Shown piece by piece: positions 1 through 64,000 of a DNA stretch of 64,000 nt. Positions within the stretch are counted from its first letter, which is position 1. Every line of letters begins with the position of its first letter. Both the position numbers and the translations under genes were made by a program. The notes under the pieces were generated by a model. That model worked only from the letters and a program-made list of their open reading frames with translations. It did no database searches and was not told the DNA's origin. The DNA is from Pseudomonadota bacterium (GTDB lineage: Bacteria > Pseudomonadota > Gammaproteobacteria > Burkholderiales > Rhodocyclaceae): positions 1 to 64,000 of the forward strand of contig QQUN01000034.1 in NCBI GenBank assembly GCA_008501585.1. The letters run 5' to 3'.

Positions 1-496
1 ATTCGACGGTGCTGACATCGTCATCGACGTACCAGCTGGCGCCACTGTCGAACACCATGGCGCCACCGAAGGGGCCGTAGTCAGAGCCTTGCGGCGCGGC
101 CTGGCCCCGGTTGGCGAGACCTTGCCGGAAGCTGGTCGTGCCGCTGGCGGCGTACCCGGTGCCGCCGATACCCAGCGTGTTGCCGTCGAGTGAGCGGGCG
201 CCGACGAAGATGCGCAGGGTGTCTGCGGGAATCGACTGGCTGGGGGCGAGCGTCGAGCTTGCCCCGGTGATCAGGCCGACCTCGGGCTGGAACTGGTTGA
301 CGCCGCCCACGGTGATGGCTGCCAGCGAATCGGTTAGCCGGCTCCCGAACTCCGTTGCCACGGTACTCATCACCGACTTGTGCGCGCTGGTAAAGAATGC
401 GCCGGTGTCGTAGCTGTAATCGAACTCGATGGTGATGGCCTGGGCGCTGCCGGCGGCGAGGGCCACGGCGGCCGAGGCCAGGGTGTGCTTGAGCAT
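1..496 (-). CDS. Partial secreted protein, putative PEP-CTERM/NF038122-type metalloprotease-like
   Basis: The frame is open from an ATG at 496 to the window edge (165 codons), so the C-terminus is missing. It begins with a clear signal peptide (MLKHTLASAAVALAAGSAQA, cleavage after AQA). The mature part starts ITIEFDYSYDTGAFF, followed by a segment with EFGSRLTDSLAAI and VGGVNQFQPEV. That pattern resembles the N-terminus of secreted PEP-CTERM-associated metalloproteases of the NF038122 type, but neither the zinc motif nor a PEP-CTERM tail is inside the window. The assignment is from recall of the family pattern. It is divergent from ubiD. The start is chosen by the signal peptide. It could also be another secreted adhesin-like protein. 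Confidence 0.6.
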   Translation of the reverse strand, partial: MLKHTLASAAVALAAGSAQAITIEFDYSYDTGAFFTSAHKSVMSTVATEFGSRLTDSLAAITVGGVNQFQPEVGLITGASSTLAPSQSIPADTLRIFVGARSLDGNTLGIGGTGYAASGTTSFRQGLANRGQAAPQGSDYGPFGGAMVFDSGASWYVDDDVSTVE

Positions 497-682
497 GGGG
501 CGGTCCCGTCGGGGTTATTGCGATGGCGTATGACGAACGTCAAAAGCATGGCAGAAAACCCAAGGCCGGGAAAGGCGGCAACCGATCGACGGCGTGGGTG
601 GGCAGGAAAGTGTCGGGCGGTGGCGACAGGTCGCCGCGGCGTTTTTCTGGTCCCGCGCAAGGCGGTGGAAAGGGCGCGCGCC

Positions 683-688
683 TATAAT
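683..688 (+). promoter_or_regulatory. Likely -10 box of ubiD promoter
   Basis: A perfect TATAAT lies about 30 nt before the ubiD ATG, in the divergent gap between ubiD and the partial gene at the window start. No convincing -35 is seen 16-18 nt upstream. A weak ribosome site (GGACGAG) sits 3-9 nt before the ATG. Confidence 0.45.
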
Positions 689-717
689 CCGCCTCAGCAT
701 TCAATCGGGACGAGCCC

Positions 718-2199
718 ATGCGTTACAAGGATCTGCGCGACTTCATCGACCAACTCGAGGCGCGCGGCGAACTCAAGCGAATCACCGTGCCGGTCGATAC
801 GCACCTGGAAATGACCGAAATTGCCGATCGCGTGCTGCGCGCAGGTGGCCCGGCGCTGCTGTTCGAAAAGCCCACCACCGGCGGCGTGGCGCAGGCCATG
901 CCGGTGCTCGCCAACCTGTTCGGCACGCCCGAGCGCGTTGCGCTGGGCATGGGGGTGGAGGGCGACTGGAAGCTGCAGTTGCGCGAGGTGGGCCGGCTGC
1001 TCGCCTTCCTCAAGGAGCCGGAGCCGCCCAAGGGCCTGCGCGATGCCTGGGAGAAGCTGCCGATGTTCCGCCAGGTGCTCAACATGGCGCCGAAAGAAGT
1101 GCGTTCGGCCCCCTGCCAGGAGGTGGTGTGGGAGGGCGACGCGGTCGATCTGGCGCGCCTGCCCATCCAGCATTGCTGGCCGGGCGATGCGGCACCGCTG
1201 ATTACCTGGGGGCTGGTGGTGACCCGCGGGCCGAACCAGAAGCGGCAGAACCTCGGTATCTACCGCCAGCAGGTGATCGGGCCGAACAAGGTCATCATGC
1301 GCTGGCTGGCGCACCGTGGCGGCGCGCTGGATTTTCGCGACCACCAGAAGGCCCGGCCCGGCCAGCCCTTCCCGGTGGCGGTGGTGCTCGGCTGCGATCC
1401 GGCCACCATTCTCGGCGCGGTCACCCCGGTGCCCGATTCGCTCTCCGAATACCAGTTCGCCGGCCTGCTGCGCGGCGCCAAGACCGAGCTGGTCAAGTGC
1501 AAGGGTTCGGATCTGCAGGTGCCGGCCTCCGCCGAGATCGTGCTCGAAGGCGTGATCCACCCCGGCGAGACCGCCCTGGAAGGCCCCTACGGCGACCACA
1601 CCGGCTATTACAACGAGCAGGCGCCGTTTCCGGTGTTCACCATCGAGCGCATCACGATGCGCCGCGAGCCGATCTACCACAGCACCTACACCGGCAAGCC
1701 GCCCGACGAACCCGCCATGCTCGGCGTGGCGCTCAACGAAGTCTTCGTGCCGCTGTTGCAGCGGCAGTTTCCGGAGATCGTCGATTTCTACCTGCCGCCC
1801 GAAGGCTGCTCCTACCGGCTGGCGGTGGTCAGCATCAAGAAGGCCTATCCCGGTCACGCCAAGCGCGTGATGTTCGGCATCTGGAGCTTCCTGCGCCAGT
1901 TCATGTACACCAAGTTCATCATTGTGGTGGACGACGATGTGGACACCCGTGACTGGAAGGAGGTGATCTGGGCCATGACCACCCGCATCGACGCCACCCG
2001 CGATACGGTGCTGGTCGATAACACCCCGATCGACTACCTCGACTTCGCCAGCCCCGAGTCCGGCCTCGGTTCCAAAATGGGCCTCGACGCCACCAACAAG
2101 TGGCCGGGCGAGACGCATCGCGAGTGGGGGCGGCCGATCGTCATGGATGCGGCGGTCAAGGCGCGGGTCGACGACTTGTGGGGCCAGCTCGGCCTGTAG
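718..2199 (+). CDS. ubiD: UbiD: 4-hydroxy-3-polyprenylbenzoate decarboxylase
   Basis: It decarboxylates 3-octaprenyl-4-hydroxybenzoate in ubiquinone synthesis using prenylated FMN made by UbiX. The protein has 493 residues, the usual length (about 490-500) for proteobacterial UbiD. The N-terminus [14 protein letters not shown] and the core segments [15 protein letters not shown] (about 240) and [14 protein letters not shown] (about 288) are characteristic, the latter lying in the prFMN/metal-binding region. It stands alone, with its own TATAAT upstream and no other ubi genes nearby. The ATG at 718 matches the family N-terminus. The function is well supported. Confidence 0.95.
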
Positions 2200-2349
2200 A
2201 TTGCGCGCTTCCTGCAGCGTCCGGCCGCTCCCCGGCAGCCGGCGTTTTTCATGGCAAAGCGTGTCCGCGGCTTGATATCGCGGGGCAAACCACGAACTAT
2301 GACGGCGTTGTCGCCTCAAACAGACGACTCAACCGCTCCAGGAGCCCCC

Positions 2350-2766
2350 ATGGCCCAGCCCGACACTCCGTCACCGTCCGTGATCGACGTCCCCCGCGAA
2401 GGGCTCATCACCCTCGCGCACCTCATCTACGGCCTGCACGCCATCGCCCTGTTCTCCGGCATCGCCACCTCGGCCACCATCGTCGGCAGCTTCGTCTCCG
2501 GCCTGCCGTCGATCATTGCCGTCATCCTCAACTACGTGAAGCGCGACGCCGTGCGCGGCACCTGGCTCGACAGCCACTACCGCTGGCAGATTCGCACCTT
2601 CTGGTTCGCGCTGCTGTGGTTCGGCATTGCCTGGCTGATGTTCATCACCCTGATCGGCATCCCCATCTTCTTCGGCATCATTGCCATCGCCGGCCTGTGG
2701 GTGCTCTACCGCGTCGTGCGCGGCTGGATCAACCTGTCCAACCGGGTGCCGATGCCGGTGGATTGA
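2350..2766 (+). CDS. Small integral membrane protein, DUF4870/COG3671-like
   Basis: A 138-residue protein with three to four hydrophobic segments (about 20-45, 80-100 and 100-125). It has a WLDSHYRWQIRTFW stretch typical of the uncharacterised DUF4870/COG3671 membrane family, whose biochemical role is unknown. The ATG at 2350 is preferred over in-frame upstream starts because AGGAG (2340-2344) lies 5 nt before it and the extra upstream residues are low-complexity. It follows ubiD by 150 nt and is followed by a repeat array, so no operon partner is evident. Confidence 0.75.
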   Translation: MAQPDTPSPSVIDVPREGLITLAHLIYGLHAIALFSGIATSATIVGSFVSGLPSIIAVILNYVKRDAVRGTWLDSHYRWQIRTFWFALLWFGIAWLMFITLIGIPIFFGIIAIAGLWVLYRVVRGWINLSNRVPMPVD

Positions 2767-2784
2767 GGCGGCGCTCAGTGGCGT

Positions 2785-3155
2785 GGGGTGGGCGGCTCAC
2801 CGCCCACCATCGTGTCCGACGCGTGCGGCTGCTTGGTGGGCAGCAGAGCTGACCACCCTACCAAACCATCGCCATCGGGCGACCGAGCCGGTATAGGTGC
2901 GGTGCGAGGCGGTCCCGTAGGGTGGGCGGCTCGCCGCCCACCATCGTGCCCGACGCGTGCGGCTGCTTGGTGGGCAGCAAAGCTGACCACCCTACCAAAC
3001 CATTGCCAGCGGGCGACCGAGCCGGTATAGGTGCGGTGCGAGGCGGTCCCGTAGGGTGGGCGGCTCGCCGCCCACCATCGTGCCCGACGCGTGCTGCTGC
3101 TTGGTGGGCAGCAAAGTTGACCACCCTACCAAACCATCGCCATCGGGCGACCGAG
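2785..3155. repeat. 134-bp tandem array (about 2.8 copies) built on REP-like palindromes
   Basis: The palindrome GGTGGGCGGC/GCCGCCCACC recurs at 2787, 2921 and 3055, a period of exactly 134 bp. Each unit also carries a second, inverted palindrome (TGGTGGGCAGCA...GACCACCCTAC), forming a two-REP mosaic. The copies are nearly identical apart from single-base changes, and the third diverges after about 3155. This fills most of the gap between the membrane protein and the transhydrogenase gene. No coding capacity is credible here. Confidence 0.9.
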
Positions 3156-3298
3156 TCGACTCCGCCGGGCCGTCTGCGCTGTTGGTGCGACGGGGCTGGC
3201 ACGCGGATCGGGTGTCGGGCGCTTGCCATCCTCTCCCCACCATCGCATCCTTGAGCACGAAACCCCGCATCCGACGGGGCCAGCGGAGGAGACGATCC

Positions 3299-4606
3299 AT
3301 GGCGTGCTGTCACTACTACGGTCACACGGCGGGGGGCGACAACGCCTTTGCCGTTGATATGTCGGCCATCACCTACGGCGCCGGTTGCCTGGCCGAGGCG
3401 GGCGATCATGCGCGCAGCCTGGGCATGCGGCGGGTGGCCTTGTTCACCGATGCGCGCCTCGCTGCGCTCGAACCGGTGGCCGTGGTCAAGCAATCGCTGC
3501 TGGCGGCGGGGCTGGACGTGGTGGTGTATGACGCGGTCAAGGTCGAGCCCACGGATGGCAGCTTCCTCGATGCGGCCCGTTTCGCCCGCGAGGGCCAGTT
3601 CGACGGCTTCGTGTCGGTCGGCGGCGGCTCGGTCATCGACACCTGCAAGGCGGCCAACCTGTACAGCAGTTACCCGGCCGAGCTCATCGACTATGTGAAC
3701 GCACCCATCGGCCACGCCAGGCCGGTGCCCGGCCCGCTCAAACCGCATATCGCCTGCCCGACTACCAGCGGCACCGGCTCGGAGTGCACCGGCATCGCCA
3801 TCTTCGATTTCGTCGAGCGGCGGGTGAAAACCGGCATCGTCTCCAAGCGGCTGCGCCCCAATCTGGCGCTGATCGACCCGACCACCACCTATTCGCTGCC
3901 GGCCACTGTCGTGGCCGCGTCAGGCTTTGACGTGCTCTCACATGCGCTCGAATCCTTCACCGCGCTGCCCTACACCCGCCGCGCGCCGGCCGAGCGTCCC
4001 TCGCTGCGGCCGATGAGCCAGGGCGCCAACCCGTGGAGCGACATCGGCTGCGAAAAGGCCTTGCAGATGACCGGGCAGTTTCTGGAGCGCGCGGTGCGCG
4101 ACGCGTCCGACCATGAAGCGCGCGACGGCATGATGTTCGCCGCCACCCTGGCCGGCATCGCCTTCGGCAACGCCGGCGTGCATCTGCCGCACGGCATGTC
4201 CTACGCCGTGGCGGGGCAGGTCAAAAGCTTCTGCCCGCACGGCTATCCGCAGGATGAGCCGATGGTGCCGCACGGCATGTCGGTCATCGTCAACGCCCCG
4301 GCGGTGTTCCGCTTTACCGCCGATGCCTGCCCGGAGCGGCATCTGGACGCGGCGCGCTGGCTGGGGGCCGACGTGGCCGGCGCCGGCGCGGCCGATGCCG
4401 GCGAGATCGTGGCGCAGCGGTTGATCGCGCTGATGCAGTCGACCGGCATTCCCAACGGCGTGGGCGGCGTGGGCTACGTGCCTGAGGACGTGGATTCGCT
4501 CGCCGCCGGCGCCTGGGCGCAGCAGCGGCTGATCAAGAATGCGCCCAAGACTGTCACCGAAAACGACCTGGCCGGCTTGTTTCAGGGGGCCATGCAGTAT
4601 TGGTGA
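3299..4606 (+). CDS. Hydroxyacid-oxoacid transhydrogenase (iron-containing ADH family)
   Basis: Couples oxidation of a 4- or 2-hydroxyacid to reduction of 2-oxoglutarate, like ADHFE1-type transhydrogenases of the group III iron-dependent alcohol dehydrogenases. The 435-residue length fits. The N-terminus [14 protein letters not shown] with [12 protein letters not shown], the nucleotide loop [18 protein letters not shown], and the [17 protein letters not shown] block are close to the HOT subfamily. Candidate metal ligands are in [23 protein letters not shown] and [10 protein letters not shown]. The start at 3299 has a good GGAGGAG about 7 nt upstream. The exact substrate is inferred from the subfamily. 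A succinic-semialdehyde/4-hydroxybutyrate role is possible. Confidence 0.85.
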
Positions 4607-4644
4607 CGCGTTGAGCGGGGCAGGTGGGCGGCGAACCTGGCTGC

Positions 4645-4720
4645 GTAGGGTGGGCAGCTCGCTGCCCACCATCCGTCGGCTGTTCGCGTCATCGCGGGTG
4701 GGCAGGCAAGCTGCCCACCC
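4645..4720. repeat. Two REP-like palindromes between convergent genes
   Basis: GTAGGGTGGGCAGCTCGCTGCCCACC-type element at 4645-4670, and a second palindrome (GGGTGGGCAG...CTGCCCACCC) at 4696-4720. They lie between the convergent transhydrogenase and dacB genes. In this position they could also act as a bidirectional terminator, though no T-tract follows. Confidence 0.8.
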
Positions 4721-4745
4721 GAAAAAGTCATCCCGCCGGCAGCGC

Positions 4746-6266
4746 TCAACGCCCTTCCCACACCCATTCGAGCAACACATCCTGCGCGGCATGGCTGGCG
4801 CCGGCGTTGGGGTGGTTCACCATCATCACCACGGCGTGGCGGCGGCCGTGTTGGTCGACCACGTAGCCGGCCATGGCGCGCACCTCGTTGAGGGTGCCGG
4901 TCTTGATGTGGGCGGTGCCGCGGGCGCCGCTGTCGCGCAGACGTTTGCGGGCAGTGCCGTCAATGCCGGCGACGGCCATCGAGCTCATGAACTCCGGCAT
5001 GAACGGCCGTTCCCAGGCTTGTTGCAGCATCTGCCCCAGGCCCTTGGCGGTGATGCGTGCCGTGCGCGACAGGCCCGAGCCGTTCTCGATCTCGAAGCCG
5101 GTCAGGTCCACCCCGGCCGCGGCCAGTTGCAGGCGGGCCAGGCGGGCGCCGCCCTGCACCATGTCGGGTGCGTCGCGGTCGCTGGCGCCGAGCGTGGCCA
5201 GCAACTGGCGGGCAATGACGTTGTTCGACCACTTGTTCATGTCGCGCACCACGTCGGCCAGCGGGCGCGAGGTGTGTACAAACAGCGTATCGGCCTGCCC
5301 GCGCAGTTGCCCGTGCAGCACCCGGCCGCCCAGGCGGCCGCCCATTTCGTGCCACAGCCCGGCCACCACCGCCTCGGCAAAGCGCTCGGGCGACAGCGGT
5401 GAAACAAACCAGTCCTTGATGCCGCAATCGTCCCGCCACGGGCCGCTCACGCTCAGGCCATCGCCTTTGGCCGTGCGGGTCGGCTGCGCGTCGAGCGCCT
5501 TGTACCAGCGCGCCGCGCAGCGGCCGGGCTCGGCGCTCAAGGCCGTCTCCAGGGTGAAACCGGCCACGGGCGGGTCGAGCAGCACCCGCGGCGGGCGCCG
5601 CACCGGCGCCGCAGCCGGCGGCGGGTTGCCCAGCGAGGCCACCTGCGCGGCGGCTTCGGGCTGGCCGGCGTCGGGTTCCGGAACAAAAGTCAGGCGCAGG
5701 GCGTTGAAGCTGATCATCAAGCCGCTGGGGCCGGCGTTGTAGGGGCGCAGCGGCTGGCCGTCGAAGCGCTCCGGGTCGTGCGGGGGCAGGCGCAGTGCGG
5801 TGTCGTCGAGCACGATGTTGCCCTGGATGCGCTCGATGCCCAGCGTGCGCAGCTGGCGCAGCAGCTTCCACAGATCGGCGTGGGTGAACACCGGGTCGCC
5901 GCCGCCCACCACATACAGGTTGCCGTCGAGCGTGCTGCCGCGCACCGTGCCGTCGGTGGCCAGGCGAGTGGTCCAGAAATAGGCCGGGCCGAGCCGGTCG
6001 AGCGTGGCGAAGGTGGTCACCAGCTTCATGACCGAGGCCGGGTTCATCGGCACATCGGGGTTGTGGCTGAGGCTGGGTTTGCCGGTGTCGACCGGCGCCA
6101 CCCAGATGCCCACCGCATCGAGCGGGACATCGATGGCCAGCAGGGCCTTGCGGAGATCGGGGGGAAAACCCGCGGCATGCGCGCCGAGCGGGGCCAGCAC
6201 CAGCAGCGCAGCCACGAGCGCGATCCGGCGGATCAGCGGGCGGTGGGCGCGAATAGCATGAAACAT
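4746..6266 (-). CDS. dacB: D-alanyl-D-alanine carboxypeptidase/endopeptidase (PBP4, DacB)
   Basis: A periplasmic class C penicillin-binding protein that trims or cleaves peptidoglycan cross-links. It has 506 residues with an N-terminal signal (hydrophobic 14-32, cleavage near AHA). All three serine-peptidase motifs are visible: SVMK at 78-81, SNN at 347-349 and KTG at 455-457, in family order, with the large insert between motifs one and two typical of PBP4. The region around residues 215-235 is proline- and alanine-rich and may be lineage-specific. It is read toward the transhydrogenase gene and preceded by about 400 bp of repeat-rich DNA. Confidence 0.93.
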   Translation of the reverse strand: MFHAIRAHRPLIRRIALVAALLVLAPLGAHAAGFPPDLRKALLAIDVPLDAVGIWVAPVDTGKPSLSHNPDVPMNPASVMKLVTTFATLDRLGPAYFWTTRLATDGTVRGSTLDGNLYVVGGGDPVFTHADLWKLLRQLRTLGIERIQGNIVLDDTALRLPPHDPERFDGQPLRPYNAGPSGLMISFNALRLTFVPEPDAGQPEAAAQVASLGNPPPAAAPVRRPPRVLLDPPVAGFTLETALSAEPGRCAARWYKALDAQPTRTAKGDGLSVSGPWRDDCGIKDWFVSPLSPERFAEAVVAGLWHEMGGRLGGRVLHGQLRGQADTLFVHTSRPLADVVRDMNKWSNNVIARQLLATLGASDRDAPDMVQGGARLARLQLAAAGVDLTGFEIENGSGLSRTARITAKGLGQMLQQAWERPFMPEFMSSMAVAGIDGTARKRLRDSGARGTAHIKTGTLNEVRAMAGYVVDQHGRRHAVVMMVNHPNAGASHAAQDVLLEWVWEGR

Positions 6267-6449
6267 GTAAATCCGGTTCTCCGTGGCGTTGGGTGCGCGG
6301 CTGGCGCCAGCCGAGGGCCGGCCGGGAGTCCGGCCGGCCGATTCGGCAGCGCGCTGCAGCGTCTGTGTGTGCTGCCGTCATTATCCGGGTTTGAGCGCAA
6401 GTTGCCATGGGGGGCGGTTGCCGCGGTTCGTGATTGGGGCACGGCCGGT

Positions 6450-6612
6450 GGTGGGCGGCGAGCCGCCCACCCTACGAGGGCGGTGCCCGGCGAGTTGTTG
6501 GAGCGCGGTGGCGTAGGGTGGGCAGCTCGTCTGCCCACCATCGGTGGGAGGTGCGTCTCGGTGGTGCTTTGGGGGCGGCCGTTGGTGGTGGGCGGCGAGC
6601 CGCCCACCCTAC
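6450..6612. repeat. Three REP-like palindromes in a 400-bp gap
   Basis: Elements at 6450-6475 (inverted), 6513-6539 (direct, GTAG head) and 6587-6612 (inverted), each a GGTGGGC...GCCCACC palindrome with a GTAG/CTAC end. The remaining gap (6267-6674) between dacB and the transglycosylase holds no gene I can support. Confidence 0.85.
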
Positions 6613-6674
6613 GAGGGGCCGGGGTGAGGGGGCGTTCGGCGGTCCATTCGCCGCAACAGACGATCGATGCGGCG

Positions 6675-7310
6675 TTATGAGCCGGGCTGTGTTTTTGCGC
6701 GATCTTGCCAGGCGCTGCCTTGTTGCCACGGGGTTGGCAGGCGGCGGCGTTCGGCGCGCAGCGCGTGGTACTCGGCCAGCACGCGCGGCACATAGGCCTG
6801 GGTCTCAGGGTAGGGCGGGATGCCGCCGTGGCGCTCGACGGCGCCGGGGCCGGCGTTGTAGGCGGCGAGGGTCAGTGACAGGTCGCCGTCGAAGCGATCA
6901 AGCAGGTGGCGCAGGTAGTTGGCGCCGGCGGTGAGCGAGCCTGCCGTGCCCGCGCGCTGAAACTGTGCTGCCGTGGCCGGCATGACCTGGGCGAGGCCTT
7001 GCGCGCCTTTGGGGGAGACGGCATCGGCGTTGTAGCCCGATTCGACCTTCACCACTGCATGCAGCAACTCGGTTTCGATGCCGGCGGCCTGGGCGGCAGC
7101 GGCGATGTCGTGGGAGAACGGGCGGGCGCGGGCCGCCGGGTTGTGCTCGCTGGCGGGCGGCAGGCGCCAGTCGGCGCGTGGTTGTAGCTGATACGCGGCG
7201 CCGGGGGTTTGCAGCCGGTAGGGGCTGCTGGCGTTGTCGGCTGGCGCGCTGCCGGCCAGGAACAGCGCAATCAGCGCGCCCAGGTGGCGGGCGAGGCGGT
7301 CAGTACGCAT
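6675..7310 (-). CDS. Lytic transglycosylase, SLT domain, EPS-locus associated
   Basis: Cleaves the glycan strand of peptidoglycan to 1,6-anhydro-muramyl ends. 211 residues with an N-terminal signal (about 1-24). The SLT goose-lysozyme-like core has the catalytic Glu at E90 in VKVESGYNA, followed by SPKGAQGLAQVMP and later TLAAYNAGPGAVE, the classical trio of motifs. Its start overlaps the end of the sugar-phosphate transferase gene by 11 nt, so the two are probably co-transcribed. The context suggests a role in opening the wall for the EPS export machinery, which is inference. Confidence 0.9.
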   Translation of the reverse strand: MRTDRLARHLGALIALFLAGSAPADNASSPYRLQTPGAAYQLQPRADWRLPPASEHNPAARARPFSHDIAAAAQAAGIETELLHAVVKVESGYNADAVSPKGAQGLAQVMPATAAQFQRAGTAGSLTAGANYLRHLLDRFDGDLSLTLAAYNAGPGAVERHGGIPPYPETQAYVPRVLAEYHALRAERRRLPTPWQQGSAWQDRAKTQPGS

Positions 7311-8694
7311 GGCGGTCGCGGAAGACCAGCACCACGGTCTTGACGATGATCCACAGGTCCATGCCGAGCGACCAGTTGCGCAGGTACTCCAGGTCGTAGT
7401 CGATGCGCTTTTCCATCTTGTCGACGGTGTCGGTTTCGCCGCGGTAGCCGTTGACCTGCGCCCAGCCGGTGATGCCCGGCTTGACCTTGTGCCGCACCAT
7501 GTAGCCCTTGATCAGCTTGCGGTAGGTTTCGTTGTGGGCCACGGCGTGGGGGCGGGGGCCGACGATGCTCATGCGCCCCTGCAATACGTTGATGAACTGT
7601 GGCAGTTCGTCGAGCGAGGTGCGGCGGATGAAGGCGCCGAAGCGGGTGATGCGCTGGTCGCCCTTTGACGCCTGCCTGACCACCGCGCCGTCGTCGCAGG
7701 TGGTCATGGAGCGGAACTTGTAGACCACGATCTCCTTGCCGTCGAGGCCATAACGACGCTGCTTGAAGATGACCGGGCCGGGCGAGGAGCGTTTGACGCC
7801 GATCGCCACCGCAGCCAGCACCGGGGAGATCAGCACCAGGATCAGCGCGGCCAGCAGCATGTCCGAGGCGCGCTTGACCATGCCGCTGAAGCCGGTGAAG
7901 GGCGTCTCGCACACGGCCACCACGGGCATGCCGCCGACATGGTCCACCTGACCCTGGATGAGGTCGGTCACAAAAATGTCGGGCACGAAGAACACCGACG
8001 CGGTGGTGTCCTTGATGGTGTCGAGCACGCTGAGGATGCGCGGCTGGCTGGCCATCGGCAGGGCGAGGTAGATGTGGTCGACATGGTGGTGCTTCACGAA
8101 ATCGGCCAGCTGCTGCAGGTTGCCCAGCAGCGGCGCGTCGCCGATGCCGTCGAGGCGATCGCGGGCCCGGTCGTCGAAATACCCCAGAAAGCGCACGCCG
8201 ATGTAGCGGTTGCCGGCAAAGTTGCCGGCCAGGCGCATGCCGGTCTCGTTGCAGCCGGCGATCACTGCCGTGCGGGTGTAACCTTCCATCGCCAGAATGC
8301 CGGGCACCGCCCAGCGGGCCAGCGAATGTGCCGTGATCAGCGCCAGCGGGGTGAGCCCCAGCCACAGGTGCACGACCTGCTCCGGAAAGACCTCGATGTA
8401 CCCGCTGGCCCGCCCGAACACCACCAGGATGACCGCCACGATCAGCCAGTTGACCACGGTCTTGCGCACCATGCGCCGGAAACGCTCATGCAGGAACAGC
8501 GTGCCGGGGAACATCAGCGAAAACACGATCAGCGCGACAATGACATACGGCGCATCGGTACGTTCGCCCTGGGCGAGCGCCACGACGAACAAGGTGGCGA
8601 TGGCCACGGCCGGATCGAGGAAGGTCTCGATCGTGCTGGAAAACGATATGCCGCTGCGATGGCGCAGGCTGGATTTTTCTAGGCTGGCTAGCAT
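7300..8694 (-). CDS. Undecaprenyl-phosphate sugar-phosphate transferase (WcaJ-type), EPS initiation
   Basis: Transfers a hexose-1-phosphate, probably glucose, from the UDP-sugar to undecaprenyl phosphate, the first step of EPS repeat-unit assembly. The 464-residue layout is that of the polyisoprenyl-phosphate hexose-1-phosphate transferase family: several N-terminal membrane spans, a central CoA-binding-like Rossmann segment, one further span, and the catalytic C-terminal domain. The C-terminal motifs KRSSPGPVIFKQ, VYKFRSM, RRTSLDELPQ and GRMSIVGPRPH are diagnostic. It is divergent from epsL and co-oriented with the lytic transglycosylase. Sugar specificity (glucose versus galactose) cannot be read from the sequence. 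Confidence 0.92.
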   Translation of the reverse strand: MLASLEKSSLRHRSGISFSSTIETFLDPAVAIATLFVVALAQGERTDAPYVIVALIVFSLMFPGTLFLHERFRRMVRKTVVNWLIVAVILVVFGRASGYIEVFPEQVVHLWLGLTPLALITAHSLARWAVPGILAMEGYTRTAVIAGCNETGMRLAGNFAGNRYIGVRFLGYFDDRARDRLDGIGDAPLLGNLQQLADFVKHHHVDHIYLALPMASQPRILSVLDTIKDTTASVFFVPDIFVTDLIQGQVDHVGGMPVVAVCETPFTGFSGMVKRASDMLLAALILVLISPVLAAVAIGVKRSSPGPVIFKQRRYGLDGKEIVVYKFRSMTTCDDGAVVRQASKGDQRITRFGAFIRRTSLDELPQFINVLQGRMSIVGPRPHAVAHNETYRKLIKGYMVRHKVKPGITGWAQVNGYRGETDTVDKMEKRIDYDLEYLRNWSLGMDLWIIVKTVVLVFRDRHAY

Positions 8695-8728
8695 CGGTAC
8701 AAGGGTGGTTTTGTGCGGGGCAACAAGC

Positions 8729-8742
8729 GCATATCATATGCC
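8729..8742 (-). promoter_or_regulatory. Candidate sigma-54 -24/-12 element for the WcaJ-type gene
   Basis: On the minus strand GGCATATGATATGC shows GG and GC separated by exactly 10 nt. A start point about 12 nt downstream would leave a leader of roughly 20-25 nt to the ATG at 8694. It shares the GGGCAT left half with the element before the PEP-CTERM gene at 10490. The same bases form a 13-bp palindrome (GCATAT-C-ATATGC on the + strand), so a dyad operator is an alternative. Confidence 0.4.
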
Positions 8743-8890
8743 CGAAATGTGACGTTTAGGTACATTCTTTAATGATTCCGACGCGAACACTGTGGCTTAA
8801 TGGCCGCGCTGACGCCGTGCCGTTGGCCGGCGGTGTGCCTCGCGCGCCGGCTGCAGAATGCGACATGCCATTGTCTTTTCAGGGGTTTAC

Positions 8891-10144
8891 GTGACACCTC
8901 CCTCCCATCGCCCTGCGCCTGGATGTCCGCTCGTCGGATCGCCGTGCGCTGCCGGCCGTCGGCAGCCTCGCGCGCTGCTCGCCTCCTTGGCCGCCAGTGC
9001 CCTGTTGTCGCCGGTGCCGGCCATCGCAGCGGACGACACCTTCGGCCTGTCGGTCTCGCAGGTGTTTCAGTTCGACGATAACGTCTATCGCGTGGCACCC
9101 GGCGTGCGTCCCTTCGGCCAGTCGCCAGGCGACCGCATCAGCATCACATCGGTTCGGGCCGATTTTGATCGCCAGTACAGCCGCCAGCGCCTGCGCGCCT
9201 CGGCGGACTTTGCGCGCATCGGCTTCGAGCGCTTCGATTCGCTCAACTACGACACCCAGGGCGGCGAACTGCGCTGGGACTGGGCGCTCGGCCGCCTGCT
9301 CAGCGGCCGGCTCAGTTTCGACCAGACCCAGACCGCGCGCGACCTGGCCGACGTCGGCGGCAGCCGCAGCAGCATCGTCACCAGTCGTTCGCTACAGTTT
9401 GGTGGCGACTTCTGGTGGCATCCCGACTGGTCGGTGGGGGCGGGCGTCGAGCGCTTCACCGCCACCTACAGCGACGCCGCCTCGCAAGCGAGTGACTACG
9501 AAGCCCTGCGCCCCGAGCTGCGCCTCACCTACCGGCCGCGCTCCGGCAACCAGATCGCGCTCGTCGGCCGCCTCACCGATGGCAACTACCCCAACCGCCA
9601 GGCCAATGTGCTGTCCGACGACGGCTTCGAGCAAACCGACCTGCAACTGAGCGGCCGCTGGCAGCTCACCGGCCACAGCCGCCTCTCCGGCTACGCCGGT
9701 TTCACGCGCCGCGAACACCCCAACCTCACCAATCGCGACTTTTCCGGCCCCACCGGCCGCCTCACCTACGACTGGACGCCCACCGGCAAGCTCGCGCTGT
9801 CGGCCACCATCCGGCGCGAAATCGGCGCGCGCGACGACCTCTTCGACAACTTCGTGGTCACCCGTGCCGCCTCCCTCACGCCGAGCTGGGCGGTGTCCGG
9901 CCGGGTGCTGGTGCAGGGCACGGTCGAATGGCGCCAGCGCGACTTCCGTGGTGACCCGGGCCTGCTCCCCGGCAGCCCCTCGCGCGACGACATCACCCGC
10001 AGCTACTCCCTGAGCCTCAGCTACAGCCCGATCGACCCGCTGCGCCTGGGCGTGTCACTGAGCCGCTACCGCCGCCTGAGCGACGACGCCAATGCCGAGT
10101 ACACCGCCAATGTCGGCATGCTCTCGGCGCAGTACCGCTTCTGA
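8891..10144 (+). CDS. epsL: EpsL: XrtB-associated outer-membrane beta-barrel of EPS biosynthesis
   Basis: Predicted outer-membrane barrel of the EpsL family found in exosortase-B EPS loci, presumably part of the polymer secretion path. A signal peptide (about 29-49, ending PAIAADD) is followed by roughly 370 residues of alternating beta-strand pattern and a C-terminal NVGMLSAQYRF, ending in the terminal Phe typical of BAM substrates. The GTG at 8891 has AGGGG 5 nt upstream and is preferred. An ATG at 8858 would add 11 residues. A weak GG-N10-GC element (8825-8838) lies upstream. Confidence 0.85.
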   Translation: MTPPSHRPAPGCPLVGSPCAAGRRQPRALLASLAASALLSPVPAIAADDTFGLSVSQVFQFDDNVYRVAPGVRPFGQSPGDRISITSVRADFDRQYSRQRLRASADFARIGFERFDSLNYDTQGGELRWDWALGRLLSGRLSFDQTQTARDLADVGGSRSSIVTSRSLQFGGDFWWHPDWSVGAGVERFTATYSDAASQASDYEALRPELRLTYRPRSGNQIALVGRLTDGNYPNRQANVLSDDGFEQTDLQLSGRWQLTGHSRLSGYAGFTRREHPNLTNRDFSGPTGRLTYDWTPTGKLALSATIRREIGARDDLFDNFVVTRAASLTPSWAVSGRVLVQGTVEWRQRDFRGDPGLLPGSPSRDDITRSYSLSLSYSPIDPLRLGVSLSRYRRLSDDANAEYTANVGMLSAQYRF

Positions 10145-10438
10145 GGCCCGTTTGGCCGGCAATGTTGCGCTGCGGCGCCGGCATGACGGCACTGTGCGAA
10201 AAGTCTCGCCAGTGGGCGCGCCCCCCGATTGTGCGCTTGCTTGCTTTATGACATCCGTGCATCATGTGCGGCGACTGTGCCGTAGTCGGATGGTATTTTG
10301 CGCTGGCGACTGTCGACAAAATTGACACCGTTGCCGCCCAAGGCACCGCTGGCCGGTGCGCGGCGACCGGTAAAGAGATTGCAACGTGTTGATGCTGTAA
10401 TGGGTTTTAACCCGACAGCCCCAGGTGTGATCGCGCCG

Positions 10439-10452
10439 GGCATGTTGTTTGC
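10439..10452 (+). promoter_or_regulatory. Sigma-54 (RpoN) promoter for the PEP-CTERM gene
   Basis: GGCATGTTGTTTGC fits the -24/-12 consensus (TGGCACG-N4-TTGC): GG and GC are 10 nt apart with TTTGC at -12. The expected start is near 10464, giving about a 26-nt leader with GGAG before the ATG at 10490. From memory of work on Zoogloea, PEP-CTERM genes are controlled by PrsK/PrsR plus RpoN, so the match is biologically expected. No PrsR enhancer site was identified. Confidence 0.65.
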
Positions 10453-10489
10453 TTATGCGATCGGGATGTTTTTCAATCTGGAGTGCAGC

Positions 10490-11026
10490 ATGAAGACCAA
10501 GTATTTGATGCTGGCTGTGTGCAGCGCCCTGGCCACCCCCGCCATGGCAGCCAGTACGTTCATCGATTTGTCGTCCGGCTCGGCCAGCGGTGTGCAACAG
10601 CACCTCGCCGTGCCGGGCAGCACGTTTGTCGATCGCTATTTCTTCACCCTGGGGCAGCCGGTGTCCGGCGGCGTGGGCCTGGCCGACATCGTGTATTCCT
10701 ACTCCTTCCCCGGTGGCGGCGAAGGCTTCGACATCGCCGGGCTGATGGCCAGCCTGTGGTCCGATGCCGGCACCGTCGGCAGCTTCGACTCGGGCGCCGA
10801 CAGCCAGCTGGCCAGCTTCGGTGCGGGCGAACAGCTCAGCGGCAGCTTCCAGCTGGCCGCGGGCAGCTACTTCTTCCAGGTGGGCGGCACCACCATGGGC
10901 ATGACCGGCGGCAAGTACGCCTGGTCGGCCACCGTCTCGCCGGTGCCCGAGCCCGAGCAATATGGCATGTTGCTGGCCGGCCTCGGCCTGATCGGCCTGA
11001 TCGCGCGTCGCCGCGTCGGCCGCTGA
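10490..11026 (+). CDS. PEP-CTERM sorting-domain protein within the EPS locus
   Basis: A 178-residue secreted protein. The signal peptide MKTKYLMLAVCSALATPAMA is followed by a small Gly/Ser-rich domain beginning STFIDLSSGSASG, in the style of FxDxF-like PEP-CTERM proteins. It ends with the sorting signal VPEPEQYGMLLAGLGLIGLI and then RRRVGR: a PEP motif, a membrane helix and an Arg cluster, the substrate form recognised by exosortases. The start is set by the signal peptide. A longer frame upstream lacks a signal. It is the nearest candidate substrate of the exosortase B encoded 5 kb downstream. Confidence 0.9.
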   Translation: MKTKYLMLAVCSALATPAMAASTFIDLSSGSASGVQQHLAVPGSTFVDRYFFTLGQPVSGGVGLADIVYSYSFPGGGEGFDIAGLMASLWSDAGTVGSFDSGADSQLASFGAGEQLSGSFQLAAGSYFFQVGGTTMGMTGGKYAWSATVSPVPEPEQYGMLLAGLGLIGLIARRRVGR

Positions 11027-11046
11027 GCCGGGCAGTGTCGTGCCAC

Positions 11047-11072
11047 CTCGGGCCCGGCTTGCCGGGCCCGAG
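11047..11072 (+). terminator. Strong GC hairpin after the PEP-CTERM gene
   Basis: Twelve-base arms CTCGGGCCCGGC / GCCGGGCCCGAG around TT form a perfect stem 20 nt after the stop. Only a short TCTCGTCT follows, so it is either a weak intrinsic terminator or a 3'-end stabiliser. Confidence 0.55.
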
Positions 11073-11179
11073 TCTCGTCTGCCGTCGGCCAGGCCAATGA
11101 GATGTTATGCAGATGTTACGGTCCCATGGATCGGCATGTTTTCGTGTAACAATCCCGGCATATCTTGATGCACTGCACA

Positions 11180-11203
11180 TCGCGAACGTCATGACGTTCG
11201 CGA
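11180..11203. promoter_or_regulatory. 24-bp perfect palindrome upstream of epsD
   Basis: The half-site TCGCGAACGTCA is followed immediately by its exact reverse complement, with no spacer and no mismatch. It lies 66 nt before the epsD ATG, at the head of the long epsD-to-glycosyltransferase transcription unit. A zero-length loop disfavours a terminator hairpin, so a dimeric regulator's operator is the better guess. Its identity is unknown. Confidence 0.6.
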
Positions 11204-11268
11204 GCCGCCCAACCAACTGATGAGTGCCGGTGCCGGCAAGGCGCAGGTGCCCCAACGGAGCTGGATTC

Positions 11269-12276
11269 ATGGCGTTTCAAAAGGTCGGAAGTCGCGCCGC
11301 TGGTGCGCTTGTCATGGTTGTTGGCGTGTTAGCGCTGGCCGGTTGCGGTGGCTCGGACGACGCCAAGCCCGCCACCCAGGTGGCTGCCCGCGTGAATTCA
11401 GACGAAATCTCCGTGCACCAGATCAACAACGTGCTCGCGCGCACCCCCAACCTCAAGCCCGAGCAGGTCGACATGGCCAGCTCGCGCGTGCTCGAACGCC
11501 TGATCGACCAGGAGCTGCTCGTCCAGCGCGCCATCGACAAAAAGCTCGACCGCAACCCGCAAGTCATGCAGGCCATCGAGGCCGCCCGCCGCGAAATCCT
11601 CTCGCGCAGCTACATGGAGCAGTTCGCCGCCACCGCCGAGCCGCCCCAGGCCGATGCCATCAAGGCCTTCTATGACGAAAACCCCGCGCTGTTCGCCCAG
11701 CGCCGCATCTACACCCTGCAAGAGCTGAACATCACCATCGGCGCCGACAAGGTCGAGGCCCTGCGCACCGCCGTGAGTGCCGCCGGCAGCATCAACGACG
11801 TGGTCACCTGGCTGCGTGACAACAACCTGCCGTTCCAGGCCGGCGGCGGCGTGCGCGCCGCCGAACAGCTGCCGCTCGAGGCCCTGCCGCGCTTCGCCGC
11901 CATGAAGGACGGCCAGACCGGGCTGGTGCAGACCGCGCAGGGCGTGCTCGTCATCTATCTCGCCGCCTCGCGCCCGCAGCCGCTCGATCTCGCCGCCGCC
12001 ACCCCGTTCATCGAGCGCTTCCTGCTCAACCGCCGCAAGGCCGACATGGCCCGCGACGAACTCAAGCGCCTGCGCGACGTTGCCCAGATCGAATACATGG
12101 GCAAGTTCTCCGCCCCTGTGGCCGGCGCGCCCGCCGACGCCGCCGATGCGCCGGCCCTGCTCGGCAATGCCGCCGCGCCGGCCGCCGATGCGCCGGCCAT
12201 GGCCGCCCCCGCCGCTGCCAGCGCCGACACCCTCAGCGCCCAGGCGCTGGAAAAGGGCGTCTCGGGCCTCAAGTGA
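11269..12276 (+). CDS. epsD: EpsD-family peptidyl-prolyl isomerase lipoprotein
   Basis: A SurA/parvulin-like chaperone of EPS loci, probably assisting export-protein folding in the periplasm. 335 residues. A lipobox LALAGC with Cys26 follows a hydrophobic signal, implying a lipoprotein. A SurA-N-like helical region (about 45-120, with ARTPNLKPEQVDMAS and ERLIDQELLVQRAI) precedes a degenerate parvulin domain (about 130-260). The last 50 residues are Ala/Pro-rich. The ATG at 11269 has GGAG 8 nt upstream. An in-frame GTG at 11224 would add residues before the signal and is not favoured. It is the first gene of the main eps operon. Confidence 0.85.
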   Translation: MAFQKVGSRAAGALVMVVGVLALAGCGGSDDAKPATQVAARVNSDEISVHQINNVLARTPNLKPEQVDMASSRVLERLIDQELLVQRAIDKKLDRNPQVMQAIEAARREILSRSYMEQFAATAEPPQADAIKAFYDENPALFAQRRIYTLQELNITIGADKVEALRTAVSAAGSINDVVTWLRDNNLPFQAGGGVRAAEQLPLEALPRFAAMKDGQTGLVQTAQGVLVIYLAASRPQPLDLAAATPFIERFLLNRRKADMARDELKRLRDVAQIEYMGKFSAPVAGAPADAADAPALLGNAAAPAADAPAMAAPAAASADTLSAQALEKGVSGLK

Positions 12277-12304
12277 GCGCCCCGCACCCATCCGATCTCG
12301 ATTG

Positions 12305-13132
12305 ATGAACCCACACTGCCCGCCCATGCTCCTCCGCCACCTACTCAAATCGCTGCTGTGCCTGCTGATGTTCATCGGCGCGCTCGGCAGCGCGCAGGCC
12401 GCCGACGCCGAATACGTGCTCGGCCCCGGCGACATCATCCGCATCACCGTCTTCCAGAACCCCGACCTCACCACCGAAACCCGGGTCTCCGAAAACGGCG
12501 CCATCACCTTCCCGCTGGTCGGCAATGTCGATGTCGGCGGGCTCACCGTGCCGGCGGCCGAATCGCGCATTGCCGAGCAGCTGCGTAGCGGCGGCTTCGT
12601 GCTGCAACCGCAGATCGGCATCCTGCCGCTGCAGATCCGCGGCAACCAGGTGGCCGTGCTCGGCCAGGTCAACCGCCCCGGCCGCTACCCGCTCGAAACC
12701 TTCAACATGCGCCTGTCCGACATGCTCGCCATGGCCGGCGGCATTGCCGCCACCGGTGCCGACGAGCTGGTGCTGATCGGCGTGCGCAAGGGCAAGATCG
12801 AGCGCACCGAAATCGACGTGCCCGCCCTGTTCATGAAAGGCGACCTCGCCAAGGACGTGATCGTCTCCGGTGGCGATGTCATCTACGTGCATCGCGCGCC
12901 CACCTTCTACATCTATGGCGAGGTCAACCGCCCCGGCGCCTTCCGCCTCGAGCGCGGCATGACCGTCATGCAGGGCCTCGCCACGGGCGGCGGCGTCACC
13001 ATCCGCGGCACCACCCGCGGCATGCAGATCCACCGCCGGTCTGAAGACGGCACGCAGCAAGTCATCGAGCCGCAGCTCGACCAGGCGCTCGCGCCGAACG
13101 ATGTCATTTTCGTCAAGGAAAGCCTGTTCTAG
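12305..13132 (+). CDS. epsE: EpsE: polysaccharide export lipid-free outer-membrane protein (Wza-like)
   Basis: A Wza-family polysaccharide export protein forming or gating the outer-membrane channel. 275 residues. A signal peptide (cleavage near AQAADAE) is followed by the Poly_export domain (EYVLGPGDIIRITVF, about 37-115) and two SLBB ubiquitin-like folds (QVAVLGQVNRPGRYPL and TFYIYGEVNRPGAFRL). There is no lipobox Cys, unlike E. coli Wza. The ATG at 12305 is used. MLLRHLL at 12326 is an alternative start because neither has a strong ribosome site. It lies 28 nt after epsD and 16 nt before epsF. Confidence 0.92.
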   Translation: MNPHCPPMLLRHLLKSLLCLLMFIGALGSAQAADAEYVLGPGDIIRITVFQNPDLTTETRVSENGAITFPLVGNVDVGGLTVPAAESRIAEQLRSGGFVLQPQIGILPLQIRGNQVAVLGQVNRPGRYPLETFNMRLSDMLAMAGGIAATGADELVLIGVRKGKIERTEIDVPALFMKGDLAKDVIVSGGDVIYVHRAPTFYIYGEVNRPGAFRLERGMTVMQGLATGGGVTIRGTTRGMQIHRRSEDGTQQVIEPQLDQALAPNDVIFVKESLF

Positions 13133-13148
13133 GCCCGGGGTCGTCGCC

Positions 13149-14522
13149 ATGTCGTTTCAGCAATTCCTGCTCATTCTCCGCGCCCGCTTGTGGATCGTGC
13201 TCGGCACCCTGCTGGTGGTGGTGGGCACCACGCTCGCCGTCAGCCTGATCCTGCCCAAGCAATACACCGCCGAAACGGCCCTGGTGGTCGACGCCAAGAG
13301 CGCCGACCCGCTGCTCGGTGGCCTGCTGCCCGCGCAGATGATCCCCGGCTACATGGCCACCCAGGTCGACATCATCCTGTCGGACCGCGTCGCCCAGCGC
13401 GTCGTCAGCCTGCTCAAGATGGATCAGGCGCCGGCCGTGCAAGAGCAGTGGCGCGAGGCAACCGATGGCGAAGGCAGCATCACGGTCTGGTTGGCCGCGG
13501 CGCTTAAAAAGCAGCTCGACGTCAAACCCTCGCGCGAGAGCAACGTCATCACCATCGGCTACCAGGGCGCCGACCCCGGCTTTGCCGCCGGCGTGGCCAA
13601 CGCCTTTGCCCAGGCCTATATCGACGTCAGCCTCGAGCTCAAGGTCGAGCCCGCCCGCCAGTACGCCAAGTGGTTCGACGGCCAGACTGCCAGCCTGCGC
13701 GCCGAGCTCGAAACCGCCCAGAAGAAGCTCTCCGACTACCAGCAGGCGCGCGGCATCATCGCCACCGACGAGCGGCTCGACGTCGAAACCGCCCGTCTGG
13801 CCGAGCTCTCCACCCAGCTCTCCATGGCCCAGGCCCAGCGCGTCGACAGCCGCTCGCGCCAGGCGCAGGGCAACAATGCCGAGAGCCTGCCCGAGGTCAT
13901 GCAGAACAGCCTCATCCAGAGCCTCAAGGCCGACCTCACCCGGCTCGAAGCCACCCGCACCCAAACCGCCGGCCGCCTCGGCGCCAACCACCCCGAACTG
14001 GCCCGCATCGACGCTGAGCTCAGCAGCCTGCGCGAGCGCATCGGCACCGAAACCCGCCGCGTCGTCAGCTCGCTCGGCACCACCAACCGGGTCAACGTCC
14101 AGCGCGTCTCCGAGATCGAAGCCGCCCTCGACGCCCAGAAACAGAAAATCCTCGACCTCAAGGCCGAGCGCGACCAGATCGCCGTCTTCCAGCGCGATGT
14201 GGAAAACGCCCAGCGCGCCTACGACCTCGTCACCCAGCGCCTCGCCCAGACCAGCCTCGAGAGCCAGACCCAGCAGACCAACGTCGTCGTCCTCTCGCCC
14301 GCCGTTGCCCCGCTCAAGCCCTCCAGCCCCAAAGTGCTGCTCAACACCGCGCTCGCCGTCTTCCTCGGCATGCTGCTCGGCGTCGGTGCCGCCCTGCTGC
14401 TCGAGCTGATGGACCAGCGCGTCCGTGGCGCCGAAGACCTCGCCCTGCTCGACGGCGTGCCCCTGCTCGGCACCATCCCCGCCACCGGCAAAGCCGGCGC
14501 CTTCCGCCCCGCCGCCGCATGA
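13149..14522 (+). CDS. epsF: EpsF: chain-length determinant (Wzz/PCP family)
   Basis: An inner-membrane polysaccharide co-polymerase that sets EPS chain length and works with EpsG. 457 residues. The first membrane helix is about 12-35 (LLILRARLWIVLGTLLVVVG) and the second about 397-420, with a long periplasmic coiled-coil domain between (heptad-rich 180-390). The Wzz signature segment VVVLSPAVAPLKPSSPKV precedes the second helix. The short cytosolic tail has no kinase domain, which is supplied by the separate epsG. Its TGA overlaps the ATG of a repeat-filled frame that fills the gap to epsG. Confidence 0.93.
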   Translation: MSFQQFLLILRARLWIVLGTLLVVVGTTLAVSLILPKQYTAETALVVDAKSADPLLGGLLPAQMIPGYMATQVDIILSDRVAQRVVSLLKMDQAPAVQEQWREATDGEGSITVWLAAALKKQLDVKPSRESNVITIGYQGADPGFAAGVANAFAQAYIDVSLELKVEPARQYAKWFDGQTASLRAELETAQKKLSDYQQARGIIATDERLDVETARLAELSTQLSMAQAQRVDSRSRQAQGNNAESLPEVMQNSLIQSLKADLTRLEATRTQTAGRLGANHPELARIDAELSSLRERIGTETRRVVSSLGTTNRVNVQRVSEIEAALDAQKQKILDLKAERDQIAVFQRDVENAQRAYDLVTQRLAQTSLESQTQQTNVVVLSPAVAPLKPSSPKVLLNTALAVFLGMLLGVGAALLLELMDQRVRGAEDLALLDGVPLLGTIPATGKAGAFRPAAA

Positions 14523-15265
14523 ACACGCACCCCCCGGCCTCCCCCGTTGTGTCGGCCGCTCCGATGCCCGCCAACGCATGTCCAGATCACCGTGGCCTGG
14601 TGGGCAACCAGTTGCCCACCCTACAAAACCCGTCGCGCCCCATCGCTGCCGGCGCCCACGCCCCCGTAGGGTGGGCGGCTCGCCGCCCACCATCGATGGC
14701 CACCAACGCCCGCTCCGCCAACACCCACCCCCTCGTAGGGTGGGTTAGGCCGCAGGCCGTAACCCACCAACAACATCGCGCTACGCCCCCGGTCTCCCTC
14801 GTTGTGTCGGCCGCTCCGCTGCCCACCCGCGCGCGTCCATATCACCGTGGCCTGGTGGGCAACAAGTTGCCCACCCTACAAAACCCGTTGCGCCCCATCG
14901 CTGCCGGCGCGCACGCCCCCGTAGGGTGGGCGGCTCGCCGCCCACCGTCGATGGCCACCAACGCCCGCTCCGCCAACACCCACCCCCTCGTAGGGTGGGT
15001 CAGGCCGCAGGCCGTAACCCACCAACACCATCACGCCACGCCCCCGATCTCCCTCGTTGTGTCGGCCGCTCCGCTGCCCACCCGCGCGCGTCCAGATCAC
15101 CGTGGCTTGGTGGGCAACAAGTTGCCCACCCTACAAAACCGCGCCCCCGTAGGGTGGGCGGCTTGCCGCCCACCATCGATGACCGCCAACGGCCCGAACG
15201 ACACCACCTCGTCCGCGCGGCGCACCCAAACCCCCGCATCCGCCCCGCACGCCGGAGCCCAATGA
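14519..15265 (+). CDS. Doubtful 248-codon frame made of REP repeats, bridging epsF and epsG
   Basis: The frame starts at an ATG overlapping the epsF stop (ATGA) and ends at a TGA overlapping the epsG ATG (ATGA). It consists almost entirely of the 255-bp repeat (85 codons, read as a Pro/Arg/Ala-rich unit with GWAARRPPS and RPQAVTHQ). No domain, signal or membrane segment is visible and no ribosome site precedes the ATG. It could be translated simply to carry ribosomes from epsF to epsG, or it may be a chance open frame in GC-rich repeats. I do not propose a protein function. Confidence 0.3.
   Translation: MNTHPPASPVVSAAPMPANACPDHRGLVGNQLPTLQNPSRPIAAGAHAPVGWAARRPPSMATNARSANTHPLVGWVRPQAVTHQQHRATPPVSLVVSAAPLPTRARPYHRGLVGNKLPTLQNPLRPIAAGAHAPVGWAARRPPSMATNARSANTHPLVGWVRPQAVTHQHHHATPPISLVVSAAPLPTRARPDHRGLVGNKLPTLQNRAPVGWAACRPPSMTANGPNDTTSSARRTQTPASAPHAGAQ
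14546..15174. repeat. 255-bp in-frame tandem array with REP-like palindromes
   Basis: The marker GTTGTGTCGGCCGCTCCG recurs at 14546, 14801 and 15056, a period of exactly 255 bp (85 codons). Each full unit carries three palindromes: GGTGGGCAA..TTGCCCACC, GTAG-GGTGGGCGGC..GCCGCCCACC, and GTAG-GGTGGGTTAGGCC..GTAACCCACC. The third copy is partial and lacks a net 27 bp (nine codons), so the reading frame is unchanged. The 740-bp gap sits inside an otherwise tightly packed operon. Confidence 0.92.
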
Positions 15266-16161
15266 CCATGACCACACTCCACCGCGTCGCTACCGCCCTC
15301 GACCCCGCCGTACCGCGCCCCGAGGCCGACCGCTCCATCGGCGCGCTGCTCATCGACGCCGGCAAGCTCAAGCCCGAAGACGCCGAGCGCGTCCTGCGCC
15401 TCCAGCGCGAACAAGGCCTCCGCTTCGGCGACGCCGCCAAACAACTCGGCCTCATCACCGACGCCGACATCGAACAAGCCCTGCTGCGCCAGTTCGACTA
15501 CCCCTACCTCACCGCCGGGCAAAGCACCGTCCAGGCCTCGGTGGTGGCCGCCTACCAGCCGTTCTCCCCGCAGGTCGAAGCCCTCCGCGCCCTGCGCAGC
15601 CAACTCATGCTGCGCTGGTTCGACACCAGCGCCGAACAAAAAACCCTCGCCGTCACCAGCCCCGGCCGGCACGAAGGCCGCTCCTGGATCACCGCCAACC
15701 TCGGCGTTGTCTTCTCCCAGCTCGGCGAGCGCACCCTCATCATCGACGCCGACCTGCGCCACCCGCGCCAGCACCAACTGTTCGGTGTCGACAACCGCGC
15801 CGGCCTCTCTGCCTTCCTCTCCGGCCGCGGCGGCCCCGACATCATCCAGCGCGTGCCCGCCCTGCGCGACCTCTCCGTGCTGCCCGCCGGCACCGTGCCG
15901 CCCAACCCGCAAGAGCTGCTCGCCCGCCCCGTGTTTGCCCAGCTGCTCGCCCAGCTCGCCAACGAATTCGACGTCATCCTCATCGACACCCCCGCAGGCA
16001 GCCTCTTCGCCGACGGCCAGACCATCGCCGTGCGCGCCAGCGGCGCCCTCGTCGTCGCCCAGCGCAACGCCAGCCGCCTCAGCCTGCTGCGCAGCTACAC
16101 CGACATGCTCCGCCAGGCCAGTGCCACCGTCGTGGGCGTGGTCATGAACGAAAAACCGTAA
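15262..16161 (+). CDS. epsG: EpsG: chain-length determinant tyrosine-kinase-like ATPase
   Basis: A cytoplasmic partner of EpsF, related to BY-kinases (Wzc C-terminal half). 299 residues. The N-terminal MshEN/T2SSE-N-like domain (about 25-82, IGALLIDAGKLKPEDAERVL) is typical of EpsG. The P-loop domain follows, with TSPGRHEGRSW at 132-142 in the Walker A position and IIDADLR at 160-166 as Walker A'. The canonical Walker A Lys is Arg (R140), and there is no C-terminal Tyr cluster, so kinase activity is uncertain. The start at 15262 has GGAG 4 nt upstream and overlaps the stop of the repeat frame. Confidence 0.9.
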   Translation: MTMTTLHRVATALDPAVPRPEADRSIGALLIDAGKLKPEDAERVLRLQREQGLRFGDAAKQLGLITDADIEQALLRQFDYPYLTAGQSTVQASVVAAYQPFSPQVEALRALRSQLMLRWFDTSAEQKTLAVTSPGRHEGRSWITANLGVVFSQLGERTLIIDADLRHPRQHQLFGVDNRAGLSAFLSGRGGPDIIQRVPALRDLSVLPAGTVPPNPQELLARPVFAQLLAQLANEFDVILIDTPAGSLFADGQTIAVRASGALVVAQRNASRLSLLRSYTDMLRQASATVVGVVMNEKP

Positions 16162-16188
16162 GGCCGGTTTCAAACCGCCACCAACGCC

Positions 16189-17070
16189 ATGACCGCCACT
16201 GCCTCCGCCTCCGCACGCCGAGCGCCGAACCGCGCCGACCTCGCGCCCTGGCTCATCGTCGCCCTCGGGTTGGCGGTCATGTATGTGCCCAGCTTCATCG
16301 ACTTGTTCCGGACCATTTGGTCAACCGACGAGCAAGCCCACGGCCCCATCGTGCTCGGGTTGTCGGTGTGGCTGGTGTGGCGCAGATGGCCGAGCCTGGC
16401 GAGCCTGCCGGCAAACGGTGCGCGGCCGGCGCTGGCGTGGCCCATGCTGATCGTGGCCGGGCTGTTCTACGCCCTTGGCCGCTCGCAAGGCATTCTCATT
16501 TTCGAAGTCGGCTCGCTGGTGTGGATGCTCGCCGGCCTGCTGCTGCTCCTGCGTGGCCCCGCGGCGGTGCGCCTCATGTGGTTCGCGCTGTTCTTCATGC
16601 TGTTCATGATCCCGCTGCCCGGCATCGTCGTCGACACGCTCACCGCCCCCATGAAAATGGCCGTCAGCTACGTGGCCGAGCAAATCCTGTACGCAGTGGG
16701 TTATCCAATCGCCCGAACCGGCGTCATGTTGCAGATCGGCCAATACCAGTTGCTGGTGGCCGACGCCTGCGCCGGGCTGCACACCCTGTTCACGCTCGAA
16801 GCCCTCGGCCTGCTCTACCTCAATGTGGTGCGCCACGCCTCGGTGCTGCGCAACATCTCGCTCGCCATCCTCATCGTGCCCATCAGCTTCACCGCCAACG
16901 TCATCCGCGTCATGGTGCTCACCCTCATCACCTACCACTTTGGCGACGAAGCCGGGCAGGGCTTCCTGCATGGCTTCTCGGGCATGGTGCTGTTCGTCAG
17001 CGCCTTGCTGCTCATCATTGCCGCAGACTCGGCCTTGCGCTTTGGTGTCAAGGGACGGCTCGCCGCATGA
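16189..17070 (+). CDS. xrtB: Exosortase B (XrtB), PEP-CTERM sorting protease/transpeptidase
   Basis: A polytopic inner-membrane cysteine enzyme that processes proteins at the PEP-CTERM signal. 293 residues and about eight membrane helices. The catalytic triad positions are visible: Cys194 in VADACAGLHTL, Arg240 in TANVIRVMVLT, and His261 in GFLHGFSGMVLF. The arrangement epsEFG-xrt-epsI is that of EpsH-type loci, and the sequence is closer in my judgement to type B than type A. Its stop overlaps the epsI start. Likely substrates here are the PEP-CTERM proteins at 10490 and 36268. Confidence 0.93.
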   Translation: MTATASASARRAPNRADLAPWLIVALGLAVMYVPSFIDLFRTIWSTDEQAHGPIVLGLSVWLVWRRWPSLASLPANGARPALAWPMLIVAGLFYALGRSQGILIFEVGSLVWMLAGLLLLLRGPAAVRLMWFALFFMLFMIPLPGIVVDTLTAPMKMAVSYVAEQILYAVGYPIARTGVMLQIGQYQLLVADACAGLHTLFTLEALGLLYLNVVRHASVLRNISLAILIVPISFTANVIRVMVLTLITYHFGDEAGQGFLHGFSGMVLFVSALLLIIAADSALRFGVKGRLAA

Positions 17071-17816
17071 ACCACGCAGCCATCGCCGACACCCCGGCGC
17101 AACCCGTGCGCGAACTCACCCGGCGCGCCATCGTCGCGGCGTTTGTCATGGTGTTGGCTGCTGCGCTTGCATGGTTCCTCACGCCCACCCATCGCTTGGC
17201 GGAAGAGAACCCCGTTCAGCTCGAAAGCATGATCCCGCCGGCCTTCGGTGATTGGACAGTCGATCGCAACGCTCACGGCGGCGTGGTCAATCCTCAGCAG
17301 ACCGACCTGATCAACCGCCTCTACAGCCAGACGCTGTCGCGCACCTACATCAATTCAAAGACGGGCGCTCGCGTGATGCTCTCTGTCGCCTACGGCGAAG
17401 ATCAGCGCGACGGCATGCAACTCCACTATCCAGAGGTGTGCTACCCCGCTCAGGGGTTTCAGATAAAAACGAATCAAACGGCCGTGCTCGTTACGCAGCA
17501 AGGAAGCATTCCGACCCGCAGGCTCGAAAGCAATTTGGGGAGTCAGCGGATGGAGCCAATCACCTACTGGACGGTTATTGGTGATCACACAACCCTGGGT
17601 GGGCTAGACAAGAAACTGGTCGAAATGCGTTATGGCTTGAACGGCGTGATTCCGGATGGGCTTCTGTTCAGAGTCTCGTCAATTGAGCGTGACAGTCCGC
17701 GCGCCTTCGGCGTTCACGACGACTTTGTTCGGCAGCTCATTGCCGAAGTGCCAAGCAAGTACATCGGCCGACTAACTGGTTTGGGCGCGATGACCGGGTC
17801 GGCTGGACCTGAATAG
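17067..17816 (+). CDS. epsI: EpsI, exosortase-associated protein (B type)
   Basis: A small envelope protein encoded next to, or fused with, exosortases. Its role in EPS export or anchoring is still unclear. 249 residues. An N-terminal anchor helix (about 20-38) is followed by the EpsI domain with the signature HYPEVCYPAQGF at 120-131. The ATG overlaps the xrtB stop (ATGA). Base composition changes within this gene: the 5' half is GC-rich like upstream eps genes, while the 3' half (from about 17300-17450) is more AT-rich like the downstream cassette, marking a likely recombination border. Confidence 0.9.
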   Translation: MNHAAIADTPAQPVRELTRRAIVAAFVMVLAAALAWFLTPTHRLAEENPVQLESMIPPAFGDWTVDRNAHGGVVNPQQTDLINRLYSQTLSRTYINSKTGARVMLSVAYGEDQRDGMQLHYPEVCYPAQGFQIKTNQTAVLVTQQGSIPTRRLESNLGSQRMEPITYWTVIGDHTTLGGLDKKLVEMRYGLNGVIPDGLLFRVSSIERDSPRAFGVHDDFVRQLIAEVPSKYIGRLTGLGAMTGSAGPE

Positions 17817-17817
17817 C

Positions 17818-19110
17818 ATGTCTGTTCTACGCAACGTAGCGCTTATGGGAGCAAGCACGGCAATGCGGCTTGGCTTCGGTCTTTTGACCTTTGTCGTGAT
17901 GGCTCGCTTGCTTGGCCCCGACGCGTTTGGACAAGTCATGCTCTGGCTATCCGTCGCAACGCTGCTCTCCCTGATCGCGAACTTCGGATTTACCCCGTAT
18001 GTACTCCGGGAGATTGGCGTCCGTCCGACCGGAGCGCTTCAGGTAATGAGCGAGGTGCTTGCGGCAAAACTGCTGCTGACAGCATCGGTGGCGCTCATTG
18101 GTCTGGTTATGCTGATATGGATGCAGCCCGAAACCCGCATCCTCTTTGGTGCGCTGCTACTCGCCGCCTTGGCCGACGCGATGACCGAGTTCTTCAATGT
18201 TGGCTTTCGTGCAACAAATCGCTTTGCCGATGAAACCCGGCTCGCGTCTGTCGCGTCCTTTCTGCAATTTGCCATTGTGTCGGGCGCCGTTTGGTGGGCG
18301 TCTGATGCGCTGGTGGCGGCAGGCGCGTTCATGGTGTCGCGACTCATTGTGCTGGTTATGACGTGCTTTTCTCAGGCGCGCTATTTTGCGGGCCTTTCAG
18401 TTGGGTCGGTCGCCTCGGGGCTGAGGCGAATCCGCGCTGTTTTTGCATACGCTATCGATTTCGGCCTGCAGAGTTTGTTTGGGCAGGTCGACAGTCTCGT
18501 CCTTAATTTCTATGTTGGCCCTGCTGCAGTCGGCTTGTATCAAGCGGGAATGCGATTGTTTAACGGTGGTGCCCAAGCAGCCAATGTGCTTGCAAACGTA
18601 TTTCTCCCTCGTGCGGCACAGGTAGCCAACGATGCCCAGAAGTTCGGCATTGAGTCGGCGCGCGTTCAATGGACGTTCGTTGCAATCGGCCTTTGCTTTG
18701 GCTTGTTGTTGGCTATCGTGGCGGAACCGCTTGTGATGGTTCTTTTTGGCAGCAGTTTCAAAGGGCTGGTTGACGTGCTTCCCTGGCTCGGGCTGCTGTT
18801 CTTCGTCAGGTTCTTTGCCGCCTCATGGGGTGTGGTGCTGACCTCTGCAGGTCAGCAGAAATTTCGCGCCGTAGCCAACTTTGTACAGTGGATTGTTGTG
18901 TTGGGTTTTGCCGCGCTAGTCGTGCCGCGGTGGGGCGTCGTCGGTTGGGTCTGGAGCCTCGTGCTCGGTAATCTCGTTTTGTCGATTGCCTACTGTGTGA
19001 AGGGAATGCGGGTTGCCCAGGTCACGCGCGTCCAGCCCATCTGTGCGGGGTTGGCTTCACTGACATTCCTGCCTTTTTTGCACCTACCCCTCCTTTTTAC
19101 TGCGCCATAG
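17818..19110 (+). CDS. Oligosaccharide flippase (Wzx/MATE-like)
   Basis: Flips the lipid-linked repeat unit across the inner membrane before polymerisation. 430 residues with about 12-14 hydrophobic helices. The N-terminus MSVLRNVALMGASTAMRLGF and the segment SLVLNFYVGPAAVGLYQAG fit the polysaccharide transporter (RfbX/PST) family. It starts 2 nt after the epsI stop. GC content and codon use are visibly lower than in epsE-G, as in the next eight genes. Specificity is unknown. Confidence 0.88.
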   Translation: MSVLRNVALMGASTAMRLGFGLLTFVVMARLLGPDAFGQVMLWLSVATLLSLIANFGFTPYVLREIGVRPTGALQVMSEVLAAKLLLTASVALIGLVMLIWMQPETRILFGALLLAALADAMTEFFNVGFRATNRFADETRLASVASFLQFAIVSGAVWWASDALVAAGAFMVSRLIVLVMTCFSQARYFAGLSVGSVASGLRRIRAVFAYAIDFGLQSLFGQVDSLVLNFYVGPAAVGLYQAGMRLFNGGAQAANVLANVFLPRAAQVANDAQKFGIESARVQWTFVAIGLCFGLLLAIVAEPLVMVLFGSSFKGLVDVLPWLGLLFFVRFFAASWGVVLTSAGQQKFRAVANFVQWIVVLGFAALVVPRWGVVGWVWSLVLGNLVLSIAYCVKGMRVAQVTRVQPICAGLASLTFLPFLHLPLLFTAP

Positions 19111-19134
19111 GCGAACCATTGAGCGCATGCGGTC

Positions 19135-20388
19135 ATGATGTCCAAGAAGCACGAAATGAATCTGGTAGATAGTGTTGTTGCCGCCGGGCTGTGTACCGGC
19201 TGCGGTCTATGCGAGGGCCTTTCCGCTGTCGGCGAGATCTCGATGCAATTGTCCCCGCTAGGCTATCTCAGGCCAAAAGTTGGCGGCGAGGTATCAAGCG
19301 CAGTCGAGGCTGAAATCAAGGCGTGCTGCCCCGGCGTTGAAGTTGCTCACGAAAAGAGCGTTGAGCATTACAACGTCAACTGGGGGGCTTTGCGAGGCGT
19401 CAAAGTCGGCTATGCCGTTGATTCGTATGTGAGGCATATGGGGTCGTCAGGCGGCGTGCTTTCAGCTTTGTGCATCCACCTGCTGGAATCCAAAGCGGTC
19501 GATTTTGTCGCTCATATCGCAGTCAGCCAAACCGACCCGATTGCCAATGAACTTCAACTTAGTCGCACGCGAGATGACGTCATTCGCGCCGCCGGATCGC
19601 GCTATGCGCCGTCCGCTCCGTTGCGCACGCTCAAAGCGTTGCTGGCCACAGGCGAACGCTTTGCATTTCTCGGAAAGCCTTGCGACGTCGCGGCTTTGCG
19701 CGCGTACATGCGACTGCATACCAGCGTCAGAGACCAGATCCCTTACCTGTTGTCGTTCATGTGCGCCGGCATCCCCAGCCATCACGGCACGACTGAGCTT
19801 GTACGTGCAATGGGAGCCGATCCAGATCAGCTCGCCAGTTTCCGTTATCGCGGTGACGGCTGGCCGGGAGTGGCACGGGCGGTCCAGCGTGACGGTGAAG
19901 CCTTCGAGATGGACTACAACCGATCGTGGGGGGGCATTCTAGGAAAGCACCTTCAGTTTCGCTGCAAAATTTGCGCGGACGGAACGGGCGAGCTTGCAGA
20001 CATCGTATGTGCCGATGCCTGGTACGGAAAAGATGGGTACCCCGATTTCGAAGAGCGCGCCGGGCGGAGCCTTGTGCTGGCCCGAACCGAAGCAGGGCAG
20101 GCCTTCGTGAATAGGGCTGAAGCAGATCGCAGCATTGTCACCGAAGATATTGCTGTGGATGAAATCGCTGCCATGCAACCCTACCAGCTCGATCGAAAAC
20201 GGCTGGCCGCTTCGCGGGGTTTTGCCACTCTTCTGGCGCGCGGCCGGACGACGAAATACCGGCGACTTGGGTTGCGGGACGCGACACTGCAGGCAGGTCT
20301 TATAGGGTCACTACGCAATGTGTGGGGTACATATCGCCGAGCCGTAGGAGAGCCGCATCTTAGCTATCAAAAGCCCGAGTCAAAGTGA
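19135..20388 (+). CDS. FrhB-like Fe-S/flavin protein (coenzyme F420 hydrogenase beta-subunit family)
   Basis: 417 residues in the FrhB_FdhB family, which in EPS clusters usually sits beside polysaccharide pyruvyl transferases. An N-terminal cluster motif LCTGCGLCEG (Cys20, 23, 26), an FrhB N-domain with SSGGVLSALCIHLLES, and a C-domain with GKPCDVAALRAY and RCKICADGTGELADIVC are visible. The substrate is unknown. An electron-transfer or ligand-reduction role in sugar modification is possible. The start at 19135 or 19138 cannot be told apart. The stop overlaps the next start (TGATG). The same pairing is seen in other EPS loci (recalled knowledge). Confidence 0.82.
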   Translation: MMSKKHEMNLVDSVVAAGLCTGCGLCEGLSAVGEISMQLSPLGYLRPKVGGEVSSAVEAEIKACCPGVEVAHEKSVEHYNVNWGALRGVKVGYAVDSYVRHMGSSGGVLSALCIHLLESKAVDFVAHIAVSQTDPIANELQLSRTRDDVIRAAGSRYAPSAPLRTLKALLATGERFAFLGKPCDVAALRAYMRLHTSVRDQIPYLLSFMCAGIPSHHGTTELVRAMGADPDQLASFRYRGDGWPGVARAVQRDGEAFEMDYNRSWGGILGKHLQFRCKICADGTGELADIVCADAWYGKDGYPDFEERAGRSLVLARTEAGQAFVNRAEADRSIVTEDIAVDEIAAMQPYQLDRKRLAASRGFATLLARGRTTKYRRLGLRDATLQAGLIGSLRNVWGTYRRAVGEPHLSYQKPESK

Positions 20389-21569
20389 TGAGCTCCGAGA
20401 AATTTATAACTGTTGGTTTGCTCTGGCACTCGCTAGCCTCTGGAAACCTCGGCGTCGGCGCACTCACGGAATCGAATATTTCAATTATTCGACGTGTCGC
20501 TGAGACGAAAGGGCTTCGGGTTCGCTTTCTTGTACTTGGGTCTAGTGCAGGCTCAGTCGACGCGCTGGCTGACGAATTGCACGCTGCCGGGCATGAACTT
20601 GAATGCCACCGGGTGCGGATGTTTCGCAAAAGCTTCCGCGATCTCGTCCGTCGTTGTGATGTCGTAGTCGATATTGGCGAGGGCGACAGCTTTGCAGATA
20701 TCTACGGGTTTAAGCGGTTTTTTTACTACTGGCTTAGCAAAAACATTGTTTGTTCGTTAAAGAAGCCCCTTGTCCTCGCGCCGCAAACAATTGGCCCGTT
20801 TGATCAAACAGCCTCCCGAGTGCTGGCTCGGCAAGTGATGGCGCGTTGTGCACGCGTGTTTGCACGCGACAATCTTTCCAGCGATTACCTTGCGCAGCTC
20901 GGTGTCTCCGGCAACATCGATGAAGCAATTGACGTCGCATTTTGCCTTCCCTTTGTGCGACCAGAGCGTACGCCCGGCGGCAAACCGAAAGTCGGTATCA
21001 ACGTATCGGGCCTGTTGTTTAACGGCGGATACACCGGCGCGAATCAATTCGGGCTGGCTGTCGATTATCCGAGCACGGTACGGGAAATTGTTCGTTATTT
21101 TTCGGAAAACGAAGATGTTGAACTGCATCTGATCGGTCATGTGATAGAGCCGAACATGCCGGTTGAAGATGATGTGGGCGCATGCAGAAGACTTGCAGAG
21201 GAGTTTCCTGGCGCCATTGTCGCTCCCGCTTTCTCGCGACCATCCGAGGCCAAGTCCTATATCTCTGGCATGGATTTTTTTGCGGGTGCGCGAATGCATG
21301 CATGCATCGCTGCGTTCTCCGCGGGCATCCCCGTGGTGCCAATGGCGTATAGCCGTAAATTTAATGGACTATTCGGGACGCTTGGTTATAAAAGAGTCGC
21401 TGACTGCAAGGCGGAAAAACAGAACTGCGTGGTTGCGCAGGTTTGCGCAGGCTTCCGCGATCGAGTGGATATTGCCACAGAGGTTACAAAGGCCTTGATG
21501 GAGGTCCGCAGACGAGTCGTTCGCTATGAGAGCTCATTAGCCGCAGTCCTCAGCGGGAGATTACAGTGA
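20388..21569 (+). CDS. Polysaccharide pyruvyl transferase family protein
   Basis: Adds a pyruvate ketal from phosphoenolpyruvate to a sugar of the repeat unit (CsaB/WcaK family). 393 residues. The family hallmarks are VVVDIGEGDSFADIYG in the N-half, APQTIGPF in the middle, and the C-terminal GARMHACIAAFSAGIP with VPMAYSRKFNGLFGTLGY, where the conserved His lies. The ATG at 20388 overlaps the previous stop. A GTG 3 nt earlier is possible. Pyruvylation would give the EPS negative charge and divalent-cation binding. It is part of the AT-richer cassette. Confidence 0.87.
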   Translation: MSSEKFITVGLLWHSLASGNLGVGALTESNISIIRRVAETKGLRVRFLVLGSSAGSVDALADELHAAGHELECHRVRMFRKSFRDLVRRCDVVVDIGEGDSFADIYGFKRFFYYWLSKNIVCSLKKPLVLAPQTIGPFDQTASRVLARQVMARCARVFARDNLSSDYLAQLGVSGNIDEAIDVAFCLPFVRPERTPGGKPKVGINVSGLLFNGGYTGANQFGLAVDYPSTVREIVRYFSENEDVELHLIGHVIEPNMPVEDDVGACRRLAEEFPGAIVAPAFSRPSEAKSYISGMDFFAGARMHACIAAFSAGIPVVPMAYSRKFNGLFGTLGYKRVADCKAEKQNCVVAQVCAGFRDRVDIATEVTKALMEVRRRVVRYESSLAAVLSGRLQ

Positions 21570-23005
21570 GTTTTCGTGGCGCTACTTTTGGCTCGGTGAG
21601 CACATTTATAGGCGCCCTTCGCGTCGTGCAACTGCTCGTAGTGGGCGCTGTGGGTATAGCCACACTGCTGGTTGCAGGGCTGCTTCCGGTCATGCTGCCT
21701 TGGCACTTCGTTGTAGCGTTAGGTGCAGCACCTTTGCTTGTCGTTCTGCTCTGGATTAATCCCGCATTGGGGGTTGGATTTTATCTCGTTGCCCTGCTGC
21801 TTTCGCCCGATTTCAAGTTGTCTGATGTCATGACATTCGCTGTGATGGGCGTTTTCGCAGCGAGAATCATTTTCGAGAGGCGTTCTCTATTCGTAGTCCC
21901 TGCCAGTTTGGCCAAGCCTTTCTGGTTGCTAGTTGGAATCGTTGCTCTCTCGACTTTGTTTGGCGTGGTAGTCCTCAAAAACCAAGTGCCTTTTGTGTAT
22001 CGGGATGGGCGTGCTTTCGTCTACTGGTTATGGGTTCCGCTTTTGCTGTCCATGAAAATGGCGGGATTGCTTGACGCTAGCCGCATCCGTGCTGTTGTGG
22101 TGGGGTTTGCTATTGCGGTTGCGTTGATGACTGTTTTTCAAGGCATTAGTGGCATGCAGGTGGTGACCGAGGGGCGGGTTGGCGACCTTGATGGAGGCGG
22201 TGCATTTGGGAGTATTACCCGGGTTCAGATTCCCGGGCTTGTCTTCGTGTCGTTGTCATTTGTGTGGATCACTATTGGGGTGGCGACCGGTAGGGTATTA
22301 TGGTGGATTGGCGGAGCGCTACTCGTACTGTTCGCTGCAGCACTCTACGTTAACTTTGGCCGCGCGCTTTGGGCGTGGACTGCGTTCGCACTAGTCATAA
22401 GCTTTCCCTTTCTCTCCGTTCGCAGGGGCTTGCGAGTTGGTGGGTTGCTCGCTATTGGTGGGGCCGTGTTAGTTGCAGGTCTTTGGGTTGTAAAGCCGAT
22501 AGTGCTAGAGAACGTGGTTGATCGCGTGGTTAGCGTTCAAAGTGAGGGTGGACACGGTTCGTCTTTTGGCTGGAGACGCTGGGAGAACGAAGATGCCGTG
22601 TCCCGGATTGTGGCGTCGCCCATCTACGGCGTTGGGATTGGTGGAGAATACCGGCGCTGGATTTCAGAGATTAGGGTTTTTGAGGATCACACGCGTTACG
22701 TTCACAACGCCTTTTTGTTCTATGGCGTAAAAATTGGGCTTCCAGGCTTGATGGTCCTGCTTTGGTTGCTTTGGACTATTTGGAGACGGGCATTCATAAA
22801 GCGGGGGCAAGATTTGGGGGTTGGTTTTAACCCTTACGAAACGGCGGTTGCGGCTTTTCTCCCCGCGTTCGTCGGATTGAACATTACGCAGCCCGAGTTG
22901 GCCAGCCCTTTTGGGGTGCTTTTCGCCTCACTTGTTGTTGCATCCCTTGATTGGGACCAAACAGAGGCGGGTGGCAAATTGGCTCGGTGTGGAGCCGTTG
23001 CGTGA
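21566..23005 (+). CDS. O-antigen ligase/polymerase family membrane protein (Wzy-like)
   Basis: Polymerises repeat units in Wzx/Wzy-type assembly. 479 residues, about 11-12 membrane helices and the Wzy_C loop (about 315-395) with GWRRWENEDAV, GVGIGGEYRRW and YVHNAFLFYGVKIGLPG, typical of O-antigen ligase family proteins in EPS loci. The GTG start overlaps the upstream stop (GTGA). The context (flippase, co-polymerase EpsF, export EpsE) favours polymerase over LPS ligase, but sequence alone does not separate them. Confidence 0.85.
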   Translation: MSFRGATFGSVSTFIGALRVVQLLVVGAVGIATLLVAGLLPVMLPWHFVVALGAAPLLVVLLWINPALGVGFYLVALLLSPDFKLSDVMTFAVMGVFAARIIFERRSLFVVPASLAKPFWLLVGIVALSTLFGVVVLKNQVPFVYRDGRAFVYWLWVPLLLSMKMAGLLDASRIRAVVVGFAIAVALMTVFQGISGMQVVTEGRVGDLDGGGAFGSITRVQIPGLVFVSLSFVWITIGVATGRVLWWIGGALLVLFAAALYVNFGRALWAWTAFALVISFPFLSVRRGLRVGGLLAIGGAVLVAGLWVVKPIVLENVVDRVVSVQSEGGHGSSFGWRRWENEDAVSRIVASPIYGVGIGGEYRRWISEIRVFEDHTRYVHNAFLFYGVKIGLPGLMVLLWLLWTIWRRAFIKRGQDLGVGFNPYETAVAAFLPAFVGLNITQPELASPFGVLFASLVVASLDWDQTEAGGKLARCGAVA

Positions 23006-24000
23006 ACGCTATTGTCGTTTTGCTCAACTGGAATGGTTGGTGTGACACGCTTGAGTGTCTGGAAAGCCTGCTTTCGACGCTGTCGGCCGATGCTTCGGTT
23101 GTTGTGTGTGATAACGCGTCATCGGACGGTTCGGTGGAGCGGATCTGCGAATGGGTCGTGGCGAATGCACCAGACCGGGGGCCGGTGTTGCTGAGACGGG
23201 ACGATGTACTGGACGGGGCTGTGCCGCGTACCGGTCAGGTTCATATCGTTGATAACGGGGGCAATCTGGGTTTTGCGGGGGGTAACAACAGTGGTGTGCG
23301 CCTGGCGTTGAACGACCCGGCCTGCTCCTATGTCTGGTTGCTCAACAACGACACGACGGTTGAACGAGGTACGCTGCCTGCCGCGATAGCGCGGATGGAA
23401 GCCGACCCCCGCATCGGTATCTGCGGTTCGACGTTGATGTACTACCACGAGCCTGATTCCGTTCAGGCATTTGGGGGGGCGGTGTATTCGCGCTGGACGG
23501 GTCGGTCCCGTCACCTTGGCGCATTTGCCCGGCGGGTGGACGTGCCGGACGATCCGCGCGGCGTCGAGGCGCAGATGTCTTATGTGGTTGGGGCGTCAAT
23601 GCTGGTGCGGCGGGCGTTTGTCGAGCGTGTGGGGTACATGCGCGAGGATTACTTCTTGTATTGCGAAGAGATTGATTGGGCGACTCGTGGCAGTAAGTTT
23701 TTCAGGCTTGGTTATGCGCCCGATAGTGTGGTTCGCCACAAGGAAGGGGCAAGCATCGGAACATCCGCTGTTGGCGGATCGCCGTTGTCGTTGTTCTATT
23801 TGTTCCGCAACCGTGTGCGGTACGCGTGGCGATTCCATCGAGCGTATGTGCCGAGTGTGCTGCTTTTCTGCGGGCTGGATATAGCGAAACTGGTGTTGCG
23901 CCGCCGCTGGCCGCAAGCCTTGGCTGCAGTGCGCGGCGTGATGCAATTGGGCCGCGCGGCTCCGGTTCCAAGTGCACGAGAGCAGGGCGCGCAGGCATGA
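23002..24000 (+). CDS. Glycosyltransferase family 2 (rhamnosyltransferase-like)
   Basis: A cytoplasmic GT-A enzyme adding one sugar of the repeat unit. 332 residues. The N-terminus IVVLLNWNGWCDTLECL, CDNASSDGS, the acceptor-side NLGFAGGNNSG and LLNNDTTVE (DxD-like), and later YVVGASMLVRRAFVERVG and DYFLYCEEIDW are typical of WbbL-like GT2 proteins. The GTG start overlaps the previous stop. Donor and linkage cannot be inferred. dTDP-rhamnose made by rfbBACD 8 kb away would be a plausible donor. Confidence 0.87.
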   Translation: MNAIVVLLNWNGWCDTLECLESLLSTLSADASVVVCDNASSDGSVERICEWVVANAPDRGPVLLRRDDVLDGAVPRTGQVHIVDNGGNLGFAGGNNSGVRLALNDPACSYVWLLNNDTTVERGTLPAAIARMEADPRIGICGSTLMYYHEPDSVQAFGGAVYSRWTGRSRHLGAFARRVDVPDDPRGVEAQMSYVVGASMLVRRAFVERVGYMREDYFLYCEEIDWATRGSKFFRLGYAPDSVVRHKEGASIGTSAVGGSPLSLFYLFRNRVRYAWRFHRAYVPSVLLFCGLDIAKLVLRRRWPQALAAVRGVMQLGRAAPVPSAREQGAQA

Positions 24001-25208
24001 GGATACTGTGCGTATCAAACGATATTCCGTTGCCTGCCAACAGCGGCGGGCGGGTCGATGTATGGCGCCGGATCTGTGCGCTCCGCGCTGCCGGGCACAC
24101 GGTCGCGCTGCTTTGCTGGATGGATCAGGGGCGTGCCGAGCGGCCGACTGCCGAGGTCATGAAGCGCTTGGAGGCGGTGTGTGAGTCGGTGCGGATCGTG
24201 CCGATCACTCGAAGCGCGAAGGAACTTGCAGGGCGGTTGCTGCACCTGTGGTATTGGCCCAGCCATGTGGCGTCGCGATGGGTCACATCACGCGGAATTG
24301 GCATTGAGCGTTGGTGCTCTGACTTTGTGCCAAATGTCGTCTTCTTGGACGGGCTATACGGCGGGGCGGTGGCGTTCGACCTGAGTCGGCGTGCGGGCGT
24401 GCCGGTTTGGTATCGCTCGCACAATATTGAACATCGTTATATGGCCGCGCAGCGTGAGCGGGAGACTCGGTTCGTTCGCCGTATGGGTTTATTGGCGAAC
24501 TGTATCGGCCTTGAGCGCTTTGAACGCAGCGTGATGCAACGGGCAAGGCGTGTGTTGGATATCTCGTGCGATGACGCGGCGTTCTGGCGTGCGAGTGGCG
24601 TGGCGAACGTGGAGTTGCTGCCGACGATCGTTGATGCCGATTTTGTTGCGCGCCTCGAAGCGGCGGGCGCCGCGCCGCCCGACGTCGATATTCTCTATTT
24701 CGGCAATCTGAACACTCCGAACAATGTGGAGGCCGTGGCTTGGTTTGTGCGCGAGGTTTTGCCAAACGTACCAGCGCCGGATCTGCGCATTGTTGTGGCT
24801 GGATCGAATCCGTCTGATGAGATGCGCGTTGTCCTGGGCCTGGATGCGCGGATAGAGCTCATCGAAAATCCGGTAGATATGGCAGCGGTGGTTGCACGGG
24901 CGCGCTTGCTGGTCAATCCAATGCGGGCAGGAAGTGGCGTCAATTTGAAAAGTGTAGAAATGCTGTTTTCGGACGCGGCCCTTGTAAGCACCTCTGTTGG
25001 TGTGGGGGGGCTGCCGCAACAGGTGAAGGCGTGCTTTGCAGTGGAGGATGATGCTCGGAAGTTCGCGACTGCGATAGAGAATGGGTTGGCTGAGAAGCGG
25101 GTGGTGGAGGCTGAAGGTTCGCGGGAAATTGCCCGGATGGGGTTTTTGCCTGAGACCGTCGCTAACATGGTTGCAGGGCGGTTGGACGCCGGGGGCGTGT
25201 CGTGTTGA
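23997..25208 (+). CDS. Glycosyltransferase family 4-like (GT-B)
   Basis: 403 residues with a GT-B layout. The N-domain begins MRILCVSNDIPLPANSGGR with the acceptor loop SHNIEHRYMAAQRE. The C-domain has LYFGNLNTPNNVEAVAWF, NPMRAGSGVNLKSVEM and STSVGVGGL, as in EPS-locus glycosyltransferases that resemble the XrtA-associated EpsH1-type enzymes. The expected E-x7-E region is reduced to SGVNLKSVEMLFS. The ATG overlaps the previous stop (ATGA) and it is followed by another GT with a similar overlap. Specificity is unknown. Confidence 0.85.
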   Translation: MRILCVSNDIPLPANSGGRVDVWRRICALRAAGHTVALLCWMDQGRAERPTAEVMKRLEAVCESVRIVPITRSAKELAGRLLHLWYWPSHVASRWVTSRGIGIERWCSDFVPNVVFLDGLYGGAVAFDLSRRAGVPVWYRSHNIEHRYMAAQRERETRFVRRMGLLANCIGLERFERSVMQRARRVLDISCDDAAFWRASGVANVELLPTIVDADFVARLEAAGAAPPDVDILYFGNLNTPNNVEAVAWFVREVLPNVPAPDLRIVVAGSNPSDEMRVVLGLDARIELIENPVDMAAVVARARLLVNPMRAGSGVNLKSVEMLFSDAALVSTSVGVGGLPQQVKACFAVEDDARKFATAIENGLAEKRVVEAEGSREIARMGFLPETVANMVAGRLDAGGVSC

Positions 25209-26338
25209 CGCCTTCGAAGCCAAGGGTTGGAGTCGATTTCCACGTATTCGACGGAAAGTATCAAGGCTCGCGTAGTCACTTGATCGGCGTTTTTGGCGAA
25301 CTGACACGACTTTGCCCGGATATTACGTTTGTGTTCTTGCTTGAGAAGACCGAAGAGCTTGGACGTATTCCTGGTTTTTCTGGGGCGAATGTCGAGCGAG
25401 TGTGCATGCCCCGAGCCAGTTCGTTGGTGAGACTAGGCGTCCAATTGCCGAGGCTTCGGCGATCGCAGAAACTGGATCTGATTCATACGCAGTATGTAAT
25501 TCCGTTGTGGCCCGCACGTGGGAACGCAGTAACGATTCATGATGTTCTATTTGAACCGTTCCCCGAGTTCTTCGGCCGACTGTTCGTGCTCCGTTCGCGC
25601 CTGCTGATGCGCTGGTCCGCCCGTGCAGCAGACCTGCTGTTTTCAGTGAGTGACTATTCTCGTCGTGAGATTTCGAAACGCTATGGCGTTGATATTCAGC
25701 ATATTGAGGTGCTTCATAACGCAGTTGATCGAATGCTGTTTTTTCCTGGTTCCGCGGGAAGCGATGTGGTGCGCTCACGAGGTCTGGAACCCGGAGGATA
25801 CCTTCTAACGGTTGGCCGTATCGAGCCGCGAAAAAACCATGCTGCGTTGCTGCGCGCGTACCGGCAACTGGACGGGGCGCCCCCACCGCTGGTGATTGTT
25901 GGGCAGCGAGACTTCGGTTATGGGGATTTCGAAGCTGAGTTGGCCAAGATGCCGACTGACCGAAGGGTGGTTATGTTGTCTGATGTCGCGGATGGGGAGT
26001 TGCCAGCGCTGTACCGACATGCTCGCATATTTGTGTATCCGTCATTCGCCGAAGGCTTTGGTATGCCCCCGTTGGAGGCGATGGCAAGTGGCGTGCCCGT
26101 AGTGACGTCCCATTCGACCGCGATACCGGAGGTAGTTGCGGATGCGGGGCTGTTAATAGACCCCACCCAAACTGTTTCGTTGAAGTTGGCGATGGAGCGT
26201 TTGCTAGGAGATGACGATCTATGCCGCGACTTATCGCAGCGCGGTCTCGCTCGCGCGAACGTATTCACATGGCGCGCGACCGCTGAAAGGCTTGCTGCGT
26301 CGTACCGACATTTTTTCTCTATGCGAACGTCAGCATGA
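25202..26338 (+). CDS. Glycosyltransferase family 1/4 (GT-B)
   Basis: 378 residues. The N-domain begins KPRVGVDFHVFDGKYQGSR. The C-domain has LLTVGRIEPRKNHAALLRAY and the donor-binding YPSFAEGFGMPPLEAMASG, where E-x7-E residues contact the nucleotide sugar. This pattern is typical of mannosyl/rhamnosyl transferases of GT4. It begins with GTG (25202) or TTG (25205), overlapping the preceding stop. No strong ribosome site was seen, consistent with translational coupling. Confidence 0.88.
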   Translation: MLTPSKPRVGVDFHVFDGKYQGSRSHLIGVFGELTRLCPDITFVFLLEKTEELGRIPGFSGANVERVCMPRASSLVRLGVQLPRLRRSQKLDLIHTQYVIPLWPARGNAVTIHDVLFEPFPEFFGRLFVLRSRLLMRWSARAADLLFSVSDYSRREISKRYGVDIQHIEVLHNAVDRMLFFPGSAGSDVVRSRGLEPGGYLLTVGRIEPRKNHAALLRAYRQLDGAPPPLVIVGQRDFGYGDFEAELAKMPTDRRVVMLSDVADGELPALYRHARIFVYPSFAEGFGMPPLEAMASGVPVVTSHSTAIPEVVADAGLLIDPTQTVSLKLAMERLLGDDDLCRDLSQRGLARANVFTWRATAERLAASYRHFFSMRTSA

Positions 26339-27417
26339 GTATGCTCCGCGCTCTTCTATGTAGTCTGCTCTGCACCATTTTTTCGACGAATAGCTTGGCC
26401 GACGATTTTCGTGTTGGCGTGTACTACTTTCCTGGGTGGAAGGCTGAGCAAATGGGGAACGCAAGAGCATTTCCGTGGGAATCGATTAAGGGATTCCCGG
26501 AGCGCGAGCCATTGCTTGGTTGGTATGCCGAAGACGCTCCGGGGGTCATGACGACGCAGTTGAAGTGGATGCGAGACTTCGGGATCGATTACGTGGTGTT
26601 TGATTGGCTTTGGGGGTCTTCAGGTAGACCCCATCTCAACCATGGGGTGGATGCCTATCTCACCGCAGAAGATCGTCATGGCGTGGAATTTGCAATACTG
26701 TGGGCCAATCATACCAAGTACATATTTTCTGTTGAGCAGTTTGATGAATTGTTCCGGTTCTGGGTACAGCGTTATTTCTTCAGGGACGACTATTTAAAGA
26801 TTTTTGGGAAGCCGGCCGTTTTTTTGTTCTCCGCTGAGACGTTTAATACGAACGCAGCGCAGATTGGTTTGAGCTCGGCGGCCTTGGTGGCTCGCGCAGA
26901 GAAAATTGCACGAGAGTTTGGGTTGCCTGGTGTTGCCTTCATCGGTGGCGTCGGCGCTAACAATGGCCGTGGATTCGATTATTCAGCGGCCAGTGGGTAC
27001 GTTGGATTTTCGTCATATAACTTTCATGGCATGGCAACTCGTTCGTATGCGCCGGGGCGTTTGATGTCTCATTCTTACGCTGAACTCGACCGTGGTTACC
27101 AAGACCATTGGCAGTGGATGGCTAAGAATGCATCGGGTCTCTACATTGTTCCGATGACCTCCGGTTGGGATAAGCGCGCCTGGGGGGGGAGCAAAGACCC
27201 GATGCACGACAATAGCGTGTCGACGCAGGTCGAGTTTGGACGGCACCTGCAGAGCGCTCGCGAATTCATGAACCGCAATCCAGAGCGCACCCAAAGTATG
27301 GGCGTGATCTGTTGTTGGAACGAGTTCGGCGAAGGATCGTACATCGAGCCGACAAAGATGCACGGCTTCCGCTATCTGGAAGAAGTAAAGCGCGTGTTTG
27401 GTGCCCCACAAGAATGA
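26335..27417 (+). CDS. Secreted GH99-like (WbsX-type) protein in EPS cassette
   Basis: 360 residues. A signal peptide (about 3-22, ending NSLADD) is followed by a (beta/alpha)8-type domain with VGVYYFPGWKAEQ, FPWESIKGFPEREPLLGWY, YVVFDWLWG and CWNEFGEGSYIEPT. These match the glycoside hydrolase family 99-like/WbsX family. WbsX proteins are often cytoplasmic and encoded in O-antigen loci, but this one carries an export signal, so it may cut or edit the polymer in the periplasm. Catalytic activity is not proven. ATGA overlaps link it to both neighbours. Confidence 0.75.
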   Translation: MSMLRALLCSLLCTIFSTNSLADDFRVGVYYFPGWKAEQMGNARAFPWESIKGFPEREPLLGWYAEDAPGVMTTQLKWMRDFGIDYVVFDWLWGSSGRPHLNHGVDAYLTAEDRHGVEFAILWANHTKYIFSVEQFDELFRFWVQRYFFRDDYLKIFGKPAVFLFSAETFNTNAAQIGLSSAALVARAEKIAREFGLPGVAFIGGVGANNGRGFDYSAASGYVGFSSYNFHGMATRSYAPGRLMSHSYAELDRGYQDHWQWMAKNASGLYIVPMTSGWDKRAWGGSKDPMHDNSVSTQVEFGRHLQSAREFMNRNPERTQSMGVICCWNEFGEGSYIEPTKMHGFRYLEEVKRVFGAPQE

Positions 27418-28544
27418 ACAACAAAACGTTAAGAATCCTCGGCACGCGCGGCGTGCCGGCCGCCCACGGCGGTTTCGAAACCTTTGCCGAACATCTGGCG
27501 TTGTTTCTGGTGAAGCGTGGCTGGCGAGTGATTGTGTATTGCCAGGATGACGGCGTCGGGCCGGTGTTTGAAGACCGGTGGGAAGGCGTGGAGCGTGTGC
27601 ATATTCCGGTGTCGCAGGCCGGGCCGAAGGGCACGATCGTGTTCGACTGGCAGGCGACGGTTCATGCCGCGCGCCATGGCGACCTGTGCCTTACCCTGGG
27701 GTACAACACCGCGGTGTTCTGCGCGCTGTTGCGCCTGAAGGGTGTGCCCAATCTCATCAACATGGATGGTATCGAGTGGTCGCGCGCCAAGTGGGGCACC
27801 GTTGCCAAGACCTGGTTCTGGCTGAATGATTGGGCGGGCTGCTGGCTGGGCAACCATCTGGTGGCCGATCACCCGGAGATCAAGCGTCACCTGGAAACGC
27901 GGGTTCGCGGTGACAAGGTGACGGTGATTGCCTACGGTGCGGATGCCATTTCAGCGGCGGATGATGCGCCGGTGCGGGCATTGGGGCTGACGCCGGGGCG
28001 CTTTGCTACGGTGATTGCGCGGGCCGAGCCGGAGAACTCGCTGCTGGAAATCGTGTCGGCGTTTTCGCGTAAGCGGCGCGATTGCACGCTGGTGGTGCTC
28101 GGCAGGTACGACCGCGAACATGCCTACCAGCGCCGGGTGCTGGAAGCGGCCAGCGACGAGGTCAGGTTTGTTGGCGCCATTTACGACAAGGCGGTGGTCG
28201 CCGCCTTGAGGTTTCACAGCATGCTGTATGTCCACGGGCATCAGGTGGGTGGCACGAATCCGTCGCTGGTCGAGGCGCTCGGCGCCGGGAATGCGGTGTT
28301 GGCGCATGGCAACCGGTTCAACCGCTGGGTGGCCGGTGAGGGGGCGGCGTATTTTGATGGGGCGGATGAATGCGCCTCGGCATTCGACGCATTGCTGGGT
28401 GATGATGCCCGGCTTGCGCACATGCAAGACGCAAGCCGGGAGCGCCATCGGGCTGCATTTACCTGGGACAAGATACTGGGGGATTACGAGGCGTTGCTGG
28501 CGGGCTATCTGCCCGCAGCCGCATCGGAAAAGCACGCGGTGTAA
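27414..28544 (+). CDS. DUF1972-type glycosyltransferase (GT-B), last gene of eps operon
   Basis: 376 residues. The N-terminal DUF1972 domain starts LRILGTRGVPAAHGGFETFA and continues with NLINMDGIEWSRAKWG. The C-domain has GHQVGGTNPSLVEALGAGNA (donor site). Such proteins commonly add rhamnose or a related sugar. The ATG overlaps the previous stop. Composition returns to high GC from this gene on, so it may belong to the ancestral part of the locus and mark the right border of the AT-richer cassette. Confidence 0.87.
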   Translation: MNNKTLRILGTRGVPAAHGGFETFAEHLALFLVKRGWRVIVYCQDDGVGPVFEDRWEGVERVHIPVSQAGPKGTIVFDWQATVHAARHGDLCLTLGYNTAVFCALLRLKGVPNLINMDGIEWSRAKWGTVAKTWFWLNDWAGCWLGNHLVADHPEIKRHLETRVRGDKVTVIAYGADAISAADDAPVRALGLTPGRFATVIARAEPENSLLEIVSAFSRKRRDCTLVVLGRYDREHAYQRRVLEAASDEVRFVGAIYDKAVVAALRFHSMLYVHGHQVGGTNPSLVEALGAGNAVLAHGNRFNRWVAGEGAAYFDGADECASAFDALLGDDARLAHMQDASRERHRAAFTWDKILGDYEALLAGYLPAAASEKHAV

Positions 28545-28626
28545 CCGTCTGGCCTATGGTGGTCGTCACGACAATGACGTATGGATTGCGCTACCATTGC
28601 CCGCTGCTGTTCATTAGCCCAACGAC

Positions 28627-30036
28627 ATGTCCATCAACATCACCCATCACGGCGCCTTGCATGGCGTAACCGGCTCCTGTCACCAGCTGTTCATCGACGA
28701 CGCGCGCAGCGTGTTGATCGACTGCGGCTTGTTCCAGGGGGCGGAGACGTCGCCAGACGGGCGGGCGGCGGCGGATGCGCTGGAGATCGGGTTTGACCTG
28801 GCGGGGGTGCAGGCCATGGTGGCCACGCATGTGCATATCGACCATGTGGGGCGCATTCCGTGGTTGCTGGCGGCGGGGTTCAAGGGGCCCATTTATTGCA
28901 GCGAGCCATCGGCCAAATTGCTGCCGGTGGTGCTGGCCGATGCGTTTGCGTTGTCGGTGAGTCGCGACCGGCGGGTGGTGGAGCGCTACCTGCAACTGGT
29001 GGAGTCGCGCATTCGGCCGGTGCCGTGGCGCACCTGGCAGACGGTGGCGAGCGGGCCGCAGGGGCGCTGCCGCATCCGCCTGCAGCGGGCGGGGCATATT
29101 CTGGGCTCGGCCTATGTGGAGTGCGAGCTGAGCCGGCCGGGTGAGCCGGTGCGTCAGGTGGTGTTTTCGGGTGACCTGGGCGCGCCGTATGCGCCGCTGC
29201 TGCCGGCGCCCAAGTCGCCGTACCGCGCCGACGTGGTAGTGCTGGAGAGTACCTATGGCGACCGCAACCACGAGGGCCGCGCCACGCGCCGCAAGCGGCT
29301 GCAGGCGGTGGTGGAGCGGGCGCTGGGCAATGGCGGCACGGTGATTGTGCCGGCCTTCAGCATCGGACGCACGCAAGAGCTGTTGTATGAGTTTGAAGAC
29401 ATTCTGCATCGGCACCGCCTGCGGCCGGGGCGCCATGCCGAGCGCTGGGCCAAGCTGCGCATCTACCTGGATTCGCCCCTGGCGGGGCGGTTTACGCAGC
29501 TGTATCGCGAGCTGCAACCGTTCTGGGATGCCGAGGCGCAGCGTCGGGTGAAGGCGGGGCGGCAGCCCTTGTCGTTCGAGCAGCTGGTGGCGGTGGACGA
29601 CCACAAGGCGCACGAGGCCAATGTGCGGCGCCTGGCGCGCAGCGGCGAGCCGGCCATCGTGATCGCGGCCAGCGGCATGTGTGCCGGTGGTCGGGTGGTC
29701 AATTACCTCAAGGCGATGCTGCACGATGCGCGGCACGATGTGGTGTTCGTCGGCTACCAGGCGCGCGGCACGCCCGGCGCGGCGATCCAGACCTACGGGC
29801 CGCGCGGCGGCTATGTGGACCTGGATGGCGAGCGCATCGAGATCCGCGCCGGGGTGGAAACGCTGTCGGGCTATTCGGCGCACGCCGACCAGGATGGCCT
29901 GGTGCACTTCGTGACACGCATGCGGCATTTGCCGAGTGAGGTGCGGCTGATTCGTGGTGACGACGACGCCCGCCGTACCCTGGCCGAGCGCCTGGTGCGC
30001 GAGACGGGTGGGGCGGTGGCGGTGTTGAATGGGTGA
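28627..30036 (+). CDS. MBL-fold/beta-CASP RNA-processing-type nuclease
   Basis: 469 residues resembling Ysh1/CPSF73-type metallo-beta-lactamase RNases. The metal site H-x-H-x-D-H is visible in ATHVHIDHVG (His68, His70, Asp72, His73), with FSGDLGAPYAPLL and LESTYGDRNHEG further on. A beta-CASP cassette (about 215-370, with PAFSIGRTQELLYEF) and a C-terminal RMMBL segment with GYSAHADQDGLVHF follow. It lies 80 nt after the eps operon on the same strand but is functionally unrelated to it. RNA cleavage is inferred from the family. Confidence 0.88.
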   Translation: MSINITHHGALHGVTGSCHQLFIDDARSVLIDCGLFQGAETSPDGRAAADALEIGFDLAGVQAMVATHVHIDHVGRIPWLLAAGFKGPIYCSEPSAKLLPVVLADAFALSVSRDRRVVERYLQLVESRIRPVPWRTWQTVASGPQGRCRIRLQRAGHILGSAYVECELSRPGEPVRQVVFSGDLGAPYAPLLPAPKSPYRADVVVLESTYGDRNHEGRATRRKRLQAVVERALGNGGTVIVPAFSIGRTQELLYEFEDILHRHRLRPGRHAERWAKLRIYLDSPLAGRFTQLYRELQPFWDAEAQRRVKAGRQPLSFEQLVAVDDHKAHEANVRRLARSGEPAIVIAASGMCAGGRVVNYLKAMLHDARHDVVFVGYQARGTPGAAIQTYGPRGGYVDLDGERIEIRAGVETLSGYSAHADQDGLVHFVTRMRHLPSEVRLIRGDDDARRTLAERLVRETGGAVAVLNG

Positions 30037-30070
30037 TGTGCTGCGATGGGTGCCGGGTGTGGCGCCGGGC

Positions 30071-30306
30071 GGCGGATGCGCTGCGCTTATCCGCCCTACA
30101 TTTTCGGCCGGGTGTCGTAGGGCGGATAAGCCGAAGGCGCATCCGCCGACTGTCGCGGGTTCGCAGGGTGGTCAGCTCCGCTGCCCACCATCGGCAGACG
30201 ATGCACCGGCAGACGGTTGAGTTTTGTAGGGTGGGCGGCTCGCCGCCCACCATCGATGATGGATGCGCCGATAGGGTTTTCGGTGGGCGGCAAGCCGCCC
30301 ACCCTA
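30071..30306. repeat. Mixed repeat block: type-B pair plus three type-A REPs
   Basis: Type B (GGCGGAT...ATCCGCC with GTAG head) occurs as a facing pair at 30071-30099 and 30117-30147. Type A (GGTGGGC/GCCCACC) occurs at 30164-30189, 30226-30251 and 30282-30306 in alternating orientation. The block fills the 330-bp gap between the nuclease gene and the toxin gene. No gene is supported here. Confidence 0.88.
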
Positions 30307-30366
30307 CGATGATTGGGGCACGATGCGTCGGCTGGCGGTTGAGGACGGAAGGTGCGATTGATGGGC

Positions 30367-30657
30367 TCAGTAGCCAACTTCTTTTTGATGTCGCAAGGCC
30401 AGGATGACGACGGTGTCGCCATCGAACCGATACCGCGCGACGTAGCCGCTGTCGCCGAAGTCGATGAGCCATTCTCGGTAGGCTTCGGGCAGGTCATCGA
30501 CCGGGCGGCCGATGTGCGGTTGGCGAGCCAGCACGCGCAACTCATCCAGAATGGCTTGCGCGCCTCTTTGTGCGGCGAGTGGGTTTTTGGGGCGCAGAAA
30601 TTCGCGCAGGCGTTGCAGGTCGCGGAGGGCGGCCGGTGCGTACCTTATTTGTGCCAT
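30367..30657 (-). CDS. RelE/ParE-family toxin
   Basis: 96 residues with the compact RelE/ParE fold pattern: IRYAPAALRDLQRLREFL at the start, then RPVDDLPEAYREWLIDFG and YVARYRFDGDTVVILALRHQ. The last strand ILALRHQKEVGY is characteristic of ParE/RelE toxins. It overlaps the upstream antitoxin by 13 nt in the usual antitoxin-first order. Members inhibit gyrase or cleave mRNA at the ribosome, and which applies cannot be decided here. Confidence 0.88.
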   Translation of the reverse strand: MAQIRYAPAALRDLQRLREFLRPKNPLAAQRGAQAILDELRVLARQPHIGRPVDDLPEAYREWLIDFGDSGYVARYRFDGDTVVILALRHQKEVGY

Positions 30658-30935
30658 TCGGGGGCCGGGCTTTCGTCGTCGGTGCCCCAGCTGGCAAGCC
30701 AGGCTTCAACCTCGTCGGCGGTGCCATGGAGGCCCGTCTCTTGGTATTCGTTCCAGGCCTTGAGCGTGTCTTGCCGGAACGCCTCGCGTTTTTCCTCGCG
30801 ATCGACATATTCCTCGATGGCTTGGCGCATCAGCCAGTGCGGCGTGCGGTGTCGGGCCTCGGCCAGACGCTTGACGCGGTCTCGGGTTGCGTCGTCGATC
30901 TTGATCGCGACGGGGCGAGTCGGAGCGCGGGGCAT
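30645..30935 (-). CDS. CopG/ParD-like ribbon-helix-helix antitoxin
   Basis: 96 residues. The N-terminal part (PVAIKIDDATRDRVKRLAEA, about 8-27) looks like a ribbon-helix-helix DNA-binding fold, and the acidic, hydrophobic C-terminus would bind the toxin. The start at 30935 is chosen because a strong AGGAGG lies about 5 nt upstream. A longer frame to 30998 has no such site. The pair probably autorepresses its own promoter in the gap before rfbB. Confidence 0.85.
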   Translation of the reverse strand: MPRAPTRPVAIKIDDATRDRVKRLAEARHRTPHWLMRQAIEEYVDREEKREAFRQDTLKAWNEYQETGLHGTADEVEAWLASWGTDDESPAPEWHK

Positions 30936-31019
30936 GGTCGCCTCCTGCAGGCGGGTAGTGTCAGGTATTACCTTACGCAGCTTTGTGAGTTTGGACAACG
31001 GGCACGCGACATGGGGTTT

Positions 31020-31046
31020 GTAGGGTGGTCAGCTTCGCTGCCCACC
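31020..31046. repeat. Single type-A REP between antitoxin and rfbB
   Basis: GTAGGGTGGTCAGC...GCTGCCCACC palindrome with the GTAG head, in the divergent gap between the toxin-antitoxin pair and rfbB. It is the half-mismatched TCAGC/GCTGC variant seen also at 2837 and 36087. Confidence 0.8.
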
Positions 31047-31134
31047 ATCGGCATGACGCTGTGATCGGGTAGACTACGGCCAGATTTGAATGTACCAGCA
31101 CCCATATGGTGATGCAGACAGGGGAGTGAAACGC

Positions 31135-32196
31135 GTGATTCTCGTAACAGGCGGCGCCGGTTTCATCGGCGCAAATTTTGTGCTCGACTGGCTGGCCGAA
31201 ACCGGCGAGCCGGTGATCAATCTCGACAAGCTCACCTACGCGGGCAACCTGGAGACCCTGCAATCGCTGCAGGGCGACACGCGCCATGTGTTCGTGCAGG
31301 GCGATATCTGCGACCGCGCCGTGGTCGACGCCCTGCTGCATGAGCACCGCCCGCGGGCGATTGTGCACTTTGCGGCCGAGAGCCATGTTGACCGCTCCAT
31401 CCACGGCCCGGGCGAGTTCATGCGCACCAACGTGGAGGGCACCTTTACCCTGCTCGAAGCGGCGCGCGCCTACTGGGGCGACATGGCCGAGCCGGCCAAG
31501 GCGGGCTTCCGCTTTTTGCATGTGAGCACCGACGAGGTCTACGGCTCGCTCTCGCCCGAGGCGCCGGCCTTTACCGAAACCCATCCCTACGAGCCCAACA
31601 GCCCCTACTCGGCGAGCAAGGCGGCCAGCGACCACCTGGTGCGCGCCTGGCACCACACCTACGGCCTGCCGGTGGTGACCACCAACTGCTCGAACAACTA
31701 CGGCCCCTACCAGTTCCCCGAAAAGCTGATCCCGCTGATGATCGTCAACGCCCTGGCCGGCAAGGCGCTGCCCATCTACGGCGACGGCATGAACGTGCGC
31801 GACTGGCTGTACGTGACCGACCACTGCAGCGCCATCCGCACCGTGCTGGCCCGTGGCCGGGTGGGCGAGACCTACAACGTGGGCGGCTGGAACGAGATGC
31901 CCAACATCCGCATCGTCAAAACCATCTGCGCCATCCTCGATGAACTGCGCCCGTCCGACGTCGGGCCCTACGAGCGCCTGCTCACCTACGTGACCGACCG
32001 CCCCGGCCACGACCGCCGCTACGCCATCGACGCCCGCAAGATCGAGCGCGAGCTGGGCTGGCGGCCGGCCGAGAGCTTTGAGACCGGCATTCGCAAGACG
32101 GTGCAGTGGTATCTCGACAACCCCACCTGGGTCGCCAACGTGCAAAGCGGCGCCTACCGGGCGTGGGTGAGCAAACAATACGCCGCACAAGGCTAA
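31135..32196 (+). CDS. rfbB: dTDP-glucose 4,6-dehydratase (RfbB)
   Basis: The second enzyme of dTDP-L-rhamnose synthesis, dehydrating dTDP-glucose to the 4-keto-6-deoxy sugar. 353 residues. The Rossmann motif [11 protein letters not shown] at the N-terminus, the catalytic STDEVYGSL (T-D-E), and [13 protein letters not shown] (Y-x3-K) are all present. The GTG at 31135 gives the family's MILVTGG start, with AGGGGAG 8 nt upstream. A GTG 9 nt earlier is possible. First gene of rfbBACD. Confidence 0.95.
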
Positions 32197-32200
32197 GGAC

Positions 32201-33106
32201 ATGACGATGACGCAATCTGCAAGCCGCCCGCGCAAGGGCATCATCCTGGCCGGCGGCTCGGGCACCCGGCTGCACCCGGCCACGCTGGCGGTCTCCAAAC
32301 AGCTGCTGCCGGTGTACGACAAGCCGATGATCTACTACCCGCTGAGCACGCTGATGCTGGCGGGCATTCGCGACATCCTGATCATCTCCACCCCGCAAGA
32401 CACCCCGCGCTTCGAGCAACTGCTGGGCGATGGCGCCCGCTGGGGGCTGAACCTGCAGTACGCGGTGCAGGCGAGCCCGGACGGGCTGGCGCAGGCCTTC
32501 ATCATCGGTGCGGATTTCATCGACGGGGGGCCGAGCGCGCTGGTGCTGGGCGACAACCTCTTCTACGGCCATGACTTTGCCAAGGGCCTGGCCTCGGCCA
32601 GCACCAACGCGGCCGGCGCCAGCGTGTTTGCCTACCCGGTGCTCGATCCCGAGCGCTACGGCGTGGTCGAGTTCGACGCCGACGGCCGCGCCGTGAGCCT
32701 GGAAGAAAAGCCCGCCAAGCCCAAGAGCCGCTACGCCGTCACCGGCCTGTATTTCTACGATGAACGCGTGGTCGAGGTGGCGCGCAACCTCAAGCCCAGC
32801 CCGCGCGGCGAGCTGGAGATTACCGATGTGAACCGCCAGTATCTCGACTGGGGCGCGCTCGACGTGCAGGTGATGGGCCGCGGCCACGCCTGGCTGGATA
32901 CCGGCACGCACGAGAGTCTGCTCGAAGCCGGCATGTTCATCCAGACGCTGGAGAAGCGGCAGGGCCTCAAGGTGGGCTGCCCGGAGGAGATCGCCTGGCG
33001 CAAGGGCTGGATCAGTGGCGAGCAGCTCGCCGAACTGGCCGCACCGCTGGCCAAGAACGGCTATGGTCAGTACCTCAACCGACTGCTGCAGGATCGGGTG
33101 TTCTGA
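32201..33106 (+). CDS. rfbA: Glucose-1-phosphate thymidylyltransferase (RfbA)
   Basis: Makes dTDP-glucose from dTTP and glucose-1-phosphate, entering dTDP-L-rhamnose synthesis. 301 residues, the usual length. The nucleotide-binding loop [20 protein letters not shown] and the active-site segments [12 protein letters not shown] and [20 protein letters not shown] are standard. It begins 4 nt after rfbB and its stop overlaps rfbC. A second ATG 6 nt downstream is an alternative start. Confidence 0.96.
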
Positions 33107-33651
33107 TGCAAGTGACCGCCACCGATTTGCCCGACGTGCTGATCATCGAGCCGAAAGTGTTCGGCGATGCGCGCGGCTTCTTCTTCGAGAGCTTCAATGC
33201 CCGCGCCTTTGCCGAGGCCACCGGGGTGGATCTGCCCTTTGTGCAGGACAACCACTCGCGCAGCGCCCAGGGTGTGTTGCGCGGCCTGCACTACCAGATC
33301 CAGCAGCCGCAGGGCAAACTGGTGCGCGTGGTGCGTGGCGCGGTGTTTGACGTGGCCGTCGATGTGCGCCGCAGCTCGCCGCACTTCGGCCGCTGGGTGG
33401 GGGTGGAGCTGAGCGAGGACAACCACCGCCAGCTGTGGGTGCCGCCGGGCTTTGCGCACGGTTTTCTGGTGTTGTCGGCCAGTGCCGACTTCCTCTACAA
33501 AACCACCGACTACTACGCGCCCGAGCATGAGCGCAGCGTGTTGTGGAACGACCCGGCTATCGGCATCGACTGGCCGTTGCCGGGCGAGCCGCTGCTCTCG
33601 GGCAAGGACCGGGCCGGGGTGTTGCTCAAGGATGCGGAGGTGTTTGCATGA
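33106..33651 (+). CDS. rfbC: dTDP-4-dehydrorhamnose 3,5-epimerase (RfbC)
   Basis: Epimerises the 4-keto sugar at C3 and C5. 181 residues. The cupin core has FVQDNHSRSAQGVLRGLHYQ (with the catalytic His in the LHYQ region) and LWVPPGFAHGFLVLS. The gene starts at the rfbA stop (TGATG) and ends overlapping rfbD. No unusual feature. Confidence 0.96.
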   Translation: MQVTATDLPDVLIIEPKVFGDARGFFFESFNARAFAEATGVDLPFVQDNHSRSAQGVLRGLHYQIQQPQGKLVRVVRGAVFDVAVDVRRSSPHFGRWVGVELSEDNHRQLWVPPGFAHGFLVLSASADFLYKTTDYYAPEHERSVLWNDPAIGIDWPLPGEPLLSGKDRAGVLLKDAEVFA

Positions 33652-34544
33652 GACTGCTTGTGACAGGTGCCACCGGGCAGGTCGGCTGGGAACTGGCGCG
33701 CAGCCTGATGCCGCTGGGCGAAGTGGTGGCGCTCGACCGCGCCGCCTGCGATCTGTCCGACCCGCAAGCGGCTGCCGCCGTGGTGGCCGGCTACGCGCCG
33801 GACGTGATCGTCAATGCCGCCGCCTACACGGCGGTGGATAAAGCCGAGAGCGAACCCGAGCTGGCCCACCGCATCAACGCCGAAGCCGTCGGCGCGCTGG
33901 CCGACACCGCACGCGAGATCGGCGCCTTGCTCGTGCACTACTCCACCGACTATGTGTTCGACGGCAGCAAGAACACCCCTTACACCGAGTCCGACGCCAC
34001 CGCGCCGCTCAATGTCTACGGCGCCAGCAAGCTCGCCGGCGAGCAGGCCATTGTGGCGTCCGGCTGCGACCACCTGATCCTGCGCACCACCTGGGTGTAC
34101 GCCGCGCGCGGGCACAACTTTGTCGCCACCATGCTCCGCCTGTTCGCAGAGCGCGAGCAACTGCGCGTGGTGGGCGACCAGCACGGCGCCCCCACCTGGG
34201 CGCGCAACATTGCCGATGCCACCGGCGACCTCATCTGCGGGGCCCAGCGCGCGCTCGACGCCGGCGACCCGGTGCGGCGCATCTACAACCTCAGCGCCGC
34301 CGGCGAAACCACCTGGCACGGCTTCGCCGAAGAAATCCGTCACATCGCGGCACACCGCTGGCCCGACCATCCGTGGACGGTGCGTCAGATCGACGCCATC
34401 GAGACCCGCGACTACCCGACCCCCGCCGCCCGCCCGCGCAACTCGCGCCTCGACGGCACGCTGCTGGCGGAGGAGGCGCGCATCGTCATGCCCCACTGGC
34501 GCGAAGCCCTGCTGCGCTGCCTCGAAGACCGGCCCGCGCCGTGA
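33648..34544 (+). CDS. rfbD: dTDP-4-dehydrorhamnose reductase (RfbD)
   Basis: Final NAD(P)H-dependent step to dTDP-L-rhamnose. 298 residues. The Rossmann loop LLVTGATGQVGWELA, the S/T-Y-K residues in STDYVFDGSKN and YGASKLAGEQA, and the C-terminal LDGTLLAEEA segment are typical. The ATG overlaps the rfbC stop (ATGA). The completed rfbBACD set lies just 3 kb from the eps operon, supporting rhamnose in the EPS or LPS. Confidence 0.96.
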   Translation: MRLLVTGATGQVGWELARSLMPLGEVVALDRAACDLSDPQAAAAVVAGYAPDVIVNAAAYTAVDKAESEPELAHRINAEAVGALADTAREIGALLVHYSTDYVFDGSKNTPYTESDATAPLNVYGASKLAGEQAIVASGCDHLILRTTWVYAARGHNFVATMLRLFAEREQLRVVGDQHGAPTWARNIADATGDLICGAQRALDAGDPVRRIYNLSAAGETTWHGFAEEIRHIAAHRWPDHPWTVRQIDAIETRDYPTPAARPRNSRLDGTLLAEEARIVMPHWREALLRCLEDRPAP

Positions 34545-34572
34545 GCGCCGGGCGGGTCGGTGCAGGGGGCGA

Positions 34573-34745
34573 CGGATGCGCCTGCGGCTTATCCGCCCTA
34601 TATGGGCAACAGCGTGCGGCAAAAAGGGAGAGCCGTAGAGCGGATGAGCGCAGCGCATCCGCCGCCCGCCAACCAATGACTGCGACCCCCCCCCTTCCCG
34701 CGGAACGCGGGGGCATGTCGGGCGGATAAGCCGCAGGCGCATCCG
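34573..34745. repeat. Type-B repeats between rfbD and hypothetical gene
   Basis: Three copies of the GCGGAT...ATCCGC palindrome: inverted at 34573-34601, direct with GTAG head at 34635-34663, and direct but with a damaged end at 34720-34745. They occupy the gap between rfbD and the next gene. Confidence 0.82.
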
Positions 34746-34783
34746 AAACTCCCGCATCCGCCACACGCCTGTCAGGACGCCCC

Positions 34784-35137
34784 ATGAGCGGCTTTGAAAA
34801 CTACCGCGAAGACACCGCCGCACTCGAACGCGAGATCGAAATCCGCGGCATCGTGCTGGGTATCGACTGGCACGACGCCGATCAGGTGATGGCGCTCGCC
34901 CGCGAAGCGCTGGCCAGCACGCCGGCACACATCGAAGCCCTGGTCCGCGACCCCGATCCGAAGCTCAAAGCCAAAGGCGAGTTGTTTGCCCTGGCCGCGC
35001 TGATGCTGCAAACCATGGCCGAGAGCGCCAGCATCGGCATCCATTCCCATGGCGGCAGCGCCTGGAAAGCCCTCGGCCACGCCCTGCTGCAACTGAGCGA
35101 CATGACCCACGGCGACGCCGCCAACCGGGCCGGATAA
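34784..35137 (+). CDS. Hypothetical small soluble protein
   Basis: 117 residues, acidic at the N-terminus (MSGFENYREDTAALEREIEI) with the rest mostly helical in pattern (WHDADQVMALAREALAS, FALAALMLQTMAESA). No signal, membrane segment or known motif is recognised. AGGACG lies about 6 nt before the ATG. It is flanked by REP blocks on both sides. Frame openness and codon pattern support a real gene. Confidence 0.6.
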   Translation: MSGFENYREDTAALEREIEIRGIVLGIDWHDADQVMALAREALASTPAHIEALVRDPDPKLKAKGELFALAALMLQTMAESASIGIHSHGGSAWKALGHALLQLSDMTHGDAANRAG

Positions 35138-35161
35138 GTACGACAGGTTGCGACGATGCAC

Positions 35162-35484
35162 GGTGGGCGGCAAGCCGCCACCCTACGACACCGAACGACG
35201 CACCGCCGAGCACCCGGGCATCGCCACACCACCACCCGGCTCGCGCCTGCCGCCCCGTAGGGTAGGCGGCTCGCCGCCCACCTGACCGCATCACGCCCCG
35301 GCCATTCGACACCACCGTCGGCACTTCCCGCGGCAATGGTGGGCAGCAAAGCTGCCCACCCTACGAAACCGTACAAGGCTTCGCCGGTGTGCCGATTCCA
35401 AAACCCCCGCCGAACGCCTTGACGGCGCACACCACCACCCGGCTCGCGCCTACCCCTCGTAGGGTGGGCGGCTCGCCGCCCACC
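35162..35484. repeat. REP cluster upstream of the RAYT gene
   Basis: Four type-A palindromes: 35162-35185 (inverted, one base short), 35257-35282 (direct, GTAG head), 35338-35364 (inverted, CTAC end) and 35459-35484 (direct, GTAG head). The 410-bp gap before the transposase gene has alternating orientation, as in bacterial interspersed mosaic elements. No other gene is seen here. Confidence 0.9.
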
Positions 35485-35551
35485 AGACCTGGCCAGAAAT
35501 CCCGCTCGTTCAATGCTCGCTGCATGTGAATTATGTGTATATCATTTCGCC

Positions 35552-36085
35552 ATGAGTGACTACCGACGCGACCACACCCCGGGCGGCATGTATTTCTTTA
35601 CCGTTACCCTGGCTGACCGGCGCTCTTCGTTATTGCTGACCGAGATCGACCGCTTTCGCGCGGCGTATCGGATGGTGATCGCTTCGCACCCGGTCGAGAC
35701 GGTTGCGATGTGTGTTCTCCCCGACCACCTCCACGCGGTGTGGCAACTGTCTGATGGTGACGACCGGTTCTCGCTTCGCTGGCGTCTGATCAAGCACCGC
35801 TTCAGCTATGGCCTGCCCCCTGCGCCCGGGCGTAGCGTGAGCAAAATCCGGCACCGTGAGGCCGGCATCTGGCAGCGGCGATTCTGGGAGCACCGGATCC
35901 GCGATGTCGCTGATCTGCAACGGCATGTGGATTACATTCATTTCAATCCGAAGAAGCACGGTCTGGTCGATCGCGTCAAAGACTGGCCTTTCAGCAGCTT
36001 TCACCGATACGTTGCCGCGGGCTGTTTGCCACCGGATTGGGGCGGGGCTGGAATCGACCCGGCTGGGGGCGCTTGGGGGGAGTGA
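35552..36085 (+). CDS. REP-associated tyrosine transposase (RAYT, IS200/IS605-like Y1)
   Basis: A single-strand-specific HUH/Y1 nuclease that binds and cuts at REP palindromes with a GTAG head. 177 residues, the normal RAYT length. The HUH motif is His59-Leu60-His61 in LPDHLHAVWQL. The catalytic Tyr is Tyr128 in LQRHVDYIHFNPKKHGLV, preceded by WQRRFWEHRIRD, all diagnostic. The ATG at 35552 is chosen because an upstream frame extension (from 35513) lacks family residues. The gene is intact and flanked on both sides by the same GTAG-headed REPs found throughout the window, so the enzyme and elements are a matched pair. Confidence 0.95.
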   Translation: MSDYRRDHTPGGMYFFTVTLADRRSSLLLTEIDRFRAAYRMVIASHPVETVAMCVLPDHLHAVWQLSDGDDRFSLRWRLIKHRFSYGLPPAPGRSVSKIRHREAGIWQRRFWEHRIRDVADLQRHVDYIHFNPKKHGLVDRVKDWPFSSFHRYVAAGCLPPDWGGAGIDPAGGAWGE

Positions 36086-36086
36086 T

Positions 36087-36167
36087 GGTGGGCAGCAAAG
36101 CTGACCACCCTACAAACCCACCTGCCGAACGACCGGGGGCCGTAGGGTGGGCGGCTCGCCGTCCATC
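36087..36167. repeat. REP pair immediately downstream of the RAYT gene
   Basis: Inverted element at 36087-36113 (starts 2 nt after the RAYT stop) and direct GTAG-headed element at 36142-36167, which has a mutated stem end (GTCCATC). Together with the upstream cluster they bracket the transposase gene. Confidence 0.88.
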
Positions 36168-36267
36168 AACCCGCGTGCCACGCTCCGCTGCTGTCTGAAA
36201 AACCATTTGCATATGCCAATGGCGTTGTTGTAAGGTCGTCACTCCACATTCTAATGGGATAAAAACA

Positions 36268-37032
36268 ATGAAAACCGGACATGTTCTGGCGCTGTCGATA
36301 GGATTGCTTGCTGCGGCTGCGCCGGTGGCTGCCGCGGTGCCTGGCGTGGGCGGTCTGTCTTTTGTGGCGATCAATGCCAGTGAAGATGGCTTTGCCCTTT
36401 CGTCATTTGTTGATCTGGCCGCTGGAACACAGCTGTTTGTGACCGACAACGAGTGGAACGGCCTCGCGGTTGGCGCTGGTGGGGCGTTTACTCCGGGTGA
36501 AGGGGTGCTGGCCTGGACGCTGGACAGCACCTTGTCTGCCGGCAGTGTGGTGCGCTTTTCGTCGGTGGATTCGGCGGCCAACGTGGCGGTGTCGCATGGC
36601 GTGGTGAGCCGTAGCGGGGGCTTCTCTCTCGCCCAGAGCAATGAGTCGGTCTACCTCTACCGGGATGACGGTTTGGGTGGCGTGCTGCCGTTGGCGGCGC
36701 TGGGCTACGGGAGCGGCTTTTCAGATGAGCTGAAGGGCTCAGGGCTGGAGATGAGCGCGGTGGCGCTCGATGGCACCGTGAAGTTTGCCGAGTACGCGGG
36801 TGATCGTGCCGGCGCCGGCGGATTGTCCGGCTACCAGGAAATGGTCAGCGATCCGAACCAGTGGACGAAGCAATCGACCGGCGATGTGTCGGCGCTGGCG
36901 CCGAACATGACGGCTTTCACGGTGGCGGCACCGGTGCCGGAACCGGCGACCTACGCCATGTTGCTGGCGGGGTTGGGGGTGGTGTCGAGCATCGCGCGCC
37001 GTCGGCAGGGGCGCAGGCGCGTGACGGGCTGA
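36268..37032 (+). CDS. PEP-CTERM sorting-domain protein
   Basis: 254 residues. The signal peptide ends near APVAAAVPG. The body contains ASEDGFALSSFVDLAAGTQL and TDNEWNG, seen in other secreted PEP-CTERM proteins of unknown function. The tail VPEPATYAMLLAGLGVVSSI followed by RRRQGRRR is a textbook PEP-CTERM signal for exosortase. The gene stands alone, with a strong terminator downstream. A 20-bp near-palindrome (CCATTTGCATATGCCAATGG, 36203-36222) lies 46 nt upstream, and GGGATAA is a plausible ribosome site. Confidence 0.9.
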   Translation: MKTGHVLALSIGLLAAAAPVAAAVPGVGGLSFVAINASEDGFALSSFVDLAAGTQLFVTDNEWNGLAVGAGGAFTPGEGVLAWTLDSTLSAGSVVRFSSVDSAANVAVSHGVVSRSGGFSLAQSNESVYLYRDDGLGGVLPLAALGYGSGFSDELKGSGLEMSAVALDGTVKFAEYAGDRAGAGGLSGYQEMVSDPNQWTKQSTGDVSALAPNMTAFTVAAPVPEPATYAMLLAGLGVVSSIARRRQGRRRVTG

Positions 37033-37071
37033 GCTGAGCCCGGGCGGCGGAAGCGTGCCGCCCATGCACAC

Positions 37072-37110
37072 AGGGCGCCGGATCGGGTCGATCCGGCGCC
37101 CTGCTTTTTT
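37072..37110 (+). terminator. Strong intrinsic terminator after the PEP-CTERM gene
   Basis: Arms AGGGCGCCGGATC (37072-37084) and GATCCGGCGCCCT (37090-37102) form a perfect 13-bp stem with loop GGGTC, followed by GC and six T. It lies between the PEP-CTERM gene and the convergent lysA and may serve both. Confidence 0.92.
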
Positions 37111-37127
37111 GCTGCCGTGGCTGCGGG

Positions 37128-38383
<1,256 letters not shown>

Positions 38384-38387
<4 letters not shown>

Positions 38388-38530
38388 TGTGCGGAGCGGG
38401 CTGCTTGGGGTTTGGTACTATCCGCAGCGGTGGCGGCGGGTCGTTCCGGAAGGTAAAGGTCACCCTTGATGCCGCAGGCGGCAAGCACGAAGGGTAGGGT
38501 CATGAACAGGACGGCGCGTCGGATCGTCAT
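38384..38530 (-). CDS. lptM: LptM/YifL-like small lipoprotein upstream of lysA
   Basis: A 48-residue lipoprotein. MTIRRAVLFMTLPFVLAACG has the lipobox LAAC with Cys19, followed by the conserved GIKGDLYLPE and a short Pro/Ala tail. This small protein is LptM (YifL) of E. coli, which helps mature the LPS translocon LptD, encoded upstream of lysA-like genes. Its TGA overlaps the lysA ATG. It is shorter than most gene-calling limits, so it was located by reading the sequence directly. Confidence 0.88.
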
Positions 38531-38577
38531 TGATGTGCCGGAAAAAAAGCAAAATCGTAGCAGAAAGGGGATGGGGC

Positions 38578-38904
38578 ATGGATGAATCGACGTTTGTTGC
38601 GCTGGCTGAACGGGAGCTGGAGCGGGTGGAGTATGCGCTGGAGGGCTGCGGCGCGGAGCTGGACGTGGAGGTGCAGCCCGGTGGCGTGCTCGAGGTGAGC
38701 TTTGACGACGACAGCAAGCTGGTGATCAATCGCCATGTGGCGGCGCAGGAGATCTGGCTGGCCGCGCGTAGCGGCGGGTTTCATTTCCGGCTCAAGGACG
38801 GGCTCTGGGTGGATACCCGCGGTGGTGAGGAGTTGTATATCGTGCTGTCGCGGGTGGTCAGCGATCAGGGCGGCCGGGCGGTGACCGTGGCGCCGGCACC
38901 CTGA
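38578..38904 (+). CDS. cyaY: CyaY frataxin homologue
   Basis: An iron-binding regulator of iron-sulfur cluster assembly. 108 residues. The acidic first helix (FVALAERELERVEYAL), the strand GVLEVSFDDDSKLVINRH, and QEIWLAARSGGFHFR match the frataxin fold. The ATG at 38578 has AAAGGGG about 7 nt upstream. Divergent from lptM-lysA and convergent with mrcA, separated from the latter by a hairpin. Confidence 0.93.
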   Translation: MDESTFVALAERELERVEYALEGCGAELDVEVQPGGVLEVSFDDDSKLVINRHVAAQEIWLAARSGGFHFRLKDGLWVDTRGGEELYIVLSRVVSDQGGRAVTVAPAP

Positions 38905-38908
38905 GACG

Positions 38909-38937
38909 CTGTTGCCGCGACCGGATCGCGGCAACAG
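38909..38937. terminator. Bidirectional hairpin between cyaY and mrcA
   Basis: Perfect 11-bp stem CTGTTGCCGCG / CGCGGCAACAG with a 7-nt loop, starting 5 nt after the cyaY stop and 23 nt from the mrcA stop. There is no T-tract on either side, so it may be a weak terminator or an mRNA end stabiliser. Confidence 0.6.
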
Positions 38938-38959
38938 CTGCTACGCCATGCCCCGGTCG

Positions 38960-41416
38960 TCAGCGCTGCGGCATGGCGCTGATCGAGCTGGGCCGGCGCT
39001 CGATGACCGGCGCCGGGCGAAGGTCTTCAACCGGCGCGGGCGCTTGGGTCCGGGGCACCGGATTGACCGTCGGTGGCGTGCGGCGCCCGCCAAACAGCTC
39101 GGCCGGGAAGGCGGGGATCGCCTCGCTCGGGGCTTCCATGGCGGCGGTGCCGTCTTCAAGGAGCATTTCCGGCCGCTCGGGCGGGATCGGCGCTTCGTTC
39201 TCGGCATAGACCCAGTCGGGTTCGACGTCAGGCTGGGCGCTGATGAAGTTCAGCCGGGCGGGTTGGGGGCGCTTGATCTCCGGCCGGCCGTCGAGTGCCA
39301 CCTTCATGTAGTCGATCCAGATCGGCAGGGCGGTGGCGCCACCGGTTTCGCCGCGGCCGAGGTTTTTCGGCTGGTCGAAGCCGACCCAGGAGATGGCAAC
39401 GATCTCCGGGTTGTAGCCGCAGAACCAGGCATCGACATAGTCGTTGGTGGTGCCGGTCTTGCCGGCGATGTCGCTGCGCTTGAGCTTGAGCGCGCGGGTG
39501 GCGGTGCCGGCCCGGACGACGTCCTGCATCATTGAATCCATCACGAAGGCATTGCGCTCGTCGATGACGCGTGCGGCGGTCTTGCCGGCGACCGGTGGGT
39601 CGACCTTGGCGATGGTGTTGCCGGCGTCGTCGAGGATTTCCTTGATCACGTAGGGCTGCACGCGATAGCCACCATTGGCGAACACGGCGTAGCCGGTGGC
39701 CATTTCCCAGGGGGTTGCCGCGCCGGCGCCGAGCGCCATGGTGAGATAGGCGGGATGGTTCTGTGGCGGGAAGCCAAAGCGGCTGACGAAGTCCTGGGCG
39801 TAGGTCGGGCTGATCGACTGGAGCAGGCGGATCGAGACCATGTTCTTGGACTTGGCCAGCGCGCGACGCAGGGTCATCGGCCCTTCGTATTTATGGTCGT
39901 AGTTGCCCGGCTCCCAGTCCTGGCTGCCGGTGACACCGGCGGGGAAGTACAGCGGCTCGTCTTCGACATAGGTGCCGGCGCTGTAGGCACGCTCGAGCGC
40001 GGCCGAGAAGATGAAGGGCTTGAAGCTCGAGCCCGGCTGGCGCATGGCCTGGGTGGCGTGGTTGAACTTGTTGCGGAAGAAGTCGAAGCCGCCGACCAGG
40101 GCGCGCACGGCGCCGGTGTCCGAGTCGATGGCGATCAGGGCGCCTTCGACATCGGGGAGTTGCATCAGCTGCCAGCCGTCCTTCTTGTCTTCGCGGATGC
40201 GCACGATGGCGCCGGGCCGGATGCGCTTGGCGGCCGGGGCTTTTTCACTGAGCATGGGCGCGGCAAAACGCAGGCCCTTGTCGCCGATGGTGATGGACTT
40301 GCCGTTGCGATAGACGCGGACTTCCTTGGGGCTGCTCTGGGTGACGACGGCGGCGAGCATGTCGCCGTAGTCGGGCACCTCGGCGAGGGCGGTTTCCATG
40401 GCCTCGTTGCGCAGGTCGCCGGCAGGCGGCAGCTCGATGTATTGCTCGGGGCCGCGGTAGCCGTGGCGGCGATCGTAGGCCAGCAGGCCGTCACGCAGGG
40501 CCTGGTAGGCCGCTTCCTGCTCGTCGCGGGTGATGGTGGTGATGATGCGGATGCCCAGTTCGTAGGCCTTGTCCTGGAATTGCTCGACGGCGATCTGGCG
40601 CGCCATCTCGGCCACATAGTCGGCGTGGAAGAACGATGCCTCGTTGCGCTCGGCCGCGTGGGTGACGGTGCGGATGGGCTCGGCGCGGGCCGCTTCGAGC
40701 GTGGCGTCGTCGATCAGGTTCAGCTCGCGCATGCGGCGCAGCACATAGTGCTGGCGCAACTGGGCGCGCCCGGGGTTGACGACCGGGTTGTAGGCCGAGG
40801 GGGCCTTGGGCAGGCCGGCCAGCATGGCGGCTTCGCCGACGGTCAGGTCGGCCAGCTGTTTGCCGTAGTAGGTGCGCGCCGCCGCCGAGAAGCCATAGGC
40901 CCGCCGGCCGAGGTAGATCTGGTTGACGTACAGCTCGAGGATCTGGTCCTTGCTGAGGTTTTGCTCGATCTTGAGCGAGAGCAGGATTTCGTAAAGCTTG
41001 CGGGTGATGGTCTTTTCCCGGGTCAGGAAAAAGTTGCGCGCCACCTGCATGGTGATGGTCGAGGCGCCCTGCGCCTTGCCGCCGGACACGAGGTTGGCCG
41101 AGGCGGCGCGGGCAATGCCCAGCAAATCGACGCCGGGGTGCTCGTAGAAGCGCTCGTCTTCGGCCGACAGGATGGCGTACTTGAGCACGTCCGGCACGTC
41201 CTTGATGCTCACGAACGTCCGCCGTTCTTCGCCGTACTCGCCGATCAGGTGGCCGTCCGACGTGTAGACGCGCAGCGGGATTTTCGGGCGGTAATCGGTA
41301 AGAATGTCGAGGGATGGCAGCTTCGGCCAGGCGAACGCCGCCACGGCTGCCAAGGTGGCGACACCCATGACCGCCAGCCCAATCAGAGCGAAAAACGGGT
41401 AAAGAACCCAGCGCAT
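38960..41416 (-). CDS. mrcA: Penicillin-binding protein 1A (MrcA), bifunctional
   Basis: Glycosyltransferase plus transpeptidase of peptidoglycan synthesis. 818 residues, within the family range. An N-terminal membrane anchor (about 5-27) is followed by the GT51 domain with AILSAEDERFYEHPGVD and QGASTITMQVARNFFLT, the glutamate in SAEDERF being catalytic. The transpeptidase motifs are QPGSSFKPF (S-x2-K), SKN in LAKSKNMVSI, and KTGTTNDYVD. The C-terminal 90 residues are Pro-rich and carry no motif. It is divergent from pilM, the usual arrangement in beta- and gammaproteobacteria. Confidence 0.96.
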   Translation of the reverse strand: MRWVLYPFFALIGLAVMGVATLAAVAAFAWPKLPSLDILTDYRPKIPLRVYTSDGHLIGEYGEERRTFVSIKDVPDVLKYAILSAEDERFYEHPGVDLLGIARAASANLVSGGKAQGASTITMQVARNFFLTREKTITRKLYEILLSLKIEQNLSKDQILELYVNQIYLGRRAYGFSAAARTYYGKQLADLTVGEAAMLAGLPKAPSAYNPVVNPGRAQLRQHYVLRRMRELNLIDDATLEAARAEPIRTVTHAAERNEASFFHADYVAEMARQIAVEQFQDKAYELGIRIITTITRDEQEAAYQALRDGLLAYDRRHGYRGPEQYIELPPAGDLRNEAMETALAEVPDYGDMLAAVVTQSSPKEVRVYRNGKSITIGDKGLRFAAPMLSEKAPAAKRIRPGAIVRIREDKKDGWQLMQLPDVEGALIAIDSDTGAVRALVGGFDFFRNKFNHATQAMRQPGSSFKPFIFSAALERAYSAGTYVEDEPLYFPAGVTGSQDWEPGNYDHKYEGPMTLRRALAKSKNMVSIRLLQSISPTYAQDFVSRFGFPPQNHPAYLTMALGAGAATPWEMATGYAVFANGGYRVQPYVIKEILDDAGNTIAKVDPPVAGKTAARVIDERNAFVMDSMMQDVVRAGTATRALKLKRSDIAGKTGTTNDYVDAWFCGYNPEIVAISWVGFDQPKNLGRGETGGATALPIWIDYMKVALDGRPEIKRPQPARLNFISAQPDVEPDWVYAENEAPIPPERPEMLLEDGTAAMEAPSEAIPAFPAELFGGRRTPPTVNPVPRTQAPAPVEDLRPAPVIERRPSSISAMPQR

Positions 41417-41501
41417 GCGTCGTAACAGTCCAGTAGATGAGTCGGGCGATTATACGGGCGCAGGCGTGGCGGCTCCAATGAATGACACCGGAAAGCGATT
41501 C

Positions 41502-41530
41502 TTTACACATGCCATCGTTGTTGCTAGCAT
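41502..41530 (+). promoter_or_regulatory. Sigma-70-like promoter for pilMNOPQ
   Basis: TTTACA (41502-41507) and TAGCAT (41525-41530) are 17 bp apart, 56 nt before the pilM GTG. AAGGA lies about 10 nt before the start. A shared divergent region with mrcA. Confidence 0.55.
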
Positions 41531-41585
41531 TGAAGCGGTTTTTTACATGTTGCGCCTAACATGAAGAAATTTAAGGATTTTCTTT

Positions 41586-42659
41586 GTGATCAACTTGTCG
41601 GTTTTTAACCCGAAGGCGCGCCCACTCGTGGGGCTCGACATTTCTTCCTCGGCGGTCAAGCTCGTTGAGCTGTCCGGCGGCCCGAAAGAAGGGATTCGAA
41701 TAGAGCGCTATGCGGTCGAGTCCCTGCCCCGTGACGCCGTCACGGACGGGAATATTGCCAATCTCGAGGCGGTGGCCGAGACGATCAAGCGCGCGCTCCG
41801 GCGCATGGGTGCTGGCGTCAAGCAAGTTGCCATGGCCTTGCCGGCATCGGCGGTCATCACCAAGAAAATCCTGTTGCCCGAAGGCCTGCGCGAGCAAGAG
41901 ATGGAAGTGCAGGTCGAGAGCGAGGCCAATCAGTACATTCCCTTTGCGCTGGATGAGGTCAATCTGGATTTCCAGGTGCTCGACGAATCGCACGATGTGC
42001 CCGGCGAGCTCGATGTGCTGATTGCCGCCTCGCGCAAGGAAAAGGTCGAGGATCGCGTGGCGGCGGCAGAAGCGGCGGGGCTGAAGGCCGTGATCATGGA
42101 TGTGGAATCCTTTGCCGCCCAGTCCGCCTTCGACTTCGTCTGCCAGCAGCTGCCGAACAAGGGCAAGGGCGCCATCATCGCCCTGGTCGACATTGGCGCC
42201 AACCAGCTCAACGTGACGGTATTGCGCGACGGAGTTCAGGTCTACACCCGCGAGCAGGCGTTCGGCGGGCACCAGCTGACCCAGGACATCGCCCGTCACT
42301 ACGGCATGAGCACGGAAGAGGCCGAGGCCGCGAAGCGCTCGGGCAGCCTGCCCGAAAATTACGGCAGCGAACTGCTGCGGCCGTTCATGGACAGCCTGGC
42401 GCTCGAAGTGTCGCGGGCGCTTCAGTTCTTCTTTACCTCCACGCAGTTCAATCAGGTCGATCACATCGTGCTGGCGGGTGGCTGCGCGGTGATTTCCGGG
42501 CTGGCGGAAGTGGTGGGCGGGCGCACCCAGGTCGATACGGTGGTGGCCAATCCTTTTACCAAGATGCAGTTGTCGTCCAAGGTTCGCCCCAAGAACTTGA
42601 TGGCGGATGCGCCTTCGTTGCTGGTGGCGTGCGGCCTGGCTTTGCGGAGGTTTGATTGA
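41586..42659 (+). CDS. pilM: PilM, type IV pilus inner-membrane platform protein
   Basis: An actin-like cytosolic ATP-binding protein that binds the PilN tail. 357 residues. The actin fold is visible in LVGLDISSSAVKLVEL near the N-terminus, ALVDIGANQLNVTVLRDG (phosphate 2) and HIVLAGGCAVISGLAEVV (adenosine). The GTG at 41586 has AAGGA 8-14 nt upstream. First gene of pilMNOPQ; its TGA overlaps the pilN ATG. Confidence 0.96.
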   Translation: MINLSVFNPKARPLVGLDISSSAVKLVELSGGPKEGIRIERYAVESLPRDAVTDGNIANLEAVAETIKRALRRMGAGVKQVAMALPASAVITKKILLPEGLREQEMEVQVESEANQYIPFALDEVNLDFQVLDESHDVPGELDVLIAASRKEKVEDRVAAAEAAGLKAVIMDVESFAAQSAFDFVCQQLPNKGKGAIIALVDIGANQLNVTVLRDGVQVYTREQAFGGHQLTQDIARHYGMSTEEAEAAKRSGSLPENYGSELLRPFMDSLALEVSRALQFFFTSTQFNQVDHIVLAGGCAVISGLAEVVGGRTQVDTVVANPFTKMQLSSKVRPKNLMADAPSLLVACGLALRRFD

Positions 42660-43252
42660 TGATTCGAATCAACCTGCTGCCCCACCGTGAAGAAAAGCGC
42701 CGCCAGCGGCGCCAGCAGTTCTATCTGCTCGCGGGCGCGATGGTGGTACTCGGGGCACTCATCGGGGTGCTGGTCAGCACCATCATCGGCGGCTTCATCG
42801 AGTCGCAGGAAGACAAGAACAATTTCCTGAAAACGGAAATCGCAAAGCTCGACAAGGACATCGCGGAGATCAAGCGCCTGCGCAGCCAGATCGATTCGCT
42901 GCTGGCGCGCAAGCAGGTCATCGAGTCGCTGCAGGGACATCGCGCCGAAACCGTGCATGTGCTCAATGAACTGGTGCGGCAGACGCCCGAAGGGGTCTAC
43001 CTGCGCTCGATCAAGCAGAACGGACTCAAGGTGACCTTGATCGGCTACGCGCAGTCGAATGCGCGGGTGTCGACCTTGATGCGCAACCTGGACGGCTCGC
43101 CCTATCTCGGTCAGCCGACGCTGGTCGAGATCAAGGTGGCGACGCTGAAGGAAATGGATGACCGCCGGGTGAGCGAGTTTACGCTCGACATCAGCATCGA
43201 GCGTCCAAAAGAGGCTGAGCAGGTGGCTGCGGCCGGAGGGGCGGTGAAATGA
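42659..43252 (+). CDS. pilN: PilN, type IV pilus assembly protein
   Basis: An inner-membrane protein of the pilus alignment complex. 197 residues. The N-terminal MIRINLLPHREEKRR is the PilM-binding peptide (conserved INLLPHRE). It is followed by one membrane helix (about 22-45), a coiled coil and a periplasmic ferredoxin-like domain. It starts at the pilM stop (TGATG) and overlaps pilO. Confidence 0.95.
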   Translation: MIRINLLPHREEKRRQRRQQFYLLAGAMVVLGALIGVLVSTIIGGFIESQEDKNNFLKTEIAKLDKDIAEIKRLRSQIDSLLARKQVIESLQGHRAETVHVLNELVRQTPEGVYLRSIKQNGLKVTLIGYAQSNARVSTLMRNLDGSPYLGQPTLVEIKVATLKEMDDRRVSEFTLDISIERPKEAEQVAAAGGAVK

Positions 43253-43926
43253 AGTCCACACCTACATCCCGGCGTCAGCCCTCGATCGATTTCAATCGCC
43301 TGGCCGATGATTTCAAGGGGCTGGATCCGAACGACCCGGGGGTCTGGCCGCTCGCGCCGCGCGTGGTCTTCCTCATTGCCATTCTGGTGGCCACGGTGGC
43401 CGGTGCCTGGTGGTTCTTCTGGCAGGATCAGATGAATACGCTGGAGCAGCGCGAGGCCGAAGAGGTGACCTTGCGTGCCGACTGGGTCAACAAGAAGCGT
43501 CAATCGGTCAATCTGGACGTGCATCTGCAACAGCTTGCCGAAATCGACCGCCAGTTTGGCGCCTTGCTGCGTCAGCTGCCCAATCGCGCCGAGATGGACT
43601 CCCTGCTTGCCGACATCAACCAGGCGGGTCTGGGCCGCGGCCTGCAGTTCGAACTGTTCAAGCCGGGCGGTGACGTGATCAAGGAGTTCTATGCCGAGAT
43701 GCCGATTGCCATCCGGCTCGTCGGTCAGTATCACGACCTCGGTGCCTTTGCCGGGGACGTAGCCAAGATGCCCCGGATCGTGACCCTGAACAACATGGCC
43801 ATCGAGCGTCCCAAGCCGGGTGAGCCGCTCAAGATGGACGCGACGGCGGTGACGTACCGTTACCTCGACGAGGAAGAACTGGCCCAGCAACAACAAGCCG
43901 CGGCGCAAGCCAAGAAGCCGAGGTGA
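43249..43926 (+). CDS. pilO: PilO, type IV pilus assembly protein
   Basis: Pairs with PilN in the inner membrane to align the pilus machine. 225 residues. A short cytosolic tail, one membrane helix (about 42-64, VVFLIAILVATVAGAWWFFW), a coiled coil and a periplasmic domain with LVGQYHDLGAFAGDVAKMPR. The last residues are Gln/Ala-rich (EELAQQQQAAAQAKKPR). Confidence 0.95.
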   Translation: MKSTPTSRRQPSIDFNRLADDFKGLDPNDPGVWPLAPRVVFLIAILVATVAGAWWFFWQDQMNTLEQREAEEVTLRADWVNKKRQSVNLDVHLQQLAEIDRQFGALLRQLPNRAEMDSLLADINQAGLGRGLQFELFKPGGDVIKEFYAEMPIAIRLVGQYHDLGAFAGDVAKMPRIVTLNNMAIERPKPGEPLKMDATAVTYRYLDEEELAQQQQAAAQAKKPR

Positions 43927-43933
43927 GGACGCC

Positions 43934-44449
43934 ATGAAAAAATGGATCTTCTTATTGCCGATCGTGCTGGCAGCATGTACCGCCGAGCAGGACGACCTGC
44001 GCGCCTGGATGGCGCAGCAGGAGGCGGGCATGAAAGGGCAGGTCAAGCCACTGCCGGAAATCAAGCCGTTCCCGGTCGTTGACTACGATGCCTTTACGCA
44101 GATCAACCCCTTTGATGCGGACAAGTTCGTTGCCGCTCGGGCCGTCGTGGCCGGAGGCCGCGCACCGGACATCAACCGCCAGCGTGAGCCGCTGGAGTCG
44201 TATCCGCTGGAGTCGCTCAAGATGGTTGGCGTCCTGCTCAAGCCAGGCGCATCGCATGCATTGATCGATGCGGGGGGCAGTATTTACCAGGTCCGCGCGG
44301 GGAACTACATGGGCCAGAATTTTGGCGTTGTGACCAGCATTTCCGAGTCGGAAGTCAAGCTGACGGAGCTGGTTGAAGATTTGAACGGCGACTGGGTCGA
44401 GAGAACGAGTGCGCTGTACTTGCAAGAGCAGCAGGAGACGACGCAATGA
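43934..44449 (+). CDS. pilP: PilP, type IV pilus lipoprotein
   Basis: An inner-membrane lipoprotein linking PilNO to the secretin PilQ. 171 residues. The signal ends with lipobox LAAC (Cys15 in IVLAACTAEQDD). A flexible region is followed by the beta-sandwich domain with SLKMVGVLLKPGASHALIDA and GNYMGQNFGVVTSI. ATGA overlap with pilQ. Confidence 0.95.
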   Translation: MKKWIFLLPIVLAACTAEQDDLRAWMAQQEAGMKGQVKPLPEIKPFPVVDYDAFTQINPFDADKFVAARAVVAGGRAPDINRQREPLESYPLESLKMVGVLLKPGASHALIDAGGSIYQVRAGNYMGQNFGVVTSISESEVKLTELVEDLNGDWVERTSALYLQEQQETTQ

Positions 44450-46590
44450 AGTTCAATATGGGTTTCTTTCTGGTCGCAGCCGGCTTGTGGATGGCGCAGG
44501 CGACATCGCCCGTTCTGGCGCAGGCGGCATCGGCAGATGCCGTCACGCCGGACAACGCCATCGAAGCGCTGGATGTATCCCGCCAGGGGGGCAACATCTA
44601 CGTCAAGCTTCGTCTCAAGACACCGCTGAGCCAGCCGCCGGCGAGCTTCAGCGTGGCCAATCCGGCGCGGATCGCCTTTGACTTCCCGGGGACGGGCAAC
44701 GGCTTGGGCCGAAGCCTGCAGGCGATCGATGAAGGTGATCTGCGCAGTGCGAACATCGTTCAGGTGGGCGACCGGACCCGTCTGGTGCTGAATCTGGTCA
44801 AAATGACGCCCTACGATACGTCGATCGAGGGGCAGGATGTGCTGATTTCCCTCACGCCGGTCCGTCGTGAGCCGTCCGAGCTCCGGCCCAACGATCGTCC
44901 GTTTGCGAGCTTTGCCGAAACGGGCCGCACGACGGCCGCGTCGGAAGGGAAATTCGTCCGCGACATCAATTTCCGTCGTGGTTCGGAAGGCGAGGGGCGG
45001 ATCATCGTCGAGCTGAGCGACCCCGACACCGGCATCGATATCCGTCAGCAGGGCGACGCGCTTGCCGTGGATTTCCTCAAGACGACGTTGCCGGAGAACC
45101 TGCGCCGGAAGTCCGATGTCACCGACTTCGCCACGCCGGTCGGCGAGTTCGTGGCGCAGCCGCAGGGGGCCAATACCCGCCTGCTGATCAAGCCCAACGG
45201 GCTGTGGGAGCACAACGCCTATCAGAGTGACAACCAGTTCGTCATCGAGATCAAGCGTGTCGTCGAAGACCCGAAGAAGCTCGTTCAAGGGGCGCGCGGC
45301 AAGTACCAGGGCGACAAGCTGTCGTTGAACTTCCAGAACATCGATGTGCGCTCGGTGCTGCAGGTCATTGCCGACTTCACCGATTTCAACATCATTACCA
45401 GCGACACCGTGCAGGGCAGCCTGACACTGCGCCTCAAGGATGTGCCGTGGGATCAGGCGCTGGACATCATCCTCCAGTCCAAGGGGCTGGACATGCGCAA
45501 GCATGGCAACGTGATCTGGATCGCCCCGCGCGACGAGCTGGCCGCGCGCGAGAAGCTGGAACTTGAAGCCCTCGCCCAGATCGGTGATCTGGAGCCCCTG
45601 AAGACCGAGAGTTTCCAGATCAACTACCACAAGGCCAAGGAGATCTTCGACTTCCTCAAGGACAAGAACCAGACCGTGCTGTCGAAGCGCGGCAGCGTGA
45701 TTGTCGACGAACGCAGCAACAAGGTGTTCGTGACCGATGTCGGAACCCGTCTGGACGATCTGCGCCGCCTGATCCAGGAAATCGACATTCCGCCGCGCCA
45801 GGTGCTGATTGAGGCGCGCATTGTCGAAGCGGACAAGGGGTTTGCGCGTGACCTCGGGGTGCGTATGGGTGTGCATATGCCCGGTGCGCCGTTTGGCGGG
45901 CCCGGGGGGTCGCGCGCGGTCATCGGTGGTGGCTTGCGCGACACCGGCTTCCACACCGGTCAGGTGGCTGATACGCCCGATTTCCTCAACGACAGCCTCG
46001 GCGTCAACCTGCCGGCATCGCCCTCGACGGGCACCCCGGCGCAGTTGTCGCTGATCCTGTTCAACAGTGCGGCGACCCGCTTCCTCAACCTTGAGTTGAG
46101 TGCGCTTGAAGTGGATAACCGCGGGCGCGTGGTGTCGAGCCCGCGAGTCCTGACGGCGAACCAGGTCGAGGCGGTCATGGAGCAGGGGACCGAGATTCCG
46201 TACCAGTCGGCGACCAGTTCCGGTGCGACCAGTGTGCAGTTCCGCAAGGCGGTGCTGTCGCTCAAGGTGCGTCCGAACATCACGCCGGACGGTCGGGTCC
46301 AGCTCTTTGTCGATGTCAACAAGGACAAGCCGGGTGCGACGGTGCCCGGTGGTGTCGCCATCGATACCAAGCACGTGAAGACCGAAGTCATGGTTGAAAA
46401 CGGCGGCACCGTGGTGATTGGTGGCGTGTATGAGGAGGAAGAGAGCAAGCAGGTCGATCGTGTGCCCGTTCTCGGGGAGATTCCGGTCGTCGGTGCCTTG
46501 TTCCGGAGCACCCAGCAGGTCTCCAACCGCAAGGAGTTGCTGGTCTTCATCACGCCGCGCATCGTGACGCAAGCGTTGTCGCTGCGGTAA
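44446..46590 (+). CDS. pilQ: PilQ, type IV pilus secretin
   Basis: The outer-membrane pore for the pilus. 714 residues. A signal peptide, then two AMIN domains (about 35-130 and 165-280), a secretin/TonB short N-domain (VLQVIADFTDFNIITSDTVQ), an N1-type KH fold, and the C-terminal secretin domain ending HVKTEVMVENGGTVVIGGVY and VPVLGEIPVVGALFRS, a classical signature. The order pilM-Q and the tight spacing are standard. aroK follows 4 nt after the stop. Confidence 0.96.
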   Translation: MKFNMGFFLVAAGLWMAQATSPVLAQAASADAVTPDNAIEALDVSRQGGNIYVKLRLKTPLSQPPASFSVANPARIAFDFPGTGNGLGRSLQAIDEGDLRSANIVQVGDRTRLVLNLVKMTPYDTSIEGQDVLISLTPVRREPSELRPNDRPFASFAETGRTTAASEGKFVRDINFRRGSEGEGRIIVELSDPDTGIDIRQQGDALAVDFLKTTLPENLRRKSDVTDFATPVGEFVAQPQGANTRLLIKPNGLWEHNAYQSDNQFVIEIKRVVEDPKKLVQGARGKYQGDKLSLNFQNIDVRSVLQVIADFTDFNIITSDTVQGSLTLRLKDVPWDQALDIILQSKGLDMRKHGNVIWIAPRDELAAREKLELEALAQIGDLEPLKTESFQINYHKAKEIFDFLKDKNQTVLSKRGSVIVDERSNKVFVTDVGTRLDDLRRLIQEIDIPPRQVLIEARIVEADKGFARDLGVRMGVHMPGAPFGGPGGSRAVIGGGLRDTGFHTGQVADTPDFLNDSLGVNLPASPSTGTPAQLSLILFNSAATRFLNLELSALEVDNRGRVVSSPRVLTANQVEAVMEQGTEIPYQSATSSGATSVQFRKAVLSLKVRPNITPDGRVQLFVDVNKDKPGATVPGGVAIDTKHVKTEVMVENGGTVVIGGVYEEEESKQVDRVPVLGEIPVVGALFRSTQQVSNRKELLVFITPRIVTQALSLR

Positions 46591-46594
46591 GCCC

Positions 46595-47161
46595 ATGGTG
46601 TCGGCTGGCGCGGCAAAGGCCGACACCCCGGTATGGCATCGCGCGCCCTGCATCGTGCTGGTCGGGATGATGGGCGCAGGCAAAACGACGGTGGGGCGCG
46701 AGTTGGCTCGGCGCTTCCACCGTCGTTTTGTCGATAGTGATCACGAGATCTGTGCGCGTACCGGCGTGTCTGTTCCTGTCATATTTGACGTGGAAGGTGA
46801 GGCGGGTTTCCGTCGGCGCGAGTCGCAGGTGATCGACGACCTGACCCGCGAAACCGATCTCGTCCTGGCCACCGGGGGCGGCGTGGTGCTGGCCGAAGAG
46901 AATCGTGCTGTCTTGCGATCACGCTGCATGGTGATCTATCTCGATGTTCCGCCTGCCGTGCTCTGGGAACGCACCCGCCACGACCGCAATCGGCCGCTGC
47001 TGCAGGTCGATGATCCGCGGGGGCGGATCGAGGCGCTCTACCGGGAGCGTGACCCGCTTTACCGAGAAGTGGCGCACGTGGTTGTCCCCGGGGGGCGCGG
47101 TAGCGCAAAATCGATGCTTCGAAAGATCGAGAAGGCACTGGAACACGCATGCGAAAACTGA
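46595..47161 (+). CDS. aroK: Shikimate kinase (AroK)
   Basis: ATP-dependent phosphorylation of shikimate in aromatic amino-acid synthesis. 188 residues. The P-loop [15 protein letters not shown], the shikimate-binding [11 protein letters not shown], the GGGVVL segment and the lid [11 protein letters not shown] are present. Compared with E. coli AroK it has about 15 extra N-terminal residues; an internal later start is not favoured by any ribosome site seen. Overlaps aroB by 13 nt. Confidence 0.94.
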
Positions 47162-48237
47162 CGGTTGCACTGGCTGAGCGCAGTTACCCGATCCTGATCG
47201 GCCAGGGGGTTCTCGATGATTCCGCTGCCATCGCGGCGGCCGTCAAAACGCCCCGGGTGGCCATCGTCACCAACGATGTCGTCGCGCCACTCTACCTCGC
47301 TCGCCTGATCACGACCCTCGAGAAAGCGGGGATCGCCCATGATCAAGTCGTGCTGCCGGACGGCGAAGCGCACAAGGACTGGCAGACGCTGAACACCATT
47401 TTTGACGCGTTGCTGGCCGGGCATTTCGATCGCAGCACCACCCTGATCGCACTTGGCGGCGGTGTGGTGGGCGACATGGCGGGTTTTGCTGCCGCGACCT
47501 ATCAGCGGGGGATCCCGTTCATCCAGATTCCGACCACCTTGCTCTCGCAGGTCGATTCCTCGGTGGGCGGGAAAACGGCGATCAACCACCCGCTGGGCAA
47601 GAACATGATTGGCGCCTTCCACCAGCCGCGGCTGGTGCTGGCGGATACCGATGTGCTCGACACCCTGCCTGATCGTGAGCTGAAGGCCGGCCTGGCCGAA
47701 GTCATCAAATATGGCCTGATCCGTGATCCCGCCTTCTTCGATTGGCTCGAGGCGAACATCGATGCACTGCTCGCGCGCGACGCGAAGGCGCTGGCCGAGG
47801 CAATCGAACGCTCCTGCGCCAACAAGGCGCAGATCGTCTCCGAGGACGAGACCGAGCGCGGCGTCCGTGCGTTGCTCAACCTGGGGCATACCTTTGGTCA
47901 CGCCATCGAGGCGGGGATGGGTTTTGGTGTCTGGCTCCATGGCGAAGCGGTGGGGGCCGGCATGGTGATGGCAGCCCGGCTGTCATTGCAGCAAGGCTGG
48001 CTCGATGTCCGTCAGTATGAGCGCGCCGTGGCGCTGATTGCGCGGGCAGGCTTGCCCGTGCGGGGGCCTCGCCTGGGGGCTGCGCGCTACCTCGAGCTCA
48101 TGGCCCACGACAAGAAAGTCGACGCGGGGCGGCTTCGCCTCGTGCTGCTGCGCGATATCGGCGACGCGGAGATCTTTGCCGATGTGCCAACTGCGGATAT
48201 CGCGGCGGCCATCGATGCGTGCTGCGAGCCGGCGTGA
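47149..48237 (+). CDS. aroB: 3-Dehydroquinate synthase (AroB)
   Basis: Cyclises DAHP to dehydroquinate using NAD and a metal. 362 residues. The nucleotide-binding [16 protein letters not shown], the metal-region [19 protein letters not shown], and the histidines in [15 protein letters not shown] and [12 protein letters not shown] are typical. Overlaps aroK upstream, and its TGA overlaps the dgt ATG. Confidence 0.96.
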
Positions 48238-49355
48238 TGTTGGCGGATTACGCGGTCTCCGAAAGCAACTCGCGCGGGCGCCAGCACCCTGAAGCGTCGC
48301 CCACCGCCCGGGGCGAGTTCCAGCGGGACCGGGACCGTATCATCCACTCCACCGCGTTCCGGCGGCTCGAGTACAAGACCCAGGTGTTCGTGAACCACGA
48401 GGGGGACCTGTTCCGCACCCGCCTCACGCACAGCATCGAAGTGGCGCAGATCACCCGCACCATCGCACGCGCGCTGGCGCTGAACGAGGATCTCGCCGAA
48501 GCCATCGCGCTCGCCCACGATCTTGGCCACACGCCTTTCGGACATGCCGGCCAGACCGCGCTGAATGCGTGCATGAAGGCCTATGGCGGTTTCGAGCACA
48601 ACCTCCAGTCGTTGCGAACGGTGGATCTGCTCGAAGAGCACTACGCCGAGTTCGACGGGCTGAACCTCACCTATGAGACCCGCGAGGGCATCCTCAAGCA
48701 CTGCGCGCGTGACAACGCCGCGCGCCTGGGCGAGTTGGGCCAACGGTTTCTTGATGGCACGCAACCGAGCCTCGAGGCCCAGCTGGCCAATCTCGCCGAC
48801 GAGATCGCCTACAACAACCACGACATCGACGATGGTCTTCGCTCGGGCTTGATCACGCTCGAGCAACTCGACGATGTCGCCATCTTTGCCGAGCAGCGGC
48901 GGGCCGTCGAGGCGCGTTACCCCGGGCTCGGTGGCCGCCGCCTGATTCACGAAACCATCCGGCGCATGATCAATCTGATGGCCGTGGACCTGATCGAACA
49001 GACCCGGGCCAACATGGTCGCCGCGGGCGTCAAGACGCTGGCTGACGTCCATGCGGCGCCCCGGCTGGTGGCGTATTCCGACACGCTGCGCCCGGCCTTG
49101 GGGCGGCTCAAGGGGTTTTTGCGCGAGAACCTCTACCACCATTACCAGGTGCTACGCATGACCGACAAGGCGCGCCGGATCATCGCCGACCTGTTCGGCG
49201 CCTTCCTTGCCGATACGCGGCTGCTGCCACCCCAGTATCAGCGTCGCGCCGAGGACGACGCCCCCCGGGCCATTGCCGACTACATCGCCGGCATGACCGA
49301 CCGCTACGCCATGAAAGAGCACCGCCGCCTGTTCGCGGTGGGCGAGATTCATTAG
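48237..49355 (+). CDS. dgt: Deoxyguanosinetriphosphate triphosphohydrolase-like protein (Dgt)
   Basis: HD-domain dNTPase acting on dGTP (or other dNTPs) to give the nucleoside and tripolyphosphate. 372 residues, in the shorter Dgt-like subclass. The metal and active-site motifs are [11 protein letters not shown] and [16 protein letters not shown] (H..HD..D). The ATG at 48237 overlaps the aroB stop. An upstream in-frame start would only add six residues. The order aroK-aroB-dgt-gltB is a common betaproteobacterial block. Confidence 0.93.
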
Positions 49356-49388
49356 GCATCGCGCCTTTTTGCGCACTGCAAAAAATAC

Positions 49389-49417
49389 TTGAAGGCCCGG
49401 GGATCGGGCTGTATATT
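49389..49417 (+). promoter_or_regulatory. Sigma-70 promoter for gltBD
   Basis: TTGAAG (49389-49394) and TATATT (49412-49417) are exactly 17 bp apart, a good match to consensus. The predicted start is near 49424, about 150 nt before the gltB ATG. Confidence 0.7.
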
Positions 49418-49453
49418 CGAGAGTCCGCCAAGTGTGTTCGTAACGGCGCCGCC

Positions 49454-49496
49454 ATGTGCGTCGTGTAGAGCCGGTGCGCAAGCGACCGGCTTTTTT
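49454..49496 (+). terminator. Leader minigene and intrinsic terminator upstream of gltB (attenuator candidate)
   Basis: A five-codon frame ATG-TGC-GTC-GTG-TAG (49454-49468) is followed 1 nt later by a hairpin, AGCCGGT / ACCGGCT (49469-49475 and 49485-49491), running into six T (49491-49496). Promoter, mini-frame and terminator precede the gltB ATG by about 80 nt, so most transcripts from the promoter could end before gltB. Either an attenuator or a short regulatory RNA of about 75 nt is implied. Confidence 0.6.
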
Positions 49497-49576
49497 GACG
49501 CCTGCCGCAATCGCGTTGCCGAACCGCTCCGGTCCAACGCCGGATGCGGGCAGGCACGAAGTGTCGAGGAAATAGT

Positions 49577-54247
<4,671 letters not shown>

Positions 54248-54248
54248 G

Positions 54249-55715
<1,467 letters not shown>

Positions 55716-55782
55716 GGTGTCGCGACCTTCACGGACCGCCCACGGCGGGGAATGTTGGAACGCGCCCTGAGGGGCGCATCGC

Positions 55783-55850
55783 GTGAAGTTCGCCAAGCTT
55801 TCCGCGAAGTAGACATCTCCCTCACGGGGGCGTCCGAGCTGCCGCGCTAA
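55783..55850 (+). repeat. Degenerate copy of the gltD 3' end
   Basis: This stretch aligns without gaps to 55648-55715, the last 68 nt of gltD. Both begin GTGAAG and share CGCCAAGCT, CGCGAAGT and CGTCCGAGCTGCCGCGCTAA, with substitutions in the middle. The copy lies 135 bp downstream, in the same orientation, and is not itself an open gene. Confidence 0.85.
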
Positions 55851-55867
55851 GCGACACGATGGCAAAA

Positions 55868-55895
55868 GACAAAGGCGGCTTCGGCCGCCTTTGTC
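55868..55895 (+). terminator. UUCG-capped hairpin after gltD
   Basis: Perfect 12-bp stem GACAAAGGCGGC / GCCGCCTTTGTC with a TTCG tetraloop, the extra-stable type common in terminators. The TTTGTC arm provides only a short T-rich end. It probably ends gltBD transcripts. Confidence 0.75.
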
Positions 55896-55927
55896 ATTGG
55901 GACGCCCGCTGTCGCAGCGGTGCATAG

Positions 55928-56046
55928 CCCGGATGCCGGCCGAAGGCCGGAATCCGGGGGGGCGTGGCGGTCGGGCACGGCTTTTCGATGCGGGGCGGTG
56001 TGCCCGATCGGGCCGATGCTCCCGGATTCCGCTGCGCTGCATCCGG
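55928..56046. repeat. Two type-C CCCGGAT...ATCCGGG palindromes
   Basis: CCCGGATGCCGGCC...GGAATCCGGG at 55928-55958 and the inverted CCCGGATTCC...GCATCCGG at 56021-56046. A third family of short palindromes, distinct from types A and B, lying between gltD and the convergent ackA. Confidence 0.75.
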
Positions 56047-56074
56047 ACGACGGACGCCCAAGCGGTCAGCCGAC

Positions 56075-57274
56075 TCAGGCGTTGCGCCCGATCAGGTCGA
56101 GCGCATGGCGCGCGATCATCCACTCTTCGTTGGTCGGGATGACGGCGATGGCCACCGGGCTGTCGGCCCGGTCGATGCGGCCGGCGTGCCGGGCGTTGGC
56201 GTCGGCGTCGAGCGCCAGCCCCAGCCAGGCCGAGCGGGCGACGATGCCTTCGCGCACCGCGGCGGCGTGTTCGCCGATGCCGCCAGTGAACACCAGCGCA
56301 TCGCAGCCGCCGGCGGCGGCCGCCAGCGAGCCCAGTTCGCGGGCCGCGCGGTAGCAGAACAGGTCGATCGCCTCGCGCGCTTCCGGCGCCGGCGAGGCGA
56401 GCAGGTCGCGCATGTCGGCGCTGATGCCCGAGACGCCGAGCAGGCCGGACTCCTTGTACAGCAGCCGGGTCAGGCCTGCGGCGTCCAGCCCCTTGCGGTC
56501 CATCAGATAGAGCAGCACGCCCGGATCGAGGGCGCCGCTGCGGGTGCCCATCATCAGGCCGTCGATGGCGGTAAAGCCCATGCTCGAGGCCACGCTCTTG
56601 CCGTCGCGCATGGCGCACATGCTGGCGCCGTTGCCCAGGTGGGCGACGATGACCGCGCCGTGCGCGCGCTCGGGCCCGATCGTTTCCGCCAGGTGCCGGC
56701 TGATGTACTCATACGACAGGCCGTGAAACCCGTAGCGGCGCACCCCTTCGTCGTGCAGCGCACGCGGAATGGCAAAGCGCTGCGCCAGGGGCGGCTGCGT
56801 GCGGTGGAAGGCGGTGTCGAAGCAGGCGACCTGCGGCAAGGCCGGCATGGTCCGCCCGACGGCGCGGATGGCGCGCAGGTTGTGCGGCTGGTGCAGTGGC
56901 GCCAGCGGTTCGAACTGACGCAGTTCATCGAGCAGGGCCGCGTCGAGCCGTACCGGTGCGCTGTGCGCCGCACCGCCGTGGACCACGCGGTGGCCGACGC
57001 CGATCAGGTCGAGGCGCGGGGTGTGGGTCTTCATCCAGTCGAGCAGGAAGTCGAGCGCGCCCTGGTGGTGGCTGTCCTGGTCGTCGCCGGCCGGGTGGGG
57101 CACGCTGGCCTCGAAGCGTTCGCCGGAGGCGGCCCGGGCATGCAGGCGTGGATGCGTGCCGATCCCTTCGATCTGACCGGCCAGTGCGGGTTGCTCGGCC
57201 AGGTCGGGTTCGACCGGGTAGAGCGCGAACTTCAGGCTCGAGGAGCCCGCGTTGAGAACCCAGAGCGCTTTCAT
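56075..57274 (-). CDS. ackA: Acetate kinase (AckA)
   Basis: Acetate plus ATP to acetyl phosphate and back. 399 residues. The N-terminal LNAGSSSLKFALY (phosphate 1), GVGHRVVHGGA and FHGLSYEYISRHLAE motifs, the catalytic region VAHLGNGASMCAM, and the adenosine motif VFTGGIGEHAAAVREG are standard ASKHA elements. It is the downstream gene of the pair with the MaoC-PTA fusion, overlapping it by 4 nt. Confidence 0.95.
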   Translation of the reverse strand: MKALWVLNAGSSSLKFALYPVEPDLAEQPALAGQIEGIGTHPRLHARAASGERFEASVPHPAGDDQDSHHQGALDFLLDWMKTHTPRLDLIGVGHRVVHGGAAHSAPVRLDAALLDELRQFEPLAPLHQPHNLRAIRAVGRTMPALPQVACFDTAFHRTQPPLAQRFAIPRALHDEGVRRYGFHGLSYEYISRHLAETIGPERAHGAVIVAHLGNGASMCAMRDGKSVASSMGFTAIDGLMMGTRSGALDPGVLLYLMDRKGLDAAGLTRLLYKESGLLGVSGISADMRDLLASPAPEAREAIDLFCYRAARELGSLAAAAGGCDALVFTGGIGEHAAAVREGIVARSAWLGLALDADANARHAGRIDRADSPVAIAVIPTNEEWMIARHALDLIGRNA

Positions 57275-58683
57275 GGGGCGGCAACCTCGCGGCGGTGATG
57301 GGCCATCAGCTGGGCGATGGCGCAGGAGGCGGCGCGGGCTTCGGCCGTGTCGGCGCGGCTGGTGAGCACGATGGGCACCTTGGTGCCGACCACCACGCCG
57401 GCGAGCACGGCATCGGCGAGGTATTCGAGCTGCTTGGCCACCATGTTGCCCGATTCCAGGTCCGGCACCACCAGGATGTCAGCGTTGCCGGCGACGGCAG
57501 AGTGGATGCCCTTGGTCTTGGCGGCAAGCAGCGAGATGGCGTTGTCGAAGGCCAGCGGGCCGTCGAGCATGCCGCCCTTGATCTGGCCGCGGTCGGCCAT
57601 CTTGCACAGCGCGGCGGCGTCGATGGTCGAGCGCAGCTTGCTGGTGACGGTTTCGACGGCCGAGAGAATGGCCACCTTGGGTTCGACGATGCCCATGATC
57701 TGCGCCAGCTCGATGGCGTTCTGGACGATGTCCACCTTTTCTTCCAGCGTCGGCTCGATGTTGATGGCCGCGTCGGTGATCAGCAGCGGGTGCGGGTAGG
57801 TCGGCACCTCGGCGATGAACACATGGCTGATCCGCCGGGCGGTGCGCAGCCCGTGGCTGCGGTTGACCACGGCACTCATCAGCTCGTCGGTGTGCAGCGA
57901 GCCCTTCATCAAGACCTCGACCTCGCCCTTGCGCGCCATGGCCACGCCGGCTTCGGCGGCGGCATGGCTGTGCGGCACGTCGACGATGCGCACGCCGGTC
58001 AGGTCGAAGCCTTCTTCTTCGGCCACGGCGCGGATCTTGGCCTCCGGCCCGACCAGCACCGGAATGATCAGGCCTTCATCGGCAGCTTGCAGGGGGCCGC
58101 CCAGCGACGAGGCATCGCACGGATGCACCACGGCCGTGGGGACCGGGCTCAGGCCGGTCGTCAGCGACAGCAGGTGCTGGTAGCGCAGTTCCTTGTCGGA
58201 GATGGTCACCTCGGGCAGGTTCACCCGCGGGCGCTTGATCTTCTCGGTGGGGGCCGCCACCTCGGCGGTCCCGTCGATGACCTTCAGGCCATCCTGATTG
58301 ATCGCCACGCAGTCGAAGATGATGTGCGAGTTGTGCGCAAACTTCTCACGGCAGGTGACGGTGACTTCCAGCGTGTCGGCAATGCCGACCGGGCGCCAGA
58401 ATTTGAGCGATTGCGTGATGTACACCGTGCCCGGGCCGGGAAACTCGGTGCCCAGGATGGTGGAAAACAGGGTGCTCCCCCACATGCTGTGCCCCACCAC
58501 CTCGCGAAACTGGCTGGAGCGGGCGAATTCGGGGTCGACATGGGTGGGGTTCACGTCGCCGGACATGGCGGCGAACAGGTGGATATCGTTGGGCTTGAGC
58601 GTGCGGATCAGGCGCGCTTGATCGCCGACGGCGATTTCGTCGAAGGTGCGGTTCTCGATGTACTGATGGACGGCCCGTTGCAT
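57271..58683 (-). CDS. MaoC-hydratase/phosphate acyltransferase fusion
   Basis: 470 residues. The N-terminal third (about 1-150) is a MaoC/(R)-enoyl-CoA-hydratase-like hot-dog domain with the hydratase-2 motif FAAMSGDVNPTHVD. The C-terminal 310 residues are a phosphate acetyl/butyryltransferase (Pta/Ptb family) with HPLLITDAAINIEPTLEEK and KGGMLDGPLAFDNAIS. With AckA it would convert acyl-CoA to acyl phosphate and then acid plus ATP. The hydratase domain hints at (R)-3-hydroxyacyl-CoA or PHB-linked metabolism. Both domains look intact; the acyl specificity is inferred. Confidence 0.9.
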   Translation of the reverse strand: MQRAVHQYIENRTFDEIAVGDQARLIRTLKPNDIHLFAAMSGDVNPTHVDPEFARSSQFREVVGHSMWGSTLFSTILGTEFPGPGTVYITQSLKFWRPVGIADTLEVTVTCREKFAHNSHIIFDCVAINQDGLKVIDGTAEVAAPTEKIKRPRVNLPEVTISDKELRYQHLLSLTTGLSPVPTAVVHPCDASSLGGPLQAADEGLIIPVLVGPEAKIRAVAEEEGFDLTGVRIVDVPHSHAAAEAGVAMARKGEVEVLMKGSLHTDELMSAVVNRSHGLRTARRISHVFIAEVPTYPHPLLITDAAINIEPTLEEKVDIVQNAIELAQIMGIVEPKVAILSAVETVTSKLRSTIDAAALCKMADRGQIKGGMLDGPLAFDNAISLLAAKTKGIHSAVAGNADILVVPDLESGNMVAKQLEYLADAVLAGVVVGTKVPIVLTSRADTAEARAASCAIAQLMAHHRREVAAP

Positions 58684-58698
58684 GGCTGGGTTTCCTTT

Positions 58699-58776
58699 AT
58701 GCGTTGCAGCAAACGCATTCTAGTCTTGGCGGTATTGCAGAACTTAGACCCTGATCAATACTTTGGTGCGTTGCAA
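58699..58776 (-). promoter_or_regulatory. Two PhbF/PhaR-like operator candidates before the PTA fusion gene
   Basis: TGGTGCGTTGCAA at 58764-58776 (+ strand) fits TG-N-TGC-N3-GCAA exactly. TGCTGCAACGCAT at 58699-58711 (minus strand) fits except for the last base. I recall this pattern as the reported Herbaspirillum PhbF (PHB repressor) consensus. The first site sits just upstream of the PTA start codon (58683), with TAGAAT on the minus strand (58717-58722) as a possible -10, so the site would overlap the start point. Confidence 0.45.
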
Positions 58777-58842
58777 TATACGATACCCGAGTTGTTGCAC
58801 CGCGGCGCGTCACCGCTCACGGAAACGTCGCATTGCGCGTGC

Positions 58843-58848
58843 TAGAAT
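58843..58848 (+). promoter_or_regulatory. Likely -10 box of glmU
   Basis: TAGAAT about 31 nt before the glmU ATG, in the divergent gap with the PTA gene. The region where a -35 should lie has no good match. GGAG (58871-58874) is the probable ribosome site, 5 nt before ATG at 58880. Confidence 0.4.
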
Positions 58849-58879
58849 CCGCCCGAAAATGCCGAAACATGGAGTTGTC

Positions 58880-60241
58880 ATGCAAGTTGTCGTCCTCGCC
58901 GCCGGCCAGGGAACCCGGATGCGCTCTGCGCTTCCCAAAGTGCTGCAACCCCTCGCCGGGCGGCCGATGCTGGCCCATGTGCTGGAGACGGCGCGCACGC
59001 TTGGCGCGGCAAAAATTTGTGTCGTGTACGGGCATGGCGGCGAGGCGGTGCGCGAGGCGCTGTCGGCGCCCGACCTGGCCTGGGCGCATCAGTCGCCGCA
59101 GTTGGGCACCGGGCACGCAGTGCAGCAGGCCTTGCCGCATCTTGACGACGACCGGATCACGCTGGTGCTGTACGGCGACGTGCCGCGCATCGGCGAGGCC
59201 ACGCTGCGCCGCCTGCTGGCCGCCGCCGAGGGGACGCGCCTCGGCCTGCTCACCGTCGCGCTCGACGACCCCACCGGCTACGGCCGCATCATCCGCGACG
59301 CTGCCGGACAGGTGCAGCGCATCGTCGAGCACAAGGACGCCACCGAGGCCGAGCGCGCCGTGCGCGAGGTCAACACCGGCATCCTCGCCGCGCCCACCGC
59401 CTTGCTGCGCGACTGGCTCGGCCGGCTGAGCAACGACAACGCCCAGGGCGAGTACTACCTGACCGACATCATCGCCATGGCGGTCGAGGCCGGCGTGCCG
59501 GTGGTGGCCACCCAGCCCGACACCGTGGTCGAAACTCTCGGGGTGAATAACCGGCGCCAGCTCGCCGAGCTCGAGCGCAGTTACCAGCGCGATGTCGCCG
59601 ACCGCCTGCTCGAGGCCGGCGTCACGCTGGCCGACCCGGCCCGCATCGATGTGCGCGGTACGCTCAGCTGCGAACGCGATGTGCGTATCGACGTGAACTG
59701 CGTGTTCGAGGGCGAGGTGGTGCTCGGCGAAGGCGTGCACATCGGCGCCCACTGCGTCATCCGCAACGCCCGCATCGGCGCCGGCACGCGCATCCAGCCG
59801 TTCTCGCATATCGAAGACACGACCATGGGCGCCGCCTGCGTGATCGGCCCCTATGCGCGCACCCGCCCCGGCACCGAGCTGGGCGAGGACGTGCATCTGG
59901 GCAACTTCGTCGAGGTCAAGAACAGCCGTATCGCCGACCACTCCAAGGCCAACCACCTCGCCTATGTGGGCGATGCGGACATCGGCCAGCGGGTCAATGT
60001 GGGCGCTGGCACCATTACCTGCAACTATGATGGCGCCAACAAGTTCCGCACCATCATCGAAGACGATGTCTTCATCGGCTCCGACACCCAGCTGGTCGCC
60101 CCGGTGCGTGTCGGCCGCGGCGCCACGCTGGGCGCCGGCACCACGCTCACCAAGGACGCGCCGGCCGAGCAGCTCACCGTCTCGCGCGCCAAGCAACTGA
60201 CCATCGCCGGCTGGAAGCGACCGGTCAAGGCCCCCAAATAA
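58880..60241 (+). CDS. glmU: GlmU: bifunctional GlcN-1-P acetyltransferase/GlcNAc-1-P uridyltransferase
   Basis: Makes UDP-GlcNAc for peptidoglycan, LPS and EPS. 453 residues. The uridyltransferase P-loop-like [18 protein letters not shown] at the N-terminus, [12 protein letters not shown] (metal Asp) and [10 protein letters not shown] belong to the first domain. The left-handed beta-helix C-domain has [20 protein letters not shown] and [14 protein letters not shown] (acetyltransferase). The ATG at 58880 matches the family start and has GGAG upstream. Confidence 0.96.
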
Positions 60242-60283
60242 AGCGCCGCGCTGGCACGCGTCGCCAGCCCCAGGAGAAACACC

Positions 60284-62113
60284 ATGTGTGGCATCGTTAC
60301 CGCAATTTCGACCCAGAACGTCGTCCCCGTGCTGCTCGAAGGGCTGCGCAAGCTTGAATATCGGGGCTACGACTCCGCCGGCCTCGCCGTGCTGCATGAG
60401 GGCGACCTGGTGCGCGCCCGCTCGGCCGGCCGCGTGGCCGAACTGGCTGCCATTGCCGACAGCCGCCACCTGACTGCCAACATCGGCATCGCCCACACCC
60501 GCTGGGCCACCCATGGCGAACCCTCCGAGCGCAATGCCCACCCGCATGTGTCCAGCGGCCTGGCCGTGGTGCACAACGGCATCATCGAAAACTTCGAGGC
60601 CATCAAGACCACCCTCAGTGCCAAGGGCTATGTGTTCACCTCCGAGACCGACACCGAGGCCATCGCCCACCTGGTGGCCGACAAGCTCGCCGCCGGCCTG
60701 GACCTGACCGAAGCCGTGCGCCTGGCCACCAACGAACTCGAAGGCGCCTACGCCATCGGCGTGGTGACCGAGGCCGACCCCTTCCGCCTGGTCGTTGCCC
60801 GCCGCGGTTCGCCCTTACTGCTTGGCGTGGGCGAGGACGGCATGTACGCCGCCTCCGACACCTCGGCGTTGCTGCAGGTCACCCGCAAGGTGGTCTACCT
60901 CGAAGATGGCGACGTGGCTGAGCTCAAGCTCGGCAGCTATCGCATCGTCCGCCCCGACGGCACGCCCGTCGAGCGCCCGGTGCATGTGTCCTCGCTGTCG
61001 GCCGACGCGGTCGAGCTGGGCACCTATCGTCACTACATGCAGAAGGAAATCTTCGAGCAGCCGCAGGCTATCGGCAACACGCTCGAGACCATCGCCGGGG
61101 GCAACACCATTTCGCCGCAGGTGTTCGGCGCGCATGCTGGCGAGATCCTCGGCGCCACGCGGCGCGTGCTCATCATCGCCTGCGGCACCAGCTTCCATGC
61201 CGGCCTCGTCGCCCGTTACTGGCTCGAATCCATTGCCGGCATCCCCTGCGTGGTCGAAATCGCCAGCGAATACCGCTATCGCGAGTCGGTGCCCGATGCC
61301 GACACCCTGGTGGTCGTCATCTCCCAGTCCGGCGAAACCGCCGACACCCTCGCCGCGCTCAAGCACGCCAAGGGCCTGGGCATGGACAAGACGCTGGCCA
61401 TCTGCAACGTGCCCGAATCGGCCATCGTGCGCGAGACCGCGCTGCGCTTCATCACCCGTGCCGGCCCGGAAATCGGCGTGGCCTCTACCAAGGCCTTTAC
61501 CACCCAGCTCGCCGCGCTGGCCATGCTCACCCTGGCGCTGGCCAAGCTCAACAGCCGCCTCGGCGCCGAGGACGAAACCCGCTACCTCGCCGCCCTGCGT
61601 CACCTGCCGGTTGCCGTCGGCAAGGTGCTCGAGCTCGAACCGCAGATCGAGCAATGGGCCCAGCGTTTCGCCAGCAAGCAGCACGCCCTGTTCCTCGGCC
61701 GCGGCCGCCACTGGCCCATCGCCATGGAAGGCGCGCTGAAGCTCAAGGAAATCTCCTACATCCACGCCGAGTCCTACGCCGCCGGCGAGCTCAAGCACGG
61801 CCCGCTGGCGCTGGTGGACAAGGACATGCCGGTCATTGCCGTCGCCCCGGCCGACGAGCTGCTCGAAAAGCTCAAGTCCAACCTGCAGGAAGTGCGCGCC
61901 CGCGGCGGCGAGCTGTATGTGTTCGCCGATGCCGGCAGTGCCATCGAGGCCTCCGAAGGCGTGCACATCCTGCACATGCCCGAACACTACGGCATGCTCT
62001 CGCCGGTGCTGCATGTCATCCCGCTGCAGCTGCTGTCCTACCACGCCGCCCTGGTCAAGGGCACGGACGTGGACAAGCCGCGCAACCTGGCCAAGTCGGT
62101 GACGGTTGAGTGA
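60284..62113 (+). CDS. glmS: Glutamine-fructose-6-phosphate aminotransferase (GlmS)
   Basis: First step of amino-sugar synthesis, yielding GlcN-6-P for GlmU's pathway. 609 residues, the usual size. Cys2 (MCGIVTAIS) is the amidotransferase nucleophile after Met removal. The glutaminase loop [21 protein letters not shown] and the two SIS domains ([34 protein letters not shown]) follow, ending in the conserved KSVTVE. It lies 42 nt after glmU with AGGAG upstream. No glmS ribozyme-like leader fits in the short gap. Confidence 0.97.
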
Positions 62114-62519
62114 GTGGCGTGGCCGCCAGCGGGGCGTCGGGCCCCGCCGTGTGGTTGATTGCATGACCAGGCCGTCTTTCTCGCTGAAACCGGGCTGAGC
62201 CTGCGTACGCGGGGCGCCTCCGCTGGGGATGCCTCGCCGCTGACACCGGTGATGCAGCCCCCGAGGCTGCGCCGGGAAGCGCTCCGTTCCAGGAGCGCGC
62301 GGCGCATCCCGCCCGCCGATTGCCGCACCGGTGCTACGCCTGCTCGGCCCCCAGCCCGTGGGTCACCTTTGATGTCCCCGGCCGCAGGCATGTCGGCACC
62401 AGGCCGCGGATGCGACGCGTGCCGGGTGACCTGGGTTACGATCACGGCACGTGCCGTTGGCCGCGCCTCTCGGTGGCGGCCGTGGCAGACCCCCTTGGTT
62501 CTGTGCTGCTGGATTGCCT
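62114..62519. other. 400-bp gap between glmS and the cytidylyltransferase gene, no gene seen
   Basis: GC-rich with a short GGGGC/GCCCC hairpin just after glmS. No type-A or type-B REP palindrome, tRNA or credible coding frame was found, although several short frames overlap here by chance. The region may carry the promoter of the downstream sugar genes, but no clear -35/-10 pair could be picked. Confidence 0.5.
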
Positions 62520-63254
62520 GTGAAAACGCTCTGCATTATTCCCGCCCGTGGCGGTTCGAAAGGCTTGCCGCGCAAGAACGTCAAGCGGCTCGCGGGCCGG
62601 CCGCTCATTAGCTGGCCGATCAAGGCCGCGCTGGCGTCCCGGGTGGTCGACCGTGTGTTTGTGAGCACGGATGACCCGGAAATCGCCGAGTGCGCACGCG
62701 CGGCGGGGGCTGATGTGCCCTTCCTGCGCCCGGCGGAGTTCGCCGCGGACTTGACCACCACCGAGGCGACCTTGCAGCAGGCCTTGAAGGCGTACGAAGC
62801 TCATGTGGGTCAGGTATTTGATGTCTGCGTTTTTCTGACGGCGACCGATGTGTTCCGGCGTCCCGCCTGGATCGCCGAAGCGGTCCAGGCGCTGGCCGAT
62901 GATCCGCAGCTGGAAAGTGCTTTTGCCGTTCATCAGACGACAAAGAACTACTGGTGCAGGAACAAGGCCGGTTTGTGGGAGCGGGTGCTGCCGTGGATGC
63001 GCGAGTACTCCTCACGGCAGGTCAGGGAAAAGATCTACCGCGAAGACACCGGCCTGGCCTGCGCGACACGGGCGCAGTTGTGGCGTGACGGCCGCCGGAT
63101 CGGTGACCGCGTTCACCTGATGCCCAATGACCTGACCGAGACATCGATCGATATTCACACCGATTTCGACCTGTTCCTGGCCGAGAAGGCCATTGAGTAT
63201 CTGTCCGAACACCACCCGGAGCGGGTCGCCTTGTTTGCCGAAGACCGGTCATGA
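62520..63254 (+). CDS. NeuA-like acylneuraminate/nonulosonate cytidylyltransferase family protein
   Basis: 244 residues of the CMP-sugar synthetase family (CMP-NeuAc, CMP-pseudaminate or related). The N-terminal nucleotide loop KTLCIIPARGGSKGLPRKN is characteristic, and FVSTDDPEIAE and FLTATDVFRRP follow in place. The GTG at 62520 starts the conserved N-terminus. The later region is shorter than in E. coli NeuA. Which sugar it activates is unknown. The overlap of its TGA with the next ATG links it to a glycosyltransferase. Confidence 0.82.
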   Translation: MKTLCIIPARGGSKGLPRKNVKRLAGRPLISWPIKAALASRVVDRVFVSTDDPEIAECARAAGADVPFLRPAEFAADLTTTEATLQQALKAYEAHVGQVFDVCVFLTATDVFRRPAWIAEAVQALADDPQLESAFAVHQTTKNYWCRNKAGLWERVLPWMREYSSRQVREKIYREDTGLACATRAQLWRDGRRIGDRVHLMPNDLTETSIDIHTDFDLFLAEKAIEYLSEHHPERVALFAEDRS

Positions 63255-64000
63255 GTGCGGTGCTTTCCGACAAACCGCTGGTTTCGATCATCGTCCGCAC
63301 CCGAAACGAGGAGCGCTGGATCGGACTGTGTCTGGACGCCATCGCCAAGCAGGCGTACACCCACTACGAAATCATTCTCGTGGACAATCGATCCACCGAC
63401 CGCACCGTGGCCCGGGCGCGCGACTACGGCGTGACATTGGTCGAGATCGACGAGTTCTTGCCGGGGAAGGCGATAAACGACGGGATCCGGGCCAGCCGGG
63501 GCGAGGTCATCGTCATCATTTCCGGCCACTGCATTCCGGTTGACGCGTTCTGGCTGGGCAATCTGGTGGCGCGGCTCGATGATCCGGAGATTGCTGGCGT
63601 CTACGGGCGTCAGGAGCCGTTGTCGTTTACCTCCGCGGCCGACAAGCGGGACCTTGCGATCACATTCGGCCTGGACAGCCGAATACAGGTCAAGGATTCG
63701 TTTTTCCACAACGCCAACAGTGCGTTGCGCCGTGAAGTCTGGCAGCGCTTTCCATTCGATGAGCGGGTCAGCAATATCGAGGATCGCGTCTGGGGGGTCG
63801 AGGTGATTCGCGCCGGCCTGAAGATCGCTTACGAAGCCGGCGCCAGCGTGTACCACTACCACGGCATCCATCAGGACCGGGACATGTTGCGGGCGCAAAA
63901 GATCGTTCGCATCATGGAAGGTCTGCACGGGCCGCATGCGGACATGACGGAAATCGCCATGGGGGCGCTCCGGGTGGTCGCGATCGTGCCGGTGCGCGGG
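63251..64000 (+). CDS. Family 2 glycosyltransferase, partial, probably fused to a cytidylyltransferase
   Basis: The frame from ATG at 63251 is open to the window end (250 codons), so it is truncated here. The GT-A domain has VSIIVRTRNEERWIGLCLDA, LVDNRSTDRTVARARD and VIIISGHCIP-like segments. The last residues (about 242-250), VVAIVPVRG, look like the start of a CMP-sugar synthetase (compare IIPARGGSKG in the preceding gene). A GT2-NeuA-like fusion is therefore suspected but only nine residues of the second domain are in view. Confidence 0.75.
   Translation, partial: MSAVLSDKPLVSIIVRTRNEERWIGLCLDAIAKQAYTHYEIILVDNRSTDRTVARARDYGVTLVEIDEFLPGKAINDGIRASRGEVIVIISGHCIPVDAFWLGNLVARLDDPEIAGVYGRQEPLSFTSAADKRDLAITFGLDSRIQVKDSFFHNANSALRREVWQRFPFDERVSNIEDRVWGVEVIRAGLKIAYEAGASVYHYHGIHQDRDMLRAQKIVRIMEGLHGPHADMTEIAMGALRVVAIVPVRG

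Follow-up and report, generated by a model that had tools for sequence, protein, structure and literature searches.

In the Denitromonas clade, REP sequences lodged between epsF and epsG are spanned by an open reading frame which starts at the epsF stop codon and terminates beside the epsG start, and the phase of this frame is kept despite changes in the length of the insert. Such frames recur at four other junctions between co-directional genes and fail at a junction where the genes do not touch. From these comparisons it is likely that REP inserts lodged where genes are translationally coupled are retained as relay open reading frames, selection acting on the frame and its phase and not on the peptide. 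The window referred to below is the whole stretch of 64,000 nucleotides analysed, and coordinates are given in it.

The repeat array and the bridging frame in the window

The gene order in the window is epsF, epsG, exosortase B. The features of the epsF-epsG junction are listed below.

13101..14522, plus strand: epsF, polysaccharide chain-length determinant (TIGR03017, 623 bits)
14519..14522, plus strand: ATGA, the epsF stop TGA overlapping the ATG of the bridging frame (GTGA in relative L017)
14519..15265, plus strand: bridging (putative relay) frame of 248 codons, without family match (ORF, translation, profile search)
14531..14785, plus strand: repeat copy 1, 255 nt = 85 codons
14786..15040, plus strand: repeat copy 2, 255 nt, 93% identical to copy 1
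15041..15208, plus strand: repeat copy 3, shortened, with 27 nt less internally (comparison with the closest relative)
14666..14692, plus strand: GTAG-tagged palindrome GTAGGGTGGGCGGCTCGCCGCCCACCA (REP type 1), with more copies at 14921 and 15149
14599..14624, minus strand: second palindrome, CTAC-ended (GTAG on the minus strand), with more copies at 14854 and 15109
15254..15257, plus strand: GGAG, possible epsG Shine-Dalgarno within the bridging frame, present in six of the seven same-geometry genomes including the window
15263..15270, plus strand: TGACCATG, the bridging-frame stop 2 bases ahead of the conserved epsG start (TGACCATG, TGAACATG or TAACCATG in seven genomes)
15268..16161, plus strand: epsG, tyrosine kinase, conserved start 15268, alternative 15262 (TIGR03029, 365 bits; start conservation)

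The initial annotation had described a 255-bp (85-codon) repeat between epsF and epsG, the third copy of which had lost a net 27 bp. Both observations were borne out: two full copies are followed by a shorter third, and the 27-nt difference is seen against the closest relative. Tandem Repeats Finder reported a period of 255 with 2.4 copies at 14524-15140. The palindromes have the properties of GTAG-type REPs, as GTAGGGTGGGCGGCTCGCCGCCCACC and its relatives carry the GTAG tag at one palindrome end and occur in many genomic copies (63 among the matches listed to the 747-nt stretch in its own genome, including the stretch itself and some matches overlapping it).

The start codon of the bridging frame shares bases with the epsF TGA, and its stop is the TGA at 15263-15265. 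Each junction thus has the overlap or very short spacing of a coupled pair: -4 between epsF and the bridge, and TGA-CC-ATG between the bridge and epsG. The last epsF codon, GCA, is a rare alanine codon (21 of 475 Ala codons in seven genes). No Shine-Dalgarno sequence was seen ahead of the bridging ATG.

No Pfam or NCBIfam match to the bridging frame of the window was obtained in a profile search. There are 17 differences between copies 1 and 2, distributed 6/5/6 over the codon positions, and 12 of the 16 changed codons are nonsynonymous. As the changes are evenly spread and mostly nonsynonymous, the bridge peptide is not conserved. The openness of the frame had a probability of 0.072 or 0.079 in two dinucleotide-shuffle runs, and the +2 frame of the same gap has just one stop. 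From the window genome by itself an open frame might be fortuitous; the evidence for more than chance comes from the relatives.

Conservation of phase at epsF-epsG in the genus

epsG was found in all ten genus genomes compared. The gap is at least 60 nt in eight of them, and all eight gaps are bridged. In the other two (L019 and L020) epsG begins at or beside the epsF stop; in L019, which lacks an insert, its start is the very ATGA that opens the bridging frame elsewhere. Seven of the eight genomes share one geometry, in which an ATG or GTG overlapping the epsF stop leads to a TGA or TAA placed 2 bases before the conserved epsG ATG; the bridges have 248, 132, 53, 52, 52, 51 and 23 codons. The eighth (L018) has another geometry, a 23-codon bridge running from an ATG just past the stop to the ATGA of epsG.

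The distances from the epsF stop to the epsG ATG in the seven genomes are 745, 397, 160, 157, 157, 154 and 70 nt, the first six values coming from syntenic genomes. These are six distinct lengths, congruent modulo 3, and all are open. REP content also differs: one pair of genomes has the window repeat, one genome has a different palindrome pair, three have a degenerate third type and the shortest two have almost none. The bases ahead of the bridge stop vary as well; the stop stays TGA or TAA and the start stays ATG or GTG. The comparison of relatives that the initial annotation had proposed thus gave gaps variable in length and REP content, with the phase kept in seven genomes.

The annotation had drawn the frame from the ATGA at the epsF stop to an ATGA at the epsG start. 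Its beginning holds. At the other end, the ATG at 15262 is missing in four of the seven same-geometry genomes and the ATG at 15268 is conserved, with TGA-CC before it; the bridge end is therefore better described as the TGACCATG stop-start junction than as ATGA. The conserved start of epsG is probably 15268, judging from this comparison.

Two other origins of the frame were weighed against these data. It might encode a functional small protein, and the ends of the bridges are indeed alike in several genomes (they start MNTH, MNTY, MSTH or MSPQ and end PHAGA or PHARA). The middle is replaced between species, however, at lengths from 23 to 248 codons, and with the missing family match and the even spread of inter-copy changes in the window this makes a functional peptide highly improbable. 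The frame might instead be the relic of a longer epsG N-terminus that was split by a frameshift and has drifted unconstrained since, as might be suggested by the L019 epsG, which begins at that ATGA and also has an MNT-like start. A drifting relic is hard to credit when REPs have been gained, lost and swapped between genomes and the phase has never been lost, the same being found at four other junctions. We give it the least weight of all the alternatives.

At the neighbouring locus, exosortase B (window 16189-17070) is 90-91% identical to its counterparts in G003 and G009 and 64-70% identical to those in G001, G004 and G006, while the adjacent epsF and epsG are 90-97% identical in all five of those genomes. 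From its sequence the exosortase B pattern looks like allele replacement.

Phase in control gaps

Eleven other length-variable co-directional gaps of the same region served as controls. None of the 11 has its lengths in a single residue class modulo 3, and successive lengths differ by a multiple of 3 in 6 of 38 steps. Three gaps were left out: 5-4 (two lengths 162 nt apart) and 22-23 (2 or 5 nt), both of which differ by multiples of 3, and 12-13, which spans many genes. In row 0-1 the G009 value of 9544 was dropped, its best match being elsewhere; rows 8-10 and 13-14 were kept though they hold, or possibly hold, coding DNA.

Among pairs of gaps at least 70% identical, the net length difference is a multiple of 3 in 44 of 52 bridged pairs versus 11 of 55 control pairs. 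Individual alignment indels showed no enrichment for multiples of 3 (62 of 195 in bridged gaps versus 55 of 215 in controls). With single indels unenriched, either compensation or misalignment must be invoked. We suspect that alignments of palindromes are unreliable.

The gene pair at gap 5-4, one of those left out (window 7300-8694 and 6675-7310) overlaps by 11 nt in five of six genomes. In G003 two 81-nt repeats stand in tandem in the same pair, a 162-nt insert that stays in frame and lengthens the downstream protein at its N-terminus, from 211 to 261 codons. The 162-nt length difference of this gap is due to these in-frame repeats.

Recurrence at other operon junctions

Co-directional REP-bearing gaps were scanned in parts of G000, G001 and G004, in the syntenic regions of five genomes and in the window; each row is one gap in one genome, so that some junctions are counted repeatedly. 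By a lax criterion 11 of 47 gaps are bridged, six of six at epsF-epsG and five of 41 elsewhere; the remaining 36 of these 41 other gaps are unbridged. The five further bridged junctions are pqqD-pqqE, hypD-hypE, hypE-hypX, gp25 (the junction ahead of a gp25-like gene) and recG-ubiC. PqqD, PqqE, HypD, HypE and gp25 were assigned by family matches; HypX, recG and ubiC, and rfbB and rfbA below, are names which we take to apply from sequence or context.

When the junctions were followed through the genus, every insert of at least 60 nt was bridged at pqqD-pqqE (7/7), hypD-hypE (5/5), hypE-hypX (7/7) and gp25 (7/7), as at epsF-epsG (8/8). Over these five junctions together all 34 inserts are bridged, and all 29 that remain once the five discovery rows are set aside. 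Scoring covered 36 rows, of which L019 and L020, unbridged because epsG lies at or next to the epsF stop, were dropped; hypD-hypE loci L253-L255 lacked a hypD match and were left unscored. The inserts are 63 to 841 nt long, and the longest bridges have 248 codons at eps and 281 at hypD-hypE. The ends of all 34 bridges lie from 11 nt ahead of the next start to 8 nt past it (the criterion allowed -12 to +8).

Where the insert is lacking, the genes mostly touch. The insert-free hypE-hypX junction reads TGATG in L252 and L255, the gp25 junction is TGA+2 in L263 and L264, and pqqD and pqqE overlap in L239. At hypD-hypE the single short case in the genus (L252) has the genes 27 nt apart, with ATGA in several other genera of the family; the bridge here opens with a GTG 3 nt past the stop, a weaker geometry. 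The proposal of the initial annotation that a translatable frame is under selection thus gained from the eight bridged genus gaps and the four further junctions; its footing in the window alone is weak, about 7% of shuffles being open.

The long hypD-hypE and hypE-hypX inserts of L247-L251 share, besides REPs, a larger palindromic repeat (GTTGGCCGGGTCTCGCCCCGGCGGGCGAC...).

The pattern compared with chance

GC-rich, stop-poor repeats can give long open frames, and ATGA easily yields start/stop overlaps, so that the whole arrangement might be accidental, as the initial annotation had allowed. The openness of the window frame and its nearly open +2 frame fit this explanation, and so do bridged short gaps in G001, where in 400 kb 7 of 87 gaps of 60-1500 nt (each counted once) are bridged, six of them among the 47 gaps of 60-150 nt (one being pqqD-pqqE). 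Of the 40 gaps of at least 150 nt, however, only one is bridged, and it looks like a real gene.

Shuffles keeping dinucleotides and length gave 12.8 bridged cases expected among the 36 rows, and 5.4 when the phase was also random, against the 34 of 34 inserts observed. The other five frames of the same 34 inserts are fully open in 7, 9, 9, 9 and 12 cases (46 of 170, 27%). Each of them has 46-62 stops in 3220 codons, the bridging frame having zero by definition. For 24 cases, one per distinct length and without discovery rows, the product of the random-phase probabilities (floored at 0.001) is about 10^-24 and that of the same-length probabilities 10^-14.5; shared ancestry makes both products too small. 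As the species share ancestry, the 34 bridged cases are not 34 independent events. In our judgement this does not shrink the improbability enough to restore chance. With the phase constant over six distinct lengths in seven genomes, accident is strongly disfavoured and we consider it very unlikely, although one junction found by the same scan, recG-ubiC, behaved as chance would have it.

Junctions that do not follow

At recG-ubiC the discovery genome G001 is bridged and, by the strict criterion and for gaps of at least 60 nt, one of six other genomes. The gap lengths (243, 139, 150, 201, 148, 166 and 68 nt) are mixed modulo 3. recG-ubiC was accordingly ruled out as a replicating bridge. In the three genomes where the insert is small or missing, 24-51 nt separate the genes, which never touch, so the junction serves as a contrast to the others. 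It was examined last, after the other counts were complete. With it included, 36 of 41 inserts are bridged at all six junctions, or 30 of 35 without the six discovery rows. Sorted by junction type, the follow-up of the scan gives 29 of 29 at junctions whose genes overlap or abut when the insert is lacking (with the 27-nt caveat for hypD-hypE) versus one of six otherwise. Because recG-ubiC lowers the overall replication rate yet supports coupling, it changes our confidence little. The REP-bearing gaps of G001 and of the orthologs L307-L316 end in a conserved GCGAACGCGGTAAGATGCGCGCCGCA ahead of ubiC, a stretch which, from its position and conservation, may be ubiC's own promoter or leader.

At rfbB-rfbA the genes are 4 nt apart in three genus genomes, and three others have REP inserts that are unbridged. 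Another REP array in the window (2782-3155; 134-nt unit, 2.8 copies) lies in a gap of 532 to 837 nt which is unbridged in six of six genomes.

Bridged junctions outside the genus

The family survey took the best 30 ranked loci of each search. Long inserts are few: at pqqD-pqqE one of 21 loci (L271) has one, which is bridged, and at hypE-hypX three of 20 scorable loci do. Of these three, L299 is bridged; L287 and L289 have an open frame from TTG which stops 15 and 34 nt too early. L299 has a further REP insert, after hypD, and the frame across it runs 28 nt into the next gene. L271 and L299 belong to one genome, G174, in which a different GTAG REP type is thus bridged at both pqqD-pqqE and hypE-hypX. 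Unscored were L292 and L305 (hypD-hypE) and L306 (hypE-hypX), which likewise lacked a match, and L302 (hypD-hypE), which has no start. A gene of about 116 codons lies between hypD and hypE in L299, L300 and L304.

At epsF-epsG six loci outside the genus with gaps of more than 100 nt were inspected. L115 is cleanly bridged, the bridging frames of L029 and L145 overlap epsG by 29 and 20 nt, and in L049 the frame opens 18 nt past the stop and falls 12 nt short of epsG. The remaining two of the six, L140 and L149, are not bridged.

Proposed mechanism

At a spacing of about 20 nt, stop-restart coupling has reportedly all but vanished (PMC10666635); a REP insert would therefore uncouple a gene pair unless the insert itself is read. 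We propose that a GTAG-type REP cluster lodged in a junction where epsG was originally stop-start coupled to epsF. After terminating at the epsF TGA, ribosomes would reinitiate at the ATG that overlaps it and translate the repeats in the bridging frame as far as the TGA 2 bases before epsG, where they would terminate again and reinitiate on epsG. The geometry of the bridge, its start overlapping the upstream stop and its end lying at the next gene's start, fits such a relay. The target of selection would be an open frame with both ends in phase, irrespective of the peptide sequence, since with a frameshift or a stop the relay would fail, and as many as hundreds of nucleotides of the operon message would go untranslated. 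On this reading the frames would be translated, would couple the flanking genes and might shield the message from Rho.

The last of these effects could be thought sufficient. Long untranslated C-rich RNA is a classical substrate of Rho, and any translation over the gap would protect the message, epsG then using its own Shine-Dalgarno sequence, for which the GGAG at 15254-15257 could serve. A Shine-Dalgarno-like sequence is in fact present ahead of epsG and, by eye, of most pqqE and gp25 loci, so independent initiation at the downstream genes is possible. The C-rich gap was considered as the sign of a Rho site and rejected: its composition (C 0.46, G 0.26) does not differ from that of epsG (0.45, 0.26) and so bears no mark of an unusual site. 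Unbridged REPs are moreover tolerated in other gaps, for instance rfbB-rfbA, and the 34 bridges end within -11 to +8 nt of the next start, closer than polarity would need. Rho-dependent polarity by itself is thus an unlikely account of the bridges. That stop-start coupling weakens with distance explains the keeping of the frame at least as well as the Rho cut-off proposed in the initial annotation, and protection from Rho would be a reasonable second benefit of the relay.

If the relay reading is right, junk repeats have become part of the path of the ribosome, and stop-start coupling matters enough to influence which mobile repeats persist in operons. The five junctions, with five to eight species each, would be natural replicates in which the gap length changes and the frame does not, and the distance dependence of coupling, so far tested with reporters, would become testable by evolution. 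Frames over REPs that are dismissed as spurious could then be under constraint even where their product has no use.

What is constrained seems to be the junction, not the element. The phase of the REP type GTAGGGCGGATAAG is 0 at the junctions of eps and hyp and 1 at those of pqq and gp25, and several REP types occupy one junction in different species; the same type is thus read in two phases, and types are swapped in sister species. Of the 42 GTAGG words in the 34 bridging frames (related genomes included), 28 are in one phase and 14 in the other. As a tentative extension, which we hold as possible with much less confidence than the relay itself, a family-wide rule may apply: REPs would colonise coupled junctions and be retained there mainly as relay frames, the frame being free to break at uncoupled junctions, and the act of insertion might even promote ATGA and TGATG overlaps or copy them, much as with MIRUs.

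A gene for a RAYT-like protein (Y1_Tnp, above the Pfam cut-off) was found at G000:C61:131262-131582 (L173). GTAGGG and CCCTAC words are present in its 3.3-kb locus, and the GTAGG..GGG pattern of the REP type of the array is absent from it. By its family match this Y1 transposase is a candidate mover of these REPs.

Comparison with known systems

GTAG REPs of the RAYT systems are GTAG-tagged palindromes which occur in clusters and, in several species, in frame inside genes, and GTAG-1 arrays flank exopolysaccharide genes in Thauera sp. MZ1T, as the sections of PMC3733652 concerned with them describe. The frames reported here differ from the REPs inside genes in those sections in being separate relay frames between genes, with start and stop meshed with both neighbours. 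Rickettsia palindromic elements, as cited in the same paper, are likewise palindromic repeats kept in frame; they lie within open reading frames, however, and become part of the protein.

Short upstream frames that deliver ribosomes, or bicistronic coupling, as treated in part of the review PMC12548453, likewise involve a frame that only brings ribosomes to the next gene. Here the frame is made of repeats and reaches 248 codons at eps and 281 at hypD-hypE.

The closest precedent is the mycobacterial interspersed repetitive units (MIRU; Supply et al. 1997, as described in the same review), in which the frame of the repeat is meshed with the upstream stop and the downstream start. The same meshing is found here, and it would work in the same way. 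The elements here are GTAG REP palindromes and their composites, in a different host group. As the GTAG palindromes point to a different family, the array is not filed as MIRU. On one reading of PMC12548453, the frame of MIRU is moreover a fixed property of the element, which is not the case at the junctions described here. No report of REP relay frames between genes was found in the openly licensed papers searched.
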